From Bacteroides sp. (GTDB lineage Bacteria > Bacteroidota > Bacteroidia > Bacteroidales > Muribaculaceae): a DNA stretch of 57,893 nucleotides. Below, in pieces: positions 1 through 57,893 of the stretch. Position numbers and translations under genes: made by a program. Location of the stretch: positions 1 through 57,893 of the forward strand of contig JAAVCX010000039.1 in the NCBI GenBank assembly GCA_014802105.1, read 5' to 3'. The notes beneath the pieces were generated by a model that searched no databases, was not told the origin of the DNA, and saw nothing but the letters and a program-made list of their open reading frames with translations. Within the stretch, counting starts at the first letter, position 1, and each line of letters starts with the position of its first letter.

Positions 1-197
1 TTGGCTAAAATCCACTCATTCATCGGTCACCTATAACTATAGGCTCCCTCTTCATTCATGGATTTTATCTCAAAATAAATCTCACATATAGTATAAATTA
101 ATTTTCAAGAGTTACTTATCTGATTAATACCGTCTGACAACCTTTTTGAGTAATAGATTGTTTGGTAGGTAATTTAACACTCTCCAAACAATTGAAT

Positions 198-640
198 ATG
201 AAAAAGTTTTTCCCCTTGATGATGGCTCTTATGGTTGCATTGCTGACCTGGAGTTGTTCTGACGATGACGATAAGGACGCTCTGACCGATCCTTCTCAAA
301 TTCCTTCGGCTGCCAGGATTTTTCTTTCGCAGTATTTTGCTGAGGATGAACCTGTCAAGACAGTGCGCGAAAGCGACGGTTCTTTTGACGTGACGCTCAA
401 GAGCGGCATTCAGGTCGACTTTGACTCTAAAGGCAGCTGGACCGAAGTAGAGGGCACGCTTGCCGCTCCGCTGCCCAATCAGGAGTTTATCCCTCAGGCG
501 ATACGCACTTATGTAGAAAAAATTATCCCTTTGAAATCAATGCGATCTCTCGCGATAAGAGCGGTTATGAAGTGACGCTCACCAGCTTGCTCGAACTCAA
601 TTTCGATCTGTTCGGCAAATTCCTTGGAGTCGATAATTGA
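198..640 (+). pseudogene. PepSY-like (DUF2874-type) lipoprotein, frameshifted near the 3' end
   Basis: The reading frame starts at ATG 198 with a lipoprotein signal peptide (MKKFF..., lipobox-like LTWSC, then an acidic DDDDKD linker). Two PepSY-like repeats follow: one around SQYFAEDEPVKTV...FDVTLKSGIQVDFDSKGSW, and a second beginning PQAIRTYVEK. The open frame stops at 575. One base earlier, after the A run at 517-522, the other frame continues as NYPFEINAISRD...YEVTLTSLLELNFD and stops at 640, completing the second repeat. I therefore infer a single-base loss (6 A where 7 would fit). Such proteins are exported small-domain proteins of unknown role in Bacteroidetes. The frameshift may be real, phase-variable or a sequencing error. 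An upstream in-frame ATG at 162 lacks a signal sequence directly after it and is less likely. Confidence 0.75.
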
Positions 641-714
641 CGGGACCTAAGTCGAGATTTACACCCTTCTCTTAGTGTAGGTTGACTCAAATCAGACTTG
701 AACTCTAAAAAAAT

Positions 715-750
715 ATCACCGCCCGTGTCCCTAAGGTCACGGGCGGTGAT
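715..750 (-). terminator. Terminator of the rpsF-rpsR-rplI operon
   Basis: A 13-bp perfect inverted repeat (715-727 with 738-750, core CACCGCCCGTG) with a 10-nt loop is followed on the minus strand by a T-rich tract (A run at 707-713 on plus). It lies 25 bp past the rplI stop. A shorter T run on the plus side means it may also stop transcription from the lipoprotein gene. Confidence 0.9.
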
Positions 751-774
751 GTTTTATTGTCGATAAGTCTGAGA

Positions 775-1215
775 TTACTCAGCTACCACTTCAAAGGGAA
801 CTTCGACAGTCACGTCACGGTGGAGACGGATGACAGCTACGTAGTTGCCAACCTCCTTGACGGGGTCGATGGAGATGAGCTTGCGGTCTACGTTGTGACC
901 GAGCTTCTCGAGGGCTTCGGCGATCTGAATGGCATTGACTGAGCCAAAGATGGTTCCGGTCGACGAAGTCTTGGCGCCGATAGTGAGCTTAACGTCCTTG
1001 AGGGCGTCGGCAGCGGCCTGAGCCTCAGCCTTGATGCGCTCGAGCTTGTGCTGACGCTGACGCTGGTTCTCGGCAAGAACTTTAAGAGCCGACTCGGATG
1101 CGATCACGGCTTTGCCGGTGGGGATAAGGTAGTTACGGCCGTATCCGTTCTTTACTTCTACGACGTCGTCCTTGTAGCCGAGGCCGTTGATGTCTTCTTT
1201 AAGGATGATCTTCAT
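775..1215 (-). CDS. rplI: 50S ribosomal protein L9
   Basis: At 146 aa this is full length for L9. It starts MKIILKEDINGLG and has the N-terminal RNA-binding domain signature (GYGRNYLIP.GKA, residues ~26-37), a central helix rich in E, K, Q and A (~45-75), and the C-terminal domain (GSVNAIQIAEAL...). L9 binds 23S rRNA at the base of the L1 stalk. It is the last gene of the rpsF-rpsR-rplI operon and is followed by a strong terminator. No anomalies seen. Confidence 0.97.
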   Translation of the reverse strand: MKIILKEDINGLGYKDDVVEVKNGYGRNYLIPTGKAVIASESALKVLAENQRQRQHKLERIKAEAQAAADALKDVKLTIGAKTSSTGTIFGSVNAIQIAEALEKLGHNVDRKLISIDPVKEVGNYVAVIRLHRDVTVEVPFEVVAE

Positions 1216-1236
1216 AATTCCTGTAAGCTTTTAAAG

Positions 1237-1503
1237 TTATTTCATCAGGTCGGTTACGTAGGGGAGGAGGGCGAGGTGACGAGCACGCTTAACAGCCTGG
1301 GCTACGCGACGCTGGAACTTGAGAGAAGTGCCGGTGATGCGACGGGGCAGGAGCTTGCCCTGCTCGTTGAGGAACTTCTTGAGGAATTCGGGATCCTTGT
1401 AGTCGATATATTTGATACCGCTTCTCTTGAAACGGCAATATTTCTTTTTCTTAACGTCTACCGACAGGGGAGTGAGGTAGCGGATTTCTGATGCTTGTGC
1501 CAT
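1237..1503 (-). CDS. rpsR: 30S ribosomal protein S18
   Basis: The protein has 88 aa. It shows the S18 core: [47 protein letters not shown] then [27 protein letters not shown]18 pairs with S6 on the 30S platform, which fits its position directly after rpsF (3 bp gap). It is 21 bp upstream of rplI and shares the promoter in front of rpsF. Confidence 0.97.
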
Positions 1504-1506
1504 GAT

Positions 1507-1872
1507 TTAGTTCTCCTTAGCTTCTTCGTTAACGGTTGAGGTTGACTTTACGCGGTTGCGGCGCTTCTCGGCATACTCTGCTGCATACTTGTCGTTGCGG
1601 AATACGAGGAAACGAAGCACACGCTCGTCGCGACGGAAGGCGGTCTCGAGTTTCTTGACGAGAGTAGGATCTCCGTCAAACTCTACGAACGAGTAGAAGC
1701 CGGTGGACTTCTTCTGGATGGGGTAAGCAAGTTTGCGAAGGCCCCAGATCTCTTCGTTGACGATAGTGGCGCCATTGTCGGTGAGCACCTTCTCGAACTT
1801 TTCTACCGCTTCCTTCATCTGCTGGTCAGACAAAACGGGAGTTAAAATGAAAACGGTTTCGTAATGATTCAT
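1507..1872 (-). CDS. rpsF: 30S ribosomal protein S6
   Basis: The protein has 121 aa. It begins [16 protein letters not shown] and keeps the S6 motifs [18 protein letters not shown] and [11 protein letters not shown], with a charged C-terminal tail ending NEEAKEN. S6 binds 16S rRNA together with S18. It is the first gene of the three-gene ribosomal operon and has a well-formed Bacteroidetes promoter about 60 bp upstream. Confidence 0.97.
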
Positions 1873-1932
1873 TTTGGTGAATGATTAGTGATTGATTTTT
1901 AAGAAAATAACGCTTTAGGCGCTTTTCGGGTG

Positions 1933-1964
1933 CAAAGGTAAGAACTTTTGGCCTTTCCGCCAAA
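1933..1964 (-). promoter_or_regulatory. Promoter of the rpsF operon
   Basis: On the minus strand a -7 element TACCTTTG (1933-1940) and a -33 element TTTG (1961-1964) are separated by 20 bp, matching the Bacteroidetes primary-sigma consensus. The rest of the gap 1873-2252 shows no gene; beyond this promoter and the terminator at 2206-2240 I see nothing supportable there. Confidence 0.85.
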
Positions 1965-2205
1965 TATTTCGGTAATTAATTGTCGTATTATTCTGGGGAA
2001 TGGTTTCAATCAATGAGAAGGGCGGCGAGGTTCTGCTCTCGAAAAGGTTCAAATTGACAATGCAATGCCAATCACTTCATTTTCCTCCGTCAGTAAGTTT
2101 GCGCTGAGATCAGTCAGGAGATTTCCTGTGTCGCTATATAATTATTAAGGTGGAGGTTGGCTGATGGAACGGTCGGATAGGAGAGAAGCAGGTGAGTAGA
2201 TATAG

Positions 2206-2240
2206 AAAATCCTGCAAACCAGTGAAGGTTGCAGGATTTT
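2206..2240 (-). terminator. Terminator downstream of tRNA-Ser
   Basis: Inverted repeat AAAATCCTGCAA...TTGCAGGATTTT (about 2206-2217 with 2229-2240), 12 bp past the tRNA 3' end in the minus direction. The stem itself supplies the T-rich end. Confidence 0.75.
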
Positions 2241-2252
2241 GTCGGTGATTTG

Positions 2253-2340
2253 CGGAATGGCCGAGATTCGAACTCGGGATACCCTTTTGGGGTATACACG
2301 CTTTCCAGGCGTGCCTCTTCAGCCACTCGAGCACCATTCC
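2253..2340 (-). tRNA. tRNA-Ser(GGA)
   Basis: Read on the minus strand, the acceptor stem GGAATGG pairs with CCATTCC, with discriminator G. The anticodon stem-loop CACGC-CTGGAAA-GCGTG carries anticodon GGA. A long variable arm (TATACCCC AAAA GGGTAT) is typical of class II serine tRNA, and the T loop contains TTCGAAT. CCA is not encoded. A -7-like TAACTTTG at 2394-2401 lies upstream, though the -33 match is poor. Confidence 0.95.
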
Positions 2341-2522
2341 TTAGTGAATTGTCGCTTTAGGAGGTTGGAGCGACAATCGGCTGTTTGCGTGTGCAAAGTT
2401 AGTGGTTTAGTGGGAGAAGTCAGGTGTAATTAGTGTTAAAAAATGTTATTTAGAGCCGTCTGAAATCCCGGATATTGCATAAAGATGGATAACATAATTG
2501 GGCTCAGACAGATAGGCTTGGA

Positions 2523-3224
2523 TCATGGTGCTATCTGAACAAGTTTGATTCCGAGTGTGCGATTGCGTATTGTCGGATTGCCGAGATAGTAGACGGTGGT
2601 AGATCCTGCACCGAAGACACTGAGGCTTTCAGTCGGGTTGACTCCGATCGAGCCTGTGCCGCTACAGTTGACGGTGACTTCTTTGGCTGTCAAAGCGTCG
2701 GCCTGGACGAGTCCGGTACCTGTAAACTTGATTTTTGCCTTGTCACATTGCCCTGAGGCTGTGATAGATCCATGGCCGAGACGCATAGTGAGCTGTATCT
2801 CGTTGGCGTTGACCGAACGCATGATAATGTGGCCGTTACCCTCCTGGAGAGCGACGAAGCGCGGAGTGTCGTGGACTGAGAGTATACGCAGGGTTGAGTC
2901 GGAGGTATTGTTGGCATTTGTGAGAAAGCGCGAGTAGACTCTGAGGGTGGGCAGTTTTGCGCCTTGTGGCAGGTCGATGGCCGAAAGCTGGATCGAGAGC
3001 TTTGACTTATTGTTGGTGAAGACTATTGCCGAGACTATTTCGGGCGCACACTCGAAGACTACGTGTCCGGCCGAGTCGGGGGAGCAGATATAATCTACAT
3101 TGATTGCGTCCTGGAGTCGTAGTTCGGTGAAGTCTCCTATATTGATGTCATAGCTGTGGGCCGAGATGGATGGAGATGTCGCTGAGATGAGTATGAGTGT
3201 CAGCAGTCGGAGTAAACGGTTCAT
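2523..3224 (-). CDS. DUF2807-type (head GIN domain) exported protein
   Basis: The protein has 233 aa with a signal peptide (MNRLLRLLTLILISATSPSISA). The body is a beta-helix-like series with the family pattern: DFTELRLQDAINVDYICSPDSAGHVVFEC, then alternating ITASGQCDKAKIKFTGTGLVQADALTAKEVTVNCSGTGSIGV and FGAGSTTVYYLGNPTI. This matches the DUF2807/putative auto-transporter adhesin head family of Bacteroidetes, whose function is unknown. It starts 38 bp after dusB and may be cotranscribed with ssb and dusB. Family confidence is good; role unknown. Confidence 0.8.
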   Translation of the reverse strand: MNRLLRLLTLILISATSPSISAHSYDINIGDFTELRLQDAINVDYICSPDSAGHVVFECAPEIVSAIVFTNNKSKLSIQLSAIDLPQGAKLPTLRVYSRFLTNANNTSDSTLRILSVHDTPRFVALQEGNGHIIMRSVNANEIQLTMRLGHGSITASGQCDKAKIKFTGTGLVQADALTAKEVTVNCSGTGSIGVNPTESLSVFGAGSTTVYYLGNPTIRNRTLGIKLVQIAP

Positions 3225-3262
3225 CGTGGCAAGGATAATGTGAGAAATCGGTTAGTCGGAAG

Positions 3263-4261
3263 TCAGTTGTCACAGGCGGGAGCCGAGAGGAGCATTTGCT
3301 CGACCTGAGCGAGAATTTCCATCAGTGAGTCAAGGGTGTCGGCCTGGAGCATTTTGATGCGTGTCTCGCGGAAATGTGATATTCCTTTGAAGAGAGGCGA
3401 GGCGGCCAGATGTCGACGAATGTGAAGGATGCCGCGGTATTCGTCTATGCGGTCGACGCTCTCGATGATCTGTCGGCGCAATAGGTTGAAGCGGTCGGAG
3501 ATTGAGAGGGGGGCGCGGTCGCTCCCGTGAACTACACGGCTGACGTCGTTGAAAATCCAGGGGGCGCCTATCGAGGCCCGGCCTATCATCACTCCGTCGA
3601 CTCCATAGCGGTCGAAGGCCTGGAGGGCAAGCTCGGGCGAGGTGATGTCGCCATTGCCTATGAGGGGGATTTTCAGGCGTGGATTTTCCTTGACGCGAGC
3701 TATCATTTCCCAGTCGGCGTTGCCGGTATACATCTGTGAACGTGTGCGTCCGTGGACAGTGAGCGCCGCTATGCCACAGTCCTGAAGTTGCTCGGCAAGT
3801 TCGACTATGATGCGAGAGTCGTGGTCCCAGCCGAGCCTGGTTTTTACTGTGACGGGAAGCTTGACCGCGTCGACTACGGCACGGGTGATGGAGAGCATCT
3901 TGGGGATGTCGCGGAGCATACCGGCTCCGGCACCTTTGCCTGCCACTTTCTTGACGGGACAGCCGAAGTTGATGTCGAGGATGTCGGGGGCAGCCTGCTC
4001 TACAATACGGGCGGCCTCGACCATGGGCTCAACTTCGCGGCCATAGATCTGGATTGCGGTAGGGCGCTCGGCCGGATCTATGGAGAGCTTACGTACGGTC
4101 GAGGGTATATCGCGTATGAGGGCGTCGGCGCTGACAAACTCGGTGTAGACCATCGAAGCGCCCTGCTCGCGACAGATCAGGCGGAAAGAGCGGTCGGTGA
4201 CATCTTCCATCGGAGCGAGCATCACCGGACGGTCACCGAGGTCTATATTGGCTATTTTCAT
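3263..4261 (-). CDS. dusB: tRNA-dihydrouridine synthase (DusB family)
   Basis: The protein has 332 aa. This FMN-dependent enzyme reduces uridine to dihydrouridine in tRNA D-loops. Visible features are the TIM-barrel start VMLAPMEDVTDRSFR (14-28), the catalytic-Cys loop DINFGCPVKKVAGKGAGAGML (~96-116), VKTRLGWD, the HGRTRSQMY motif (~170-178) and the FMN phosphate-binding region IGNGDITSPE...DGVMIGRASIGAPWIF. The length is normal. It lies 75 bp downstream of ssb. Confidence 0.93.
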   Translation of the reverse strand: MKIANIDLGDRPVMLAPMEDVTDRSFRLICREQGASMVYTEFVSADALIRDIPSTVRKLSIDPAERPTAIQIYGREVEPMVEAARIVEQAAPDILDINFGCPVKKVAGKGAGAGMLRDIPKMLSITRAVVDAVKLPVTVKTRLGWDHDSRIIVELAEQLQDCGIAALTVHGRTRSQMYTGNADWEMIARVKENPRLKIPLIGNGDITSPELALQAFDRYGVDGVMIGRASIGAPWIFNDVSRVVHGSDRAPLSISDRFNLLRRQIIESVDRIDEYRGILHIRRHLAASPLFKGISHFRETRIKMLQADTLDSLMEILAQVEQMLLSAPACDN

Positions 4262-4336
4262 TAACTGGCGGCTGAGTGGGTGGATTGTGAAAGGGGTAGG
4301 GGAGGAGTGTGAGTCGGGTCGTGGTGGAACTGTGTG

Positions 4337-4696
4337 TTATTGCCCGGCGACCGAGGGGGAGCGTTGTGAAGAGCCGAGTATCTCGAAGCTATCGACGTAG
4401 ATCTCTGTGACAGTGCGTTTGATTGTGTTGCGGTCTTCCCAGATGCGATAGCGCAGTCGCCCTTCGACATAGAGACGTGTGCCTTTTCTGATATATCGTT
4501 CGGCAAACTCAGCTGAAGCGTCCCACATTATTATATTATGCCATTCAGTCCTTCCCGGGCGTTCCGTGCCGTCGGGCATTCTCACGGGTCGCTCATCAGT
4601 GGCCAGTGAGAACGATGCTATGGGGCGGGTTTCTACGTAACGTATCTCGGGATCGCGTCCTACGTAGCCCAACAGGATCACTTTATTGACGCTCAT
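4337..4696 (-). CDS. ssb: Single-stranded DNA-binding protein
   Basis: The protein has 119 aa with the OB fold of bacterial SSB: MSVNKVILLGYVGRDPEIRY, IASFSLATDE, TEWHNIIMWDASAEFAERYIRKGTRLYVEGRLRYRIWED and a final strand TEIYVDSFEIL. SSB coats single-stranded DNA and recruits repair proteins through an acidic C-terminal tip. This copy ends SSQRSPSVAGQ without a linker or acidic tip, so it may be a minor paralogue or have a reduced interaction role. A -7-like TAACTTTG sits at 4722-4729 (minus). Confidence 0.93.
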   Translation of the reverse strand: MSVNKVILLGYVGRDPEIRYVETRPIASFSLATDERPVRMPDGTERPGRTEWHNIIMWDASAEFAERYIRKGTRLYVEGRLRYRIWEDRNTIKRTVTEIYVDSFEILGSSQRSPSVAGQ

Positions 4697-4777
4697 AGAT
4701 GGTGGATGGGATTGGTTTTAGCAAAGTTACAATTTTTTTTGCAAATAAGGCCGATAGGCGGGAAGTAAAAAAAACGG

Positions 4778-4854
4778 CCGCGCCCCCTGAGGAACGACCG
4801 GTAGCCGACAATCGGTTGACTGTCACTTGCTGAGGCGGTCGTGAGGGGGCGCGG
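4778..4854 (-). terminator. Terminator downstream of the DUF5723 gene
   Basis: CCGCGCCCCCT (4778-4788) pairs with AGGGGGCGCGG (4844-4854), and an inner ACGACCG/CGGTCGT pair extends the stem around a smaller hairpin. On the minus strand an A run on plus (4767-4774) gives the T tract. It lies just after the stop at 4867 and upstream of ssb, so it separates the two transcription units. Confidence 0.75.
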
Positions 4855-4866
4855 TCAAAAAACTTA

Positions 4867-6237
4867 TCAGAAGGGGAAGTTGATACCCATGCTGAAATTG
4901 GCGTTTGTGTTCAGGGGGACGCCCTGTTTGGCCAGTGATCCGGGGGTGTGGTCGCTGGCAAGGTAAAGATTGAAGCCGGTAGTCTTGAAATTGAGTATCC
5001 ATCCGAATCCAAATCCAAAGGTGCCTTCGGCAAGGTTGGCGCCGGCTGAGAACCATTTGACGGGTTCAACCTGGGCCGAGACTCTCATTTCAGTCCAGGT
5101 GAAAGGCCCGTTGAAGCGTGTGGAGCTCAGGGCTCCGAATTTCAATCGACGATAGAGCGGAAAGGTATATTGCGCTGCGAGATTGAGAGTTGCACCGATG
5201 CCTGTAAATCGGGAGCCGGTGTTGCCCTTGTCCTCGAGCTGATAGAGCATCGACAGGTTGTCGGTAAATTTTTCCCAGGTGTCATTGTTGTCGACATTGA
5301 ACGAATACTCGTCGGTGTGGACTTCCTGAGGCCCGTCGGTCGAGGCGGTAGCTGTTTCGCTCCAGGAGATACCTCCGAGGTCGAGCAATGAGGCCGAGAA
5401 CTCCCAGTCATCGTTGAGGCGGTAGACGGCACCGAGGTCGATCGCGGCTCCATAGCCTCCGATGGGGCCGAAGTCGTCCATGTCAAATCCGTTGACATAA
5501 TCACGGTTGGTGTCATCGTTGTATTTCTGCTTGTAGCGCATGCCTTTGATGTTGGAGCGTAACTGAGCGTTGACCACGGCGTTCCAGGAGTCTTGGCCAA
5601 GGGTCAGACGGGCGTCCTTGATGTCGGTAGAGAACCCGCCGACGCCGACGAGAACCTTGAGGGTGGCTCCGACACGCAGCTGTCGGTTGATCTGGCGCGA
5701 GTGTCCCAGGCCTATCTCGGCCCATGCGGCTCCGCGTGCTCCGAGATTGCTCAGGTCGTATGAGGAGTTGGCCGGGCCCTCTTTGGCCAGACGGAAGATG
5801 TCTTTGGGCAGGGAAACATTGATGTCGGCACGGGCTCCGACAGAGATGGTGTTATAGCCGCCCATGCCGCTGAAACCGACAGCGAGAATGGTCTCGCGAA
5901 GGTTTACGCCGATGCGACCTTTGTTTTTCATACCGTCGAGCACCTCTGAGGCTGTGACCTCCGGGTTGAGCGCGGTGGTTGTCCGGCCGTTGACATTATA
6001 GAGAATGTGTTTCACGCCGAGAGTACCGTTGGTGCCGACGTTGAGGTTGCCCAGACCCGGCATAGCCACGAAGCCGTGGCCTTCGTTTGAGAAAGCGGGA
6101 TTGCTCTGGAAACGGTAGAGGAAATTGTCGTCGAAGTAGCCTGAACGGACGTCCTGGGCCGAAGCCTGAAAGCAAGCCGAGAGGATGCCTGCGGTTAGAG
6201 CTGTCCCCCGGAGTATGTTGATATAATTCTTTTTCAT
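4867..6237 (-). CDS. DUF5723-type outer-membrane beta-barrel protein
   Basis: The protein has 456 aa with a signal peptide (MKKNYINILRG...CFQASAQ). The mature part opens DVRSGYFDDNFLYRFQSNPAFSNEGHGFVAMPGLGNLNVGTNG, typical of DUF5723 proteins, then consists of amphipathic strands rich in Gly and aromatics and ends with Phe (NFSMGINFPF), as outer-membrane barrels do. Function is unknown. It follows the 601-aa lipoprotein gene by 41 bp on the same strand, so the two probably act together at the outer membrane. That partnership is inferred from position only. Confidence 0.75.
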   Translation of the reverse strand: MKKNYINILRGTALTAGILSACFQASAQDVRSGYFDDNFLYRFQSNPAFSNEGHGFVAMPGLGNLNVGTNGTLGVKHILYNVNGRTTTALNPEVTASEVLDGMKNKGRIGVNLRETILAVGFSGMGGYNTISVGARADINVSLPKDIFRLAKEGPANSSYDLSNLGARGAAWAEIGLGHSRQINRQLRVGATLKVLVGVGGFSTDIKDARLTLGQDSWNAVVNAQLRSNIKGMRYKQKYNDDTNRDYVNGFDMDDFGPIGGYGAAIDLGAVYRLNDDWEFSASLLDLGGISWSETATASTDGPQEVHTDEYSFNVDNNDTWEKFTDNLSMLYQLEDKGNTGSRFTGIGATLNLAAQYTFPLYRRLKFGALSSTRFNGPFTWTEMRVSAQVEPVKWFSAGANLAEGTFGFGFGWILNFKTTGFNLYLASDHTPGSLAKQGVPLNTNANFSMGINFPF

Positions 6238-6278
6238 GATTTTGATTGAAACGATGGTGATTGATACTGGGGGAAGTG

Positions 6279-8084
6279 TCAGAGTTCGTCGCGATAGGAG
6301 CCGTCGACAGTCACGCGTATGTCGGTGAGTTTAAGTGGAGACTCTGGTCTGAGAGTGACCGAGGCGTCGGTCACTACACCCGAGGCTATGTAGCGTATGC
6401 CGTCGAGATTGGTGACGGTGCCTTCGCATACGAGGTCGATTGACGTAGTCTGTCCGGCCGGAATGGTGATCTTGTTGAAGGAAATGGGGCGCCCGGTAGC
6501 TGCATCGACACATTGACGCTGCTCGAGGGTGACAGGATAGCCGGTAAGAGTCACGTCAAAGGGGAGGTCGTTGCTGACTTTGGCTTTGAGTCTCACTCCG
6601 CTGATAGTAAGTTTCTCGAGAGTGTCGTCGAGCCAACCGTCGGTGACTTCATCATAGCCGATCTTTGAGCCGTTGTTGAATTGCAGAGGTGCATAGAAAG
6701 TGTAGTTGCCTTTGACATCTTCGAGCGACTCGCCGAGCACAAAGTCCTTGACCTCGGCGGGGCCGTTGAGCGATCCTATGCGGGCATCGGTGAAATCCAC
6801 GGCAATGGTCTCGGGGAGGCCTTCGCCGGCAAGAACGTCTGAGAGAGCTGTGTAGCCAACATGAGCGGCTCCCGTGTAATCAACCTGCGAGCCGTCGACC
6901 TCGCCTCGGAAGTAGGTCGATGGAGCCGAGGGTGAGAGGCAGAACTTGTAGGGGCCACTGATGCCCTTGTCATAGCCGATTTCGATCACTTGTCCGGGGT
7001 CGAGGGATACAGGCGAGCCTATCTCCTCGCCTCGTCGGGGTGTGAGTGTCAGACCGCTGTAAGCCTTCACCTTATAATTGGCCATTGGGTTGTTGATGCT
7101 CAGATATAGCTGGGGATTGGCCAGAGAGATATTGGTCGACGGATCGGTGAGCAGATCGGGCAGGTCGTTGAGAGTGACATCCTCGATGTTGAAATCGTCG
7201 AGCTGATATTCAAGCAAGCCGGTAAAAGCTTTGATGTGTATGTCGCTCATTACCGGGAGTATCTCGAAGTCAAGCGAGAGGGGGGTGGAGATATTGGTGT
7301 CGGCACTGCCTTTCACTGTGCCTTCTACGATGGCTATCGAGCTGTTGAGCGACAGGGTGCCTTGGGTCTCGCTGTCGGGTGCAGGGGTGAAAGTGTATTC
7401 CGACGCGGGAAGTTCATTGAAATTGATGCGGCTTACGGGTATGTCAATCGTGTAGCTGCTCTGTCCGCGGGCCGTAGTGATCTCGGGGAGCGTGATCACT
7501 CCGTCGACATTGGTGTATCCCTCGGTAGTGAGACCTTTGGGGAGTCTCAGCTTGACCCCTGAGAGCACGTATGATGTGAAGCTCTCCGAGAGATCGTTTA
7601 CAGAGAGTTTCAGGGAGATAGTCCAGTCGACGGCTACTTCGTAGATAGCGCGGATACTATGGTCGACGGTCGAGGTGGTGAAACTGAAATCGGTCGATGC
7701 CTCGTTGATGTTGTAGGAGAAAAAGACTTCTCCCAGGCCCAGAGGCGGGAGGTTTCCCGATCGTGATCCCTGGGTGACGATGGGGGATACTACAGGGGCG
7801 TCGATATTAATGGGGTTGACAGAAATGTCGGAACTGGTGAAGTCTCCGTTAATGAGCACTGCATAGTATCCGTCGACATCCTTTATAACACTACCGTCGT
7901 CAAGACTGAGAATATTAGATAGAGTTATGGCATCGAGATTGACTGGGATAGTGAGGTTTGATACCTGTATGCCTATCGTGGTGTCGACATCCGAGAGGTC
8001 ATACTTGTCGTCGATACATCCGCTCAACGTCAGCGACGCCAGGGCGAGTGCCGGTAGAAAGATCTTTTGCAACTTCTGATTCAT
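6279..8084 (-). CDS. Large lipoprotein of unknown function
   Basis: The protein has 601 aa with a lipoprotein signal peptide (MNQKLQKIFLPALALASLTLSGC, Cys ~23) followed by the acidic DDKYDLSDVDTT, a pattern seen in surface-exposed Bacteroidetes lipoproteins. The rest is rich in Ser, Thr and beta-structure-like repeats without a motif I recognise. It is the first gene of a two-gene unit with the DUF5723 barrel and has a consensus promoter about 90 bp upstream. Surface exposure is inferred from the acidic residues after the Cys. Confidence 0.7.
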   Translation of the reverse strand: MNQKLQKIFLPALALASLTLSGCIDDKYDLSDVDTTIGIQVSNLTIPVNLDAITLSNILSLDDGSVIKDVDGYYAVLINGDFTSSDISVNPINIDAPVVSPIVTQGSRSGNLPPLGLGEVFFSYNINEASTDFSFTTSTVDHSIRAIYEVAVDWTISLKLSVNDLSESFTSYVLSGVKLRLPKGLTTEGYTNVDGVITLPEITTARGQSSYTIDIPVSRINFNELPASEYTFTPAPDSETQGTLSLNSSIAIVEGTVKGSADTNISTPLSLDFEILPVMSDIHIKAFTGLLEYQLDDFNIEDVTLNDLPDLLTDPSTNISLANPQLYLSINNPMANYKVKAYSGLTLTPRRGEEIGSPVSLDPGQVIEIGYDKGISGPYKFCLSPSAPSTYFRGEVDGSQVDYTGAAHVGYTALSDVLAGEGLPETIAVDFTDARIGSLNGPAEVKDFVLGESLEDVKGNYTFYAPLQFNNGSKIGYDEVTDGWLDDTLEKLTISGVRLKAKVSNDLPFDVTLTGYPVTLEQRQCVDAATGRPISFNKITIPAGQTTSIDLVCEGTVTNLDGIRYIASGVVTDASVTLRPESPLKLTDIRVTVDGSYRDEL

Positions 8085-8175
8085 GAGAGGTAGCCGGTAA
8101 GGTAAAAGATAATTTTATAGGTTAATCCGATAATTGTAAACAAAGTTTGAAATCTAAGTTCTATCAGTTTATGTG

Positions 8176-8206
8176 CAAAGATAGGTTTTTTATATAATGT
8201 GGCAAA
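8176..8206 (-). promoter_or_regulatory. Promoter of the lipoprotein-DUF5723 operon
   Basis: On the minus strand, -7 TATCTTTG (8176-8183) and -33 TTTG (8203-8206) lie 19 bp apart, an exact match to the Bacteroidetes consensus. The remaining gap up to the next gene at 8493 is AT-rich with a long T run near 8330 and a possible 5'-UTR hairpin (GGAAGT...ACTTCC, ~8385-8427). I see no gene there. Confidence 0.85.
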
Positions 8207-8492
8207 AGTCGGGTCGGCCTCATGACCGTCGATCGACACTGTTGAACCGGGAGACTAAATTGTTTTTACGGTGAAAATCGTTTTCTGAGCCGTCTGTAAG
8301 CCATATCAGATGTGATGAAAATTTTTTTTTATTTTTTTTGAAATTTTATGTGAACCTTATTCATGCACCGTTGTTAGATATATTGGAAGTTCGCGGGATC
8401 GGGATTCACCCTCCTCCGATACTTCCGGTTAAAGGTAAAATAATCAAAACTATCAACAGTTCTTCAAACCATTCACCTAATTCTAAATTAAA

Positions 8493-9125
8493 ATGAAGAA
8501 GACTTTATTCACTCTCCTGCCTCTTGCCGAACTCATGGCTGTTGTCGCTCTCCTCTATGGTTGCAGCAATCTCAATGCCCGTCTGGCTAAAGAAGTGAAC
8601 GGTGTGTGGCAAAGTACGCCCGAAGCATTCAACGACAATATGGCTATCTCGGGCTCGATAGTTGATACCTATGAGTTCGGTCAGGCCGGTCTTACCGCCA
8701 CCGAGTCGATCACCGGCCCGCTGACTATCTCGGGCATGGTCAATGTCACTACTCAGGTGGTCTCTGACTCGGTCGGAGTCCAGCCCACAGGCCTCTCTGC
8801 GTCGGCCCACACCACCGTGTCGGGCACCTGGACAGTGATCGACGAGGACGAGATCTCCATCTCTCTTGATCTCAACTCCCTCTCGGTAGTAGTCGATCCC
8901 GAGGCCGTGACAGTGAATATGAACACCTTCGGAGCTTCCGAGCCTCAGCTCGACTCTATACGTCCCGCAATGGTGGCAAGCATCGAGGCCGGCATCAAGC
9001 AGGCTCTGACCCAGCGCTACGGGGCGATCAATCACTTTGAGGATGTCAAGGTCAAGGGCAATCTTCTCAAATATGAGATCAATGACGAGGACTTTGCTCT
9101 CACCCGTCAGTCGGTGGCTGAGTGA
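8493..9125 (+). CDS. Lipoprotein of unknown function (lipocalin-like length)
   Basis: The protein has 210 aa with a lipoprotein signal (MKKTLFTLLPLAELMAVVALLYGC). After the Cys the sequence SNLNARLAKEVNGVWQSTPEAF contains a G.W motif often seen at the start of lipocalin-like beta-barrels, followed by many alternating hydrophobic strands and an acidic C-terminus. I do not recognise a defined family. It stands alone: the neighbour upstream is divergent and a terminator follows at 9177. Confidence 0.65.
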   Translation: MKKTLFTLLPLAELMAVVALLYGCSNLNARLAKEVNGVWQSTPEAFNDNMAISGSIVDTYEFGQAGLTATESITGPLTISGMVNVTTQVVSDSVGVQPTGLSASAHTTVSGTWTVIDEDEISISLDLNSLSVVVDPEAVTVNMNTFGASEPQLDSIRPAMVASIEAGIKQALTQRYGAINHFEDVKVKGNLLKYEINDEDFALTRQSVAE

Positions 9126-9176
9126 TACTTTTGCTCCCGTAGATAAGAATATTCTATTTTCTCGATAATCAGTTTG

Positions 9177-9218
9177 ATAGCCTTCCGGTCGACCACCGGG
9201 AGGCTATGACATTTTTTT
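9177..9218 (+). terminator. Terminator after the 210-aa lipoprotein gene
   Basis: ATAGCCTTCCGGT (9177-9189) pairs with ACCGGGAGGCTAT (9195-9207), with one G-T pair, and is followed by seven T (9212-9218). The T run overlaps the -33 element of the next promoter. Confidence 0.9.
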
Positions 9219-9246
9219 GACGGCGATAAATAATTTCTTAACTTTG
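9216..9246 (+). promoter_or_regulatory. Promoter of the chromate transporter-folC operon
   Basis: -33 TTTG (9216-9219), 19 bp, -7 TAACTTTG (9239-9246). The -33 box is built from the end of the preceding terminator's T tract, so the two signals are fused. Confidence 0.85.
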
Positions 9247-9318
9247 CCCTACCAATACCGGGGAGTGCGTGTTCCTCCTCTCTGTAATTATGAAACATAG
9301 CCATTATCGTTAATCGGA

Positions 9319-9948
9319 ATGAGCAATATCTATTTTCAACTATTTACATCGTTTTTCAAGATTGGAGCCTTTACCTTTGGCGGAGGATGGGCTATGATCT
9401 CCATCATCGAGAAGGAGATAGTCGATAAGAAACAGTGGATCAGACGCGAGGAGTTTCTCGATCTGCTTGCCGTCGCTCAGTCTCTGCCGGGCATACTGGC
9501 TGTGAATATCTCAGTGGCTGTGGGCGACAGGTTGCGCGGTATGAAGGGTGCCGTCACGGCCGCTCTCGGCACTATATTGCCCTCATTCTTGATAATCCTG
9601 TGTATAGCTATCTTCCTGACCCCCGACCTGATAAAAAACAACGAGACCCTATCGGCTATCTTCAAGGGTGTGCGTCCGGCTGTGGTGGCCTTGATCATTG
9701 CCCCGGTTATAAGTGCTGCCCGCTCTGCCAATATCGGATGGAAAACCGTGGCCATACCTGTCGTCGTGGCTCTGCTCATCTGGTCTAAGCTCCCGGTAGT
9801 CTCCAATCCTATACTTTATATAGTGATCGGTGGTTTTGGCGGCTGGTGGTGGCTCTCGCGCCATCAGCGTCAGCTCCATGAGGCCGAGGCGAGAATGGAA
9901 AGTGACGACTCCGAGATGATACAAGAGGAAAGGAGGGACGAGAAATGA
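9319..9948 (+). CDS. Chromate transporter, short-chain subunit 1
   Basis: The protein has 209 aa with one CHR domain: FFKIGAFTFGGGWAMISIIEKEIV near the N-terminus, then LAVAQSLPGILAVNISVAVGDRLRG and several hydrophobic helices, ending in a charged cytoplasmic tail. Short-chain CHR proteins work as pairs with opposite topology; the next gene overlaps by 4 bp (ATGA) and encodes the partner. The CHR superfamily moves chromate and possibly sulfate or other anions across the inner membrane. The substrate here is unproven. Confidence 0.88.
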   Translation: MSNIYFQLFTSFFKIGAFTFGGGWAMISIIEKEIVDKKQWIRREEFLDLLAVAQSLPGILAVNISVAVGDRLRGMKGAVTAALGTILPSFLIILCIAIFLTPDLIKNNETLSAIFKGVRPAVVALIIAPVISAARSANIGWKTVAIPVVVALLIWSKLPVVSNPILYIVIGGFGGWWWLSRHQRQLHEAEARMESDDSEMIQEERRDEK

Positions 9949-10517
9949 CTATCTATCTGAAACTTATCTGGAGCTATCTGAAGATCGGACTCTTCGGCTT
10001 TGGCGGAGGCTATGCCATGCTGGCACTGATAGAGCGCGAGATAGTCGGGCCCGGCTGGATCACCGAGCAGATGTTTACCGACATCGTGGCTATTTCTCAG
10101 ATGACCCCCGGCCCTATAGGTATCAATTCGGCTACATATATAGGTTACGTAGCGCCAGGTGAATACTCGGCTTCTCTTGCATCGCCTCTCTGGGGCATAC
10201 TCGGGTCGATAATCTGTACGCTGGTCGTGGTCTTGCCGTCGTTTGTACTCGTCGCCTATACGAGTCATCTCATACATCGTCATCGCGACAGCACTGTGGT
10301 AAAGGGCATATTCCTCGGTCTGAGGCCAGTAGTGGTTGGCCTGATAGCCTCGGCAGCTATGCTGCTGATGAACGCGGCCAATTTTGGCGAGACCACCTTT
10401 CAGGTCGTGTGGAGCATAGCGTTATGTGTTGCTGCCTTTGCCGGAGTCTATTGGCTCAAATGGCATCCGATCCTTATCATCTGTCTGGCCGGAGTGGCCG
10501 GATGGCTTATCTACTGA
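9945..10517 (+). CDS. Chromate transporter, short-chain subunit 2
   Basis: The protein has 190 aa, again one CHR domain: WSYLKIGLFGFGGGYAMLALIEREIV, then DIVAISQMTPGPIGINSATYIGY and hydrophobic helices to the C-terminus. It overlaps the first subunit by ATGA, pointing to translational coupling and a heteromeric transporter. It has no charged tail, unlike its partner. folC starts 10 bp later. Confidence 0.88.
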   Translation: MTIYLKLIWSYLKIGLFGFGGGYAMLALIEREIVGPGWITEQMFTDIVAISQMTPGPIGINSATYIGYVAPGEYSASLASPLWGILGSIICTLVVVLPSFVLVAYTSHLIHRHRDSTVVKGIFLGLRPVVVGLIASAAMLLMNAANFGETTFQVVWSIALCVAAFAGVYWLKWHPILIICLAGVAGWLIY

Positions 10518-10527
10518 TTTTCCCAAA

Positions 10528-11814
10528 ATGGACTATTCCGAAGCTCTTGACAGGCTCTACTCATCAGTACCTGCTTTTCATGCCATAGGTGCCGGTGCCT
10601 ATAAACCCGGACTCGCAACCTCACGTCTGCTCGACGATTGGGCCGGCAACCCTCATCGCGGTTATGCCTCAGTGCATGTGGCCGGCACCAACGGCAAAGG
10701 ATCGACTTCCCACACCCTGGCAGCCATACTCTCGGCCGCCGGACTCCGAACTGGTCTCTACACATCACCCCATATTTTTGATTTCCGTGAGCGGATCAGG
10801 GTCGACGGACTCATGATCTCGCGCGAGGCTGTGGCCGATTTTGTGGAGCGATGGCTCGACTGGAGCAAGGATCATCCCGAGGTGAAACCGAGCTTTTTCG
10901 AGCTGACCTCAACCATGGCACTGGAATATTTTGCCGCCGAGAAGGTGGATGTCGCCATCATCGAGACCGGCCTGGGTGGTCGTCTCGACTCCACCAATAT
11001 CATCACTCCGCGGCTCAGTGTCATCACTAATATTTCGCTTGACCACACGGCTTTTCTCGGCAATACTCTCGCGGAGATCGCCGGCGAAAAGGCAGGAATC
11101 ATCAAGCCCGGAGTGCCGGTAGTGATAGGTGAGCACCATCCCGAGACCGATCAGGTTTTCATTGCCCGCGCGCGAGAGGTCGGAGCGCCCATCACCTTTG
11201 CCGAGCCGGTAGCCGGCGAGGTGAGAGACACTGTCAACTATTATAGCAAGACACCTTTTGGCCCTATGAGCGGCGAGCTCATAGGAGAGTGTCAGATACG
11301 CAATGCTGCTACTGTATTTGCCGCCGTAAAGAGTCTTCGCGAACATTATGATATACCCGATAGCGCGGTGAGAGAAGGTGTAGGCGGAGTGGCCCGGCTC
11401 ACGGGCCTTTTCGGCCGTTGGACCACAGTCGCATCCTCGCCACTGACTGTCGTGGATACGGGACATAACGAGGGCGGTTGGCGACTGATTGTCGACGAAC
11501 TGACCCGCGTGACCCACACTCCGCGCCATCTTGTCATGGGGTTTGTGGCCGATAAGGATCTCAGTCACATATTGCCATTGCTGGAGCCACTGCGTGGAGA
11601 ATTGACTCTTTGGTTCTCAGGCCCGAGCTGTGAGCGTGGGCTTCCCTCAACCGCCCTTCAGGCCCGTGCCGCCGAATATGGATTTACCGGTCATGCCGTT
11701 GCTGATGTCAACGAAGCCGTAAGTTTCGCCCGCGCAGAGGCCGGCCCAGACGGCTTCGTGCTCGTTGCCGGCAGCAATTTCCTCATTGCCGACCTCGACA
11801 TCAACCGTTTGTAA
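10528..11814 (+). CDS. folC: Folylpolyglutamate/dihydrofolate synthase
   Basis: The protein has 428 aa from ATG 10528; the longer open frame runs back into the transporter gene and is not used. FolC joins glutamate to (dihydro)folates with ATP. Visible motifs are the P-loop VHVAGTNGKGSTSHTLAAIL (~48-67), YTSPHIFDFRERIRVDG (folate loop), the Mur-ligase family IIETGLGGRLDSTN and ITNISLDHTAFLG, and C-terminal VDTGHNEGG and VAGSNFLI. The length is typical. It is probably cotranscribed with the chromate transporter genes. Confidence 0.93.
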   Translation: MDYSEALDRLYSSVPAFHAIGAGAYKPGLATSRLLDDWAGNPHRGYASVHVAGTNGKGSTSHTLAAILSAAGLRTGLYTSPHIFDFRERIRVDGLMISREAVADFVERWLDWSKDHPEVKPSFFELTSTMALEYFAAEKVDVAIIETGLGGRLDSTNIITPRLSVITNISLDHTAFLGNTLAEIAGEKAGIIKPGVPVVIGEHHPETDQVFIARAREVGAPITFAEPVAGEVRDTVNYYSKTPFGPMSGELIGECQIRNAATVFAAVKSLREHYDIPDSAVREGVGGVARLTGLFGRWTTVASSPLTVVDTGHNEGGWRLIVDELTRVTHTPRHLVMGFVADKDLSHILPLLEPLRGELTLWFSGPSCERGLPSTALQARAAEYGFTGHAVADVNEAVSFARAEAGPDGFVLVAGSNFLIADLDINRL

Positions 11815-11944
11815 CAATTATTATAGCGGATATATCATATCACTATGTCGTGAAGGTAACAGATGGACTCTATGCCTGAAATCCACCTTTAGCCGGTTCA
11901 CGTTCCATTAATTCAGAGTTATGAAAAGTAACAATGAAAGGAGG

Positions 11945-14338
11945 TCAGAACAGTAGGGCGATATGGTAGACAGCGAAGGCTACAAGCCATGCTATGAGGG
12001 TGTTGTAAAGGATTGAGAACAGACCGTAGCGTGGGTTGCCGGTCTCTTTGACTACGGCGGTGATGGTGGCTATGCATGGGCAGTAGAGTAGCACAAACAC
12101 CATGAAACTCAACGCGACGGCTCCCGTGAAGTCGGGTCGGCCGGTCACGGGGTTGGTTTCGCGCAGGCGGTGGGAGAGAGTCTGCTCGGCCACATCTTCC
12201 TCGCCGGTATAGAGCACTCCGAGGGTCGAGACGACGATCTCTTTGGCGGGCACTCCGGCAATTGCGGCCACGGTGGCACGCCAGTTGAAGCCGAGCGGTT
12301 CCATGATAGGGTTGATGGATTTACCCATGCGCTGGAGATAGGAGTCGGAGTCGGAGATCTGTTCAGAGTCGACGACAGCGACGGGCGCGGCATCGTTGAC
12401 AGGCCGGGGGAAATAGTTGAGCGCCCAGACTATGGCGCTGGCTACGAGTATGATTCCACCCATTTTGCGCAGGTATTGCTCACCTTTGCCCCACATGTGG
12501 CGCATGGTGGTCTTGAAGGTAGGTACACGATAGGGTGGAAGTTCCATCACGAAGGGGGTCTCGTCTTCGCCAAACCAGAAGCGTCGTAGCAGTCGGGCTG
12601 TGAGACCGGCCGCAAGGATGCCTATGAGGTAGAGGCTCATGAACACCGCCGTGGCATGGCTCGGGAAGAAGGTGCCGATAAGCAGCACATAGATAGGTAG
12701 TCGGGCCGAACAACTGATAAACGGGTTGATGAGAATTGTGATGATACGCGATGAGCGGCTTTCGATCGAGCGCGAGGCCATGATGGCCGGCACGGTACAA
12801 CCAAAGCCCATCACCAGAGGTATGAACGACTTGCCGTGGAGCCCCAGGCGGTGCATCAGACGGTCCATAATGAAGGCGGCGCGGGCCATGTAGCCCGAGT
12901 CTTCCATAAAGGAGATGCAGGCATAGAGGATCATGATGTTTGGCAGGAATACTATCACTCCGCCCACACCGCCTATGATTCCATCGGCGATGAGGTCTTT
13001 GACCCAACCGTCGGGCATGTTGGCTCTGACGAGGTCGCCTATCCAGGTGACAAGCGACTCGATCCACTCCATGGGGAACGATCCGATATAGAACGTGGCC
13101 CAGAAAATAAAGGTCATGATGGCCAGGAAGAGCGGGAAGCCGAAGAGACGGTTGGTGACGATTGTGTCGATGATATGTGTAGGGGTGGCTGTGGGGCGTT
13201 CGGGTGCCTCCATGGTCTCAGCCAAGGCTCCGGCTATGAAACCATATTTCTCGTCGGCTATTGCCGAAGTGATGTCGAGCTGAGGATTGGCACGTGTGAA
13301 GGCCTCGATACACCTGTCGCGCTCGGCCAGCAGGGATGGGGCGTCGGGCAACGAAGAGAGGGAGCGCTCGACCTCGGCATCGCCCTCGAGCAACTTGATG
13401 GCCAGATAGCGGGGCGAGAAGTGGTGCTCCACGGCCCGGTTGAGTTTGAGGGAGTCTTTGATGCCCGAGAGACATTCCTCGAGCTGCGCGCCGAGCGAGA
13501 CATGGACGTGGCGCACGGTGGGCTCTTTGCCCTCATAGACTTTCACGACTGTGTCAAACAGTTGGTCGATACCCCGGCCGGTCTTGGCTGCTGTCGGCAC
13601 TATTGGAACTCCTATCATCGAGCCAAGGGTCTTGTAGTCGAGTTTCACTCCTTTGCGCTCGATCTCGTCATACATGTTCAGAGCTATTACCATCGAGCGG
13701 TCCATGTCGATGAGCTCGGTGGTGAGATAAAGATTGCGGTCGAGATTGGAGGCATCGACTACGTTGATGATCACGTCGGGAGCCTCGTCGCGCAGATAGC
13801 GGCGTACATATAGCTCTTCGGGCGAATAGGATGCCAGAGAGTAGGTGCCTGGCAGGTCGACGATCCTGAAGCGATAGCCTTTGTGACGGAATGTGCCGGT
13901 CTTGGCATCGACGGTCACACCACTGTAATTGCCGACATGCTCGCGGGAGCCCGATGCTATGTTGAACAGCGAGGTCTTGCCACAGTTGGGATTACCTATC
14001 AGAGCCACATTTATCACATGGTCGGTCGAGCGGGGAGGCAGAGAGGTAGAACAGCCGTCCTGATCGTCGTGGATGGTATTGGTGTGATGGAACTGTCGCG
14101 ATGAACCCTCGGCACCGATAGGCTCGACTTCGACCAGGGAGGCTTCTGAAAGGCGCAGGGACACTTCGTAGCCAAGCAACTCATACTTCACGGGGTCGCG
14201 CAGGGGTGCCTCCATGACCACCTTGATCTCGTGGCCTCTGACAAATCCCATCTCGATCATGCGTTTACGGAAAGCTCCGTGGCCGAGTACCTTTATAATG
14301 ACGGCCTTATCGCCGTTGCTGAGCTCTGATAATCTCAT
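11945..14338 (-). CDS. feoB: FeoA-FeoB fused ferrous iron transporter
   Basis: The protein has 797 aa. Residues ~1-75 form a FeoA SH3-like domain (MRLSELSNGDKAVIIKVLGHGAFRKRMIEMGF...). After a linker comes the FeoB GTPase: G1 NVALIGNPNCGKTSLFN (~110-126), G2 with GVTVDAK, G3 DLPGTYS, G4 NMYD. The rest is the membrane domain with Gate motifs (LPIYVLLIGTFF, VPAKEIVVSTLG). FeoB imports Fe(II). The FeoA-FeoB fusion is common in Bacteroidales. It is transcribed alone; an IS element begins 98 bp upstream of the start and could affect its promoter. No Fur box could be assigned by eye. Confidence 0.95.
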   Translation of the reverse strand: MRLSELSNGDKAVIIKVLGHGAFRKRMIEMGFVRGHEIKVVMEAPLRDPVKYELLGYEVSLRLSEASLVEVEPIGAEGSSRQFHHTNTIHDDQDGCSTSLPPRSTDHVINVALIGNPNCGKTSLFNIASGSREHVGNYSGVTVDAKTGTFRHKGYRFRIVDLPGTYSLASYSPEELYVRRYLRDEAPDVIINVVDASNLDRNLYLTTELIDMDRSMVIALNMYDEIERKGVKLDYKTLGSMIGVPIVPTAAKTGRGIDQLFDTVVKVYEGKEPTVRHVHVSLGAQLEECLSGIKDSLKLNRAVEHHFSPRYLAIKLLEGDAEVERSLSSLPDAPSLLAERDRCIEAFTRANPQLDITSAIADEKYGFIAGALAETMEAPERPTATPTHIIDTIVTNRLFGFPLFLAIMTFIFWATFYIGSFPMEWIESLVTWIGDLVRANMPDGWVKDLIADGIIGGVGGVIVFLPNIMILYACISFMEDSGYMARAAFIMDRLMHRLGLHGKSFIPLVMGFGCTVPAIMASRSIESRSSRIITILINPFISCSARLPIYVLLIGTFFPSHATAVFMSLYLIGILAAGLTARLLRRFWFGEDETPFVMELPPYRVPTFKTTMRHMWGKGEQYLRKMGGIILVASAIVWALNYFPRPVNDAAPVAVVDSEQISDSDSYLQRMGKSINPIMEPLGFNWRATVAAIAGVPAKEIVVSTLGVLYTGEEDVAEQTLSHRLRETNPVTGRPDFTGAVALSFMVFVLLYCPCIATITAVVKETGNPRYGLFSILYNTLIAWLVAFAVYHIALLF

Positions 14339-14435
14339 AGTCTGACTTTAATAATGCAAAGTTCGTCAAAAACTTTGAATTAGAAAATACCTATAATATA
14401 GTATTCTTATAGAGAGTCCTCAGTCCTATCATGGT

Positions 14436-15937
14436 ACACGGCTCTGTCATTTAAACTTAAAATAACGACATAATCTCTCTTATCCGGTTCAGTACGAATC
14501 GGGTAAATTTTTATATTTGTATTTCAGCAAGTTATCTTTTTCTTGAATTTCCATTTTTTCATTTTTGTGCTAAAAAGCGAATAAGTCGAGAAAAGCTCAT
14601 GGAGATATATCTCATCAGTTCTGCGATGCCTTTGTTCTTATCGGCTTTCTTTTTGCGCCGTCCTCTCCATGTGGAAAATATGGAACAGACAATTCTTTGA
14701 ATAGTATCGAGGTTGCGGGCAGCTCTTGACGACTTCCGTTTAATCTTGTCTTGTAAAAGATTTACGTCAAGCTCCGAATGCATACTCTCTATAGACCAAT
14801 GGTTCCGCACTATTGCACCCTGCCTTGGCGTGGTCGTAGGCAGGCTATTCACATAAAGCCGTTTTTCAGAAGTACATACTCCTGTAGACTTTTTTATTGT
14901 AAGTGATTTATATTCAATGATTGTCATATTTTCGTCCCATTTTTCCTTGTCGGCGATTATTTCAAGGCCATCATATATGTTGTAGGTTCTGGTTTCGATT
15001 CTCCCATGACCAAGTTCAGGACCCTCTGTATATGAATATAACGGTCTATGTTCCTTAAGCTTATCCTCCACCCCATATCGCAGCGAGCGTTGATTAGCTT
15101 TGAGTTCTATTAGAAAATCTCCGCCTTTGTTCCTTATCTTATCGATAATATCCTTCTGCATCGACATGGCATCTGCGGTGATATTCTTTCCTGATATGTC
15201 AATCTTGTCGATTAGTATTGGGACAGCTTTTATCTCGTTGCTCTTTTCCCGGCATGCTTCGGTTGCGATTGTAATGCCTGTGTTGAACGAATAGGCAGAT
15301 ACGATGTCAGTATTACGCACGTTTTCTTGAACGGTGCCACGCTGTGCGTTGCCGTCCACACAGATTATTTCCCTGTCACGGCATACATTAAGCAGTTCAT
15401 CATGGAAGTTCGCAGTAAACTCCTGCATCTTAAATAGTCAATACCGTTCTCTATCCGGCAAAGGGTAGCCTCCGAGGGTATCCCATTCTTCAGCATACCC
15501 ATTTTACTGAATTAATTTTGATTGTGTCTGCCGAACGCTATTATATCGGCACGTCCGAGTATCATCAGAATGATGATGTCATTGAGCCGGTGGCGGATGT
15601 TTCCTTTGTTGCATCTACGAAAATCCGGGACTGATGCGGAAAAATTCATCAGATGATAAAGTATACTCCCTTTTGTAGGGATTTATTTTGTATATTTGTA
15701 CTGTGATTGAGCATCGTATCCTCACTCGAACGGACTTGGTTAAGTGGTCTTGTTTTATTCATAACTGTTTGAGTTTTACCTTTTAAGTTACGAATAATTC
15801 TCCACTTAATCAAATTTTTACAGTGCTTATTTCACTTATAATCAAATAATTAACCTTATCTAAGGCCTACCCACCTCCCTCTATAAAATAGCAAAATCTT
15901 TGAATATGCGTGCCAATCTAAAATGAAAGAGCCGTGT
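14436..15937 (-). mobile_element. ISAs1-like insertion sequence, copy 1 (defective)
   Basis: The element is about 1.5 kb and ends in imperfect inverted repeats ACACGGCTCTGTCATTT (14436-14452) and AAATGAAAGAGCCGTGT (15921-15937). It carries one transposase gene on the minus strand, broken by an in-frame stop and a frameshift. I found no clear target-site duplication. Family call: conserved ISAs1 transposase blocks (CVDGNAQRGT, ITADAMSMQKDI, GDFLIELKANQ, HGRIETR, NHWSIESMHSELDV). Confidence 0.85.
14559..15649 (-). pseudogene. ISAs1 family transposase, disrupted
   Basis: The intact C-terminal frame (14559-15428, 289 aa) covers the DDE catalytic region. The N-terminal domain is readable upstream from ATG 15649 (MNFSASVPDFRRCNKGNIRHRLNDIIILMILGRADIIAFGR). 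It is interrupted by a TAA at 15512-15514, continues as MGMLKNGIPSEATLCRIENGIDYLR, and then shifts frame just before MQEFTANFHDELL near 15430. A one-base loss would explain the shift. Intact length would be about 365 aa, normal for the family. As it stands it should not make full-length transposase. Confidence 0.85.
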
Positions 15938-15965
15938 GAATTATAGCCCTCATAATGATAAATCT

Positions 15966-15997
15966 ATTGACAAGCATTTAAAAATTTTGTAACTTTG
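15966..15997 (+). promoter_or_regulatory. Promoter of structured RNA copy 1
   Basis: -7 TAACTTTG (15990-15997) with a -33-like ATTG (15966-15969) 20 bp upstream. It lies 30 bp inside the IS right end and directs transcription into the structured RNA. Confidence 0.75.
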
Positions 15998-16002
15998 CAG
16001 TC

Positions 16003-16319
16003 GCAGACCGCATCGCAGAAGCCCGGTCATGGGCAACGCGGGAGGGTCTGCTGACATTTTTGGAAGCGTTTACTCGACGCTCTTTCTTGACGATTAGAAA
16101 CTTCGCAACTTTCAGGTATAGTCAAGAATGTAGCAAACAGTAGATGCCTTGTGGATATGTTTATATCGCTAATATCAAGCGCGGGAGTGTTTGTTTTTTG
16201 GCGTTTCTATACATATTCTGCGTGAGGCTTCTGCAAGTTTGCTCGTTCAACTATACCGGGCAATGCGAAGGCCTCTAATCGTGGAACGAGCAACAGTACG
16301 GCTCTCACGCTTTCTTTTT
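16003..16319 (+). ncRNA. Structured RNA, copy 1 (unknown class)
   Basis: This ~317-nt element is homologous along its length to the minus-strand copy at 29555-29895. A long-range helix GCAGAAGCC (16015-16023) / GGCTTCTGC (16226-16234) closes a ~200-nt domain that includes a short AGCGT/ACGCT hairpin. Immediately 3' is a terminator-like structure: GCGTGAG (16220-16226) / CTCACGC (16304-16310), enclosing GTTTGCTCGTTC (16237-16248) / GAACGAGCAAC (16284-16294), then a T-rich tract (16311-16319). The segment AGCAAACAGTA (16132-16142) nearly repeats the 3' arm AGCAACAGTA (16289-16298), so either could pair with the 5' arm. It could be a leader-type switch or a free RNA. RNase P and tmRNA signatures are absent. 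Confidence 0.75.
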
Positions 16320-16365
16320 ATAACCTAAAGCCAAAGAGGTGAGTCCGGCGGCATTTATAAACTCA

Positions 16366-16628
16366 ATGAATTTTCATCAAGCATTAGATGTTGCAAATAA
16401 AAAAGAACAACTTGTCGGACACCTAAAAAAAATGGCGCCGTTCTTGACGAAGTAATAATTGCGCCAACCGATGATGAGAAATATCAAGGCTTTATTAAAG
16501 CCTATGTAGACACTCTTGACGCGCAAAGGGCTATAGCCCCGTATATTAAGTCTGATGTGATCGTATTAGGCGTTTTTGATAAATATCGCATACGACGAGA
16601 TAATTTGTTGAGCATCTCTGAAATTTAA
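16366..16628 (+). pseudogene. Small conserved-looking protein, frameshifted (~87 aa)
   Basis: ATG 16366 opens MNFHQALDVANKKEQLVGHLK and hits a stop after LTK because the A run near 16425-16432 has 8 rather than 9 bases. With one A restored the frame reads NGAVLDEVIIAPTDDEKYQGFIKAYVDTLDAQRAIAP...VIVLGVFDKYRIRRDNLLSISEI and stops at 16628. No signal peptide or membrane segment; acidic. I do not recognise the family. It lies 47 bp downstream of the structured RNA and 13 bp upstream of the LRR protein gene, so all three may share a transcript. Real mutation, slippage or sequencing error cannot be told apart. Confidence 0.6.
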
Positions 16629-16641
16629 TCCCAGTTATAAT

Positions 16642-18393
16642 ATGAAACAGGTTATACTAATTCTTATGCTTCTGTACTGCTGTATGCTGTGCAAAGCACA
16701 ATCCACTTCATTGACAGTCGATAATCAGACACCCGGTTGGCTTTCAAGTAAGATCAATTATGGAGATCAACAAACAGTTGTAAATCTCACCATTACAGGG
16801 TACGTTAATCAGATGGATCTCAATTTTATAGGAGATCTTATGTCAAAACACAATCTTTCTGGACATCTAAATTTAACGGATGCAGAAGTCGTTGACGTAA
16901 AATTCAAGGACTCTCCTACTTCAATTGGAGGATCCCTATCTATGTTTAGCTTAGACCAAAAGGTTTCTCTTACTCGATTTTCAGTACCCAAATCCATATC
17001 TTCGATTTCTCCTTACCTTTTGGCACGAGTGCAGGCGGACACACTTGATTATGGCGGTAATAGATGTGAAACTCTTACGAAGTTTCTTATAACAAATAGA
17101 TATTACGGTACTAACTACTGCCCTAAAGTACTAATCCTAAGAGATGGCGTAACAAAGATTGAGGTATTTGGATCGGATGAAGGGAATGAAAAGGAACTGG
17201 AAACCATCATTTTTCCTGAAAGTTTAGATAGTATAGGTAAAAACGCATTCAGTGGTTGTACTAATTTGAAGAATATTAACTTGCCGAATAATATCCAAAT
17301 AATTGACGAAGGTGCTTTTGCAGGTACTTCGTTTTGTCCTGATACTTTATATTTACCATCCGCCCTTAAAACATATAACACAAATTCGTTTCCAATAAAA
17401 AACGGTCAAACAATAATTTTAGGAAGCAACGTAAGTAATTTTAATAACCGTTCTTGGTATCTTAAAAAAACTACAAATGCTACCTATATTATCAATAGAG
17501 TAGTGCCTCCTACTTTTACAAAAGGAGCAAGTGGCAACTCATATAGTGACGGAAAAGAACTATTGGGCTGCACATTATACGTCCCAAGCGAGGGCTATTC
17601 AATGTATATTGACCCTGAATATAACTCAGTAGGAGGAGCAAGTGGAACGTGGTCAGGATGGAGTAATCCATATTCCCATGCAAAGGTAAAAACAATCCAT
17701 ATCCCTGTGGAGAATATCACTATCTCACAAATTCAGATAACACCATCAAGTGTAAGGATTCCTGTAGGGAAGACGATGAATCTAAATGTCACTATTTCCC
17801 CTAATGATGCCACCCACAAGATACTCAAATGGTCATCTACCAATCCGTCAGTAGCTATCGTATCAGAAGATGGGATGGTGTCTGCCATCTCTAATGGTGA
17901 TGCTATAGTAATAGCTTCCACTCAAGACGGTTCTAACCTTTCTGCAACTTGTCAAGTAGAGGTTTTTACTGAGGCAGTTCTTGTAGAGAGTATCAATCTT
18001 GATAGTACAAATATTAATGGTCTTGTAAATGACACCTATGCGATTGAAGCCATTGTACTTCCTACAAACGCCACAAATAAGAATATAAAATGGACAACTT
18101 CAGACGAGAATATAGCAAGTGTAGATAATGGAGCGGTAAAATTATTAGCTCCCGGAACAGCCATAATTACAGCTGAAGCTATGGATGGTTCTAATGTTAA
18201 GTCTGAATGTACCGTTATCGTATCTCACGTAGCAGGCCTCGATTTTATATCTATGGATAAAGAGTCGTATATAAAAATATACAATCTCAGTGGCTATCTG
18301 ATATACGAGGGTATTTACTCTGAAGCAAGTCTTTCGCCTGGATTCTATATTGTTATCTGTAATGGTGTAAGTTATAAGACAAAAGTAGATTGA
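16642..18393 (+). CDS. Secreted protein with leucine-rich repeat and two Ig-like (BIG2) domains
   Basis: The protein has 583 aa with signal peptide MKQVILILMLLYCCMLCKAQS. Residues ~170-260 hold a BspA-type LRR_5 segment (TIIFPESLDSIGKNAFSGCTNLKNINLPNNIQIIDEGAFAG). Two BIG2-like domains follow (~350-430, ITISQIQITPSSVRIPVGKTMNLNVTISPNDATHK...WSSTNPSVAIVSEDG; ~440-520, VESINLDSTNINGLV...WTTSDENIASVDNG). The C-terminus (IKIYNLSGYLIYEG...LSPGFYIVICNGVSYKTKVD) resembles a type IX secretion sorting domain. It is AT-rich compared with its chromosomal neighbours and sits between two IS copies, suggesting acquisition. A surface or adhesion role is inferred. Confidence 0.8.
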   Translation: MKQVILILMLLYCCMLCKAQSTSLTVDNQTPGWLSSKINYGDQQTVVNLTITGYVNQMDLNFIGDLMSKHNLSGHLNLTDAEVVDVKFKDSPTSIGGSLSMFSLDQKVSLTRFSVPKSISSISPYLLARVQADTLDYGGNRCETLTKFLITNRYYGTNYCPKVLILRDGVTKIEVFGSDEGNEKELETIIFPESLDSIGKNAFSGCTNLKNINLPNNIQIIDEGAFAGTSFCPDTLYLPSALKTYNTNSFPIKNGQTIILGSNVSNFNNRSWYLKKTTNATYIINRVVPPTFTKGASGNSYSDGKELLGCTLYVPSEGYSMYIDPEYNSVGGASGTWSGWSNPYSHAKVKTIHIPVENITISQIQITPSSVRIPVGKTMNLNVTISPNDATHKILKWSSTNPSVAIVSEDGMVSAISNGDAIVIASTQDGSNLSATCQVEVFTEAVLVESINLDSTNINGLVNDTYAIEAIVLPTNATNKNIKWTTSDENIASVDNGAVKLLAPGTAIITAEAMDGSNVKSECTVIVSHVAGLDFISMDKESYIKIYNLSGYLIYEGIYSEASLSPGFYIVICNGVSYKTKVD

Positions 18394-18417
18394 TATAGTA
18401 CTATCTTCATGATTATT

Positions 18418-18448
18418 GTGCATCCTTGAGTATAGCTCAGGGATGCAC
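18418..18448 (+). terminator. Terminator after the LRR/BIG2 gene
   Basis: GTGCATCCTTGAG (18418-18430) pairs with CTCAGGGATGCAC (18436-18448), 5-nt loop, one G-T pair, followed by a modest T tract (TGCTATTTTG). It lies 25 bp after the stop. Confidence 0.75.
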
Positions 18449-19249
18449 TGCTATTTTGTGTTTGCGTGAACTTGTGAGCGGAATTGTTATTATGTAGTAA
18501 AGGACTTTATTTGTCCATTCATACTTTGGAGTATGGACTTAACTTAAATCTTCTAATCTATCCTTTCAAGAGCCTCGCTATAGTTTTGTAAGATGAGTAG
18601 CTGTCCTATTCTTGTCTTTGTTAATAAAAGTTCTTTAAAGCACTCTATAAAGACTTCTGAGCCTATTTAACTAATTAAAATTCCCTTCAGTTTAATTCTT
18701 TGCAATCAGGGCAATGATTTCGGAATATGATTGCTCTTGTGTGATAGGAACAAATTTTTCTATCAATTAATCGGATATTATGTTGCGATTTTTTCGATAT
18801 TTTAATGACTTGACGTGGTGACCCAAGAGATATTTTGACTGAGATCACCACATTTTCACTCAGAGGTTAGAGTTAAAGTCTGTTAACGTTTGCCTATCTT
18901 TGGGTAGAGAGGTGGGTTGAATGGATGCAAATAATGACGAATGATAATGTGCCAGATGTTGATAATCAATACTTTATGCTATCAGTAAGATGGGTGGATG
19001 TATCTAATAGCACGCATAATGCACAATAATTCAGTAAATTATGGTGGGCGTGGTGACTAATGTGGTGACCTGGAGGGGTATGGGTGAAAGAAAGTCCGCA
19101 AACTCATTGAGGATTAGCGGTCTTTGGTGATGTCACTAGCAATATGAATGTTAAATTATTATCAATTCGCTTAAATCCATATAAATGCTAATATTTTGAT
19201 ATTAAAGCATATTAAATGATTTTGAATTTAGTCAGGTAGGGACTAATTG
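18449..19249 (+). repeat. Gene-free AT-rich stretch with GTGGTGAC repeats
   Basis: About 800 bp without a convincing gene. GTGGTGAC occurs at 18815-18822, 19050-19057 and 19062-19069, and an inverted TCACCAC at 18845-18851 makes a hairpin with the first. A 24-codon minus-strand tail (LIEKFVPITQEQSYSEIIALIAKN, ~18692-18766) looks like a gene remnant. These may be leftovers of a mobile element, but no integrase is visible. Confidence 0.4.
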
Positions 19250-19892
19250 CACGGCTCTTTCATTTAAACTTAAAATAACGACATAATCCCCTTACCCGGT
19301 TCAGTACGAATCGGATAAATTTTTATATTTGTATTTCAGGAAGTTATCTTTTTCTTAAATTTCTATTTTTCATTTTGTGCTAAAAAGCGAATAAGCCGAG
19401 AAAAGCTCATGGAGATATATCTCATCAGTTCTGCGATACCTTTTTTCTTATCGGCTTTCTTTTTGCGCCGTTCTCTCCATGCGGAAAATATGGAACAGAC
19501 AATTCTTTGAATAGTATCGAGGTTGCGGGCAGCTCTTGACGACTTCTGTTTAATCTTGTCTTGTAAAAGATTTACGTCAAGCTCCCAATGCATACTCTCT
19601 ATAGCCCAATGGTTCCGCATTATTGTACCCTGCCTTGGAGTGGTCATAGGCAGGCTACTCACATAGAGTATCGCATCCTCAATCGAACGGACTTGGTTAA
19701 GTGGTCTTGTTTTATTCATAACTGTTTGATTTTCACCTTTTAAGTTACGTATAATTCCCCGCTTAACCAAATTTTCATAGTACTTATTTTGCTTATAATC
19801 ATATAATAAACCTTATCTATGAACTACACACCAACCTCTATAAATAGCACAATCTTTGAATATGCGTGCCAATCTTAAATGAAAGAGCCGTG
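19250..19892 (-). mobile_element. ISAs1-like insertion sequence, copy 2 (internally deleted)
   Basis: The element is ~643 bp, near-identical in sequence and orientation to copy 1 at both ends: CACGGCTCTTTCATTT (19250-19265) and AAATGAAAGAGCCGTG (19877-19892). Compared with copy 1, about 0.85 kb is missing; the join lies near 19667 (transposase C-terminal part fused to the upstream non-coding end). No target-site duplication seen. It retains both ends, so it could be moved in trans. Confidence 0.85.
19363..19770 (-). pseudogene. ISAs1 transposase remnant (C-terminal end only)
   Basis: The open frame is 135 codons, but only the last ~95 residues are transposase (LPMTTPRQGTIMRNHWAIESMHWELDVNLLQDKIK...). 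The first part is out-of-context sequence from the deletion join (MVKRGIIRNLKGENQ...). The catalytic aspartates are gone. The equivalent segment in copy 1 differs by scattered substitutions. Confidence 0.85.
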
Positions 19893-20015
19893 TCGGCGGG
19901 GACGGATTTTTCAATGGAAATAGTGAAAATCTCGGCGATCTTGAGTAACTTTGTAGGTGTGTCGCCGAGCGACGCGACATCTGTAACCGCGTTTTCAACA
20001 CTTAATCACGATATT

Positions 20016-22606
<2,591 letters not shown>

Positions 22607-22640
22607 CCGGCAGTCAATGTATTTCCAATTCAATCCTCCC

Positions 22641-23342
22641 ATGAACGGTAGTATAAAAACTCTTATAATTGCGGCTATGGTGTCGGGTGCAACTTCGGTT
22701 GCCTCGGCTGAGGATGTGCCGTTCAACGGCTTGATTCTCGATATGGCCATGAAGCCGGTGAATAAAGTCAAGGTCTATGTCAATGATCCCAATTATTTCG
22801 CCCGTAGCGACAAGCAGGGTAGATTTGGCCTGACCAACATATCGCCCGCCGACACGCTCACTTTTGAGTTTAGTGGCAAGCGCAAAGCCCGCGTACCGGT
22901 CGACGGCCGCAAGAGCTTGAAGATCATTGTCGATACCGACGGTAATGCTACCGCCACTCAGGACGATGATCTCGTGGACACCGGCTTCGGCTACGTGAAA
23001 CGCAGGGAGTATACCGGCTCGAGCAGCGGGCTGAAAGGAGAGACTCTGCGTCGCTCGGGGCGCACCAATCTGCTCGAGGCTCTCTCGGGCATGGTGGCCG
23101 GACTGACCGTCACTCAGGTCGGTGGCCGTCTCGTGCCCAATATACGCGGCCAGCGGTCGCTGACCCTTTCCAACGAGCCTCTCTATATTGTAGATGGCTC
23201 GGAGGTAGAGTCGATCGACAATATCAGTGTCTATGATGTCGAGCATGTCGAGATACTCAAAGATGCTTCACGCTATGGCATGAAGGGTGCCAACGGTGCC
23301 ATTCTTGTCACTACAACTTTTTCAAAACCTTTTAAACGTTAA
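22641..23342 (+). CDS. Orphan TonB-receptor plug protein without a barrel
   Basis: The protein has 233 aa from ATG 22641 (signal peptide MNGSIKTLIIAAMVSGATSVASA); an earlier start at 22599 would spoil the signal. It has a carboxypeptidase-regulatory-like beta domain (VPFNGLILDMAMKPVNKVKVYVNDPNYFARSDKQGRFGLTNI, ~25-90) and then a plug-domain signature (RSGRTNLLEALSGMVAGLTVTQVGGRLVPNIRGQRSLTLSNEPLYIVDGSEVESI...DVEHVEILKDASRYGMKGANGAILVTT). In SusC-type receptors ~700 further barrel residues follow; here the protein ends FSKPFKR. A GH28 gene follows 10 bp later. It could be a natural small periplasmic protein or a deletion product. Confidence 0.8.
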   Translation: MNGSIKTLIIAAMVSGATSVASAEDVPFNGLILDMAMKPVNKVKVYVNDPNYFARSDKQGRFGLTNISPADTLTFEFSGKRKARVPVDGRKSLKIIVDTDGNATATQDDDLVDTGFGYVKRREYTGSSSGLKGETLRRSGRTNLLEALSGMVAGLTVTQVGGRLVPNIRGQRSLTLSNEPLYIVDGSEVESIDNISVYDVEHVEILKDASRYGMKGANGAILVTTTFSKPFKR

Positions 23343-23352
23343 TCAGATACTA

Positions 23353-24903
23353 ATGAAAATCAAATCGATCTTCTGTGCCGCGGTCTTAGCCCTGGCATTT
23401 GGGCAGAGTCTTAGTGCCGAGAGCAAGTATGCCGGTCTTTACAAGGGTCTCCAGTTTGAGATGCCTGTCATAGATGCACCTGTATTTCCCGACCTGACGC
23501 TTCAGCTCACCGATTTCGGTGCCGTAGGCGACGGAGTCACCCTCAATACCGATGCTTTCAACAAAGCGCTGGCTGAAGTCAACAAGCGTGGCGGCGGTAC
23601 CCTTAATGTCCCGTCGGGAGTGTGGTACACAGGCCCAATTGTGCTCCAGAGCAATGTCAATCTTCATCTCGAGGCCGGAGCTCTGATAGTCTTTGCCGAT
23701 GATGAGGATCTCTATGATACCGTCTATGTGGTCTATGAGGGTTTTGAGGCCTGGCGCACCCAGTCGCCTATCTCGGGCCGCGACCTGGAGAATATCGCCA
23801 TCACCGGCGAAGGTGTCATCGACGGCAACGGCGGTATGTGGCGTCCTGTCAAGAAAAACAAGATGAACACTGCCGAGTGGAACAATCTCGTGGCTCGCGG
23901 CGGAGTTGTCGAGGGCGATGTGTGGTATCCCTCCCAGAGCTATATCGATGGTATGAAATATGCCGAGGGCAATCGTCGCGCCTTGCTTACGGAGGCTGAG
24001 GCCCGTCAGGTGAAACGTTTTCTACGTCCCGTGATGGTGCAGCTCGTGGGGTGCAGGAATGTGCTCCTTCAGGGTGTCACCTTCCAGAACTCCCCGGCCT
24101 GGAATGTCCATCCCCTGATGTGTCAGAACCTTATTGTCGACGATGTCTATATCAAGAACCCCGATTTCGCCCAGAACGGCGACGGACTCGACATAGAGTC
24201 GTGCAAGAATGTCATCGTCTATCGCTCGATGCTCGACGTGGGCGACGATGCAATCTGCATCAAGAGCGGCAAGGATGAGGCCGGCCGCAAGCGTGGTATT
24301 CCTTCTGAGAATGTGATCGTCCGCGACTGTCGTGTGTTTCATGGCCATGGCGGATTTGTGGTCGGTAGCGAGATGTCGGGCGGTGTCAACAATATTTCCG
24401 TGGCCGACTGTCAGTTTATCGGTACTGATATAGGTCTGCGTTTCAAGTCGACCCGCGGCCGTGGCGGCGTGGTGAAAAACATTTTCATCGACAACATCAA
24501 TATGCTTGACATTTCGGGCGACGCCATCACCTTTGACCTCTATTATTTCGTGAAAAACGGGCCCAAGGAGATCCCGCCGGTCGACGAGACCACTCCTCAG
24601 TTCCGCGATATCTTCATCAACGGTATCACTTCCTATCGCTCGGGCAAGGCTCTCAAGTTTAACGGCATCCCCGAAATGCCTATCGAGAATATACGTGTCA
24701 CCAACTCGACCTTCTCGGCCCGCGAGGGTGGTCTGCTCTCCGAGTCCAAGGATATACTCTTTGACAATGTGACGATCCGTCCCGATGCCGGCGCAGCCCT
24801 GACTGTCAACAATGTCAACTCTGCCCGTCTGGTCAACTGCCGCTTCATCTCGGGTGATCCCATCGAGTACACCGGCACCAACACAGGCGTCACCGTCGAG
24901 TGA
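23353..24903 (+). CDS. Glycoside hydrolase family 28 (polygalacturonase-like)
   Basis: The protein has 516 aa with signal peptide MKIKSIFCAAVLALAFGQSLSA. It is a right-handed beta-helix hydrolase of the pectin-degrading GH28 family: N-terminal LTDFGAVGDGVTLNTDAFNKAL, then the catalytic set NGDGLDIES (~277), VGDDAICIKSG (~298), HGHGGFVVGSEMSGG (~332) and RFKSTRGRGG (~363). These carry the three Asp, the His and the RxK of the family. It probably cleaves galacturonic-acid linkages in the periplasm or at the surface. It sits 10 bp after the orphan plug gene and is closed by a strong terminator. Confidence 0.92.
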   Translation: MKIKSIFCAAVLALAFGQSLSAESKYAGLYKGLQFEMPVIDAPVFPDLTLQLTDFGAVGDGVTLNTDAFNKALAEVNKRGGGTLNVPSGVWYTGPIVLQSNVNLHLEAGALIVFADDEDLYDTVYVVYEGFEAWRTQSPISGRDLENIAITGEGVIDGNGGMWRPVKKNKMNTAEWNNLVARGGVVEGDVWYPSQSYIDGMKYAEGNRRALLTEAEARQVKRFLRPVMVQLVGCRNVLLQGVTFQNSPAWNVHPLMCQNLIVDDVYIKNPDFAQNGDGLDIESCKNVIVYRSMLDVGDDAICIKSGKDEAGRKRGIPSENVIVRDCRVFHGHGGFVVGSEMSGGVNNISVADCQFIGTDIGLRFKSTRGRGGVVKNIFIDNINMLDISGDAITFDLYYFVKNGPKEIPPVDETTPQFRDIFINGITSYRSGKALKFNGIPEMPIENIRVTNSTFSAREGGLLSESKDILFDNVTIRPDAGAALTVNNVNSARLVNCRFISGDPIEYTGTNTGVTVE

Positions 24904-24970
24904 TGTTTCCCCCCACGGGTGTGTGGCTTTTGATATACTGTCAGCCTGCACTGCGGTGAGGTAAAACGAT

Positions 24971-25013
24971 AAACCGAGGAAATGTCTCATCTGAGCATTT
25001 CCTCGGTTTTTTT
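24971..25013 (+). terminator. Terminator after the GH28 gene
   Basis: AAACCGAGGAAATG (24971-24984) pairs with CATTTCCTCGGTTT (24996-25009), loop TCTCATCTGAG, with the T tract running on to 25013. Strong in the plus direction. Confidence 0.95.
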
Positions 25014-25038
25014 ACTTTTGTGACCTGACCCGTAGATC

Positions 25039-25182
25039 TTATTCGTCAAGATTGTTGTTACGGGGATTGTTGTTGAGTTCCTTGGTCTCCTGTTCGACCA
25101 TCTTGGGATCAACCTTGTTATCGTCGGCACGATTGACGTCTACTCCTACATACTCAGTAGGTTTCTTAATTTCTTTATCCAT
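25039..25182 (-). CDS. Small Asp/Asn-rich protein, 47 aa
   Basis: The minus-strand frame starts at ATG 25182 and ends with TAA at 25039-25041: MDKEIKKPTEYVGVDVNRADDN...VEQETKELNNNPRNNNLDE. It is hydrophilic and acidic, with no signal peptide. Third-codon-position usage matches the genome and it fills a gap between the terminator and the next gene, which is why I accept it. No family recognised; probably intrinsically disordered. Confidence 0.6.
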   Translation of the reverse strand: MDKEIKKPTEYVGVDVNRADDNKVDPKMVEQETKELNNNPRNNNLDE

Positions 25183-25291
25183 AATAGTTGAAGTTTAGTA
25201 AGTATGTTTCTACTTATTAAACGGTCGGAGCGGACGAATGGTTCACCCGCGGGTCTGATCCTGCTGTCATGTCGCAGGGAAGTGAGTATTA

Positions 25292-25603
25292 TCAGGCTCC
25301 TGCGCGACATTCCTCCGAGTCAAAAAGTGAGGGTAGGGGTGAAAGAAGATCTTTTTTCACAGACTGGCGCGCCTGATTGACAAGTCGATGGCCGGTCACG
25401 ATGTTGTGGGTAGAAGTCCAGCCCTGGGTGCGGTTGCGCACATGGATAGTCACGATGCCGGCCATCGTGTCGGAGTTGCCGTTTACACGACAGAACACTT
25501 CGTTGAGCGACGTGATGCCTGTGAGGGTGAATGAGGAGACGACTTTGCCGGGCGAACGGAGCGAGACCTGGAGCAGATCGGTAGGATGGAGAGACGGTGT
25601 CAT
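25292..25603 (-). CDS. Hypothetical protein, 103 aa
   Basis: The sequence begins MTPSLHPTDLLQVSLRSPGKVVSSFTLTGITSLNEVFCRVNG and continues VTIHVRNRTQGWTSTHNIVTGHRLVNQARQSVKKDLLSPL. The alternating hydrophobic pattern suggests a small beta fold; there is no signal peptide or membrane helix. A TAAATTTG -7 box (25653-25660, minus) lies 50 bp upstream. Overlapping frames on both strands are weaker. No family recognised. Confidence 0.5.
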   Translation of the reverse strand: MTPSLHPTDLLQVSLRSPGKVVSSFTLTGITSLNEVFCRVNGNSDTMAGIVTIHVRNRTQGWTSTHNIVTGHRLVNQARQSVKKDLLSPLPSLFDSEECRAGA

Positions 25604-25729
25604 AGCGCGTAGGGTATTTATTGAGTGTATAGGTCGGAGATTTCTTACACTGCAAATTTACCGCTATGGTCGGGCGTGATTGTTGCACAGTTGTCTTTAA
25701 TATAGTTAAACGCTCACTTGTCCAAAAAA

Positions 25730-25772
25730 AATATCATAGGAAGTAAGTCAGGTCTATACTTCCTATGATATT
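25730..25772 (-). terminator. Terminator of htpG
   Basis: AATATCATAGGAAGTA (25730-25745) pairs with TACTTCCTATGATATT (25757-25772). An A run on plus (25724-25731) gives the minus-strand T tract. It lies 28 bp past the htpG stop. Confidence 0.9.
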
Positions 25773-25799
25773 ATTTTATAAACAGGTGGTCTATCGGGC

Positions 25800-27848
25800 T
25801 TATTTACCGAGCATCTCGACTGAGCGCTTGATAAATTCCTTGAGTTCACGACCTTGCAGCAGACCATTGCTCAACAGGGCAAGATCGATCATCTGACGCA
25901 CTACCGGCTGATGGGCGGCATAGTCGCTCACAAGTTTCTCCTGCTCCTTGCGGGCGGTCTCCACGGCGTCCATGAGTTCCTTTTCTCTGGCGGCCTGCTC
26001 GTCGGAGGGTTTGCCGTCTTTATACTCGGCGCGCAGGGCTGAGAGCTGAGAGTTGTCGGTCTCGACCGAGGCGCGCAGGGGCGCGATCTTCTCCTCGAGT
26101 GCTTTCTCGGCTTCGGCCATCACGTCGGCCACATTCTTCTGGGCAGTGTTGACGATGAGATTGTAGCTGTCGGGCAACTCGGCATAGAAGCTCATGCCGG
26201 CCTGGGTGGCGGCCATGTCTTTCATGCGTCGCATATACTCGTTCTGAGTGATCATTACAGGAGCGGCTGCGGGATCGAGGCTCTCAAACGATACCATGAA
26301 CTCGCTCTTCTCCAGTTTGGGCAACTGAGAGCGGAACACGGTGGTCATCATCGAGATCTGATCGGCATTGAGGCCTGAGTCTTTCCTGTCGGTCTTGGCG
26401 ACAAGGTTGTCGGCAACGTCAGAGTCGACTCTGACAAACACGGTCTTCTCAAGTTTGTTCTCGAGCATGGAGATGAAGTGGCCGTCAAGCTGACCATCCA
26501 TGAGCAACACATTGTAGCCCTTGGCGGTTGCATCCTCGATATAGCTATACTGCTCGACAGGGTCGGTGGCGTAGATATATACCACGTTACCGTCCTTGTC
26601 GGTCTGGGTGGGCTCGACAAGTGTGCGATACTCCTCGAGGGTGAAATACTTGCCTTCGGTGTCACGCAACAGTGCAAACTTCATGGCCGCGTCGCAGAAT
26701 TTCTCGTCGGTCAGCATGCCATACTCGATGAAGATCTTGATGTCGTCCCACTTTTTCTCGAAGTCGGCACGGTCGGCTTTGAAAAGTTCCTCCAGACGTG
26801 AGGCAACCTTCTTGGTGATGTAGCCCGAAATCTTCTTTACGGCGCGGTCGCTCTGAAGATAGGAGCGCGACACGTTGAGAGGAATATCGGGCGAGTCGAT
26901 CACACCCTGGAGCAACATCATGAACTCGGGCACCACGCCCTCGACCGAGTCGGTGACAAACACTTGGTTGCAATAGAGCTGGATGCGGTCTTTGCGTATA
27001 TCGAGATTGCTCTTGATCTTGGGGAAATAGAGGATGCCGGTGAGCGTGAAGGGGTAGTCGACGTTAAGGTGTATCCAGAACAGGGGATCCTCCTGACCGG
27101 GATAGAGCTCATGATAGAAATTGCGGTAATCCTCATCGGTGAGTTCGGCCGGTTTCTTGGTCCAGGCCGGCTCGGTGGAGTTGATCACCTTATCGCGATC
27201 GGTATCGACATATTTACCGTCTTTCCATTCCTGCTCCTTGCCGCTCACTACGGGCACGGGCAGGAAGCGACAGTATTTCTTAAGCAGAAGATCCACGCGT
27301 GCCTGCTCGAGATATTCTTTGTTGTCGTCGTCGATCCAAAGGGTGATCTCGGTGCCGCGGGTGGTCTTGTCGCAAGGCTCCATAGTGTATTCGGGCGAAC
27401 CGTCACACTCCCATCTTACAGCCTCGGCACCATCCTTATAGGAGAGCGAGCGTATTTCTACCTTGCTCGACACCATGAAGGCCGAGTAGAAGCCGAGCCC
27501 AAAATGGCCGATGATATTGTTGGCGTTGTCCTTGTATTTGTTGACAAACTCCTCGGCGCCCGAGAATGCTATCTGGTTGATGTATTTATTCACATCGTCG
27601 GCAGTCATGCCTATGCCGTGATCGGTGACGGTGAGAGTGCCGGCATCCTTGTCGACCTTGACCTCGACTTTCATGTCGCCGAGTTCACCTTTATATTCGC
27701 CAAACGACGCAAGGGTCTTAAGTTTCTGTGTAGCGTCGACGGCATTTGCCACAAGTTCACGAAGGAAAATTTCGTTGTCGGAATAGAGGAATTTCTTGAT
27801 CACCGGGAAGATGTTCTCGGTAGTAACTCCAATTTGTCCTTTTTGCAT
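25800..27848 (-). CDS. htpG: Molecular chaperone HtpG (Hsp90)
   Basis: The protein has 682 aa. It is an ATP-dependent cytoplasmic chaperone of the GHKL fold. The N-terminal ATP site shows FLRELVANAVDATQKLK (N-box), TVTDHGIGMT (G1), GHFGLGFYSAFMV (lid/G2) and GTEITLWI. The middle domain contains YCNQVFVTDSVEGVVPEFMMLLQGVIDSPDIPLNVSRSYLQ, including the catalytic Arg region, and a C-terminal dimerisation part ends VEMLGK. The C-terminal domain carries an acidic/charged helix (ALEEKIAPLRASVETDNSQLSALRAEYKDGK). The 234-bp gap upstream holds no recognisable CIRCE element; TGTC...GACA at ~27913-27928 is the only dyad I noticed. Confidence 0.97.
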   Translation of the reverse strand: MQKGQIGVTTENIFPVIKKFLYSDNEIFLRELVANAVDATQKLKTLASFGEYKGELGDMKVEVKVDKDAGTLTVTDHGIGMTADDVNKYINQIAFSGAEEFVNKYKDNANNIIGHFGLGFYSAFMVSSKVEIRSLSYKDGAEAVRWECDGSPEYTMEPCDKTTRGTEITLWIDDDNKEYLEQARVDLLLKKYCRFLPVPVVSGKEQEWKDGKYVDTDRDKVINSTEPAWTKKPAELTDEDYRNFYHELYPGQEDPLFWIHLNVDYPFTLTGILYFPKIKSNLDIRKDRIQLYCNQVFVTDSVEGVVPEFMMLLQGVIDSPDIPLNVSRSYLQSDRAVKKISGYITKKVASRLEELFKADRADFEKKWDDIKIFIEYGMLTDEKFCDAAMKFALLRDTEGKYFTLEEYRTLVEPTQTDKDGNVVYIYATDPVEQYSYIEDATAKGYNVLLMDGQLDGHFISMLENKLEKTVFVRVDSDVADNLVAKTDRKDSGLNADQISMMTTVFRSQLPKLEKSEFMVSFESLDPAAAPVMITQNEYMRRMKDMAATQAGMSFYAELPDSYNLIVNTAQKNVADVMAEAEKALEEKIAPLRASVETDNSQLSALRAEYKDGKPSDEQAAREKELMDAVETARKEQEKLVSDYAAHQPVVRQMIDLALLSNGLLQGRELKEFIKRSVEMLGK

Positions 27849-28082
27849 AGTTGTATATAGGTTTAGAATTGATTTTACATTTTATATAACAACCGGCAAA
27901 ACACGTGCCAATGTCGTCATGCTGACAAAAATTGTTAAATATCCTCATAAACTACTCGGCCGACTGACATAAGTGCAGAAATCCCATCGGGACGGGAAAG
28001 ATAGCCATAGTTCTATACTTTCCAATCCAGATGGGATAGATCCGAATTTTTTTGAGACAGACTTTTCTATAAAATACTATTT

Positions 28083-28799
28083 TCACATATCCGAGGTGCT
28101 CTCCTCGGAGTCTCCATCTTTCTGAGGGATATTGAAGATGAAATAGGGGATGGTAGTCTTCCCTTTTCCGTATAGATATACTCCGAAAAACTCGTTGTCG
28201 ATCTTTACACGATTGAATTTGGCAATTTCGATATCGTTGATATAGAAGAATACTTTACCCTGCTTGCGCTCCATGAGCAGATTAAGCACTTTGCCTTTAT
28301 ATTTTATAAGACCGGTCTTAATATCAGAGGTCACGTTGTCCTTGCAGCTGAAATAGCGAAACTGCTTTTTTGAGATGCCGATGCCTTTGTAGTTGTGGTT
28401 GTTCTCGTAGTCGAAAAGCAGACCTATATTCACATCGTCACCCAGCTCGGCATCAAGGAAAGTAACGCCGTAAATGAAATCTTCACGCTCGAGATTGACA
28501 GGAAGCTCGACAACCGAACATGCGGTCGCCCCCTTGATTTTATTCTCAAGAATAAGACCCTGATTTTTCAGCATGACCTTTGTTGTCTTATTCTCCGACT
28601 GGCTCCAGTCAAACTGTGTGTCATCCATGCTGTAGAGGAAGGATCGGTAGCTGTCTTCCTTATTGTAGCTGTCGGTGCTCACACCTGCCTCGCTCATAAA
28701 GTGAGTGAGCACACGTTTGGTCTCATTATCAACTTTAATCTGAGCAGCTACTGTGATAAATGAGAGCAAGCTCACTAATAAGATGATCGATTTTTTCAT
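28083..28799 (-). CDS. Exported protein with a lectin-like (ConA-type) region
   Basis: The protein has 238 aa with signal peptide MKKSIILLVSLLSFITVAAQ. Residues ~90-230 read as a beta-sandwich (ENKIKGATACSVVELPVNLEREDFIYGVTFLDAELGDDVNIGLLFDYENNHNYKGIGISKKQFRYFS...KGKVLNLLMERKQGKVFFYINDIEIAKFNR), a pattern seen in ConA-like/DUF1080-type domains. The C-terminus is acidic. It follows the PEGA-domain gene by 29 bp, so the two form an operon. Function unknown; the fold call is an inference. Confidence 0.65.
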   Translation of the reverse strand: MKKSIILLVSLLSFITVAAQIKVDNETKRVLTHFMSEAGVSTDSYNKEDSYRSFLYSMDDTQFDWSQSENKTTKVMLKNQGLILENKIKGATACSVVELPVNLEREDFIYGVTFLDAELGDDVNIGLLFDYENNHNYKGIGISKKQFRYFSCKDNVTSDIKTGLIKYKGKVLNLLMERKQGKVFFYINDIEIAKFNRVKIDNEFFGVYLYGKGKTTIPYFIFNIPQKDGDSEESTSDM

Positions 28800-28828
28800 A
28801 GCTAAATATTATATAATGTGGTAAACTT

Positions 28829-29506
28829 TTATTCTCCTCCGCCCACGGTGGTCTGCAGTTCCTCAATCATAGGCTCAAACGAGCGGAGCACACGGTCATA
28901 ATTCTTGTAATCCCTCTCGTTATGACTGTCTTTATCTTTTATCTGTACTACTATTCGTGCTCTATATGAAGTAACCTCATCGTCGGTGAATGTCATGCGT
29001 ACTTCGAGTCGGGTTCTTACTATCTGATTTTTGAAATGAGTCAGACGCCACGAAGTTTTGATCCATCCCGCTGTCTTATCCCTGACCTCTATATTATCGA
29101 AATAGTTGGTGCAGACGCTCATCAGACGTTTCCAGATCACATCTTCCGACATGCCCTTGCGGCATCTGATCTCCATCCATTTGTTGGCGAGATCCACACC
29201 GTCATCTCCTCCGATCGATGCAGCCATAGCCTCATCTTCGGGCAGATTGTAAAGCACGGTCGACTTAGGATTGGACTTGAGCAGACGATAGGTGCGTGTA
29301 ATGTAGCCGGGGGCTTCGAGCTTGACTACATAGAAATCAGTGTTTTTGTCAAACTTCACCTGATACTGCCCGGTGCCCACCATCTGACCGTCAATGTAGA
29401 TGTTTGCTGTCTCGGGGATCACGTTGATGGTGATTTTCTTGGCGGCATTGGCACCCATGAGACCAAGCGACAGAATCACATACAGGAACAAGAGAACTCG
29501 TTTCAT
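28829..29506 (-). CDS. Exported PEGA-domain protein
   Basis: The protein has 225 aa with signal peptide MKRVLLFLYVILSLGLMGANA. Residues ~22-95 form a PEGA-like domain (KKITINVIPETANIYIDGQMVGTGQYQVKFDKNTDFYVVKLEAPGYITRTYRL), a small beta fold found in surface-layer and periplasmic proteins. The rest (ANKWMEIRCRKGMSEDVIWKRLMSVCTNYFDNIEVRDKTAGWIKTSWR) is unknown to me. It is the first gene of a two-gene operon, and its 5' leader is the second structured RNA (3' end ~50 bp upstream of the start), so RNA-based control is likely. Confidence 0.75.
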   Translation of the reverse strand: MKRVLLFLYVILSLGLMGANAAKKITINVIPETANIYIDGQMVGTGQYQVKFDKNTDFYVVKLEAPGYITRTYRLLKSNPKSTVLYNLPEDEAMAASIGGDDGVDLANKWMEIRCRKGMSEDVIWKRLMSVCTNYFDNIEVRDKTAGWIKTSWRLTHFKNQIVRTRLEVRMTFTDDEVTSYRARIVVQIKDKDSHNERDYKNYDRVLRSFEPMIEELQTTVGGGE

Positions 29507-29554
29507 AATATTAACCTTTGCCTCGGGGCTCTCTCGTTGGCATTAATCGGTTTA

Positions 29555-29895
29555 TAAACGAAAAGCGTGAGAGCCTTACCGTTTGCCCGTTCCGCTGTCT
29601 GAGGCCTTCGCAAAGCCCATCGTAGTAGAACGGGCAAACATGCAGAAGCCTCACGCAAATATGTATATACAATGCCGCGACTGATGCTCACGCATCAACC
29701 AAGGCACAGATATAACATATCCACCGGCATCTACCGTTTGCCTCATTCCTGACTACGATTAGAAAGTTGCGAAGTTTCAGACAGCCAAGAAAGAGCGTCG
29801 AGTAAACGCTTGTAAAAAACATGTATCGGGCAAAGCCTGCCCTCTGATGCACCCCTCCCACTTTATCCCTGGCCGGGCTTCTGCAGGTCGGTTGC
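29555..29895 (-). ncRNA. Structured RNA, copy 2 (leader of the PEGA operon)
   Basis: This ~340-nt element is homologous to copy 1. The closing helix is TGCAGAAGCC (29876-29885) / GGCTTCTGCA (29641-29650). The terminator-like stems are GCGTGAG (29650-29656) / CTCACGC (29565-29571) and GTTTGCCCGTTC (29628-29639) / GAACGGGCAAAC (29581-29592), followed by a T-rich tract on the minus strand. GGCAAACGGTA occurs twice, upstream (29732-29742) and in the 3' arm (29577-29587). Against copy 1, both occurrences change GG to AG and CGG to CAG, and the 5' arm changes to match. TGATGC(GTGA)GCATCA is an extra hairpin here. Most likely a cis-acting switch or a stand-alone RNA of unrecognised class. Confidence 0.75.
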
Positions 29896-29900
29896 GATGA

Positions 29901-29932
29901 CAAATTTACATTATTATTATGACACTTGCAAG
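29901..29932 (-). promoter_or_regulatory. Promoter of structured RNA copy 2
   Basis: On the minus strand, -7 TAAATTTG (29901-29908) with a partial -33 (CTTG, 29929-29932) 20 bp away. Same relative position as the promoter of copy 1. Confidence 0.65.
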
Positions 29933-30012
29933 AGGTCGTACTTTCCGCCTGTTTCCTGCCGCAAAAAAGGACGCCCATCTGTAGCATCCATTGTCATCGA
30001 TTCCGCCTCCAC

Positions 30013-30072
30013 GTTGCGGTTTTGTTACGGTGAAAGAGGTTTGTTGCGGTGTTGTTACGGCAAAAAGGGGTA
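30013..30072 (+). repeat. Two 30-bp tandem repeats with four TT(G/A)CGG half-sites
   Basis: Two imperfect 30-bp units (30013-30042, 30043-30072), each GTTGCGG-N5-TTACGG. Half-sites begin at 30014, 30025, 30044 and 30055, so each pair is spaced 11 bp (one helical turn). They lie ~45 bp upstream of the -33 box of the giant protease gene. Direct half-sites with 11-bp spacing resemble a response-regulator operator. Confidence 0.6.
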
Positions 30073-30116
30073 TTTTACATGAATTGTCACTAATTTTTAA
30101 AATTTCTTTTTCAATG

Positions 30117-30148
30117 ATTGCCGGGTAATGTCGGATGCTGTAATTTCG
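30117..30148 (+). promoter_or_regulatory. Promoter of the giant C10 protease gene
   Basis: -33-like ATTG (30117-30120), 20 bp, -7-like TAATTTCG (30141-30148, one mismatch). An ~80-bp leader follows before ATG 30235. Confidence 0.6.
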
Positions 30149-30234
30149 CAGTGTGATCCTACGGGACACACCCTGATTCTGCATTTTTTATCACATTATT
30201 TTATATTAATCTTTTTCTACCCCTAATTCTGATT

Positions 30235-33200
30235 ATGACCGGAAATTTCAGGAAGCTTGTAATAAGCTCGATGCTCTTAGGCTCCTCTCTCTGCTCGTAT
30301 TCTGCAACGGTAACTCTCGATGACGCATTTGTCATCGCAAAGGATTTTTACAATGCCCGCTATAAAGGTGCCGGCAGTCCCCGTCTCGAGGCTGTCATGA
30401 CCGGCGGCACTAAAAACAAGCCCCTCTACTATGTATTCAATGCCATCGGTGGAGCAGGCTTCGTGATTGTCTCGGCCGAGGATGTCACTACTCCGGTGCT
30501 CGGCTATTCTTTTGAAGGCAGCTATCCTGTCATTGCTCAGCCCGATGCAATGAAGTGGATGATGTCGGGGCTTGAGAATGATCTTAAGGTAGCACCCGAG
30601 GTGCAGCAGGCTCCTGCCCGCACTTCCTCGCGCGCTGAGGCTGAGAAAAAAGAACTCTCGACAGCGGCCTGGAGCCAGGAGGGGCCCTTCAACTCGATGA
30701 TACCCGGCAAACCTCTGGTAGGTTGCGTAGGCACCGCTATGGCCACCATCATGAAGTATCACCAGTGGCCCGAAGCCGGCAACGGTTCGTTTGACGGTGT
30801 CGATTTCAACGTGAAATATGACTGGAGCTCCATGCGCTCCGACAACTATCGATCGGGTTACACTCAGGCCGAGGGTGACGCCGTGGCTGCTCTGATGTAT
30901 CACGCCTCCAAGAGTATCGACACCCGTTACGACATGTCGGGTTCGAGTGCCTATGAGGTCAGAGTGCCCGCCGCTCTGTCGACCTACTTCGGTTATGATC
31001 CGGGAGTATCTTATAAGAAGCGTTCGGAGGTAGCCTCTCAGGCAGATTGGGACAAGATCGTCAAGGACGAGATCGACGCCGGTCGCCCTGTGCTCTACTG
31101 CGGTCAGGATGTCACTGCCGGCCATGCTTTTGTGTGTGACGGTTATGACGGTGAGTTCCTTCACTTCAACTGGGGATGGGGAGGTGCCGGCAACGGATAT
31201 TTCCGCAGCACTGCTCTCAACCCGACAGTGAGTCGCACTCATTCCTACAACAATCTCAACACTATAATCTATAACATCAAGCCCTCTACCTCGGCTATCG
31301 CAGTCTGGTCGCCCATCCACATTACCGCCGACGGCAATCAGGTAGGTATCGGCAGCGATATGACCGATCTCGCTTCGGGCAAAAGCTTCAAGGTGAGAGT
31401 AGGTAACCTCAAGAACCTCTCTTATACCGATTTCTCGGGCAAGATCGCTGTAGCGCTCTGCGACGCCTCGGGCAAGATGAAGGCTCTCCTCAGCTCTCCC
31501 TCCAATTTTTCACTCCCCTCGATGGCTACTCTCTATGACGGCACCATCGAGATGAAAAACTGCCAGCTCCCCTCGGGAACCGAAGTCGCTTCGACCGACC
31601 GTGTGCGCATCATGACTCAGGAAGGTGGCGTAGGCGAGTGGCTCCCCGTAGCCGGTGAACTCCCCACCGTCAATGAGCTGGCTGTCAAAGTGGCCAATCC
31701 TGCTTCTTTCCCCGTCGTTCTTCCTGCCGATGTGGCCGGGGTGAATGTCGAGGGTAATAAAAATGTGATCTTTGGCTGGGACTACACCTTCACGGCCTCG
31801 GCTCAGAACCCCCTGGAGGATGTGATTACCGTCAAGGCTAACGGCTATGTGCTCACTCCCGCCGACGGTGGTGTCTACACTATCAGAAACGTGCGTGAGC
31901 CTCAGACAATCAGCATCCTGGTCCAGAAGGCAGCCGATGTGATCGAGAAGCGCAGCATCTGGGTGGAGACTCCGGGCACTCTCGCCTCGCTCATCAGCGA
32001 GGAGGAGTCGGGCTCGATCAAGGAGCTGACCCTCTTTGGATCGATCAATGCCGCCGACTTCACTTTCATGAGAAACTCCATGCGACTCACCCGTCTCGAT
32101 CTCTCGGGTGTCTATATCGCCGCCCACGGTTCTGATCAGGCCAATGCCATTCCCCGCGAGGCTTTCCGTGGCCTCGGCTCGCTGAGAGAGGTTGTGCTCC
32201 CCTCGTCGGTCAACCGTCTCAACAACGGCTGTTTCCGTCAGGCCGGTATCACCACCATCACCATTCCCGCCGGAGTGAAGACCTATGAGTATAATATCTT
32301 TGTCGGCGCCACCAACCTGCGCGACATCTATGTGGGCCGTGAGACCGCCGAGTTTATCAACTGGTGTGTGCTCTCGGGAGTCAAGACCTCTCTGGTCACC
32401 CTCCATGTACCCAGTGAGCGAGCTGTCGCCAATTACAGCAAGGCTGAGAACTGGAACACTATCGCCAATATCATCGTCGACCAGGCTCCTGTGGCCACCG
32501 ACCTCCTGTTTGCCGTCATGGACAATGCTGAGGTGAAGTTTGACTGTCAGACTGCTACCGGTAAAGTAGCCAAGGGTACTCCCGTATCTTTCTCGGCCAC
32601 CCATATCGGTGACAACGACAACTCCATGAAGGTCTATGCCAATTCCACTCTTCTCTCTCCCGACAATGAGGGTCTCTACCACGCTACCGTCGATGCAAAT
32701 ACCATCATACACTTTGATCTCGTTCCCCCCATTGAGGTGTTGAACCCCTCGCAGTGGAAGCTCACTGACAAGAATGGCTCGGTAGGTCTGTTCACCGATG
32801 CTGTCAATGTGATCAAGGGCCAGGAGTTCACTATCCGCGCAAATGCCCTCAATATCCCCGCCGGTTATGACCAGTTTTTCTGGGCAGCCGCTCTCACCGA
32901 TGCCAACGGTAATATCAAGGAGTTTATCTCGCCCGTGACAGTGTGGACAGCCGGAGCCGCCGACAATCACAAGTTCAACGTGGTGTGTCGTGTCAATGAC
33001 TCGGAAGTGCGCGAGGGCAACACCATACGTCTGGTCACTTCGCCCAACAAGAAGCAGTGGTTCCCCGTGGCCGGTGCTACCGAGGAGATCACCGATGCGA
33101 TCCCTGCACTCAACAATATGACTCAGGTCTATAACATCAATGTGGCTGAGGTGTCGGGAGCCACAGTGTCGGGCGTCCCCACCACCGCAGTGCGCGGCCG

Positions 33201-36108
33201 TGACTTCACCATGAAGGTTGTGCCCTCCTCGGCAGCCCATCGTGTGGATCTCTACCTCAATGGCGACACTATCGTGACCAACGCCGCTTCGATCAACCAG
33301 ACTTTCGTAGCCATGGCCGACATGGACTTCGCGATCAATGTCTATGATCCCAAGGAGGTTGGCTCGGTTACCTATAATGTAAAGAGCGGCGAGCTCTACA
33401 AGGCAGTGACAGCCGGCAGCGTCTGCGCCCATGTCATAGTGACCGGCGAGACATACGCCAGCGATCTCTCGGCCGCCTTCACTCAGTCGTTTGCCCAGAA
33501 GACCATCAAGAAACTCGATCTCTCGGGCCTGACCATCATAGCCGATCCCACCAATGGCGACAATGTAGCCAATATGCTCCCCTCCCAGATGTTCTACAAA
33601 TCGTCGGGTATCGGTCAGTCAGTGCCTGTCCTCGAGGAGATCCTTCTCCCCAACAGCGTGGAGCGTATCGCTGAAGGTGCTTTCACCAACTGTGCCAATA
33701 TCAAGGAGATCACCCTCCCCGAGTCACTGAAGTCAACCCGCATAGAGGTAGGAAAATATGCCAGCGGCAGCATCAAATATGGCTTTGCGATAGGCCGACA
33801 GGCCTTCCAGGGATGTACGTCGCTCGCTGTTATCCGCATCCCCGGCAAGCCCGAGACTGTCAATGGCCGCATGGTTGTCGCCCACCACGATCCTTACGGA
33901 GTGTATCGTCCCGAAGTCATGAGCAGCTCATTATATAACCTCGGACATGCCGACGCCAAGAAGGTCACCGTGATTGTGCCCGAAGAGTATCTGAGTGTCT
34001 ACAAGACCCATGACGAACGAGACGCCTATACCAGCAACCCCTGGGAGGGTCACGGTTACAATATCCTCTCGGAGACTCCTGTCTATGGAGCCAACTTCGA
34101 CCCCAGCCGCATCTCGGTGGCCGACGGCGTGGATGTGACCGCTCTGGCTTCGTTCCTCGGCGACAACGTGTCTCTCTCTGAAATGAAGGTCGACGGCAAG
34201 CTCAAACTCACCAATCCCTCGATCAAGAGCCGTGTCTACGATAACGGTAACCTCATCGAACCTGCCGCCGACGGCTCTCTCAGCCTCACTTTCATCAATC
34301 CCGCCAAGAATGTCAATGGAGCAGGCAACCACGAGCTTAAAGTGATCTACACCCATGAAGTGGCCTTTGAGTCGACTTCGCCCCTCTTCACTATCTCCGA
34401 GCCCGAGGTTGACAACGAGGCCGGCAACAAATTCGAGACCTTTGATAAGACCAATCCTCTCGCACCCGTGCTCAGGGATGTTGCAGAGAACTCCTCGGTA
34501 CGTTTCCGCATAGGTTTCGCTTCAGAGCACTCCGAGGGTCTCGAGGCACGTGTCATGTCGGGCCAGCAGGAACTCACCGCCGATGAGGAGGGTTACTACA
34601 ACGTAGATATTGTAAACGCCGGCAAGGAGATCAGAATTTTCGCAGTGCCCACCGATGGAGCTACACTCAATGCTTCGGAGCTCGCAGCTATTGATCCCGA
34701 CGAGTCTTCGGCCATCACTTCGATAGCTCTCACAGGCGAGATCCCGGCCAAGCAGCTCGACGAGGCTCTCAAGAGCTTCAAAAACCTGGAGCGTCTCGAT
34801 CTTTCTGACTTTGAGGGCGAGCTCCCTGCCGAGACCTTCAAGGATATGACCGAACTCACCACCATAGCTCTCCCCAAGGTGCAGGAGATCAGTGCCGGCA
34901 TGTTTGAAGGATGCACTTCGCTCGAATCGGTTGACATCCCTGCGACAGTCGACATCATCGGCAACGGTGCCTTCAAGGACTGCCGTTCGCTCGAGACCAT
35001 CCGCCTCACCGGTATCTCGTCGATCGGAGCCGGAGCCTTCGAGGGATGTGATAACCTCACTACCATCACTCTCCTTGCCGCTACCGCCGAGGTTGCTCCC
35101 GCCAGCCGTTCGATCTCCCGCTCGCGTGCTTCGCGTGGTTCAGAAGGTATCGATCCCGAAGCCTTTGCCGGCCTCAACCCCAACTGTATCATTGTGCTCG
35201 ACAACGGTGTGACCGTGCCCTCGACAGCCGGAAACTTCCTCACCACCTCGACCGGCACCGTCACCGAGCAGCTCCCCGACGGCACTACCTCCACCCGCGA
35301 GGGCCGTATCTACACCGCAGCCGGCAACATGAACTTCGTCTCGGGTTATCCTCTGGCTATCCCCCACGCTTTCACTCTCGCCGACAATGCCTCGGTTACT
35401 TTTGAGACTGAGGGTAGCGACTGGACCGGCATAGTAGTACCTTTCGATGTTGCAACCGTCACCGATGCCTCGGGCAAGACCGTGACCTTCACCACTCCCG
35501 AAGCCGACGCTACTGTTGCAGAAGGTAATCTGCTCTACACTCTCCCTGCCGCAGGTGAGACCCTCAGCAGCGTGACCGCCATCCAGGCCAATGTGCCCTA
35601 TCTCATGCATATCGACGGCGACGACAAGGTCATCATGAAGGCCAAGGGTATCAGAGTGCCCGCCACCCCTGAGGTGATCAGCGTCGAGGGTAAAGAGTTT
35701 TCGCTCAATGTCACTACCCGTGCCACCGAGCGTCGCGCCGCCGAGACCTATCTGCTCAACAGCACCGGCACCGCCTTCGTTCCCGCAGGCGAGGAGGATG
35801 AGACCGTCAACCTCGAGCCCTCCACCCTCTATGCCACCTCACCCGTGACAGTCAGCGAGATCGCTGTCAACCTCCCTCGCACAGGCAGCTACTCGGGTAT
35901 CGAGAATGTAGAATATGACGGTGTGGAACTCAATATCGTACGCGAGGGCAACTCGCTGGTGATCTACTCGCCCGACGCCCGCACCGAGACCATCTACAAC
36001 CTCGACGGCACCATCGCCCGCACCGTGCGCCTTATCCCCGGCCGCAACACCGTTCAGATCCCCGCTCAGGGCGTCTACATCATCGCCGGACGTAAGATAG
36101 CCTTCTGA
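30235..36108 (+). CDS. Giant C10 family cysteine protease with leucine-rich repeats
   Basis: The protein has 1957 aa with signal peptide MTGNFRKLVISSMLLGSSLCSYSA. A Spi/inhibitor-like propeptide (~25-130) precedes a streptopain-like domain: catalytic Cys in VGCVGTAMATIMKYHQWP (~161-179), His in AGHAFVCDGYD (~297-307) and NWGWGGAGNGYF. The long remainder has BspA-type LRR_5 blocks (LREVVLPSSVNRLNNGCFRQAGITTITIP; LEEILLPNSVERIAEGAFTNCANIKEITLPESL; ELTTIALPKVQEISAGMFEGCTSLESVDIP) between beta-rich modules, and a T9SS-like C-terminus (ETIYNLDGTIARTVRLIPGRNTVQIPAQGVYIIAGRKIAF). All catalytic motifs are intact. Much longer than typical C10 enzymes (400-800 aa). Probably a secreted surface protease that binds host or bacterial targets through the repeats. 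Confidence 0.9.
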   Translation: MTGNFRKLVISSMLLGSSLCSYSATVTLDDAFVIAKDFYNARYKGAGSPRLEAVMTGGTKNKPLYYVFNAIGGAGFVIVSAEDVTTPVLGYSFEGSYPVIAQPDAMKWMMSGLENDLKVAPEVQQAPARTSSRAEAEKKELSTAAWSQEGPFNSMIPGKPLVGCVGTAMATIMKYHQWPEAGNGSFDGVDFNVKYDWSSMRSDNYRSGYTQAEGDAVAALMYHASKSIDTRYDMSGSSAYEVRVPAALSTYFGYDPGVSYKKRSEVASQADWDKIVKDEIDAGRPVLYCGQDVTAGHAFVCDGYDGEFLHFNWGWGGAGNGYFRSTALNPTVSRTHSYNNLNTIIYNIKPSTSAIAVWSPIHITADGNQVGIGSDMTDLASGKSFKVRVGNLKNLSYTDFSGKIAVALCDASGKMKALLSSPSNFSLPSMATLYDGTIEMKNCQLPSGTEVASTDRVRIMTQEGGVGEWLPVAGELPTVNELAVKVANPASFPVVLPADVAGVNVEGNKNVIFGWDYTFTASAQNPLEDVITVKANGYVLTPADGGVYTIRNVREPQTISILVQKAADVIEKRSIWVETPGTLASLISEEESGSIKELTLFGSINAADFTFMRNSMRLTRLDLSGVYIAAHGSDQANAIPREAFRGLGSLREVVLPSSVNRLNNGCFRQAGITTITIPAGVKTYEYNIFVGATNLRDIYVGRETAEFINWCVLSGVKTSLVTLHVPSERAVANYSKAENWNTIANIIVDQAPVATDLLFAVMDNAEVKFDCQTATGKVAKGTPVSFSATHIGDNDNSMKVYANSTLLSPDNEGLYHATVDANTIIHFDLVPPIEVLNPSQWKLTDKNGSVGLFTDAVNVIKGQEFTIRANALNIPAGYDQFFWAAALTDANGNIKEFISPVTVWTAGAADNHKFNVVCRVNDSEVREGNTIRLVTSPNKKQWFPVAGATEEITDAIPALNNMTQVYNINVAEVSGATVSGVPTTAVRGRDFTMKVVPSSAAHRVDLYLNGDTIVTNAASINQTFVAMADMDFAINVYDPKEVGSVTYNVKSGELYKAVTAGSVCAHVIVTGETYASDLSAAFTQSFAQKTIKKLDLSGLTIIADPTNGDNVANMLPSQMFYKSSGIGQSVPVLEEILLPNSVERIAEGAFTNCANIKEITLPESLKSTRIEVGKYASGSIKYGFAIGRQAFQGCTSLAVIRIPGKPETVNGRMVVAHHDPYGVYRPEVMSSSLYNLGHADAKKVTVIVPEEYLSVYKTHDERDAYTSNPWEGHGYNILSETPVYGANFDPSRISVADGVDVTALASFLGDNVSLSEMKVDGKLKLTNPSIKSRVYDNGNLIEPAADGSLSLTFINPAKNVNGAGNHELKVIYTHEVAFESTSPLFTISEPEVDNEAGNKFETFDKTNPLAPVLRDVAENSSVRFRIGFASEHSEGLEARVMSGQQELTADEEGYYNVDIVNAGKEIRIFAVPTDGATLNASELAAIDPDESSAITSIALTGEIPAKQLDEALKSFKNLERLDLSDFEGELPAETFKDMTELTTIALPKVQEISAGMFEGCTSLESVDIPATVDIIGNGAFKDCRSLETIRLTGISSIGAGAFEGCDNLTTITLLAATAEVAPASRSISRSRASRGSEGIDPEAFAGLNPNCIIVLDNGVTVPSTAGNFLTTSTGTVTEQLPDGTTSTREGRIYTAAGNMNFVSGYPLAIPHAFTLADNASVTFETEGSDWTGIVVPFDVATVTDASGKTVTFTTPEADATVAEGNLLYTLPAAGETLSSVTAIQANVPYLMHIDGDDKVIMKAKGIRVPATPEVISVEGKEFSLNVTTRATERRAAETYLLNSTGTAFVPAGEEDETVNLEPSTLYATSPVTVSEIAVNLPRTGSYSGIENVEYDGVELNIVREGNSLVIYSPDARTETIYNLDGTIARTVRLIPGRNTVQIPAQGVYIIAGRKIAF

Positions 36109-36161
36109 TCTTCCAACTCACTCTGATCAGAGAAAGCTCAAAATCAGAGTCAACTTAAATA

Positions 36162-36199
36162 AAGTAGCCTGTCACCCTCCTTGAAGTGACAGGCTACTT
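36162..36199 (+). terminator. Terminator between the giant protease and the STAND gene
   Basis: AAGTAGCCTGTCAC (36162-36175) pairs with GTGACAGGCTACTT (36186-36199), followed by a T-rich tract (CGTCTTTATTTT). It probably serves the plus-strand gene and may help end the minus-strand STAND gene, which stops at 36275. Confidence 0.9.
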
Positions 36200-36274
36200 C
36201 GTCTTTATTTTAAGCTCGGATGAAAATAGAATGGAGCTCTGTGATTCCGATCTATCTCATAGTCAATCTAAGAG

Positions 36275-39200
36275 TTAATCTACTCGTTTTAAATTAATGG
36301 CATATATATGATTTTTATCATATTTTATTTGGAATGTGACTTTGTCTTTGTCGTCCATAGCTTCTTTTAGTTTATTACTCTCGTTTTTGCCAATACATAT
36401 GAATCTAAGCTTCTGTCCCGGATTCTTAGCATTAGTAAGATTTTCATTGGGAAAAACTTTGTTTTTCTCACCAGCTATTAACACTCCCGTATAGGTTGTC
36501 TCCGGCTTTGCTTCTACCCATTCCTCTGTGATAGATCGATCTTCTTTATTCTTCATAGTTATGCTCTTTTTAGGGAATTGATTCAAATCAATTTTCCCCA
36601 GAATCTTCGGAGTAGTTCTATTTTCAGAATCAGATATACCAGTATAGTCCTCTGTTGAGATTGTCTTGCTCAGAGACTCTTGTTCAGAAGAGATATCTGC
36701 TGTTTCCAGAGACCATGGTTTCAAGTCAAAATTATAAAGCCCGGGGCCAGCTAACGTAAAGTTGATAGTTGCGTCCTTTATGGTTTTTCCAATATAATCA
36801 GGACCGAATAATTTGCCGCGAAATGATATTTTTTCCAGCTGACCGACCCGTGCTTCAGGTGGATCAACATCGATTATAACCGCATTTTTTTTGCTACATG
36901 AGTCTTTGGGTGATTGTCCTTTGGGGTCTTTGTAGGCATCGTAGAAAGGTATTATTGATTTCCAGGTGTATTTATGATCGTTTCCCAAGACATCTTTCCT
37001 GCGAAAAAGTTCTTCAGATACTAAATTTCCATACTTACGAGTTTTATCAAAACACTCCTTCATAGCTTTCGTTTTTTCTGTATCTGGTGTTTCACTGTTT
37101 ATTAGTATTGCAGAATATGCTACACCTAAATAGTAGTTAGACCACATTATCGAACGTTTAGCAGTAATACCTCCGGATTCTTCTGCGTCCTCAGCGTCCT
37201 TCCTCCAATTATTCAACGCTTCTATAGATGCTTCAAATTCGTACATTTTTGTATATCTGTTAAGCATGAAGAGGTCACGATGAGCATCAAGATCACCTAA
37301 CGCTATTAAGTTCTTGAGGTCATACTTTAAGGCATCGATATCTTTTTGGCGCATGTTATTATAAAGCCTTTCATCAGTGCGCTTTGGCATTGTTTGATTG
37401 TCAGAATCTTTATAATATTGATCCCAGGAATAATTCTTTCGGCAATTAATCAATGCTCTCCCATAATATATCCTTGTGGGAACTGGCTTACATACCGACT
37501 CATTAAATTTTAATTTATATTTTTCAATATCTTTTGCTGTGTGTCCATATATCGCGCTGAGATTTCGTCTAAGGCCTTCAGTGCCTTTGTATTCGGCTGT
37601 ATTTTCGCTGAAATTAAACGAAATTAGAGCTTCAACAGCACGGTCCAAGTACTCAACATAGGGAGTGTAAGGATTATCCTTATCGTTATCGCAAAAAGAT
37701 TTTACAGACGCATTACATTCTTTAATCATTTTACTTTCTTTCGAATGTATCGACGCGCCCAACAATATGGCATATTTATACAAATTGCCAAGACTCATAT
37801 ATCCATACGGACTGGCAATATTTAAATCAATTGATTTCATAAAGAAATACCTACCGTTATTAACATAATCCAAAATCAAATCATTGGATAGACCGGCAAG
37901 ATTATTTTCAAAAGATTGTAAACGGCGCAAGTACAACATTCCATGAATGTGAGCTAAAATTTCATCGTAAGGATAATCGTTTGCTTCTAAAATTTCCTCA
38001 GCTTCTCTTATACACTCTTCAGCCTCCTTGTACAAACTTGCGTTATGTACCTGGTTTTCAAAAGAAGCGGCTTCGAAGAGCAATCTTCCTTTGTGGGCAA
38101 CATAATGCCATTCATTTTCATATTTTTTAATTAACGAGTCAAATATCCTTTTAGCCGTGCTTATTCCGCTCGAGTTGTACGCAAGCCCTATAAGTTTAGA
38201 GAATCGATCAGACAGTTCTTTCCGTTTATCTTTCTCAACAGAGGCTACATACGTATCAGGATTAAACGATTTTTGGGACTGCTGAATAAACATTGAATTG
38301 AGTAATGTTTTTACTGGCTGTTCAGGTGTACCTGATGGTAATTTCATGAGAAACTGATATGACAACTCTGATAGAGGCCATTTTTCCTCTTTACCACATA
38401 GGTGTATTAAAATCTCTCGTGCAAATGCTGAATAACGAGGTGACCAGATCTTCTCATCATGTTCAGATTCGCCAGGTTCCTCTTTCAATAATTTGTATAT
38501 GTGGTTATGATCTTCTGATTTAAACGAAGATTTAAGCGTAAGATATTTACCATTATCATTCCAAATATTTTTCAATACAGAAGCGGTGACGCCTTGATTG
38601 GTAAAGTAGTATGAGAAAGCCACAAACTTTACAAATTCTCGTGAGATTTTACTGAGCTTGTTTAACTCAGTTTCTACATATTTCCCTCGTTCCGGCACAA
38701 TTGTTTCTTTTGTCAAACCTTCATGGTGAATAAAACTCTCGGTAAAGGAATATGGAAAATCAACAACTTCGACATCTTTTCTTTTCTTAATATAGGAACA
38801 GATTTCTTCAATCCGGTTAAGAATTTCTTCAATCCGGTTAAGATTGGAGGAATTAAGAGTTTTTGCTATGAATATTTGTTTATATTTCTCCAAAAAGTAA
38901 CCTTTTTCCTCCTCATTCAACGTAGATGTAAGAAATATGCTATCTAATTGAGCTGCTGATAGAACAGTGGAGTGGATAACTCGCACATGAATAAAATATT
39001 TAGACGAGTTCTTCAATAACTGTTTTAGCTGGTTGTATCTATGGTCATCAATGGTATCTTGTTCTGATATTATGATTATTGGCTTGTTCTTTATTTCATT
39101 GGATTCGGATAAGGCAAATAGTTTATCCTTAGTATTAATAGGATTTTCAAAGTCATTTAAAAAAACTACATATCGCTCCTTAGACATACCTCCATCTGAG

Positions 39201-40774
39201 AGATCGAAAGCCAGTCGACGAGACAAAGTAGTTCCACCCGCTCCCGGTTCATGATAAATAGAAAATGTTTTTCCGATTTCAGCGTCAGACACTTTATTTT
39301 TAAAGCGTTCATATTCTTTCCGCTTTCTAATCACGTCTCTACCTTTCTCTAATTCAGAATATTGAATCTTATGACCACAGAAAAAATCTCTTGTTGAATT
39401 CAGCTGATTATTATCCGGTAATAGAAACGATATTCCTGCAGAATTACAATCTCTAATTATTTCTTTATTCAAGAAAGGACATGTGTTTTCGCTTGAGTTA
39501 ATTGTAGAATTTAATAATCCTGTTACTTCTGCCGCTTCTAAAAACTCTTTAGCGCCAAATTCAAGATATTTGATGCGTTCCTGATCAAGTTTGTTATCAT
39601 CGTCTTCTGTTGCTTCACAAATGAACTCATTCAGTTTGTTGTCATCACCTTTTTTATTCTTGAGAGTTATCAAATGACAGTTTCTATTGAATGATGGATT
39701 ATCTCCATCGGTATAAATTGTATCAAATACACCACTAACAAAGCTCTCAAACATTTTTGCAGAGTTCCCCTTTCGGAGAGTTTCATTAAAATCAATTAGG
39801 ATATAAAAATTATCATTCTTGTTGTTGATCTTCTCTCTCAAAAGTTTTGTAAATTTCTTGATATTTATCTTTTCTCGTTCTCCAAACGGGAAGAACCAGT
39901 TAATCTTATTGGATGATAAATTGAGAGTTGCTTTGTCGGTTATTAACTGAATTGAACTCTCTCCCTTTGTTTTTTTGACGTATGAAAGAAGCTTGTTCCC
40001 CTCATTATTCTGATAGGGATCAAATACGAAATGCCAATTAATTCTTAAAAAGCGTTCCATGTCATCTTCACTGTCAAATCGGTCTGGAGCAAATGCAACA
40101 TATCTAAGTTCATTACGGTTCAGTGGTATACTCTCACATATTTCACATAGATTTAATGTATCTTTCCAAGAGTATGCTTTCAACTGATCTACCTTTTCTG
40201 ATATTCGGTTAAATTTATCTAAAAGACCAGATATACATTCGTTTTCATAAAATTCTTTTGATAAGTTGCTTAGAACATCCTTAAATTTTTCGCAAACGTC
40301 TTTGAATATAAGATATTCATCAGGATTTGTATCTTTAGGGCTTTTTGAGGATGAGTGTGTAGGTTTGCTCACATTCTCGCTATACCAATATTTTGACGTT
40401 TCCACCAAAGGAGAAAATACAGTTTTGCGGATATCATCTCTATTTAATTCTGTATATTCTTTATTTAATTGAACTCCCGCTGCAAACTTTACAAGGTTGA
40501 AGGAATGTACATCTTCTTCTATTTCTTTGACGATTGTCTTTAAGATATACTCATCTGAAAGATGCTTGTTTTTTTGATGAAATAAAATCCCTGCAATTCT
40601 ACATAGATAATCGCAAATATATCTATTGTAACTTAATGGTGTACGCCAAAGAATGGCTTTCCCTTCAGGAGATTTAGTGATGAACAACTGTTCGTTAATC
40701 TTACTTAATTCTGCGTGTATAAGTGACTCTTGCTTGGAAAGAAAATCGTTAAAATCTGTAGGATCAGAAGACAT
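36275..40774 (-). CDS. SAMD9-like STAND NTPase (probable anti-phage protein)
   Basis: The protein has 1499 aa, AT-rich, unlike its neighbours. Residues ~1-230 are an unrecognised helical N-terminal region. A block at ~225-300 (RYVAFAPDRFDSEDDMERFLRINWHFVFDPY) precedes a P-loop NTPase: a Walker A variant HEPGAGGTTLSRRLAFDL (~508-525, Gly where Lys is usual), a Walker B-like PIIIISEQD (~567) and LTSTLNEEEKGYFLEKYKQI. Then come TPR-like helices (~830-1250) and a beta-rich OB/Ig-like C-terminus (VIIDVDPPEARVGQ... to VTFQIKYDKNHIYAINLKRVD). The P-loop and order of domains match my memory of SAMD9/SAMD9L. Such proteins act in innate immunity in animals, and bacterial relatives are predicted defence genes. 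It lies alone downstream of a 26-aa ORF and a terminator. Family assignment is by motif only. Confidence 0.75.
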   Translation of the reverse strand: MSSDPTDFNDFLSKQESLIHAELSKINEQLFITKSPEGKAILWRTPLSYNRYICDYLCRIAGILFHQKNKHLSDEYILKTIVKEIEEDVHSFNLVKFAAGVQLNKEYTELNRDDIRKTVFSPLVETSKYWYSENVSKPTHSSSKSPKDTNPDEYLIFKDVCEKFKDVLSNLSKEFYENECISGLLDKFNRISEKVDQLKAYSWKDTLNLCEICESIPLNRNELRYVAFAPDRFDSEDDMERFLRINWHFVFDPYQNNEGNKLLSYVKKTKGESSIQLITDKATLNLSSNKINWFFPFGEREKINIKKFTKLLREKINNKNDNFYILIDFNETLRKGNSAKMFESFVSGVFDTIYTDGDNPSFNRNCHLITLKNKKGDDNKLNEFICEATEDDDNKLDQERIKYLEFGAKEFLEAAEVTGLLNSTINSSENTCPFLNKEIIRDCNSAGISFLLPDNNQLNSTRDFFCGHKIQYSELEKGRDVIRKRKEYERFKNKVSDAEIGKTFSIYHEPGAGGTTLSRRLAFDLSDGGMSKERYVVFLNDFENPINTKDKLFALSESNEIKNKPIIIISEQDTIDDHRYNQLKQLLKNSSKYFIHVRVIHSTVLSAAQLDSIFLTSTLNEEEKGYFLEKYKQIFIAKTLNSSNLNRIEEILNRIEEICSYIKKRKDVEVVDFPYSFTESFIHHEGLTKETIVPERGKYVETELNKLSKISREFVKFVAFSYYFTNQGVTASVLKNIWNDNGKYLTLKSSFKSEDHNHIYKLLKEEPGESEHDEKIWSPRYSAFAREILIHLCGKEEKWPLSELSYQFLMKLPSGTPEQPVKTLLNSMFIQQSQKSFNPDTYVASVEKDKRKELSDRFSKLIGLAYNSSGISTAKRIFDSLIKKYENEWHYVAHKGRLLFEAASFENQVHNASLYKEAEECIREAEEILEANDYPYDEILAHIHGMLYLRRLQSFENNLAGLSNDLILDYVNNGRYFFMKSIDLNIASPYGYMSLGNLYKYAILLGASIHSKESKMIKECNASVKSFCDNDKDNPYTPYVEYLDRAVEALISFNFSENTAEYKGTEGLRRNLSAIYGHTAKDIEKYKLKFNESVCKPVPTRIYYGRALINCRKNYSWDQYYKDSDNQTMPKRTDERLYNNMRQKDIDALKYDLKNLIALGDLDAHRDLFMLNRYTKMYEFEASIEALNNWRKDAEDAEESGGITAKRSIMWSNYYLGVAYSAILINSETPDTEKTKAMKECFDKTRKYGNLVSEELFRRKDVLGNDHKYTWKSIIPFYDAYKDPKGQSPKDSCSKKNAVIIDVDPPEARVGQLEKISFRGKLFGPDYIGKTIKDATINFTLAGPGLYNFDLKPWSLETADISSEQESLSKTISTEDYTGISDSENRTTPKILGKIDLNQFPKKSITMKNKEDRSITEEWVEAKPETTYTGVLIAGEKNKVFPNENLTNAKNPGQKLRFICIGKNESNKLKEAMDDKDKVTFQIKYDKNHIYAINLKRVD

Positions 40775-40799
40775 GGTATTGACAAATAAAGTTTTTTAT

Positions 40800-40836
40800 A
40801 AAAAATGGGTGACACCCTGATCTGGGAATCACCCAT
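40800..40836 (-). terminator. Terminator/attenuator between the 26-aa ORF and the STAND gene
   Basis: On the minus strand ATGGGTGA (40829-40836) pairs with TCACCCAT (40805-40812), with an inner CCC/GGG pair, and is followed by six T (40800-40805 on plus are A). It ends 26 bp before the STAND start codon, leaving room for a ribosome site only. STAND expression would therefore depend on read-through, or on a weak promoter I cannot see. Confidence 0.85.
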
Positions 40837-40855
40837 GTAATTGGGTGCTACTGCA

Positions 40856-40936
40856 TTACTTTTTATTTTCCTTTAAAAGGGCTTCGATAACTGCAGCGGC
40901 GGCGGTGAGAAGAATTGAAACGAGAGTTTTGTTCAT
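40856..40936 (-). CDS. 26-aa hydrophobic micro-ORF upstream of the STAND gene
   Basis: The minus-strand ORF ATG 40936 to TAA 40856-40858 encodes MNKTLVSILLTAAAAVIEALLKENKK. It has a hydrophobic segment (LVSILLTAAAAVIEALL) flanked by Lys residues, as in small membrane peptides. It is preceded by a leader with a GAGAC(TGGT)GTCTC hairpin (40965-40978) and the promoter at 41075-41105. It could be a leader peptide that tunes the terminator, a small membrane partner of the STAND protein, or chance. Small ORFs are hard to prove by eye. Confidence 0.55.
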   Translation of the reverse strand: MNKTLVSILLTAAAAVIEALLKENKK

Positions 40937-41074
40937 GGGTATAAATTTTTGTGTTATAAATAAAGAGACTGGTGTCTCAGTTAATGTTATTCTGATAAAA
41001 TTTAGTATTTAGTCAAATCCTATCAAAATAATAACACAAAAATGAATGAACACTGTTACAATCCTATTCAAATG

Positions 41075-41105
41075 CAAATTTATTAAGAATAATTGAAAAC
41101 CCAAA
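41075..41105 (-). promoter_or_regulatory. Promoter of the micro-ORF/STAND unit
   Basis: On the minus strand, -7 TAAATTTG (41075-41082) and -33 TTTG (41102-41105) are 19 bp apart: an exact consensus match. It lies ~140 bp upstream of the micro-ORF. A second, weaker candidate is present closer in. Confidence 0.8.
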
Positions 41106-41196
41106 TAAAAATTAAAAAATTAAAGAGTGAAACATTTGCGTGGAAATCGGGGGAAATTCTATGCGTCTTTCTTGAGGTGGTGTCGGAGATTTTTTG

Positions 41197-41204
41197 TATC
41201 TTTG
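41197..41204 (+). promoter_or_regulatory. -7 box of uvrB (possible leaderless transcript)
   Basis: TATCTTTG at 41197-41204 ends 6 bp before the ATG at 41211, so transcription would start at or next to the start codon. A -33-like CTTG lies at 41171-41174, with somewhat long spacing (22 bp). Confidence 0.6.
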
Positions 41205-41210
41205 TAGATT

Positions 41211-43328
41211 ATGGATTTCAAACTCACTTCTCAATATGCCCCTACAGGCGATCAGCCCCAGGCCATAGAGCAACTGGTGCGCGGTATCCGTGAGGGGGAT
41301 CCGGCTCAGACACTGATGGGAGTCACCGGCTCGGGCAAGACTTTCACTATGGCCAATGTCATAGCTCAGGTCGGAAAGCCCACTCTCATCCTCAGCCATA
41401 ACAAGACCCTGGCCGCGCAGCTCTACGGAGAGTTCAAGAATTTCTTTCCCGAAAACTCCGTGCAGTATTTCGTGTCCTATTATGATTATTATCAGCCCGA
41501 GGCTTATATACCCTCTCACGATAAATATATAGAGAAGGATCTCATGATCAACGACGAGATCGAGAAACTGAGACTCTCCACCGTCTCGGCGCTTCTGTCG
41601 GGGCGCAAGGATGTCATTGTGGTCAGCTCGGTGTCGTGTCTCTACGGTATGGGCAATCCTCAGGATTTTGACTCGAGCGTGATCAATATACACCGCGGAC
41701 AGAAGATCACCCGCAATGCTTTCCTGCGCTCGCTGGCCAATTCACTCTATTCGCGCAATGAGATAGATCTGCCGCGCGGCACCTTCCGTGTCAAGGGAGA
41801 CACTGTTGATATACGTCTGGCCTATGAGGAGATACTCGTGCGTGTCACCTTCTGGGGCGATGAAATAGAGTCGATCAAGACTCTCCATCCCTCCGACAAC
41901 ACTTCGCTCGGCACTCACGATGTATTCAAGATCTACCCGGCCAATCTTTTTGTCACTTCGCCCGAGCGTCTGGGGTCGGCAATCGGTCAGATCGAACTTG
42001 ATCTGGGCAACGAGTATCAGCAGTTCATGAAGGAGGGGAAGGAGCTTGAGGCGCGCCGTCTCATGGAGCGTGTGAGCTATGATGTGGAGATGCTCCGGGA
42101 GCTGGGCCATTGCTCGGGTGTGGAGAACTATTCACGCTATTTCGACGGCCGTCAGCCCGGCATGCGCCCGTTCTGTCTGCTCGACTATTTCCCTCGCGAT
42201 TTTCTCACCATTATCGATGAGAGTCATGTCACGTTGCCTCAGTGTCGCGCTATGTTTGGCGGTGACCTCTCGCGCAAGACCAATCTGGTAAACTATGGTT
42301 TCAGACTGCCGGCCGCTCTCGACAACCGTCCGCTACGTTTCGAGGAATTTGAGGCTCTGACACCCCAGGTGCTCTATGTCAGCGCTACGCCTGCCGACTA
42401 TGAGTTGCAGAAGTGTGAGGGCGTGGTGGTGGAGCAGATCATACGACCCACCGGTCTGCTCGACCCGCAGATACTCATGCGCCCCTCGCTCAATCAGATC
42501 GACGATCTGCTCGAGGAGATACAGAAGCGTGTCGACCTCAACGAGCGAGTGCTCGTCACTACTCTGACAAAACGTATGGCCGAGGAGCTCAACGATTACC
42601 TGCTCAAACTCCGCATCAAGGCGGCTTATATACATTCAGATGTCGACACAATGGACCGCATCAAGATCCTCGACGGTCTGCGCGCCGGAGAGTTTGACGT
42701 GCTCATCGGTGTCAATCTGCTCCGCGAGGGCCTTGATCTTCCCGAGGTCTCTCTGGTAGCTATCCTTGATGCCGACAAGGAGGGTTTCCTCAGGTCTCAT
42801 CGCTCGCTGACTCAGACCGTCGGTCGAGCCGCCCGTAATCTCAACGGCACTGTGATCATGTATGCCGACAAGATCACCGACTCCATGCAGCAGACCATCG
42901 ACGAGACTTCGCGCAGACGCTCTCTCCAGCTCGCCTACAACGAGGAACACGGTATCACACCCAAGGCAATCGTCAAGGCCCGCGGATCGATAATCGGGGT
43001 CGATGCCGAAGACCTGCTCCCTCAGGGCAAACCTCAGCAGCACACCGGCTCTCAGGCCGGAAAATCGACAGGTCGGCCGGCACGGCAATCTCAGAGCCCG
43101 GCCCGACGTGGCCCGGCGGTCTATTCCGACGCGCCTATCTCGTCGGTCAATATCGCTGCCGATCCCGTCATGGCCTATCTCTCGGCCGATGATCTGGCCA
43201 AGGTTATCGACAAGCGGCGTCTTGATATGAAACGTGCGGCCGAACAGATGAATTTCATCGAGGCCGCCCAGATACGCGACGAGATTATAGCTATGGAAGA
43301 CACCCTCGCTTCACGTAATAATAAGTAG
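41211..43328 (+). CDS. uvrB: UvrABC system protein B
   Basis: The protein has 705 aa; UvrB is the damage-verifying helicase of nucleotide excision repair. Motifs: Walker A TLMGVTGSGKTFTMANV (~33-49), the beta-hairpin region SYYDYYQPEAYIPSHDKYIEKD (~93-114), TIIDESHVTLPQ, VGRAARNLNG (motif VI) and a C-terminal UVR motif (DMKRAAEQMNFIEAAQIRDEI). A ~60-residue Ser/Pro/Gln-rich linker (QHTGSQAGKSTGRPARQSQSPARR) precedes the UVR motif. Start chosen at MDFKLTSQYAPTGDQPQAI, the standard N-terminus. Confidence 0.97.
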   Translation: MDFKLTSQYAPTGDQPQAIEQLVRGIREGDPAQTLMGVTGSGKTFTMANVIAQVGKPTLILSHNKTLAAQLYGEFKNFFPENSVQYFVSYYDYYQPEAYIPSHDKYIEKDLMINDEIEKLRLSTVSALLSGRKDVIVVSSVSCLYGMGNPQDFDSSVINIHRGQKITRNAFLRSLANSLYSRNEIDLPRGTFRVKGDTVDIRLAYEEILVRVTFWGDEIESIKTLHPSDNTSLGTHDVFKIYPANLFVTSPERLGSAIGQIELDLGNEYQQFMKEGKELEARRLMERVSYDVEMLRELGHCSGVENYSRYFDGRQPGMRPFCLLDYFPRDFLTIIDESHVTLPQCRAMFGGDLSRKTNLVNYGFRLPAALDNRPLRFEEFEALTPQVLYVSATPADYELQKCEGVVVEQIIRPTGLLDPQILMRPSLNQIDDLLEEIQKRVDLNERVLVTTLTKRMAEELNDYLLKLRIKAAYIHSDVDTMDRIKILDGLRAGEFDVLIGVNLLREGLDLPEVSLVAILDADKEGFLRSHRSLTQTVGRAARNLNGTVIMYADKITDSMQQTIDETSRRRSLQLAYNEEHGITPKAIVKARGSIIGVDAEDLLPQGKPQQHTGSQAGKSTGRPARQSQSPARRGPAVYSDAPISSVNIAADPVMAYLSADDLAKVIDKRRLDMKRAAEQMNFIEAAQIRDEIIAMEDTLASRNNK

Positions 43329-43371
43329 CAAGTGCGTTACTGTAACATGATTTATTACCTTTAATCCTGCA

Positions 43372-45300
43372 ATGGCAACTGTACCGGAATATAATAAATC
43401 GGCCTTTCTCCCTACGAGCGTCAAGGAGATGAAAGCCCTCGGATGGGACCACGTCGATGTGGTGCTCTTCTCGGGCGACGCGTATGTCGACCATCCATCA
43501 TTTGGCGCGGCTGTCATAGGGCGTGTACTGCAATCGGCCGGCTATAATGTGGCGATAGTGCCTCAGCCCAACTGGCAAGACGATCTGCGCGACTTCCGCA
43601 AGTTTGGTGCGCCACGTTTATTTTTCGGTGTTTCAGCCGGAGCTATGGACTCGATGGTCAATCATTACACTGCCGCCCGCCGCCGTCGCAGTGACGATGC
43701 CTATACTCCCGGCGGTCGTCACGGAGCCCGACCCGATTATCCAACTGTGGTCTACTCGTCGATATTACGGGAACTTTTTCCCGAGACCCCTATCATAGCC
43801 GGAGGCATCGAAGCCTCCATGAGACGTCTCTCTCATTATGATTACTGGCAAGACCGTCTGCGCCCCTCTCTGCTGCTCGACGCTCCGGCCGATATCATCA
43901 GTTACGGCATGGGCGAGAAGACTATACTCGAGATAGCCCGTCGGCTCGACGCCGGTCAGGGGGTAGGGGAACTTACCATGCTGCCCCAGACAGTGATATT
44001 GACAGCCGATGGCCCGATGGTCAATATAAAAAAAGATGTCGGCATAACGGTTACCGACACTGATATAGTGCTTCATTCTTACGAGCAATGTCTCGCATCC
44101 AAGCGCCGGCAGGCTGAAAATTTCCGCCATATCGAGGAGCAGAGCAACGCTATGAAGGGTAAGACTCTCTGGCAGCGACATGGCGACAAGTGGGTTCGTG
44201 TCAATCCGATGTATCCACCGTTCACAACTGCCGAGATCGATGCCTCGTTTGATCTGCCCTACACCCGTCTGCCCCATCCCCGATATGCCGGGAAACAGAT
44301 CCCGGCCTACGAGATGATACGCCACTCGGTCAATATTCACCGCGGATGTTTCGGCGGTTGTGCTTTCTGCACCATCTCGGCCCATCAGGGGAAGTTCATA
44401 GCCTCGCGCAGCAGGGAGTCTGTGATACGTGAGGTGAAGCAGGTCACACGTATGCCCGACTTCAAGGGGTATCTCTCAGATGTCGGTGGGCCGTCGGCTA
44501 ATATGTACTCTATGGGTGGACGTGATCTCTCTCTGTGTGAGCGTTGCCGGAGACCTTCGTGCCTGCATCCCTCGGTATGTCCCAATCTGAACACCGACCA
44601 TCGTCCGCTGCTTGATCTCTATAAGGCGGTAGATGCAGTCCCCGGTATTAAAAAATCGTTCATAGGCAGCGGTGTGCGCTATGATCTGTCGATGCACCAC
44701 ACGGGTGATCCTGACATAGACCGGGCAAATGCCCGATATAACGAGGAACTGATCACTTCCCACGTCTCCGGTCGTCTGAAGGTCGCCCCCGAGCATACTT
44801 CACCCGAGGTGCTCGAGATCATGCGTAAACCCTCGTTTGATCTCTATCGGGAGTTCTCGCGTTTCTTTGACACGGTCAATTCCCGCGCCCATCTCAAGCA
44901 GCAGCTCATACCTTATTTTATCTCATCCCATCCCGGGTGTCATGAATTGGATATGGCCGAACTCGCTGCCGAGACCAAGGAATTGAATCTACGGCTCGAG
45001 CAGGTGCAGGATTTCACCCCTACACCGATGACGCTGGCCACTGAGATCTACTATACCGGGTTTCATCCTTACACTTTGCGCCAGGTGTTCACCGCTGTGA
45101 CTCCCGAGGCCAAACTGGCCCAACGCAAGTATTTTTTCTGGCATGATCCGGCCTACCGCAATGATATAATCTCATCGCTCAAACGCATGCACCGCACCGA
45201 CTTGTTGCACCGGCTGTTTCCACGCGGTGCGTCCTATCCGACTGTGCCTGTGGTAAAAAGTGGGTTTAATCCTAAACAAACAGGCCGTCGCAGACGTTGA
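43372..45300 (+). CDS. YgiQ family radical SAM protein
   Basis: The protein has 642 aa. It carries an N-terminal domain (SVKEMKALGWDHVDVVLFSGDAYVDHPSFGAAVIGRVL) and a radical SAM core with the CxxxCxxC cluster motif in HRGCFGGCAFCTISAHQG (~323-340), then SRSRESVIREVKQV and VAPEHTSPEVLEIMRKP. A later Cys-rich stretch (CERCRRPSCLHPSVCPNLN, ~385-404) may bind a second cluster or zinc. YgiQ proteins are widespread, and their reaction is unproven. It starts 43 bp after uvrB and may be cotranscribed with it. Confidence 0.92.
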   Translation: MATVPEYNKSAFLPTSVKEMKALGWDHVDVVLFSGDAYVDHPSFGAAVIGRVLQSAGYNVAIVPQPNWQDDLRDFRKFGAPRLFFGVSAGAMDSMVNHYTAARRRRSDDAYTPGGRHGARPDYPTVVYSSILRELFPETPIIAGGIEASMRRLSHYDYWQDRLRPSLLLDAPADIISYGMGEKTILEIARRLDAGQGVGELTMLPQTVILTADGPMVNIKKDVGITVTDTDIVLHSYEQCLASKRRQAENFRHIEEQSNAMKGKTLWQRHGDKWVRVNPMYPPFTTAEIDASFDLPYTRLPHPRYAGKQIPAYEMIRHSVNIHRGCFGGCAFCTISAHQGKFIASRSRESVIREVKQVTRMPDFKGYLSDVGGPSANMYSMGGRDLSLCERCRRPSCLHPSVCPNLNTDHRPLLDLYKAVDAVPGIKKSFIGSGVRYDLSMHHTGDPDIDRANARYNEELITSHVSGRLKVAPEHTSPEVLEIMRKPSFDLYREFSRFFDTVNSRAHLKQQLIPYFISSHPGCHELDMAELAAETKELNLRLEQVQDFTPTPMTLATEIYYTGFHPYTLRQVFTAVTPEAKLAQRKYFFWHDPAYRNDIISSLKRMHRTDLLHRLFPRGASYPTVPVVKSGFNPKQTGRRRR

Positions 45301-45331
45301 TAATTTTAGTTAACCCCCCACACATTCAACT

Positions 45332-47680
45332 ATGATTATGAGATCTACCAAGCTACTGCTGTCGCTCTCGCTGCTACTCCCGGCGTCAGCTATTCAGGCT
45401 CGTCAGCTCACTCCCGCCCAGGCCCTCGACCGTGCTGTCGGTGGTAGCGGGACTTCGCTTTCGCGTTCGTCTTCGGCCGACTATACACTTAGTTTCACAG
45501 CTTCGGCTCCAGGTTCAACTGTCCCCGGCGTCTATGTTTTCAGTCGTCAGGGTGGCGGTTTTGTCATGGTCAGCGCCGACGATTCGGCCGAAGCCCTTCT
45601 CGGTTATTCCGACTCGTCTACTTTTTCGGCCGATGCCATGTCACCCTCGATGGTCTATTGGCTTGAGGCATACGCCTCACAGGTAGAGTGGGCCTCCTCT
45701 CATCCGGCGTCCCCCTCACGTGCTGCCTCCGAGCGTCCTTCGCGAGCATCCATCTCTCCGCTACTCACCACTACATGGAATCAGGATGCTCCCTACAATC
45801 TGCTCTGCCCGGTGTCGTCAAACGCAAGTTCTACCGACGGACGTTGCCCGACAGGTTGTGTGGCGACCTCTACCTCTCAAGTCATGAACTATCATGAGTG
45901 GCCCGTCAAAGGCACCGGTTCCAAGTCCTATACCTTCACTCTTGACAAAGTGCAGCACACTCGCTCGATGGATTTCTCAACCGTGACTTTCGACTGGGCG
46001 AACATGCTCGATTCTTATAGCGGATCTTATACCGAGGCTCAGGGTAATGCAGTTGCAACTCTCATGGAGGCCGTAGGCACAGCTGTCGAGATGCAGTATA
46101 CCGGCAGCGAGTCGGGGGCTTCTCCTCTGATGGCCTGGGAGGCACTGTTCACCTACTTCGGATATTCAAAAAGCGCCACTTTCAGCCAGCGTTCATGGTA
46201 TGGCTTGTATGATTGGGAAGATCTCATCTACAACACTCTTAAAAACGATGGCCCTGCCATACTCGGTGGTCAGAGCGGAACCGGCGGACACTCATTCGTG
46301 TGTGACGGTTATGACAAGGACGGCTATTTCCACATCAACTGGGGCTGGGGCGGTACCAGCAACGGTTACTTCCTTCTCACGGCTCTCAATCCAACTACCC
46401 AGGGTATAGGTGGCAGTCAGGGCGGATATAATTTCGATCAGAATGTCATCACCGGCATACGTCCCGCTTCCGGCTCTTCCGACGATATTAACCGTCAGCT
46501 CTTGGCCTCTGAGATCAATCCCTCATCCAGCGCTGCGCGTCAGGTGACTCTCACTGACCTCGGAGTCTACACCTATTCGTCGGATAAACTCACCAATGTA
46601 GTTTTGGGTCTTGAGATTGCCGGCAACTACTATTTTTCTAATGCTAAGATACCCGAGTTTGCCTTTGAGCCGGGAGCCGGATATGAAGTTGATTATACGG
46701 TCTCGCTTGCAGGACTACCGGCCGGAACCTACGAGGCACGTCCCGCCTTCAAGTGTGACGGCCTGAGCGGCGGCAAGGTAATGCTCACCGAGGCAGATGT
46801 GGAGCCTTTCTTTACGATTACTGTCGCTTCTGACGGCACTGTCACCACCTCTGTACCTGTCCAGCATATCTCGGCTTCAGACATCAAGTTTGACACATCG
46901 TTCCTTCAGGGACAGAAATTCAGTTTCACAGCCGAGGTCTCCAATTCAGGCTCGATAGAGTTTGCAGGAGCGGTGGCCGCTATCCTTATTCCTTCGGGGA
47001 GCAATGAGGCGACACGTATCTCGGAATATGCGGTGGATCTAATGCCAGGCGAGTCAACTACCGCGACTTTTACCGGCACTATTCCGTCCTCGCTCGCTGC
47101 CGGCAGTTACACTCTCTATATAGCAAATATCAGTGCCGACGGTGGAGTTGAGACTATCAGCGCGCCTGAGTCAGTTACTGTCTCCGCGTCGACTACCCCT
47201 GTCATCGGCCTGACCTCATTCTCTATCGCCAACTCGGAGGCAGTCGATCCTGAGGCTATCAATGTCACCTATCAGCTCACCAATACCGGCGGCACTTTTA
47301 TAGGCAATATCGAGTTTGCGATATTCAATCAGGGGGAGTCAACTACCAGCAATATCCTTCAGGCTCCCATGATTCAGGTTCCCGCCAATACTACCGAACC
47401 AATGGAGTTCACGGTCACACTCAAATTCCCTGCTGGAGTGGCCGGATCGACCTATAATTTGGTTCCTTATCTGAGCAACAAGCAGCTTGCCTACGCTCAG
47501 TCGTTCACTATCGCCAAATCGAGCGGTATCGACGGGATTTCGGCCGACGGCGGTTCAAAAGTCACAGCTATCTACACTGTCGACGGACAGCTCGTACCCA
47601 CGCTCGATCTCCAGGATCTCTCGGCAGGTATCTATATAGTTGTGACTCCCGAGGGTAACTATAAATACCTTGCCCGCTGA
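45332..47680 (+). CDS. C10 family cysteine protease (streptopain-like)
   Basis: The protein has 782 aa with signal peptide (MRSTKLLLSLSLLLPASAIQA; start 45332 or 45338). Spi-like propeptide, then a catalytic domain with Cys in CPTGCVATSTSQVMNYHEWP (~169-188), His in GGHSFVCDGYD (~314-324) and INWGWGGTSNGYF. Ig-like beta modules fill ~450-720, and the last ~65 residues (IDGISADGGSKVTAIYTVDGQLVPTLDLQDLSAGIYIVVTPEGNYKYLAR) are a T9SS-type sorting domain. It is probably a secreted protease. It is a paralogue of the giant enzyme at 30235 but lacks leucine-rich repeats. Confidence 0.9.
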   Translation: MIMRSTKLLLSLSLLLPASAIQARQLTPAQALDRAVGGSGTSLSRSSSADYTLSFTASAPGSTVPGVYVFSRQGGGFVMVSADDSAEALLGYSDSSTFSADAMSPSMVYWLEAYASQVEWASSHPASPSRAASERPSRASISPLLTTTWNQDAPYNLLCPVSSNASSTDGRCPTGCVATSTSQVMNYHEWPVKGTGSKSYTFTLDKVQHTRSMDFSTVTFDWANMLDSYSGSYTEAQGNAVATLMEAVGTAVEMQYTGSESGASPLMAWEALFTYFGYSKSATFSQRSWYGLYDWEDLIYNTLKNDGPAILGGQSGTGGHSFVCDGYDKDGYFHINWGWGGTSNGYFLLTALNPTTQGIGGSQGGYNFDQNVITGIRPASGSSDDINRQLLASEINPSSSAARQVTLTDLGVYTYSSDKLTNVVLGLEIAGNYYFSNAKIPEFAFEPGAGYEVDYTVSLAGLPAGTYEARPAFKCDGLSGGKVMLTEADVEPFFTITVASDGTVTTSVPVQHISASDIKFDTSFLQGQKFSFTAEVSNSGSIEFAGAVAAILIPSGSNEATRISEYAVDLMPGESTTATFTGTIPSSLAAGSYTLYIANISADGGVETISAPESVTVSASTTPVIGLTSFSIANSEAVDPEAINVTYQLTNTGGTFIGNIEFAIFNQGESTTSNILQAPMIQVPANTTEPMEFTVTLKFPAGVAGSTYNLVPYLSNKQLAYAQSFTIAKSSGIDGISADGGSKVTAIYTVDGQLVPTLDLQDLSAGIYIVVTPEGNYKYLAR

Positions 47681-47711
47681 CAGAGTCAGCCTTTCTTCCT
47701 ACATCTCTTAC

Positions 47712-47754
47712 CACCCTCGCCCTGATCACGGTCAAGGCGAGGGTGTAGTTTTTT
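47712..47754 (+). terminator. Terminator after the second C10 protease
   Basis: CACCCTCGCC (47712-47721) pairs with GGCGAGGGTG (47736-47745), followed by six T (47749-47754). 32 bp past the stop. Confidence 0.9.
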
Positions 47755-47931
47755 ATCAGAGCGTTTCGCAGTGATCGGTATAGGATGGGGCGTAGGGATG
47801 AGGGCTCGGGAAAACATTACAATTTTATTGCATCCGATGGCGTCAGAAAGTGCTGAAACAGGGTGTTTTGCAACAATTGTAACATTATTTCGACGATTTA
47901 CACGAAATTCTATTTTTTTTCAAAGAATATG

Positions 47932-47961
47932 TTTGGGATATTGATCTGTGATGTAATTTTG
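47932..47961 (+). promoter_or_regulatory. Promoter of the 23-aa peptide/structured RNA locus
   Basis: -33 TTTG (47932-47935), 18 bp, -7 TAATTTTG (47954-47961). The leader from ~47967 to the peptide start is ~80 nt. Between the previous terminator and this promoter (47755-47931) I see nothing. Confidence 0.7.
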
Positions 47962-48046
47962 TCTCAGAAAACAAAACGATACGTCTCAACTATCGACAGA
48001 AATTCATCACCAATACCTATTGCTTACATTCTAAATTATCAGACCC

Positions 48047-48118
48047 ATGATCAAGACCATTCAGCGTAAAGTCGTTCTGGCACTGTTGCTCATCGTTCCT
48101 TTCTTCATGATCGGATAA
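48047..48118 (+). CDS. 23-aa hydrophobic peptide
   Basis: ATG 48047 to TAA 48116-48118 encodes MIKTIQRKVVLALLLIVPFFMIG: a basic N-terminus followed by an uninterrupted hydrophobic segment, like a small single-span membrane peptide or a signal peptide cut short. It has its own promoter and is followed directly by structured RNA. No family recognised. It could also be the 5' remnant of a decayed secreted-protein gene, but no matching frame continues downstream. Confidence 0.5.
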   Translation: MIKTIQRKVVLALLLIVPFFMIG

Positions 48119-48372
48119 TAGCCGGGACACCCAATACCCGAAGTCCCGTTCTGATGCCGGAAATCTCCATCGTAAAATAACAGGTAGGAGTAACCCGCGG
48201 TGCAGGGTTTCTGAAGTGACATATCACTACGGAAGCTGCTTCCGAAGTCCTCTCCGCTTCAAGTTACTCACGATAATAATATTCCGGCAGCCGTCGAGGC
48301 TCCCCTTGAAAAGAATCAGAATTAGGCAATAATAAATCCGGCCGCAGTCTTCGTGATGAAACCTGCGGTCGG
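48119..48372 (+). ncRNA. Structured RNA region after the 23-aa peptide (unknown class)
   Basis: Stems visible by eye: GGGAC (48124-48128)/GTCCC (48143-48147). GAGTAAC (48188-48194)/GTTACTC (48263-48269) encloses GTGA(CATA)TCAC (48216-48227) and CGGAAG(CTG)CTTCCG (48230-48244). A terminal CCGGCCGCAG (48338-48347)/CTGCGGTCGG (48363-48372) hairpin probably ends the transcript and may also end the acyltransferase gene on the other strand. The nested multi-hairpin arrangement suggests a functional RNA, but only one copy is available and covariation cannot be tested here. Confidence 0.45.
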
Positions 48373-48424
48373 TAATTCTATTTCATGATATTTGTGTACA
48401 CTCGTTTAGGTCGAGTCTCGGCTT

Positions 48425-49480
48425 TTATAGTCCCAGCGGAAGTTTAAGACGCGGAAAATAACGCTCTACTGTTTTAGCAATAACCACCGGTGTGTAAAGG
48501 CCTGCAATGATGCTGATGATAAAGAGCAGTGGATAAAGCAGTGGCGACAGGTGACCGATAGCGCCATAGATGTATCTTACGGCCATCTGGAAGAAAATAC
48601 CGAGCAGAAAGATCTGGAAAGTGTAGCGTCGGAAACTGCTGAATGTCGCCGGATTGAGCCGGGTGATGAATGAGCACACACTTATGGATAGTCCGATGCC
48701 TAAAAACGATCCGACTAACGTGGCCGTTCGCACGGGAACAATATCGGGATAAAGTTGCAACACATTGCAGAGTATAAATAAACTTCCGCAGACGGTGAAA
48801 AAGATCGGATTTGAGGCATATCTCTCAATCACTCCGTAGCGACAGCACACCAGGCCGGCAACAAAGTAGGGTAGCATACCCATGACTTTAGATAATTGGA
48901 AGACCATGATGTCGTCGGGGAAGAACAGGGCGATAGGTACAGCCACACAGCATCCCCAGATGAGGGCACTGTGGCGGTCGAGCCAGCGGTAGAGGGGGAA
49001 GGCGGCCATGAGGATAAGTAATGTGATCAGAAACCACATTTCGCCCAAAGGATTGGAACTGAATAAAACGAAGGTGTTGAGCAGTTCCTCGGTGTCGACC
49101 TGGCGGTGCATCAGCCCTGGAAAAGCGAGTTTCAGACCGATTGTGACAACAGTAAAGACCAGAAACGGAATGCCCAGGCGCGAGAGTTTTCGTTTCATCA
49201 CCGACCTGTAGTGCCTGTCAGAGCTGAGGCAGGTGAGCTGAAAAAGCCATCCCGAGATGAAGATGAAGAGGGGCATGTGGAACGAATAGATGATGCGTTC
49301 AAGGGCGGCCGTAAAAGGATAATCGGGATTGAAGGCTATATTGGATAGTGAGATGTGACCGATCACCACGAGGAGCATACTGAAGCCCTGAAGCACTTCG
49401 AGCCACTCGATGCGCTCTCGATCTCTGGCAGGGGTTTTACGACCGGTACCGACTGTGGGGAATGGGACGGGTGAGTTCAT
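48425..49480 (-). CDS. Acyltransferase 3 family membrane protein
   Basis: The protein has 351 aa. About ten hydrophobic helices, beginning EWLEVLQGFSMLLVVIGHISLSN (the catalytic-His motif in helix 1), then YSFHMPLFIFISGWLF and NPLGEMWFLITLLILMAAFPLY, are typical of OafA-like acyltransferases that O-acetylate or otherwise acylate surface sugars. It lies 1 bp after the SprT-like gene, in a minus-strand run that includes a glycosyltransferase, so it may modify a glycan. The target is unknown. Confidence 0.88.
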   Translation of the reverse strand: MNSPVPFPTVGTGRKTPARDRERIEWLEVLQGFSMLLVVIGHISLSNIAFNPDYPFTAALERIIYSFHMPLFIFISGWLFQLTCLSSDRHYRSVMKRKLSRLGIPFLVFTVVTIGLKLAFPGLMHRQVDTEELLNTFVLFSSNPLGEMWFLITLLILMAAFPLYRWLDRHSALIWGCCVAVPIALFFPDDIMVFQLSKVMGMLPYFVAGLVCCRYGVIERYASNPIFFTVCGSLFILCNVLQLYPDIVPVRTATLVGSFLGIGLSISVCSFITRLNPATFSSFRRYTFQIFLLGIFFQMAVRYIYGAIGHLSPLLYPLLFIISIIAGLYTPVVIAKTVERYFPRLKLPLGL

Positions 49481-49481
49481 T

Positions 49482-50192
49482 TCAGTGTTTCTTTAGAGGG
49501 ATAGGAGTGAGCCCATGGGAGGCGATAAAGCCCTCGAGTTCGGAAATAGGAAAGCGTAGTCCATGCAGACGGCTGCGGCAGGCACTGAGTCTGTCGAAAC
49601 GCCGGTCATCGGATAAATACCAGTCAAAATGAGAGATCTGTCCTCTCTGTTTCAAGCGTGTCAGGAGACTATGTAGAGAGGCAACGGCACTTTTCATCAC
49701 GCGACAGCAGTAGAATTGGCCGTGGTCGGCCACGATAGCCAGAATGTATGGGGCTCCTGATTTTCTCTCATCGGTATGGGAGGCGTAGCTTTCGCTGCAG
49801 GTGGATATGTGCAGGTCAAGTTCACCGGCAAATCGCCGGTTGATACTATCCATCAGTGAGCGGAAAAGTTGACCATGACTCGAGGTGTCCCGCTGGCGTG
49901 AGACTGTGATATAATGATGGATCATCTCGTGGACTATCACCGAGTCGATCTTTATCTCAGAGTCAAGCCATGGATTGTCATATATAATGATGGTGTCAAC
50001 AATTGTCGGGCGGAGCAAAGGATTGCGCGATCTGATGATTTTGCGCATGAACTTGCCGTTGAGAGTTCGGGCCTGAGGTCTCACTCTGAGGTTAACTTTG
50101 TCAAGACCGCCTGATTTCCAGATCCCGGCCTCGTTGATGCGCTTGAGCCAATAGGCGTGGCGGGCGGTGATATATTCGACGGTAATTGACAT
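49482..50192 (-). CDS. SprT-like zinc metalloprotease domain protein
   Basis: The protein has 236 aa. The HExxH zinc motif appears in DSVIVHEMIHHYI (~83-95), with a second His in SHGQLFRSLM (~103). This matches SprT-like/WLM-type minimal metalloproteases; the C-terminal half (ILAIVADHGQFYCCRVMKSAVASLH...) is less familiar. No signal peptide, so probably cytoplasmic. SprT-like proteins in other organisms process DNA-protein cross-links; for this one the role is open. The gene is 10 bp downstream of a glycosyltransferase gene. Confidence 0.8.
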   Translation of the reverse strand: MSITVEYITARHAYWLKRINEAGIWKSGGLDKVNLRVRPQARTLNGKFMRKIIRSRNPLLRPTIVDTIIIYDNPWLDSEIKIDSVIVHEMIHHYITVSRQRDTSSHGQLFRSLMDSINRRFAGELDLHISTCSESYASHTDERKSGAPYILAIVADHGQFYCCRVMKSAVASLHSLLTRLKQRGQISHFDWYLSDDRRFDRLSACRSRLHGLRFPISELEGFIASHGLTPIPLKKH

Positions 50193-50202
50193 AGGGTGGC
50201 GG

Positions 50203-51204
50203 TCAGATTTTCAGGGATGAGAACGTGTGGCGCGCCCTCACGTAATAGTCAAAGATAATGTTGGTGTCGACGTTGAGAAGATTTTCCTTAGGGTGGGTGG
50301 TGTAGGCTTTGCTCATGGAGCGGAAGTCTTTATGGGCTTTCAGGATGGCCGAGGCATTATCTTTTTGACCGCTGAGAATAAATTTCAGCCAGGCCACCGT
50401 GTCGAGCAGACGGCGTCTGAACAGCACTCCGCGTCTCACCCGGTCGGGGAGATTCTTATGGAGCATCAGCAGATTGTTGCGGAAATTCAGATAAGTCTTG
50501 CGCGGATCAGATGCCGGTAATGAGCCACCCCCGAGATGATAGACTTTTGACTGTGGAACAGCCCAGATCTGTTTGCCACTCAGACGTATGCGCCAGCACA
50601 GGTCTATCTCCTCCATGTGGGCGAAAAATGCTGCATCGAGGCCTCCGCATGAAAGATAGACCTCATTGTCGACCATCAGAGCGGCACCGGTAGCCCAATG
50701 AACCTGTATCGGGGTGTCATACTGTCCGCAGTCATTCTCCACAGTATCAAAGATGCGCCCGCGGCAATAGGGGAAGCCGTGACGGTCAAGAAACCCTCCG
50801 GCGGCGCCTGCATACTCGAATTTCTCAGGCTCGAGAGCCGAGCGTACCGTGGGCTGGCATGCTCCGGCTTCGGGATGGCTTTCCATGAACGAGACCAATG
50901 GGGAGAGCCAGTCGTCAGTGACCCTGACATCGCTGTTGAGCAATACGCTGTAACGGTAACCGGGAGCGCAGGCGCGTATGGCACGGTTGTACCCTTCGGC
51001 AAATCCATAGTTCTGATCAAATATGAGCAGTTGGACTTCGGGGTGCTCGGAGCGAAGCCACTCGACCGAGCCGTCGGTCGAGCCGTTATCGGCCACAATT
51101 ACTGTACCGATAGAGGCCGGAGTGTGCTCTATCACCGATGGGAGATACTCCTTGAGGAGGTTGAGCCCGTTCCAGTTGAGTATTATGACAGCGGTTGTTT
51201 CCAT
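50203..51204 (-). CDS. Family 2 glycosyltransferase
   Basis: The protein has 333 aa. GT-A fold: TAVIILNWNGLNLLKEYLPSVIEH at the N-terminus, the nucleotide-sugar-binding VADNGSTDGSVEWL (~36-49), the DxD-type LLNSDVRVTDDWL (~87-99), ATGAALMVDNEVYLSCGGLDAAFFAHMEEIDLCWRIRL (~168-205, acceptor/catalytic region). Such enzymes (rhamnosyltransferase-like) add sugars to cell-surface polysaccharide. The start lies 8 bp after the mtaB stop, so it is part of the same minus-strand operon. Confidence 0.9.
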   Translation of the reverse strand: METTAVIILNWNGLNLLKEYLPSVIEHTPASIGTVIVADNGSTDGSVEWLRSEHPEVQLLIFDQNYGFAEGYNRAIRACAPGYRYSVLLNSDVRVTDDWLSPLVSFMESHPEAGACQPTVRSALEPEKFEYAGAAGGFLDRHGFPYCRGRIFDTVENDCGQYDTPIQVHWATGAALMVDNEVYLSCGGLDAAFFAHMEEIDLCWRIRLSGKQIWAVPQSKVYHLGGGSLPASDPRKTYLNFRNNLLMLHKNLPDRVRRGVLFRRRLLDTVAWLKFILSGQKDNASAILKAHKDFRSMSKAYTTHPKENLLNVDTNIIFDYYVRARHTFSSLKI

Positions 51205-51211
51205 GGGGCGG

Positions 51212-52573
51212 TTATAGAATTATCTCACCAACGGTCTCCTCGACGCTTGTCGGAGAGATTGCTGAAATCCTTACCGGGACTATACGGTTGGCCAGGGATG
51301 GACATGGGTTAGTGATATTGACGCGCAGATAGTTGTCGGTAAACGCGGCCATGGAGCCATCGCGTCGCGGATGTTCTATCAGAGCCTGACGCACACTCGA
51401 GAGATAGCGAGTGGTGAAGTCGGTGAGTTTACGGTCTGACAGTGCTATCATGCGTCGTGTGCGCTCATGTTTTTCCTCCTGGCTGACACGGTGGTCTATC
51501 TCGAGAGCTTTGGTGCCGGGGCGCTCGCTGTAAGTGAAGACATGAAGTCGCGACACCGGGAGAGACTCGATGAAGGAATAGCTTTCTTCAAAGAGCTCGG
51601 CTGTCTCGCCTCGTGCTCCGACAATCAGGTCGATGCCTATGAAAGCGTCGGGCATTGCGGCGACCACACGGTTGACCTTGTCGCGAAACAGTGTGGTGTC
51701 ATAGCGTCGTCTCATGAGCTTGAGCACTGTGTCGCTACCGCTCTGCAAGGGGATGTGAAAATGGGGCATGAAACGTTCCGAAGTAGCCACAAAGTCGATC
51801 AGCTCGTCGGTGAGAAGATTGGGCTCTATCGAAGATATGCGGTAACGCTCGATCCCTTCCACACGGTCGAGGGCACGGCACAGGTCGGTGAAAGTCTCGC
51901 CCGAGGGGAGCCCCTGAGTCCCTGTGCGGCGGCCGAAGTCGCCTATATTAACACCGGTGATAACGATCTCTTTGCCCCCCTCGGCGGCCACGGCGCGGGC
52001 CTGGGCTACGATTTCGTCGACAGTGGCCGAACGACTACGACCGCGCGCCATCGGGATAGTACAGTAGGTACACCAGTAGTCACAACCGTCCTGCACTTTG
52101 AGAAAATAGCGGGTGCGGTCGCCACGAGAGCAAGAGGGACTGAACTCCCTGATTGAGGCCGTGGAGGTGTGATAGACCTCTGTGGCCGGCTCCGGCCCGT
52201 CTTTACCGGCAATAATGGAACGCACATAGTCGACAAGTTTCAGCTTACGGTCGTTGCCGGCCACAATATCCACTCCGGGCAATGCTGCTACCTCATCGGG
52301 TTTGAGTTGGGCATAACATCCGGTCACGACAATGTGGGCTTTAGGATACCGTCGTGAGTAGGAACGTATGAGCTGCCTGCACTTTTTGTCGGCTATCTCG
52401 GTGACGCTGCAAGTGTTGACAAATATAAAATCGGGGGTGTCACCCTCGTCGACACGCGACAGACCCTCGCGCGCCATCATGGCCGCGATAGTCGAGGTCT
52501 CGGCAAAGTTGAGTTTGCAACCAAAGGTGTGATATAGGGCTTTAAGCCCTGAGAATGATCGTAAATCAGTCAA
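51212..52573 (-). CDS. mtaB: tRNA t6A37 methylthiotransferase MtaB
   Basis: The protein has 453 aa from a TTG start at 52571-52573, which overlaps the stop of the Lrp gene. No ATG lies between there and the conserved N-terminus; longer in-frame starts fall inside the Lrp gene. The enzyme converts t6A to ms2t6A in tRNA. UPF0004 domain: KALYHTFGCKLNFAET, FIFVNTCSVTEIADKKC, VVTGCYAQLKPDEV; radical SAM cluster motif VQDGCDYWCTYCTIPMARGRSRS; then GVNIGDFG...HFHIPLQSGSDTVLKLMRRRY and a C-terminal TRAM-like region. The length fits MtaB and the KCRQLIR pattern favours MtaB over MiaB/RimO. Confidence 0.9.
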   Translation of the reverse strand: MTDLRSFSGLKALYHTFGCKLNFAETSTIAAMMAREGLSRVDEGDTPDFIFVNTCSVTEIADKKCRQLIRSYSRRYPKAHIVVTGCYAQLKPDEVAALPGVDIVAGNDRKLKLVDYVRSIIAGKDGPEPATEVYHTSTASIREFSPSCSRGDRTRYFLKVQDGCDYWCTYCTIPMARGRSRSATVDEIVAQARAVAAEGGKEIVITGVNIGDFGRRTGTQGLPSGETFTDLCRALDRVEGIERYRISSIEPNLLTDELIDFVATSERFMPHFHIPLQSGSDTVLKLMRRRYDTTLFRDKVNRVVAAMPDAFIGIDLIVGARGETAELFEESYSFIESLPVSRLHVFTYSERPGTKALEIDHRVSQEEKHERTRRMIALSDRKLTDFTTRYLSSVRQALIEHPRRDGSMAAFTDNYLRVNITNPCPSLANRIVPVRISAISPTSVEETVGEIIL

Positions 52574-53036
52574 GATTGGTGCTGAGAATCGGAATGGAAT
52601 GTTTGAATATCTCCTTGAAGGATATGAGGCTTTCAGTACGGCCAAGACCGAGGTTGAGACGCTTGTGGATGATCTCGAGCAGGTGGGCATTGTTGCGGGC
52701 GTAGATCTTGGCGAAGATGTCGTAGTTGCCTGAAGTGAAGTGACACTCTACTACCTCGGGGATCTCTTTGAGTCGCTCAACGACTTTGTTGAACTGGGTA
52801 GGATCGTTGAGGATAAAACCGATGTAAGAGCAGGTCTGATAGCCCACGGCGGCAGGATTGATCTCGGTGTAGAAGCCGGTGATCACACCCGAGGCTGTGA
52901 GCTTCTGGATACGCTGGTGGATGGCTGCACCTGAAATATTGGTCTCACGAGCTATCTCGAGGAAGGGCTTGCGGGCATTGTTGGAGAGCATCTCCAGAAT
53001 TTTAACATCTAAAGCGTCAAAGTGTTGGCGTGCCAT
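52566..53036 (-). CDS. Lrp/AsnC family transcriptional regulator
   Basis: The protein has 156 aa. N-terminal helix-turn-helix: FDALDVKILEMLSNNARKPFLEIARETNISGAAIHQRIQKLTASGVITGFY (~5-57), then the RAM ligand-binding domain (YQTCSYIGFILNDPTQFNKVVERLKEIPEVVECHFTSGNYDIFAKIYARNNAHLLEII). Full length. It probably responds to amino acids. A -7-like TAACTTTG lies at 53088-53095 (minus). Its stop overlaps the mtaB start by a few bases. Confidence 0.93.
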   Translation of the reverse strand: MARQHFDALDVKILEMLSNNARKPFLEIARETNISGAAIHQRIQKLTASGVITGFYTEINPAAVGYQTCSYIGFILNDPTQFNKVVERLKEIPEVVECHFTSGNYDIFAKIYARNNAHLLEIIHKRLNLGLGRTESLISFKEIFKHSIPILSTNLD

Positions 53037-53311
53037 AAAGGTATGTTATTTACGGTAGGTAAGAGTTTCTTGGTTAATATTTCGCCACAAAGTTACTAAT
53101 TTTTTATGGGAAAACTTACAAATTCTAAGTTAAATGATATTCCAAACACTCGGCTCTTTTAAATGAAATGGCTATATGATAGCTTGGGATAGGCCGGAAA
53201 GTGTTAACAACTATTAACCAAATCGTGCTCCTGTGTGTTGGGTCAAATATATATCTTTGTGACACTCTCCTCCTGTAATTCTGTAATTTCTCACCTTAAT
53301 TTATTGCCGTC

Positions 53312-54457
53312 ATGTCTAAATATGATTATCTTATAGTAGGTTCGGGGCTTTATGGGGCCACCTTTGCCCGGGAGGCTACTCTCAGGGGTAAGCGTTGTCT
53401 TGTGATAGAGAAACGCTCTCATCCGGGAGGTAATATCTATTGTGAGGAGATTGCAGGAATAAATGTGCATAAATATGGGGCTCATATCTTCCACACCTCC
53501 TCACGAAAGGTGTGGGACTACGTCAACTCATTGGTGCCGTTCAACCGCTACACCAATTGTCCCGTAGCGGTGGCTCCTGACGGGCGGCTCTATAATCTGC
53601 CGTTCAATATGAACACTTTCTACCAGATGTGGGGCGTGAAAACTCCGGCCGAGGCTCAGGCCAAACTTGACGAGCAGCGTCGTGAAGCCCTCGAGGCTAT
53701 GCGTGAGGCAGGTGTGACCGAGCCCCGCAATCTCGAGGAGCAGGCTCTGACTCTGATAGGCAGAGATGTCTATAAGCTGCTCATCGAGGGGTATACCGAG
53801 AAGCAGTGGGGGCGCCGATGTGCTGATCTGCCGGCGTTTATTATCCGAAGACTGCCTGTGAGGCTGACTTTTGACAATAATTATTTCAACGATCTGTATC
53901 AGGGTATACCCATAGGCGGATACAATCGTCTGATCGACAGGTTGCTCGAGGGGGTAGAGGTGAGACTCGACACTGATTTTTTTGACAACCGCGAGTATTG
54001 GGAGTCGGTGGCCGACAGGGTGGTCTTCACGGGACGCATCGATGAGTTCTATGGTTTCCGTTATGGTCGTCTCGACTATCGGTCGGTGAGGTTTGAGACC
54101 GAGACGCTTCAGGAACCCAATTATCAGGGCAATGCCGTGGTCAACTACACTTCGGCCGAAGTGCCCTATACGCGAGTGATAGAGCACAAGCATTTCGAAC
54201 GATTTGGTTCAGAGGTCTATGACAACCCTCTGACAGTTATTTCACGGGAATATTCAGCTGAGTGGAGCGAAGGAAAGGAACCGTTTTATCCGGTCAATGA
54301 TGAGCGGAATCAGGCTGTGATGGAGCATTACCGGGAGCTTGCGCGTGAGGACGCCGGAAGGGTGATTTTCGGCGGACGTCTCGCTGAGTATAAGTATTAC
54401 GATATGGCTCCGGTCATAGAGCAGGTGCTCAATCTTTTTGACTCGGAGATTGCCTGA
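53312..54457 (+). CDS. glf: UDP-galactopyranose mutase
   Basis: The protein has 381 aa. This flavoenzyme interconverts UDP-galactopyranose and UDP-galactofuranose for surface glycans. N-terminal FAD site YDYLIVGSGLYGATFAREATLRGKRCLVIEKR (~4-35), then HPGGNIYCEEIAGINVHKYGAHIFHTS, YNLPFNMNTFYQMWG, YTEKQWG and NYFNDLYQGIPIGGYNRLIDRLL, and the C-terminal GRLAEYKYYDMAPVIEQVL. Full length. A TATCTTTG -7 box sits at 53252-53259. Its last 29 bp overlap the convergent menD gene. Confidence 0.95.
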   Translation: MSKYDYLIVGSGLYGATFAREATLRGKRCLVIEKRSHPGGNIYCEEIAGINVHKYGAHIFHTSSRKVWDYVNSLVPFNRYTNCPVAVAPDGRLYNLPFNMNTFYQMWGVKTPAEAQAKLDEQRREALEAMREAGVTEPRNLEEQALTLIGRDVYKLLIEGYTEKQWGRRCADLPAFIIRRLPVRLTFDNNYFNDLYQGIPIGGYNRLIDRLLEGVEVRLDTDFFDNREYWESVADRVVFTGRIDEFYGFRYGRLDYRSVRFETETLQEPNYQGNAVVNYTSAEVPYTRVIEHKHFERFGSEVYDNPLTVISREYSAEWSEGKEPFYPVNDERNQAVMEHYRELAREDAGRVIFGGRLAEYKYYDMAPVIEQVLNLFDSEIA

Positions 54458-56153
54458 AATAGTTTCTCAGCACCTCGGCCGATTCCTTGCCGGGCGTATT
54501 GACCGCCAGGAGTGCCGGACGGTTGTTCTCGCTAAGGAAACCGGGAAGCACCTCATGTAGTTCCTGCTCTGAGGAGGCCTCGCTGTAACTGAGTCCATAA
54601 CCGCGGCAGAGATCTCTGAGAGGCAGACGCGTGCCGACTACAAGATACTTCTCAAGTTCCGGCAGATCAGAAGTGGAGCCTATAAAGCGGAATATCTCAC
54701 CGCCGTCGTTACAGATCACTATGATCTTCAACCTCGGGTTGAGTAGGGTCGAGGAGAGGGCTGCGATGTCATACTGCATGCTCATATCCCCGGTTATCAA
54801 TATGGTAGGGCCGGTCTGATAGGCTATGGAGGCTCCGAGGGCCGTCGAAGTGCTCCCGTCGATGCCGCTCACGCCGCGGTTACACTCACAGCGATGTATC
54901 TCCGAACAGTCCATAAGCTGGGCATAGCGAATCGAAGTGCCGTTGCTCAGATGTAGATTGGTTGTGGCGGGCAATGATTTGATTAAGGTTGCAAAGGCTT
55001 TGAGTGTCGACCACGGGGCTGTCTCGAGACGTTTCTGATGTTCGCTCGCGGCCCGTCGGGCGATCTCTTGCCAACGTGTGGCATAGTCGCTTGTTGACGG
55101 TTGGCCGTTATCACCCTTGTGGGGTTGCAGGGCCGATGCGAGTTGAGTCATGAAAGGAGTCTCGTCCATATTGATCCTTACCGATAGGTGTCGGAAACTA
55201 TCGATTGTGGTGTGGCTGTGGCCTACATGCCAGTGCTCTACCTCCGGGAGATTTCTCATCCATTCCTTGATGTGGCGCGAGACCAGCGCGCCGCCGACGG
55301 TGATCACCGTGTCGGGTCGCAGGGCGTCTTTCTCATCTGCGCTCATGCGGCTGAGGGTGGAGTCGATACGGCTAACGAAGAGAGGTGAGTGAAGGTTGGA
55401 GATTGTCTCGGTGAGCACCGCTACATTAGGAAGGGCGGCAAGCCGGCTGAGGGCACGGTTGAGCTTGGCGTCAGGACGATGAAATCCGGCGATTATCATC
55501 ACGCGGTGCTGACCCCTCAGCGGAAGTGTCATTTCCCTGATGCGTGCTACCGGTATCTGAGCCGGAGGTGTGACCATCTTTATCACTTGTGTGGAGTTCT
55601 CCTCCCAATTGCTCTGGCTGTTGAGCGGCGCGTCAAGACGTATATTAAGGTGTATCGGGCCCTGCCTGCCATCCACGGCTTCGAGCAACGCGTCGTTAAT
55701 GAGCCTTCTGATCCACCATCGGGCATTGTCAAAGTCGGTATGAGCCGGGATGTCGGCACGACGTTTCACATAGTCGGCAAGTACATTCTGTTGCCAGATG
55801 GTCTGTGAGTCATCCTGATCTATCCACTCCTCGGGACGGTCGGCCGAGATGATTATCAGGGGCACACAGCTGTAAAAGGCTTCGGCCACTGCCGGCGCGT
55901 AGTTGAGCAGTGCTGTTCCGCTGGTGCATACCACTGCCACCGGTCTGAAGATCTGGCGCGCGAGTCCGAGGGCTATAAACGCAGCCGAACGCTCGTCGAT
56001 CACGGGGTGGCATCTCAGCTCGGGCCGACGTGCCAGTGCCATGATAATAGGGGAGTTGCGGCTACCGGGCGAGATCACTATGTCGCGTAGACCATGAGCT
56101 ATGAGCAGATCGGCAAGTATGTTGCAGGAGATATGGGCGGTGGAAAGTATCAT
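54429..56153 (-). CDS. menD: SEPHCHC synthase (menaquinone biosynthesis)
   Basis: The protein has 574 aa. MenD condenses 2-oxoglutarate with isochorismate using thiamine diphosphate. VISPGSRNSPIIMALARRPELRCHPVIDERSAAFIALGLARQI (~22-66), VCTSGTALLNYAPAVAEAFYSCVPLIIISADRPEEWI, the ThDP motif from ITGDMSMQYDIAALSSTLLNPRLKIIVICNDGG (~455-487) and CNRGVSGIDGSTSTALGA are all clear. Full length. No other men genes are nearby in the window. The 3' end overlaps glf. Confidence 0.95.
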   Translation of the reverse strand: MILSTAHISCNILADLLIAHGLRDIVISPGSRNSPIIMALARRPELRCHPVIDERSAAFIALGLARQIFRPVAVVCTSGTALLNYAPAVAEAFYSCVPLIIISADRPEEWIDQDDSQTIWQQNVLADYVKRRADIPAHTDFDNARWWIRRLINDALLEAVDGRQGPIHLNIRLDAPLNSQSNWEENSTQVIKMVTPPAQIPVARIREMTLPLRGQHRVMIIAGFHRPDAKLNRALSRLAALPNVAVLTETISNLHSPLFVSRIDSTLSRMSADEKDALRPDTVITVGGALVSRHIKEWMRNLPEVEHWHVGHSHTTIDSFRHLSVRINMDETPFMTQLASALQPHKGDNGQPSTSDYATRWQEIARRAASEHQKRLETAPWSTLKAFATLIKSLPATTNLHLSNGTSIRYAQLMDCSEIHRCECNRGVSGIDGSTSTALGASIAYQTGPTILITGDMSMQYDIAALSSTLLNPRLKIIVICNDGGEIFRFIGSTSDLPELEKYLVVGTRLPLRDLCRGYGLSYSEASSEQELHEVLPGFLSENNRPALLAVNTPGKESAEVLRNYFRQSPSQKD

Positions 56154-56254
56154 GATGGCTTATGTCAGACGGCCTGTGCGTTCAACAAATATTGGTGATC
56201 ACCATATAGGTCGCTTATCAAGTACAAAATTAACTTATTCTCGCCGTTAATTGT

Positions 56255-56262
56255 TATCTTTG
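56255..56262 (+). promoter_or_regulatory. -7 box of the DUF4924 gene
   Basis: TATCTTTG, 20 bp before the ATG at 56283; no convincing -33 element. Confidence 0.5.
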
Positions 56263-56282
56263 TATCAGAAAATCTACACATC

Positions 56283-56837
56283 ATGTTCATAGCATCTCAG
56301 AAACATAAGGAGAATATCGCGGAGTATCTGTTGTATATGTGGCAGATAGAGGATATAATACGCGCCAATAAGCTCGATCTTGATCTTATTACTGAAAATG
56401 TCATAAACCGATTCGGACTCCCCGAGGATCAGCGCAAGGAAATGACCGAATGGTATGAATCGCTGATCGATATGATGCGTCGCGAGGGGGTGGAGAAATC
56501 GGGCCATCTCCAGCTTAATAAGAACGTTATCATACAGCTCACCGATCTCCACAATGCCCTGCTGAAGGATCCGAGGTTTCCGGAGTATAACGCCGAATTT
56601 TACAATACGCTTCCTTATATAGTGGAACTCAGAGCCAAGGCTGGTGATAGTCCGGCGGGTGAGATAGAGACCTGTTTCAATGCTCTGTATGGTGCTTTGA
56701 TGCTGAGGCTTCAGGGCAAGGAGGTGTCAGCCGAGACTTCAGCCGCGCTCAAGCAGATTTCGCGTTTCCTCGCGCTTCTGGCCAAGGATTATAATCTCGA
56801 CAGGGTGGATAAACTCTTTCCTCACGATGAGGAGTGA
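56283..56837 (+). CDS. DUF4924 family protein
   Basis: The protein has 184 aa. It starts MFIASQKHKENIAEYLLYMWQIEDIIRAN and is helical throughout, with DLHNALLKDPRFPEYNAEFYNTLPYIVELRAKAG in the middle and LARLLAKDYNL-like helices (ISRFLALLAKDYNLDRVDKLF) at the end. This matches the Bacteroidetes-specific DUF4924 family, function unknown. No signal peptide; probably cytoplasmic. Confidence 0.85.
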   Translation: MFIASQKHKENIAEYLLYMWQIEDIIRANKLDLDLITENVINRFGLPEDQRKEMTEWYESLIDMMRREGVEKSGHLQLNKNVIIQLTDLHNALLKDPRFPEYNAEFYNTLPYIVELRAKAGDSPAGEIETCFNALYGALMLRLQGKEVSAETSAALKQISRFLALLAKDYNLDRVDKLFPHDEE

Positions 56838-56868
56838 GGGCGCTGTATCGGTTACTCAAAATTAAAAT

Positions 56869-56906
56869 AGGCTATGCCTTTCCCGTTTGCCGGGGTGGCA
56901 TAGCCT
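56869..56906 (+). terminator. Terminator between DUF4924 and TerB-like genes
   Basis: AGGCTATGCC (56869-56878) pairs with GGCATAGCCT (56897-56906) around an 18-nt loop. It lies between two convergent genes and may serve both. Confidence 0.75.
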
Positions 56907-56940
56907 TAATTGTTTGTTATGGCTTTGTGGCGCAGATCGA

Positions 56941-57384
56941 TCAGGCCTTATTCTTGATAATGAGCACTTCGATGATCTGGATTGCGGTCTCTTCGGGTAT
57001 CTCGAGAGCCTGAGCGAGCTGGTTGATCACCTCTTTCTCCTCATCTTCCACCACGCCGTCGGCAAGAGCGATGTCTACGGCACAGGCAAAAGCTGTGAGT
57101 TTCATGTCCTCGGGAATACCGGCGATAGAAGCCTCGACGAGAGCCGAGGGGCCATCGTTGCGCAGTACACGGAACACCTTGTCAAACATCTTGTCAAAAG
57201 CGGGGCCTGAGAAGTTGTCATAGAGACGGAGGCGACGGATATAGTTTACGATGCCTTCCCACTCCGATTCGGCGATGCTGCCGTCGGCTCCGGCCATGGC
57301 GATTGCTATGCCGGCAAAGGCTTCCTGTGCGGTAAAGGGTTCGGCTTGAGGTGCTTTGTTAAATACTTTGTCAAAAAGTCCCAT
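56941..57384 (-). CDS. TerB-like protein
   Basis: The protein has 147 aa. Helical TerB-type domain with two acidic motifs, MAGADGSIAESEWEGIVNYI (~31-50) and DIALADGVVEDEEKEVINQLAQALEI (~104-129), which in TerB bind metal. MGLFDKVFNKAPQAEPF is the N-terminus. TerB proteins take part in tellurite resistance and general stress; no other ter genes are near, so the resistance role is not supported here. Confidence 0.85.
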   Translation of the reverse strand: MGLFDKVFNKAPQAEPFTAQEAFAGIAIAMAGADGSIAESEWEGIVNYIRRLRLYDNFSGPAFDKMFDKVFRVLRNDGPSALVEASIAGIPEDMKLTAFACAVDIALADGVVEDEEKEVINQLAQALEIPEETAIQIIEVLIIKNKA

Positions 57385-57442
57385 TGTGTTTCAGTTTTTG
57401 ATTTGTTTTATTATTTATCACTAATTCAATTCTGATATACTG

Positions 57443-57474
57443 CAAAGGTAAGAATATATTTCGAGATGTACAAT
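57443..57474 (-). promoter_or_regulatory. Promoter of the TerB-like gene
   Basis: On the minus strand, -7 TACCTTTG (57443-57450) and -33-like ATTG (57471-57474) are 20 bp apart. Confidence 0.7.
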
Positions 57475-57526
57475 CTCTTAGCCCTCAATTAATTTGTGAG
57501 ATTTTATTAAAAAACCTATCCTTATG

Positions 57527-57558
57527 TTTGCAAGTTTCAAAAAATGTTTATACCTTTG
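57527..57558 (+). promoter_or_regulatory. Promoter of tRNA-Cys
   Basis: -33 TTTG (57527-57530), 20 bp, -7 TACCTTTG (57551-57558): exact consensus, 21 bp before the tRNA. Confidence 0.85.
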
Positions 57559-57579
57559 CAGAGCAAAACCCAAAAGCCT

Positions 57580-57650
57580 GGTTCCTTGGCCGAGTGGTTA
57601 GGCACCGGTCTGCAAAACCGTTTACAGCAGTTCGAATCTGCTAGGAACCT
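57580..57650 (+). tRNA. tRNA-Cys(GCA)
   Basis: Acceptor stem GGTTCCT/AGGAACC, D arm with GAGTGGTTAGGC, anticodon loop CTGCAAA with anticodon GCA, T loop TTCGAAT. 71 nt; CCA is not encoded. Confidence 0.95.
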
Positions 57651-57656
57651 CTATCG

Positions 57657-57691
57657 ACACCTTGATTCAGTCTACTGAGTCGAGGTGTTTT
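57657..57691 (+). terminator. Terminator of tRNA-Cys
   Basis: ACACCTTGATTCAG (57657-57670) pairs with CTGAGTCGAGGTGT (57675-57688), with G-T pairs, followed by four T. Confidence 0.8.
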
Positions 57692-57739
57692 GTTGTATCC
57701 CCGGTGGTGGGGTGGGGTGATTGTGAAGTATTAAAAAAT

Positions 57740-57771
57740 AAAGACTCTTTAGAAAAATCTAAAGAGTCTTT
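57740..57771 (-). terminator. Terminator of tRNA-Leu
   Basis: AAAGACTCTTTAGA (57740-57753) pairs perfectly with TCTAAAGAGTCTTT (57758-57771), 4-nt loop, with an A run on plus (57732-57737) giving the minus-strand T tract. Confidence 0.85.
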
Positions 57772-57775
57772 AAAG

Positions 57776-57859
57776 TGTCCGAGATGAGATTCGAACTCAC
57801 ACAGCCTTTCGGCCACTACCCCCTCAAAGTAGCGTGTCTACCAATTCCACCACCCGGAC
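57776..57859 (-). tRNA. tRNA-Leu(GAG)
   Basis: On the minus strand, acceptor stem GTCCGGG/CTCGGAC with discriminator A. Anticodon arm CTACT-TTGAGGG-GGTAG carries anticodon GAG, and a class II variable arm (TGGCCGAAAGGCTG) follows. T loop TTCGAAT. 84 nt; CCA is not encoded. Confidence 0.95.
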
Positions 57860-57893
57860 ATGGATGATAATGAGGGAAATCATTAGAGCGAAA

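What the first reader, a model, noticed from the sequence alone, without database searches (positions are those of the whole stretch)
15966..16330. Duplicated ~320-nt structured RNA with three-way concerted changes (copy 1)
The plus-strand element here and the minus-strand element at 29555-29895 are homologous across ~320 nt, each between a Bacteroidetes promoter and a terminator-like stem plus T tract. Between copies, the upstream segment GGCAAACGGTA becomes AGCAAACAGTA, the 3' arm of the terminal hairpin changes in the same two places (GGCAAACGGTA to AGCAACAGTA), and the 5' arm changes from GTTTGCC to GTTTGCT to keep pairing. One strand matched by two mutually exclusive partners is the signature of a terminator/antiterminator switch. 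The long-range helix GCAGAAGCC/GGCTTCTGC supports an aptamer-like closed domain. I know of no class with these features, though it may already be in Rfam.
Basis: partly seen in the sequence, partly recalled or inferred. Interest (0 to 1): 0.87.

Follow-up and report, generated by a model that had tools for sequence, protein, structure and literature searches.

The report
Two-state RNA leader before exported-protein genes
This gut bacterium starts several unrelated messages, often for exported proteins, with the same roughly 360-letter RNA that evolution has kept able to fold in two incompatible ways, which looks like an undescribed RNA switch of the Bacteroidales.

Summary
Both window copies belong to an RNA family without an Rfam 15 match. 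It occurs in 25 of 27 genomes of the genus, 181 of 198 sampled from the family, 39 of 295 from the order, and none of 295 others from the phylum.

It is a leader: a promoter box precedes it, and a start codon follows a median 53 nt after its modelled end. Downstream genes are diverse, but exported proteins are enriched: 62 of 85 versus 161 of 410 controls (crude test).

Two folds are conserved: local hairpins ending in a terminator-like stem, and a rod pairing that terminator's 3' arm upstream. A hairpin beyond the T tract pairs back to the element.

Best reading: a bistable cis-acting attenuator, trigger unknown. Switching is inferred; covariation for the antiterminator helix is weak.

The parts
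15967..15997 (+). promoter of copy 1: TTG (15967-15969) and TAACTTTG (15990-15997)
   Evidence: read; TAnnTTTG found at this position in 134 of 144 near-full copies, TTG upstream of it in 103 of 144
16001..16312 (+). leader RNA copy 1, modelled core
   Evidence: 246.2 bits, E 5.5e-75; copy 1 is one of the 22 copies the model was built from
16006..16028 (+). 5' hairpin P0 (GACCG/CGGTC), its loop holds the P1 5' strand
   Evidence: about 90% of cells paired, both-sided changes in 4 of 5 pairs, with 28-39 of 101 copies gapped there
16015..16234 (+).
   Evidence: 97.1% of cells paired, 3 of 9 pairs changed on both sides; 7 bp or more possible in 79 of 97 copies judged, 5-6 bp in 15, less in 3, 4 of 101 not judged
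16064..16312 (+). AT, antiterminator-like helix: 16064-16069 AAGCGT with 16307-16312 ACGCTT
   Evidence: 98.6% of cells paired but no both-sided change; in the minimum-energy fold of 103 of 143 copies
16066..16147 (+). P2: 16066-16074 with 16139-16147; its 5' strand alternatively pairs locally (16065-16069 with 16077-16081) or in AT
   Evidence: P2 97.5% paired, 3 of 9 pairs both-sided; local hairpin 99.2% paired, without covariation beyond shuffles
16085..16127 (+). hairpin A: stem 16085-16091 with 16121-16127, inner hpA 16098-16100 with 16110-16112
   Evidence: stem 96.9% paired, 4 of 7 pairs both-sided; hpA 93.0%, 1 of 3
16239..16293 (+). hairpin B: stem 16239-16248 with 16284-16293, inner hpB 16258-16261 with 16271-16274
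   Evidence: stem 97.8% paired, 7 of 10 pairs both-sided; hpB 99.8%, 1 of 4
16090..16282 (+). helix HI: 16090-16098 with 16274-16282 (A to B)
   Evidence: five pairs (consensus columns 119-123 with 302-306) at E=0.00 in the tree-based test; 6 of 6 counted pairs both-sided, 97.8% of cells paired
16101..16270 (+). helix KL: 16101-16107 with 16264-16270 (loop of A with loop of B)
   Evidence: four pairs at E=0.00; 99.2% paired, 5 of 7 pairs both-sided
16115..16257 (+). helix HII: 16115-16122 with 16250-16257 (A to B)
   Evidence: four pairs at E=0.00 and one at E=0.10, 91-94% canonical; in the model-based alignment all 6 counted pairs both-sided, 90% of cells paired except one pair at 68.3%
16132..16243 (+). 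ALT helix: 16132-16138 AGCAAAC with 16237-16243 GTTTGCT; excludes the outer half of stem B
   Evidence: 95.3% of cells paired, 4 of 7 pairs both-sided, three of the pairs gapped in about half of the copies; three-way columns
16220..16319 (+). terminator-like helix T (16220-16226 with 16304-16310) and T-rich tract TTTCTTTTT (16311-16319)
   Evidence: 95.7% of cells paired over the 6 pairs counted, 2 of 6 both-sided; a T run of 4 or more begins within 3 nt of the stem in 99 of 144 copies, and 131 of 144 have one somewhere in the 40 nt around the 3' end
16300..16352 (+). docking pair: 16300-16304 GGCTC with 16341-16345 GAGTC in the loop of a hairpin after the T tract (16330-16352)
   Evidence: copy 1 read by eye; family: 126 of 147 copies with a helix score of at least 5, own pairs mean 5.83 against 5.04 when swapped between copies
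16366..16628 (+). first small ORF behind copy 1; its frame is interrupted; a BspA-type LRR/Big_2 gene follows at 16642-18393
29901..29931 (-). promoter of copy 2: TTG (29931-29929) and TAAATTTG (29908-29901)
   Evidence: read
29563..29892 (-). leader RNA copy 2, modelled core
   Evidence: 197.7 bits, E 3.7e-60; copy 2 is not among the 22 copies the model was built from
29594..29785 (-). copy 2 A:B helices: HI 29785-29777/29602-29594, KL 29774-29768/29612-29606, HII 29759-29752/29626-29619
   Evidence: strands listed; HI and HII differ from copy 1 on both sides, KL is identical
29633..29742 (-). copy 2 ALT helix: 29742-29736 GGCAAAC with 29639-29633 GTTTGCC
29561..29656 (-). copy 2 terminator-like helix (29656-29650 with 29571-29565) and a T run of four
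29520..29575 (-). copy 2 docking pair GGCTCTC (29575-29569) with GAGAGCC in the hairpin 29541-29520
   Evidence: row L005
28829..29506 (-). gene behind copy 2: exported protein with a weak PEGA match
   Evidence: signal-peptide-like by the crude test; PEGA E 0.00078, 19.7 bits against a cut-off of 20.8

Best explanation
A cis-acting 5' leader RNA of the Bacteroidales that works as a bistable attenuator. Transcription starts at a promoter that travels with the element. One fold has two hairpins, A and B, with complementary loops, plus a terminator-like stem and T tract that would stop RNA polymerase. The other is a long rod: the arms of A and B pair with each other (HI, KL, HII), the AGCAAAC strand takes one arm of hairpin B (ALT), and the AAAGCGT strand pairs with the terminator's 3' arm and the start of the T tract (AT), letting polymerase run into the gene. 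After readthrough, a hairpin just before the start codon docks onto the strand next to the terminator and may tune translation. SHOWN (comparative): the family, its leader position, the helices of both folds as conserved complementarity, and the docking pair. INFERRED: conditional termination, the direction of switching, and a shared signal for a regulon rich in exported proteins. UNKNOWN: the trigger.
For: In the tree-based null test 14 pairs had E<=0.10; all were 91-99% canonical and all lay in HI, KL and HII. The pseudoknotted set was 96.4% paired with 38 of 67 pairs changed on both sides; 0 of 500 shuffles reached that and slid versions paired 30-44%. ALT was 95.3% paired, 4 of 7 both-sided. 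The shared strand fits both partners in 129/135, 133/144 and 132/141 copies. The minimum-energy fold contains HI in 137, KL in 140, HII in 118, ALT in 125 and AT in 103 of 143 copies. A T run of 4 or more begins within 3 nt of the stem in 99 of 144. The start codon lies at a median offset of 53 nt, quartiles 48 and 63.5, in 151 of 161 copies. Three outside loci of one genome, used in neither model nor alignment, were read: L237 shows 9, 7 and 8 bp in the script; L239 shows them by eye, as the script's pattern missed it; L235 did not match the search pattern and was not judged.
Against: No transcript ends, ligand or expression data. AT, the helix that would prevent termination, has no both-sided change; raw counts at its 92:338 pair are 146 of 158 paired, with only 7 T-A or G-C. 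For ALT plus AT, 29 of 500 shuffles reached the number of both-sided pairs. The T run directly behind the stem is shorter than 4 or missing in 45 of 144 copies. The terminator is absent from the nested minimum-energy fold of 141 of 143 copies, though pseudoknots were not scored. Copy 2's minimum-energy fold lacks AT. The three-way columns are not significant in the blind test. Hairpins A and B and helices HI, KL, HII overlap by only about 2 nt, so they could coexist rather than alternate.
Confidence: 0.52

Rival explanations
1. One static pseudoknotted fold. Hairpins A and B coexist with HI, HII and the loop-loop helix KL as a double-crossover (two four-way junctions closed by kissing loops). 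The leader is a rigid scaffold, for example for mRNA stability or as a protein or ligand platform, and does not alternate.
For: Stem A, stem B, hpA and hpB are conserved together with HI, KL and HII. They abut almost exactly, and KL lies in the loops of hpA and hpB. At the junction, column 117 changes together with 308 on 16 branches.
Against: It does not explain why the strand 263-269 also stays complementary to 159-165, nor the competing partners of the AAGCGTTTACT strand.
Confidence: 0.22
2. A translational switch: the hairpin between the T tract and the start codon, docked or free, controls ribosome entry, and the T tract is only an unpaired linker.
For: The docking pair is kept through sequence changes (for example CAGACTCCC/GGGAGTCTG, AGATTCC/GGAATCT) and sits a fairly constant distance before the start codon. 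The T run directly behind the stem is under 4 in 45 of 144 copies.
Against: A T run of 4 or more directly behind the stem is still kept in 99 of 144 copies, as expected of a terminator. The stem of the downstream hairpin scores only slightly above shuffled tails (5.47 against 5.18).
Confidence: 0.13
3. A trans-acting noncoding RNA ended at the T tract; the neighbouring genes are incidental.
For: Own promoter, T tract, many copies per genome and diverse downstream genes.
Against: Pairing continues past the T tract, and an ORF starts behind 151 of 161 examined copies, half of them within 48-63.5 nt (the search itself allowed starts up to 140 nt).
Confidence: 0.08
4. A spreading promoter-leader cassette kept mainly by duplication and transfer rather than by a regulatory role.
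For: Patchy presence in the order and class samples and diverse downstream genes.
Against: Strong compensatory change in several helices shows selection on the RNA fold; copy 1 has no blastn match in the plasmid or phage collections, and an exact pattern found 1 contig in the viral collection.
Confidence: 0.05

Closest known systems
[quoted passage not shown]
   Same: Two hairpins meet through their loops and extend into inter-hairpin helices, in a leader region. I saw passages of PMC10798244, among them the title of Kolb et al. 2000b in its reference list, which names the four-way junction and side-by-side helices.
   Different: There two separate RNAs act in trans. Here both hairpins lie in one leader and covary in cis, with 8-9 bp helices on both sides of a 7-bp loop-loop helix.
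Transcriptional riboswitches and attenuators (terminator/antiterminator leaders; general knowledge)
   Same: 5' leader, terminator-like stem with T tract, mutually exclusive partner strands.
   Different: No matching Rfam class; no shared pathway seen among downstream genes; ligand unknown.
c-di-GMP riboswitches (comparison recalled, not tested beyond Rfam)
   Same: One leader class before many unrelated, often surface or exported, genes in a genome.
   Different: Different size and fold as recalled; no Rfam match in the window.
Bacteroidales-1, Bacteroides-1, Bacteroid-trp motifs (Weinberg 2010, PMC2864571; table passage seen)
   Same: Structured RNAs of the same taxonomic group.
   Different: Their Rfam accessions are given there, and Rfam 15 gives no match here. 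Bacteroides-2 and the GUCCY-hairpin carry no Rfam accession in that table and could not be compared.

Membership tests
any Rfam 15 family | covariance-model score above the gathering threshold | tested here: not met
   window: only two tRNAs; 15800-16500 at E<=10: six matches, all far below their gathering scores; 20 loci with further copies: only a tRNA
terminator/antiterminator attenuator | 5' leader position before a gene, with promoter upstream | tested here: met
   promoter box in 134 of 144; ORF found behind 151 of 161 copies, median start offset 53 nt
terminator/antiterminator attenuator | terminator stem followed by a T tract | tested here: met
   helix T 95.7% paired; T run of 4 or more within 3 nt of the stem in 99 of 144 copies, 3 or more in 122 of 144
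terminator/antiterminator attenuator | mutually exclusive helices both under selection | tested here: inconclusive
   both sets conserved, but AT lacks clear covariation and the three-way columns fail the blind test
terminator/antiterminator attenuator | condition-dependent short and long transcripts | not testable with these tools
   no RNA data
riboswitch | specific small-molecule binding by the leader | not testable with these tools
   needs in-line probing
riboswitch | downstream genes tied to the ligand's pathway | tested here: not met
   46 Pfam families among 105 downstream proteins (105 of 137 available), the commonest LRR_5 with 14; second-messenger classes would not need this
CopA-CopT-like extended kissing complex | loop-loop helix flanked by two inter-hairpin helices | tested here: met
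   as base pairing only, not as a 3D fold: KL 99.2% paired, HI and HII covary; L237 agrees in the script, L239 by eye
CopA-CopT-like extended kissing complex | formed between two separate RNAs | tested here: not met
   both strands lie in one leader and covary in cis; pairing between two molecules of one copy is not excluded

The most novel reading that the evidence does not exclude
A leader RNA that switches by internal strand exchange: two co-transcriptionally formed hairpins in the same molecule recognise each other through their loops, form an RNA four-way junction and branch-migrate into a rod that unmakes the terminator. Many genes for exported proteins in a Bacteroidales cell would be controlled together by one signal that biases this exchange. 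Copies mostly carry their own A:B 'key' (97 distinct HI strand pairs in 144 copies), so that copies need not pair with one another.
Probability: 0.26. Interest if true: 0.9.

Novelty: new variant of a known kind. Interest (0 to 1): 0.73.

Why it matters
If right, one undescribed RNA class sits before many genes in most sampled genomes of a family that contig labels mark as Muribaculaceae, common bacteria of the rodent gut (host role from general knowledge), and favours exported proteins. It would be a handle on gene control in a group with few known regulators. [quoted passage not shown]

Tried and rejected
Known-family explanation: rejected after three Rfam searches. Plasmid or phage origin: copy 1 has no blastn match in either collection; an exact pattern found one contig of the viral collection. 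A trans partner for the conserved 16-base strand elsewhere in the own genome: with up to 2 mismatches only element copies matched (5 sites), while the reversed-sequence control gave 3, so no lead. The opposite strand as the functional one: rejected, because many helix cells are G-U on the sense strand (35 U-G at one stem B pair), which would be C-A on the other. Terminator-only RNA: disfavoured because pairing continues beyond the T tract. Structure prediction of downstream proteins was not run, since they share no one family.

Corrected on checking: a first count from alignment gaps suggested that 19 of 101 copies lack the P1 5' strand. Looking for the pairing itself shows that some of these do have it; 18 of 97 judged copies lack a 7-bp P1. 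The looser T-run count (131 of 144 in 40 nt around the 3' end) becomes 99 of 144 when the run must start within 3 nt of the stem.

Paper searches for an earlier description gave none among the titles and abstract openings listed (open-licence PubMed Central only, no preprints, supplements not readable; several of these matched hundreds of papers of which 10-15 were shown). Fremin and Bhatt 2021 (PMC8040213, passages only) lists thousands of candidates in supplements that I could not read, so a fragment of this element may be among them. PMC2864571 and PMC10798244: passages only. PMC9976891: outline and abstract only.

Full report
WHAT WAS CHECKED. The two window elements are homologous over their whole length. 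A sequence-only model built from 22 copies, copy 1 among them and copy 2 not, finds both, at 16001-16312 (+) and 29563-29892 (-); it also gives two weak reverse-strand matches of 16.6 and 15.7 bits over the near-palindromic 3' parts. Single-sequence folding gives z-scores of -7.3 and -5.6. No Rfam 15 family matches over the window at the curated thresholds except two tRNAs. Over 15800-16500 at E up to 10 there are six matches, all far below their thresholds. In 20 loci that hold further copies the only match is a tRNA.

SPREAD. The window genome, a 2.08 Mb assembly at 77% completeness, gives 9 matches, some of them partial. The model matches 25 of 27 genomes of the genus (up to 15 matches per genome), 181 of 198 genomes sampled from the family in 28 of 30 genera, 39 of 295 from the order, some of them weak, 5 of 295 from the class (the own genome, three order mates and one weak hit), and 1 of 296 from the phylum, the own genome. 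The wider samples used stricter filters and scored few candidates per genome, so diverged copies can be missed. An exact pattern found 116 stretches in named genomes before the scan stopped at its limit. Of the 80 rows listed, 63 are labelled Muribaculaceae, Muribaculum, Paramuribaculum, Duncaniella, Amulumruptor, Porphyromonadaceae or Bacteroidales, 8 Bacteroides sp., and 9 something else. Two same-genus genomes share contig lengths with contigs labelled Duncaniella (10292 and 11698 bases), while others share lengths with contigs labelled Bacteroides sp., Muribaculaceae or Porphyromonadaceae. That the window is a Muribaculaceae in or near Duncaniella is an inference from this.

POSITION. A TAnnTTTG box lies just upstream in 134 of 144 near-full copies, with TTG upstream of it in 103 of 144. 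Of 161 copies with enough sequence behind them, 151 have an ORF by my rule (start within 140 nt of the modelled end), at a median of 53 nt, quartiles 48 and 63.5. This narrow distance makes it a leader. The genes are diverse: 46 Pfam families among 105 proteins scanned (105 of the 137 available), the commonest being BspA-type leucine-rich repeats in 14. By a crude signal-peptide test, 62 of 85 leader genes of at least 150 aa look exported, against 161 of 410 control ORFs of that size from the same loci; for leader genes of all lengths it is 85 of 147. The control ORFs are unverified and the test is home-made, so the size of the enrichment is rough.

STRUCTURE. I aligned 144 distinct near-full copies and tested all column pairs against a tree-based null of my own making with 20 replicates. 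Thirteen pairs had E=0.00 and one E=0.10 (the next had 0.90). All fourteen are canonical in 91-99% of copies, and all lie in three helices that join hairpin A (about 16085-16127) to hairpin B (16239-16293): HI (5 pairs), KL (4) and HII (5). KL joins the two hairpin loops. One search counted the full pseudoknotted set on 101 copies from 100 of the 144 loci: 96.4% of cells paired, 38 of 67 pairs with both-sided changes, 0 of 500 shuffles as good, slid versions at 30-44%. The weakest cells are in HII, where the sequence-only alignment wanders (one pair at 68.3%). The 5' hairpin P0 has both-sided changes in 4 of 5 pairs at about 90% paired. Three loci from one genome of another family, used in neither model nor alignment, were read: L237 gives 9, 7 and 8 bp in the script; L239's helices I read by eye because the script's pattern missed it; L235 did not match the search pattern and was not judged. 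HI strands come in 97 distinct pairs among 144 copies, HII in 75 and KL in 20.

TWO FOLDS. Fold X: hairpins A and B with their inner hairpins, P1, P2, and the terminator-like helix T followed by a T tract. A T run of 4 or more starts within 3 nt of the stem in 99 of 144 copies, and of 3 or more in 122. P1 and T cross each other, so fold X is itself pseudoknotted. Fold Y: a nested rod of HI, KL, HII, ALT and inner pairs, closed by AT, which takes the terminator's 3' arm and the start of the T tract. Free folding of 143 copies gives HI in 137, KL in 140, HII in 118, ALT in 125, AT in 103 and T in 2. With nested constraints Y is lower than X in 133 of 143; this comparison favours Y, because pseudoknots in X are not scored. 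Copy 2's unconstrained fold lacks AT.

RESULTS AGAINST. In the blind all-pairs test the key three-way columns have E of 14.5, 34.2, 50.0 and 85.9. AT has no both-sided change, where 29 of 500 shuffles reached the number of both-sided pairs of ALT plus AT together. A raw count at AT's 92:338 pair gives 146 of 158 paired but only 7 T-A or G-C. The local alternative hairpin of the AAGCGT strand is 99.2% paired but without covariation beyond shuffles. So the alternative pairing is conserved, the covariation evidence is moderate for ALT and weak for AT, and a static double-crossover fold remains possible.

BEYOND THE T TRACT. The strand just before the terminator's 3' end (GGCTCTC and variants) pairs with a hairpin loop that lies between the T tract and the start codon. 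In 126 of 147 copies the best helix scores 5 or more. The mean for own pairs is 5.83, against 5.04 when leaders and tails are swapped between copies (highest of 50 swaps 5.20). Because many copies share the consensus, the swap control is conservative. Clear replacements such as CAGACTCCC with GGGAGTCTG are seen. The stem of that hairpin is only slightly better than shuffled tails (5.47 against 5.18). The transcript is therefore probably meant to continue. Since Bacteroidia ribosomes are reported not to recognise Shine-Dalgarno sequences (abstract of PMC9976891), I do not read the G-rich loop as a ribosome site.

MECHANISM. The most economical reading is attenuation: A and B form as they are transcribed, their loops meet, and the RNA either stays in fold X and terminates or exchanges strands into the rod and reads through; the 5' domain (P0/P1) may bias the choice. 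A P1 of 7 bp or more is possible in 79 of 97 copies judged, 5-6 bp in 15 and less in 3 (4 of 101 not judged), so this part varies and is a candidate for the input. Every kinetic step here is inference. The resemblance to CopA-CopT concerns how it would work, not membership: there the partners are two RNAs.

NOVELTY. No paper seen in my searches describes it, with the limits that only open-licence papers are held, long result lists were cut, and supplements could not be read. I file it as a new variant of a known kind: a cis-acting leader RNA with an unusual internal junction.

Noticed in passing
window 16366-16628: The first small ORF behind copy 1 is interrupted: its opening reading frame closes early while a longer open stretch continues in another frame after a run of A. 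It could be a worn gene, a sequencing error or programmed frameshifting.
   Followed up: partly
window 16642-18393: A BspA-type leucine-rich repeat and Big_2 domain protein lies directly behind that ORF; the same LRR type is the commonest family behind the leader elsewhere (14 of 105).
   Followed up: partly
L188, L176, L160, L101, L102, L189 (4210-4448) and others: The stretch between promoter and core is short or replaced by other sequence while the core stays, as if input modules were exchanged; 18 of 97 judged copies lack a 7-bp P1.
   Followed up: partly
L234 (IMG/VR contig): One copy of the leader lies on a contig classed as viral, before a 75-aa ORF.
   Followed up: no
L133, L175, L148, L150, L182: Contigs that carry the leader are titled Pseudoflavonifractor, Lachnospiraceae, Paenibacillus or Sporosarcina; these metagenome-assembled genome labels are probably wrong.
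   Followed up: no
G005 and G013 (same genus): Two genomes of the genus listed as 99% complete have no match, so the leader seems dispensable there.
   Followed up: no
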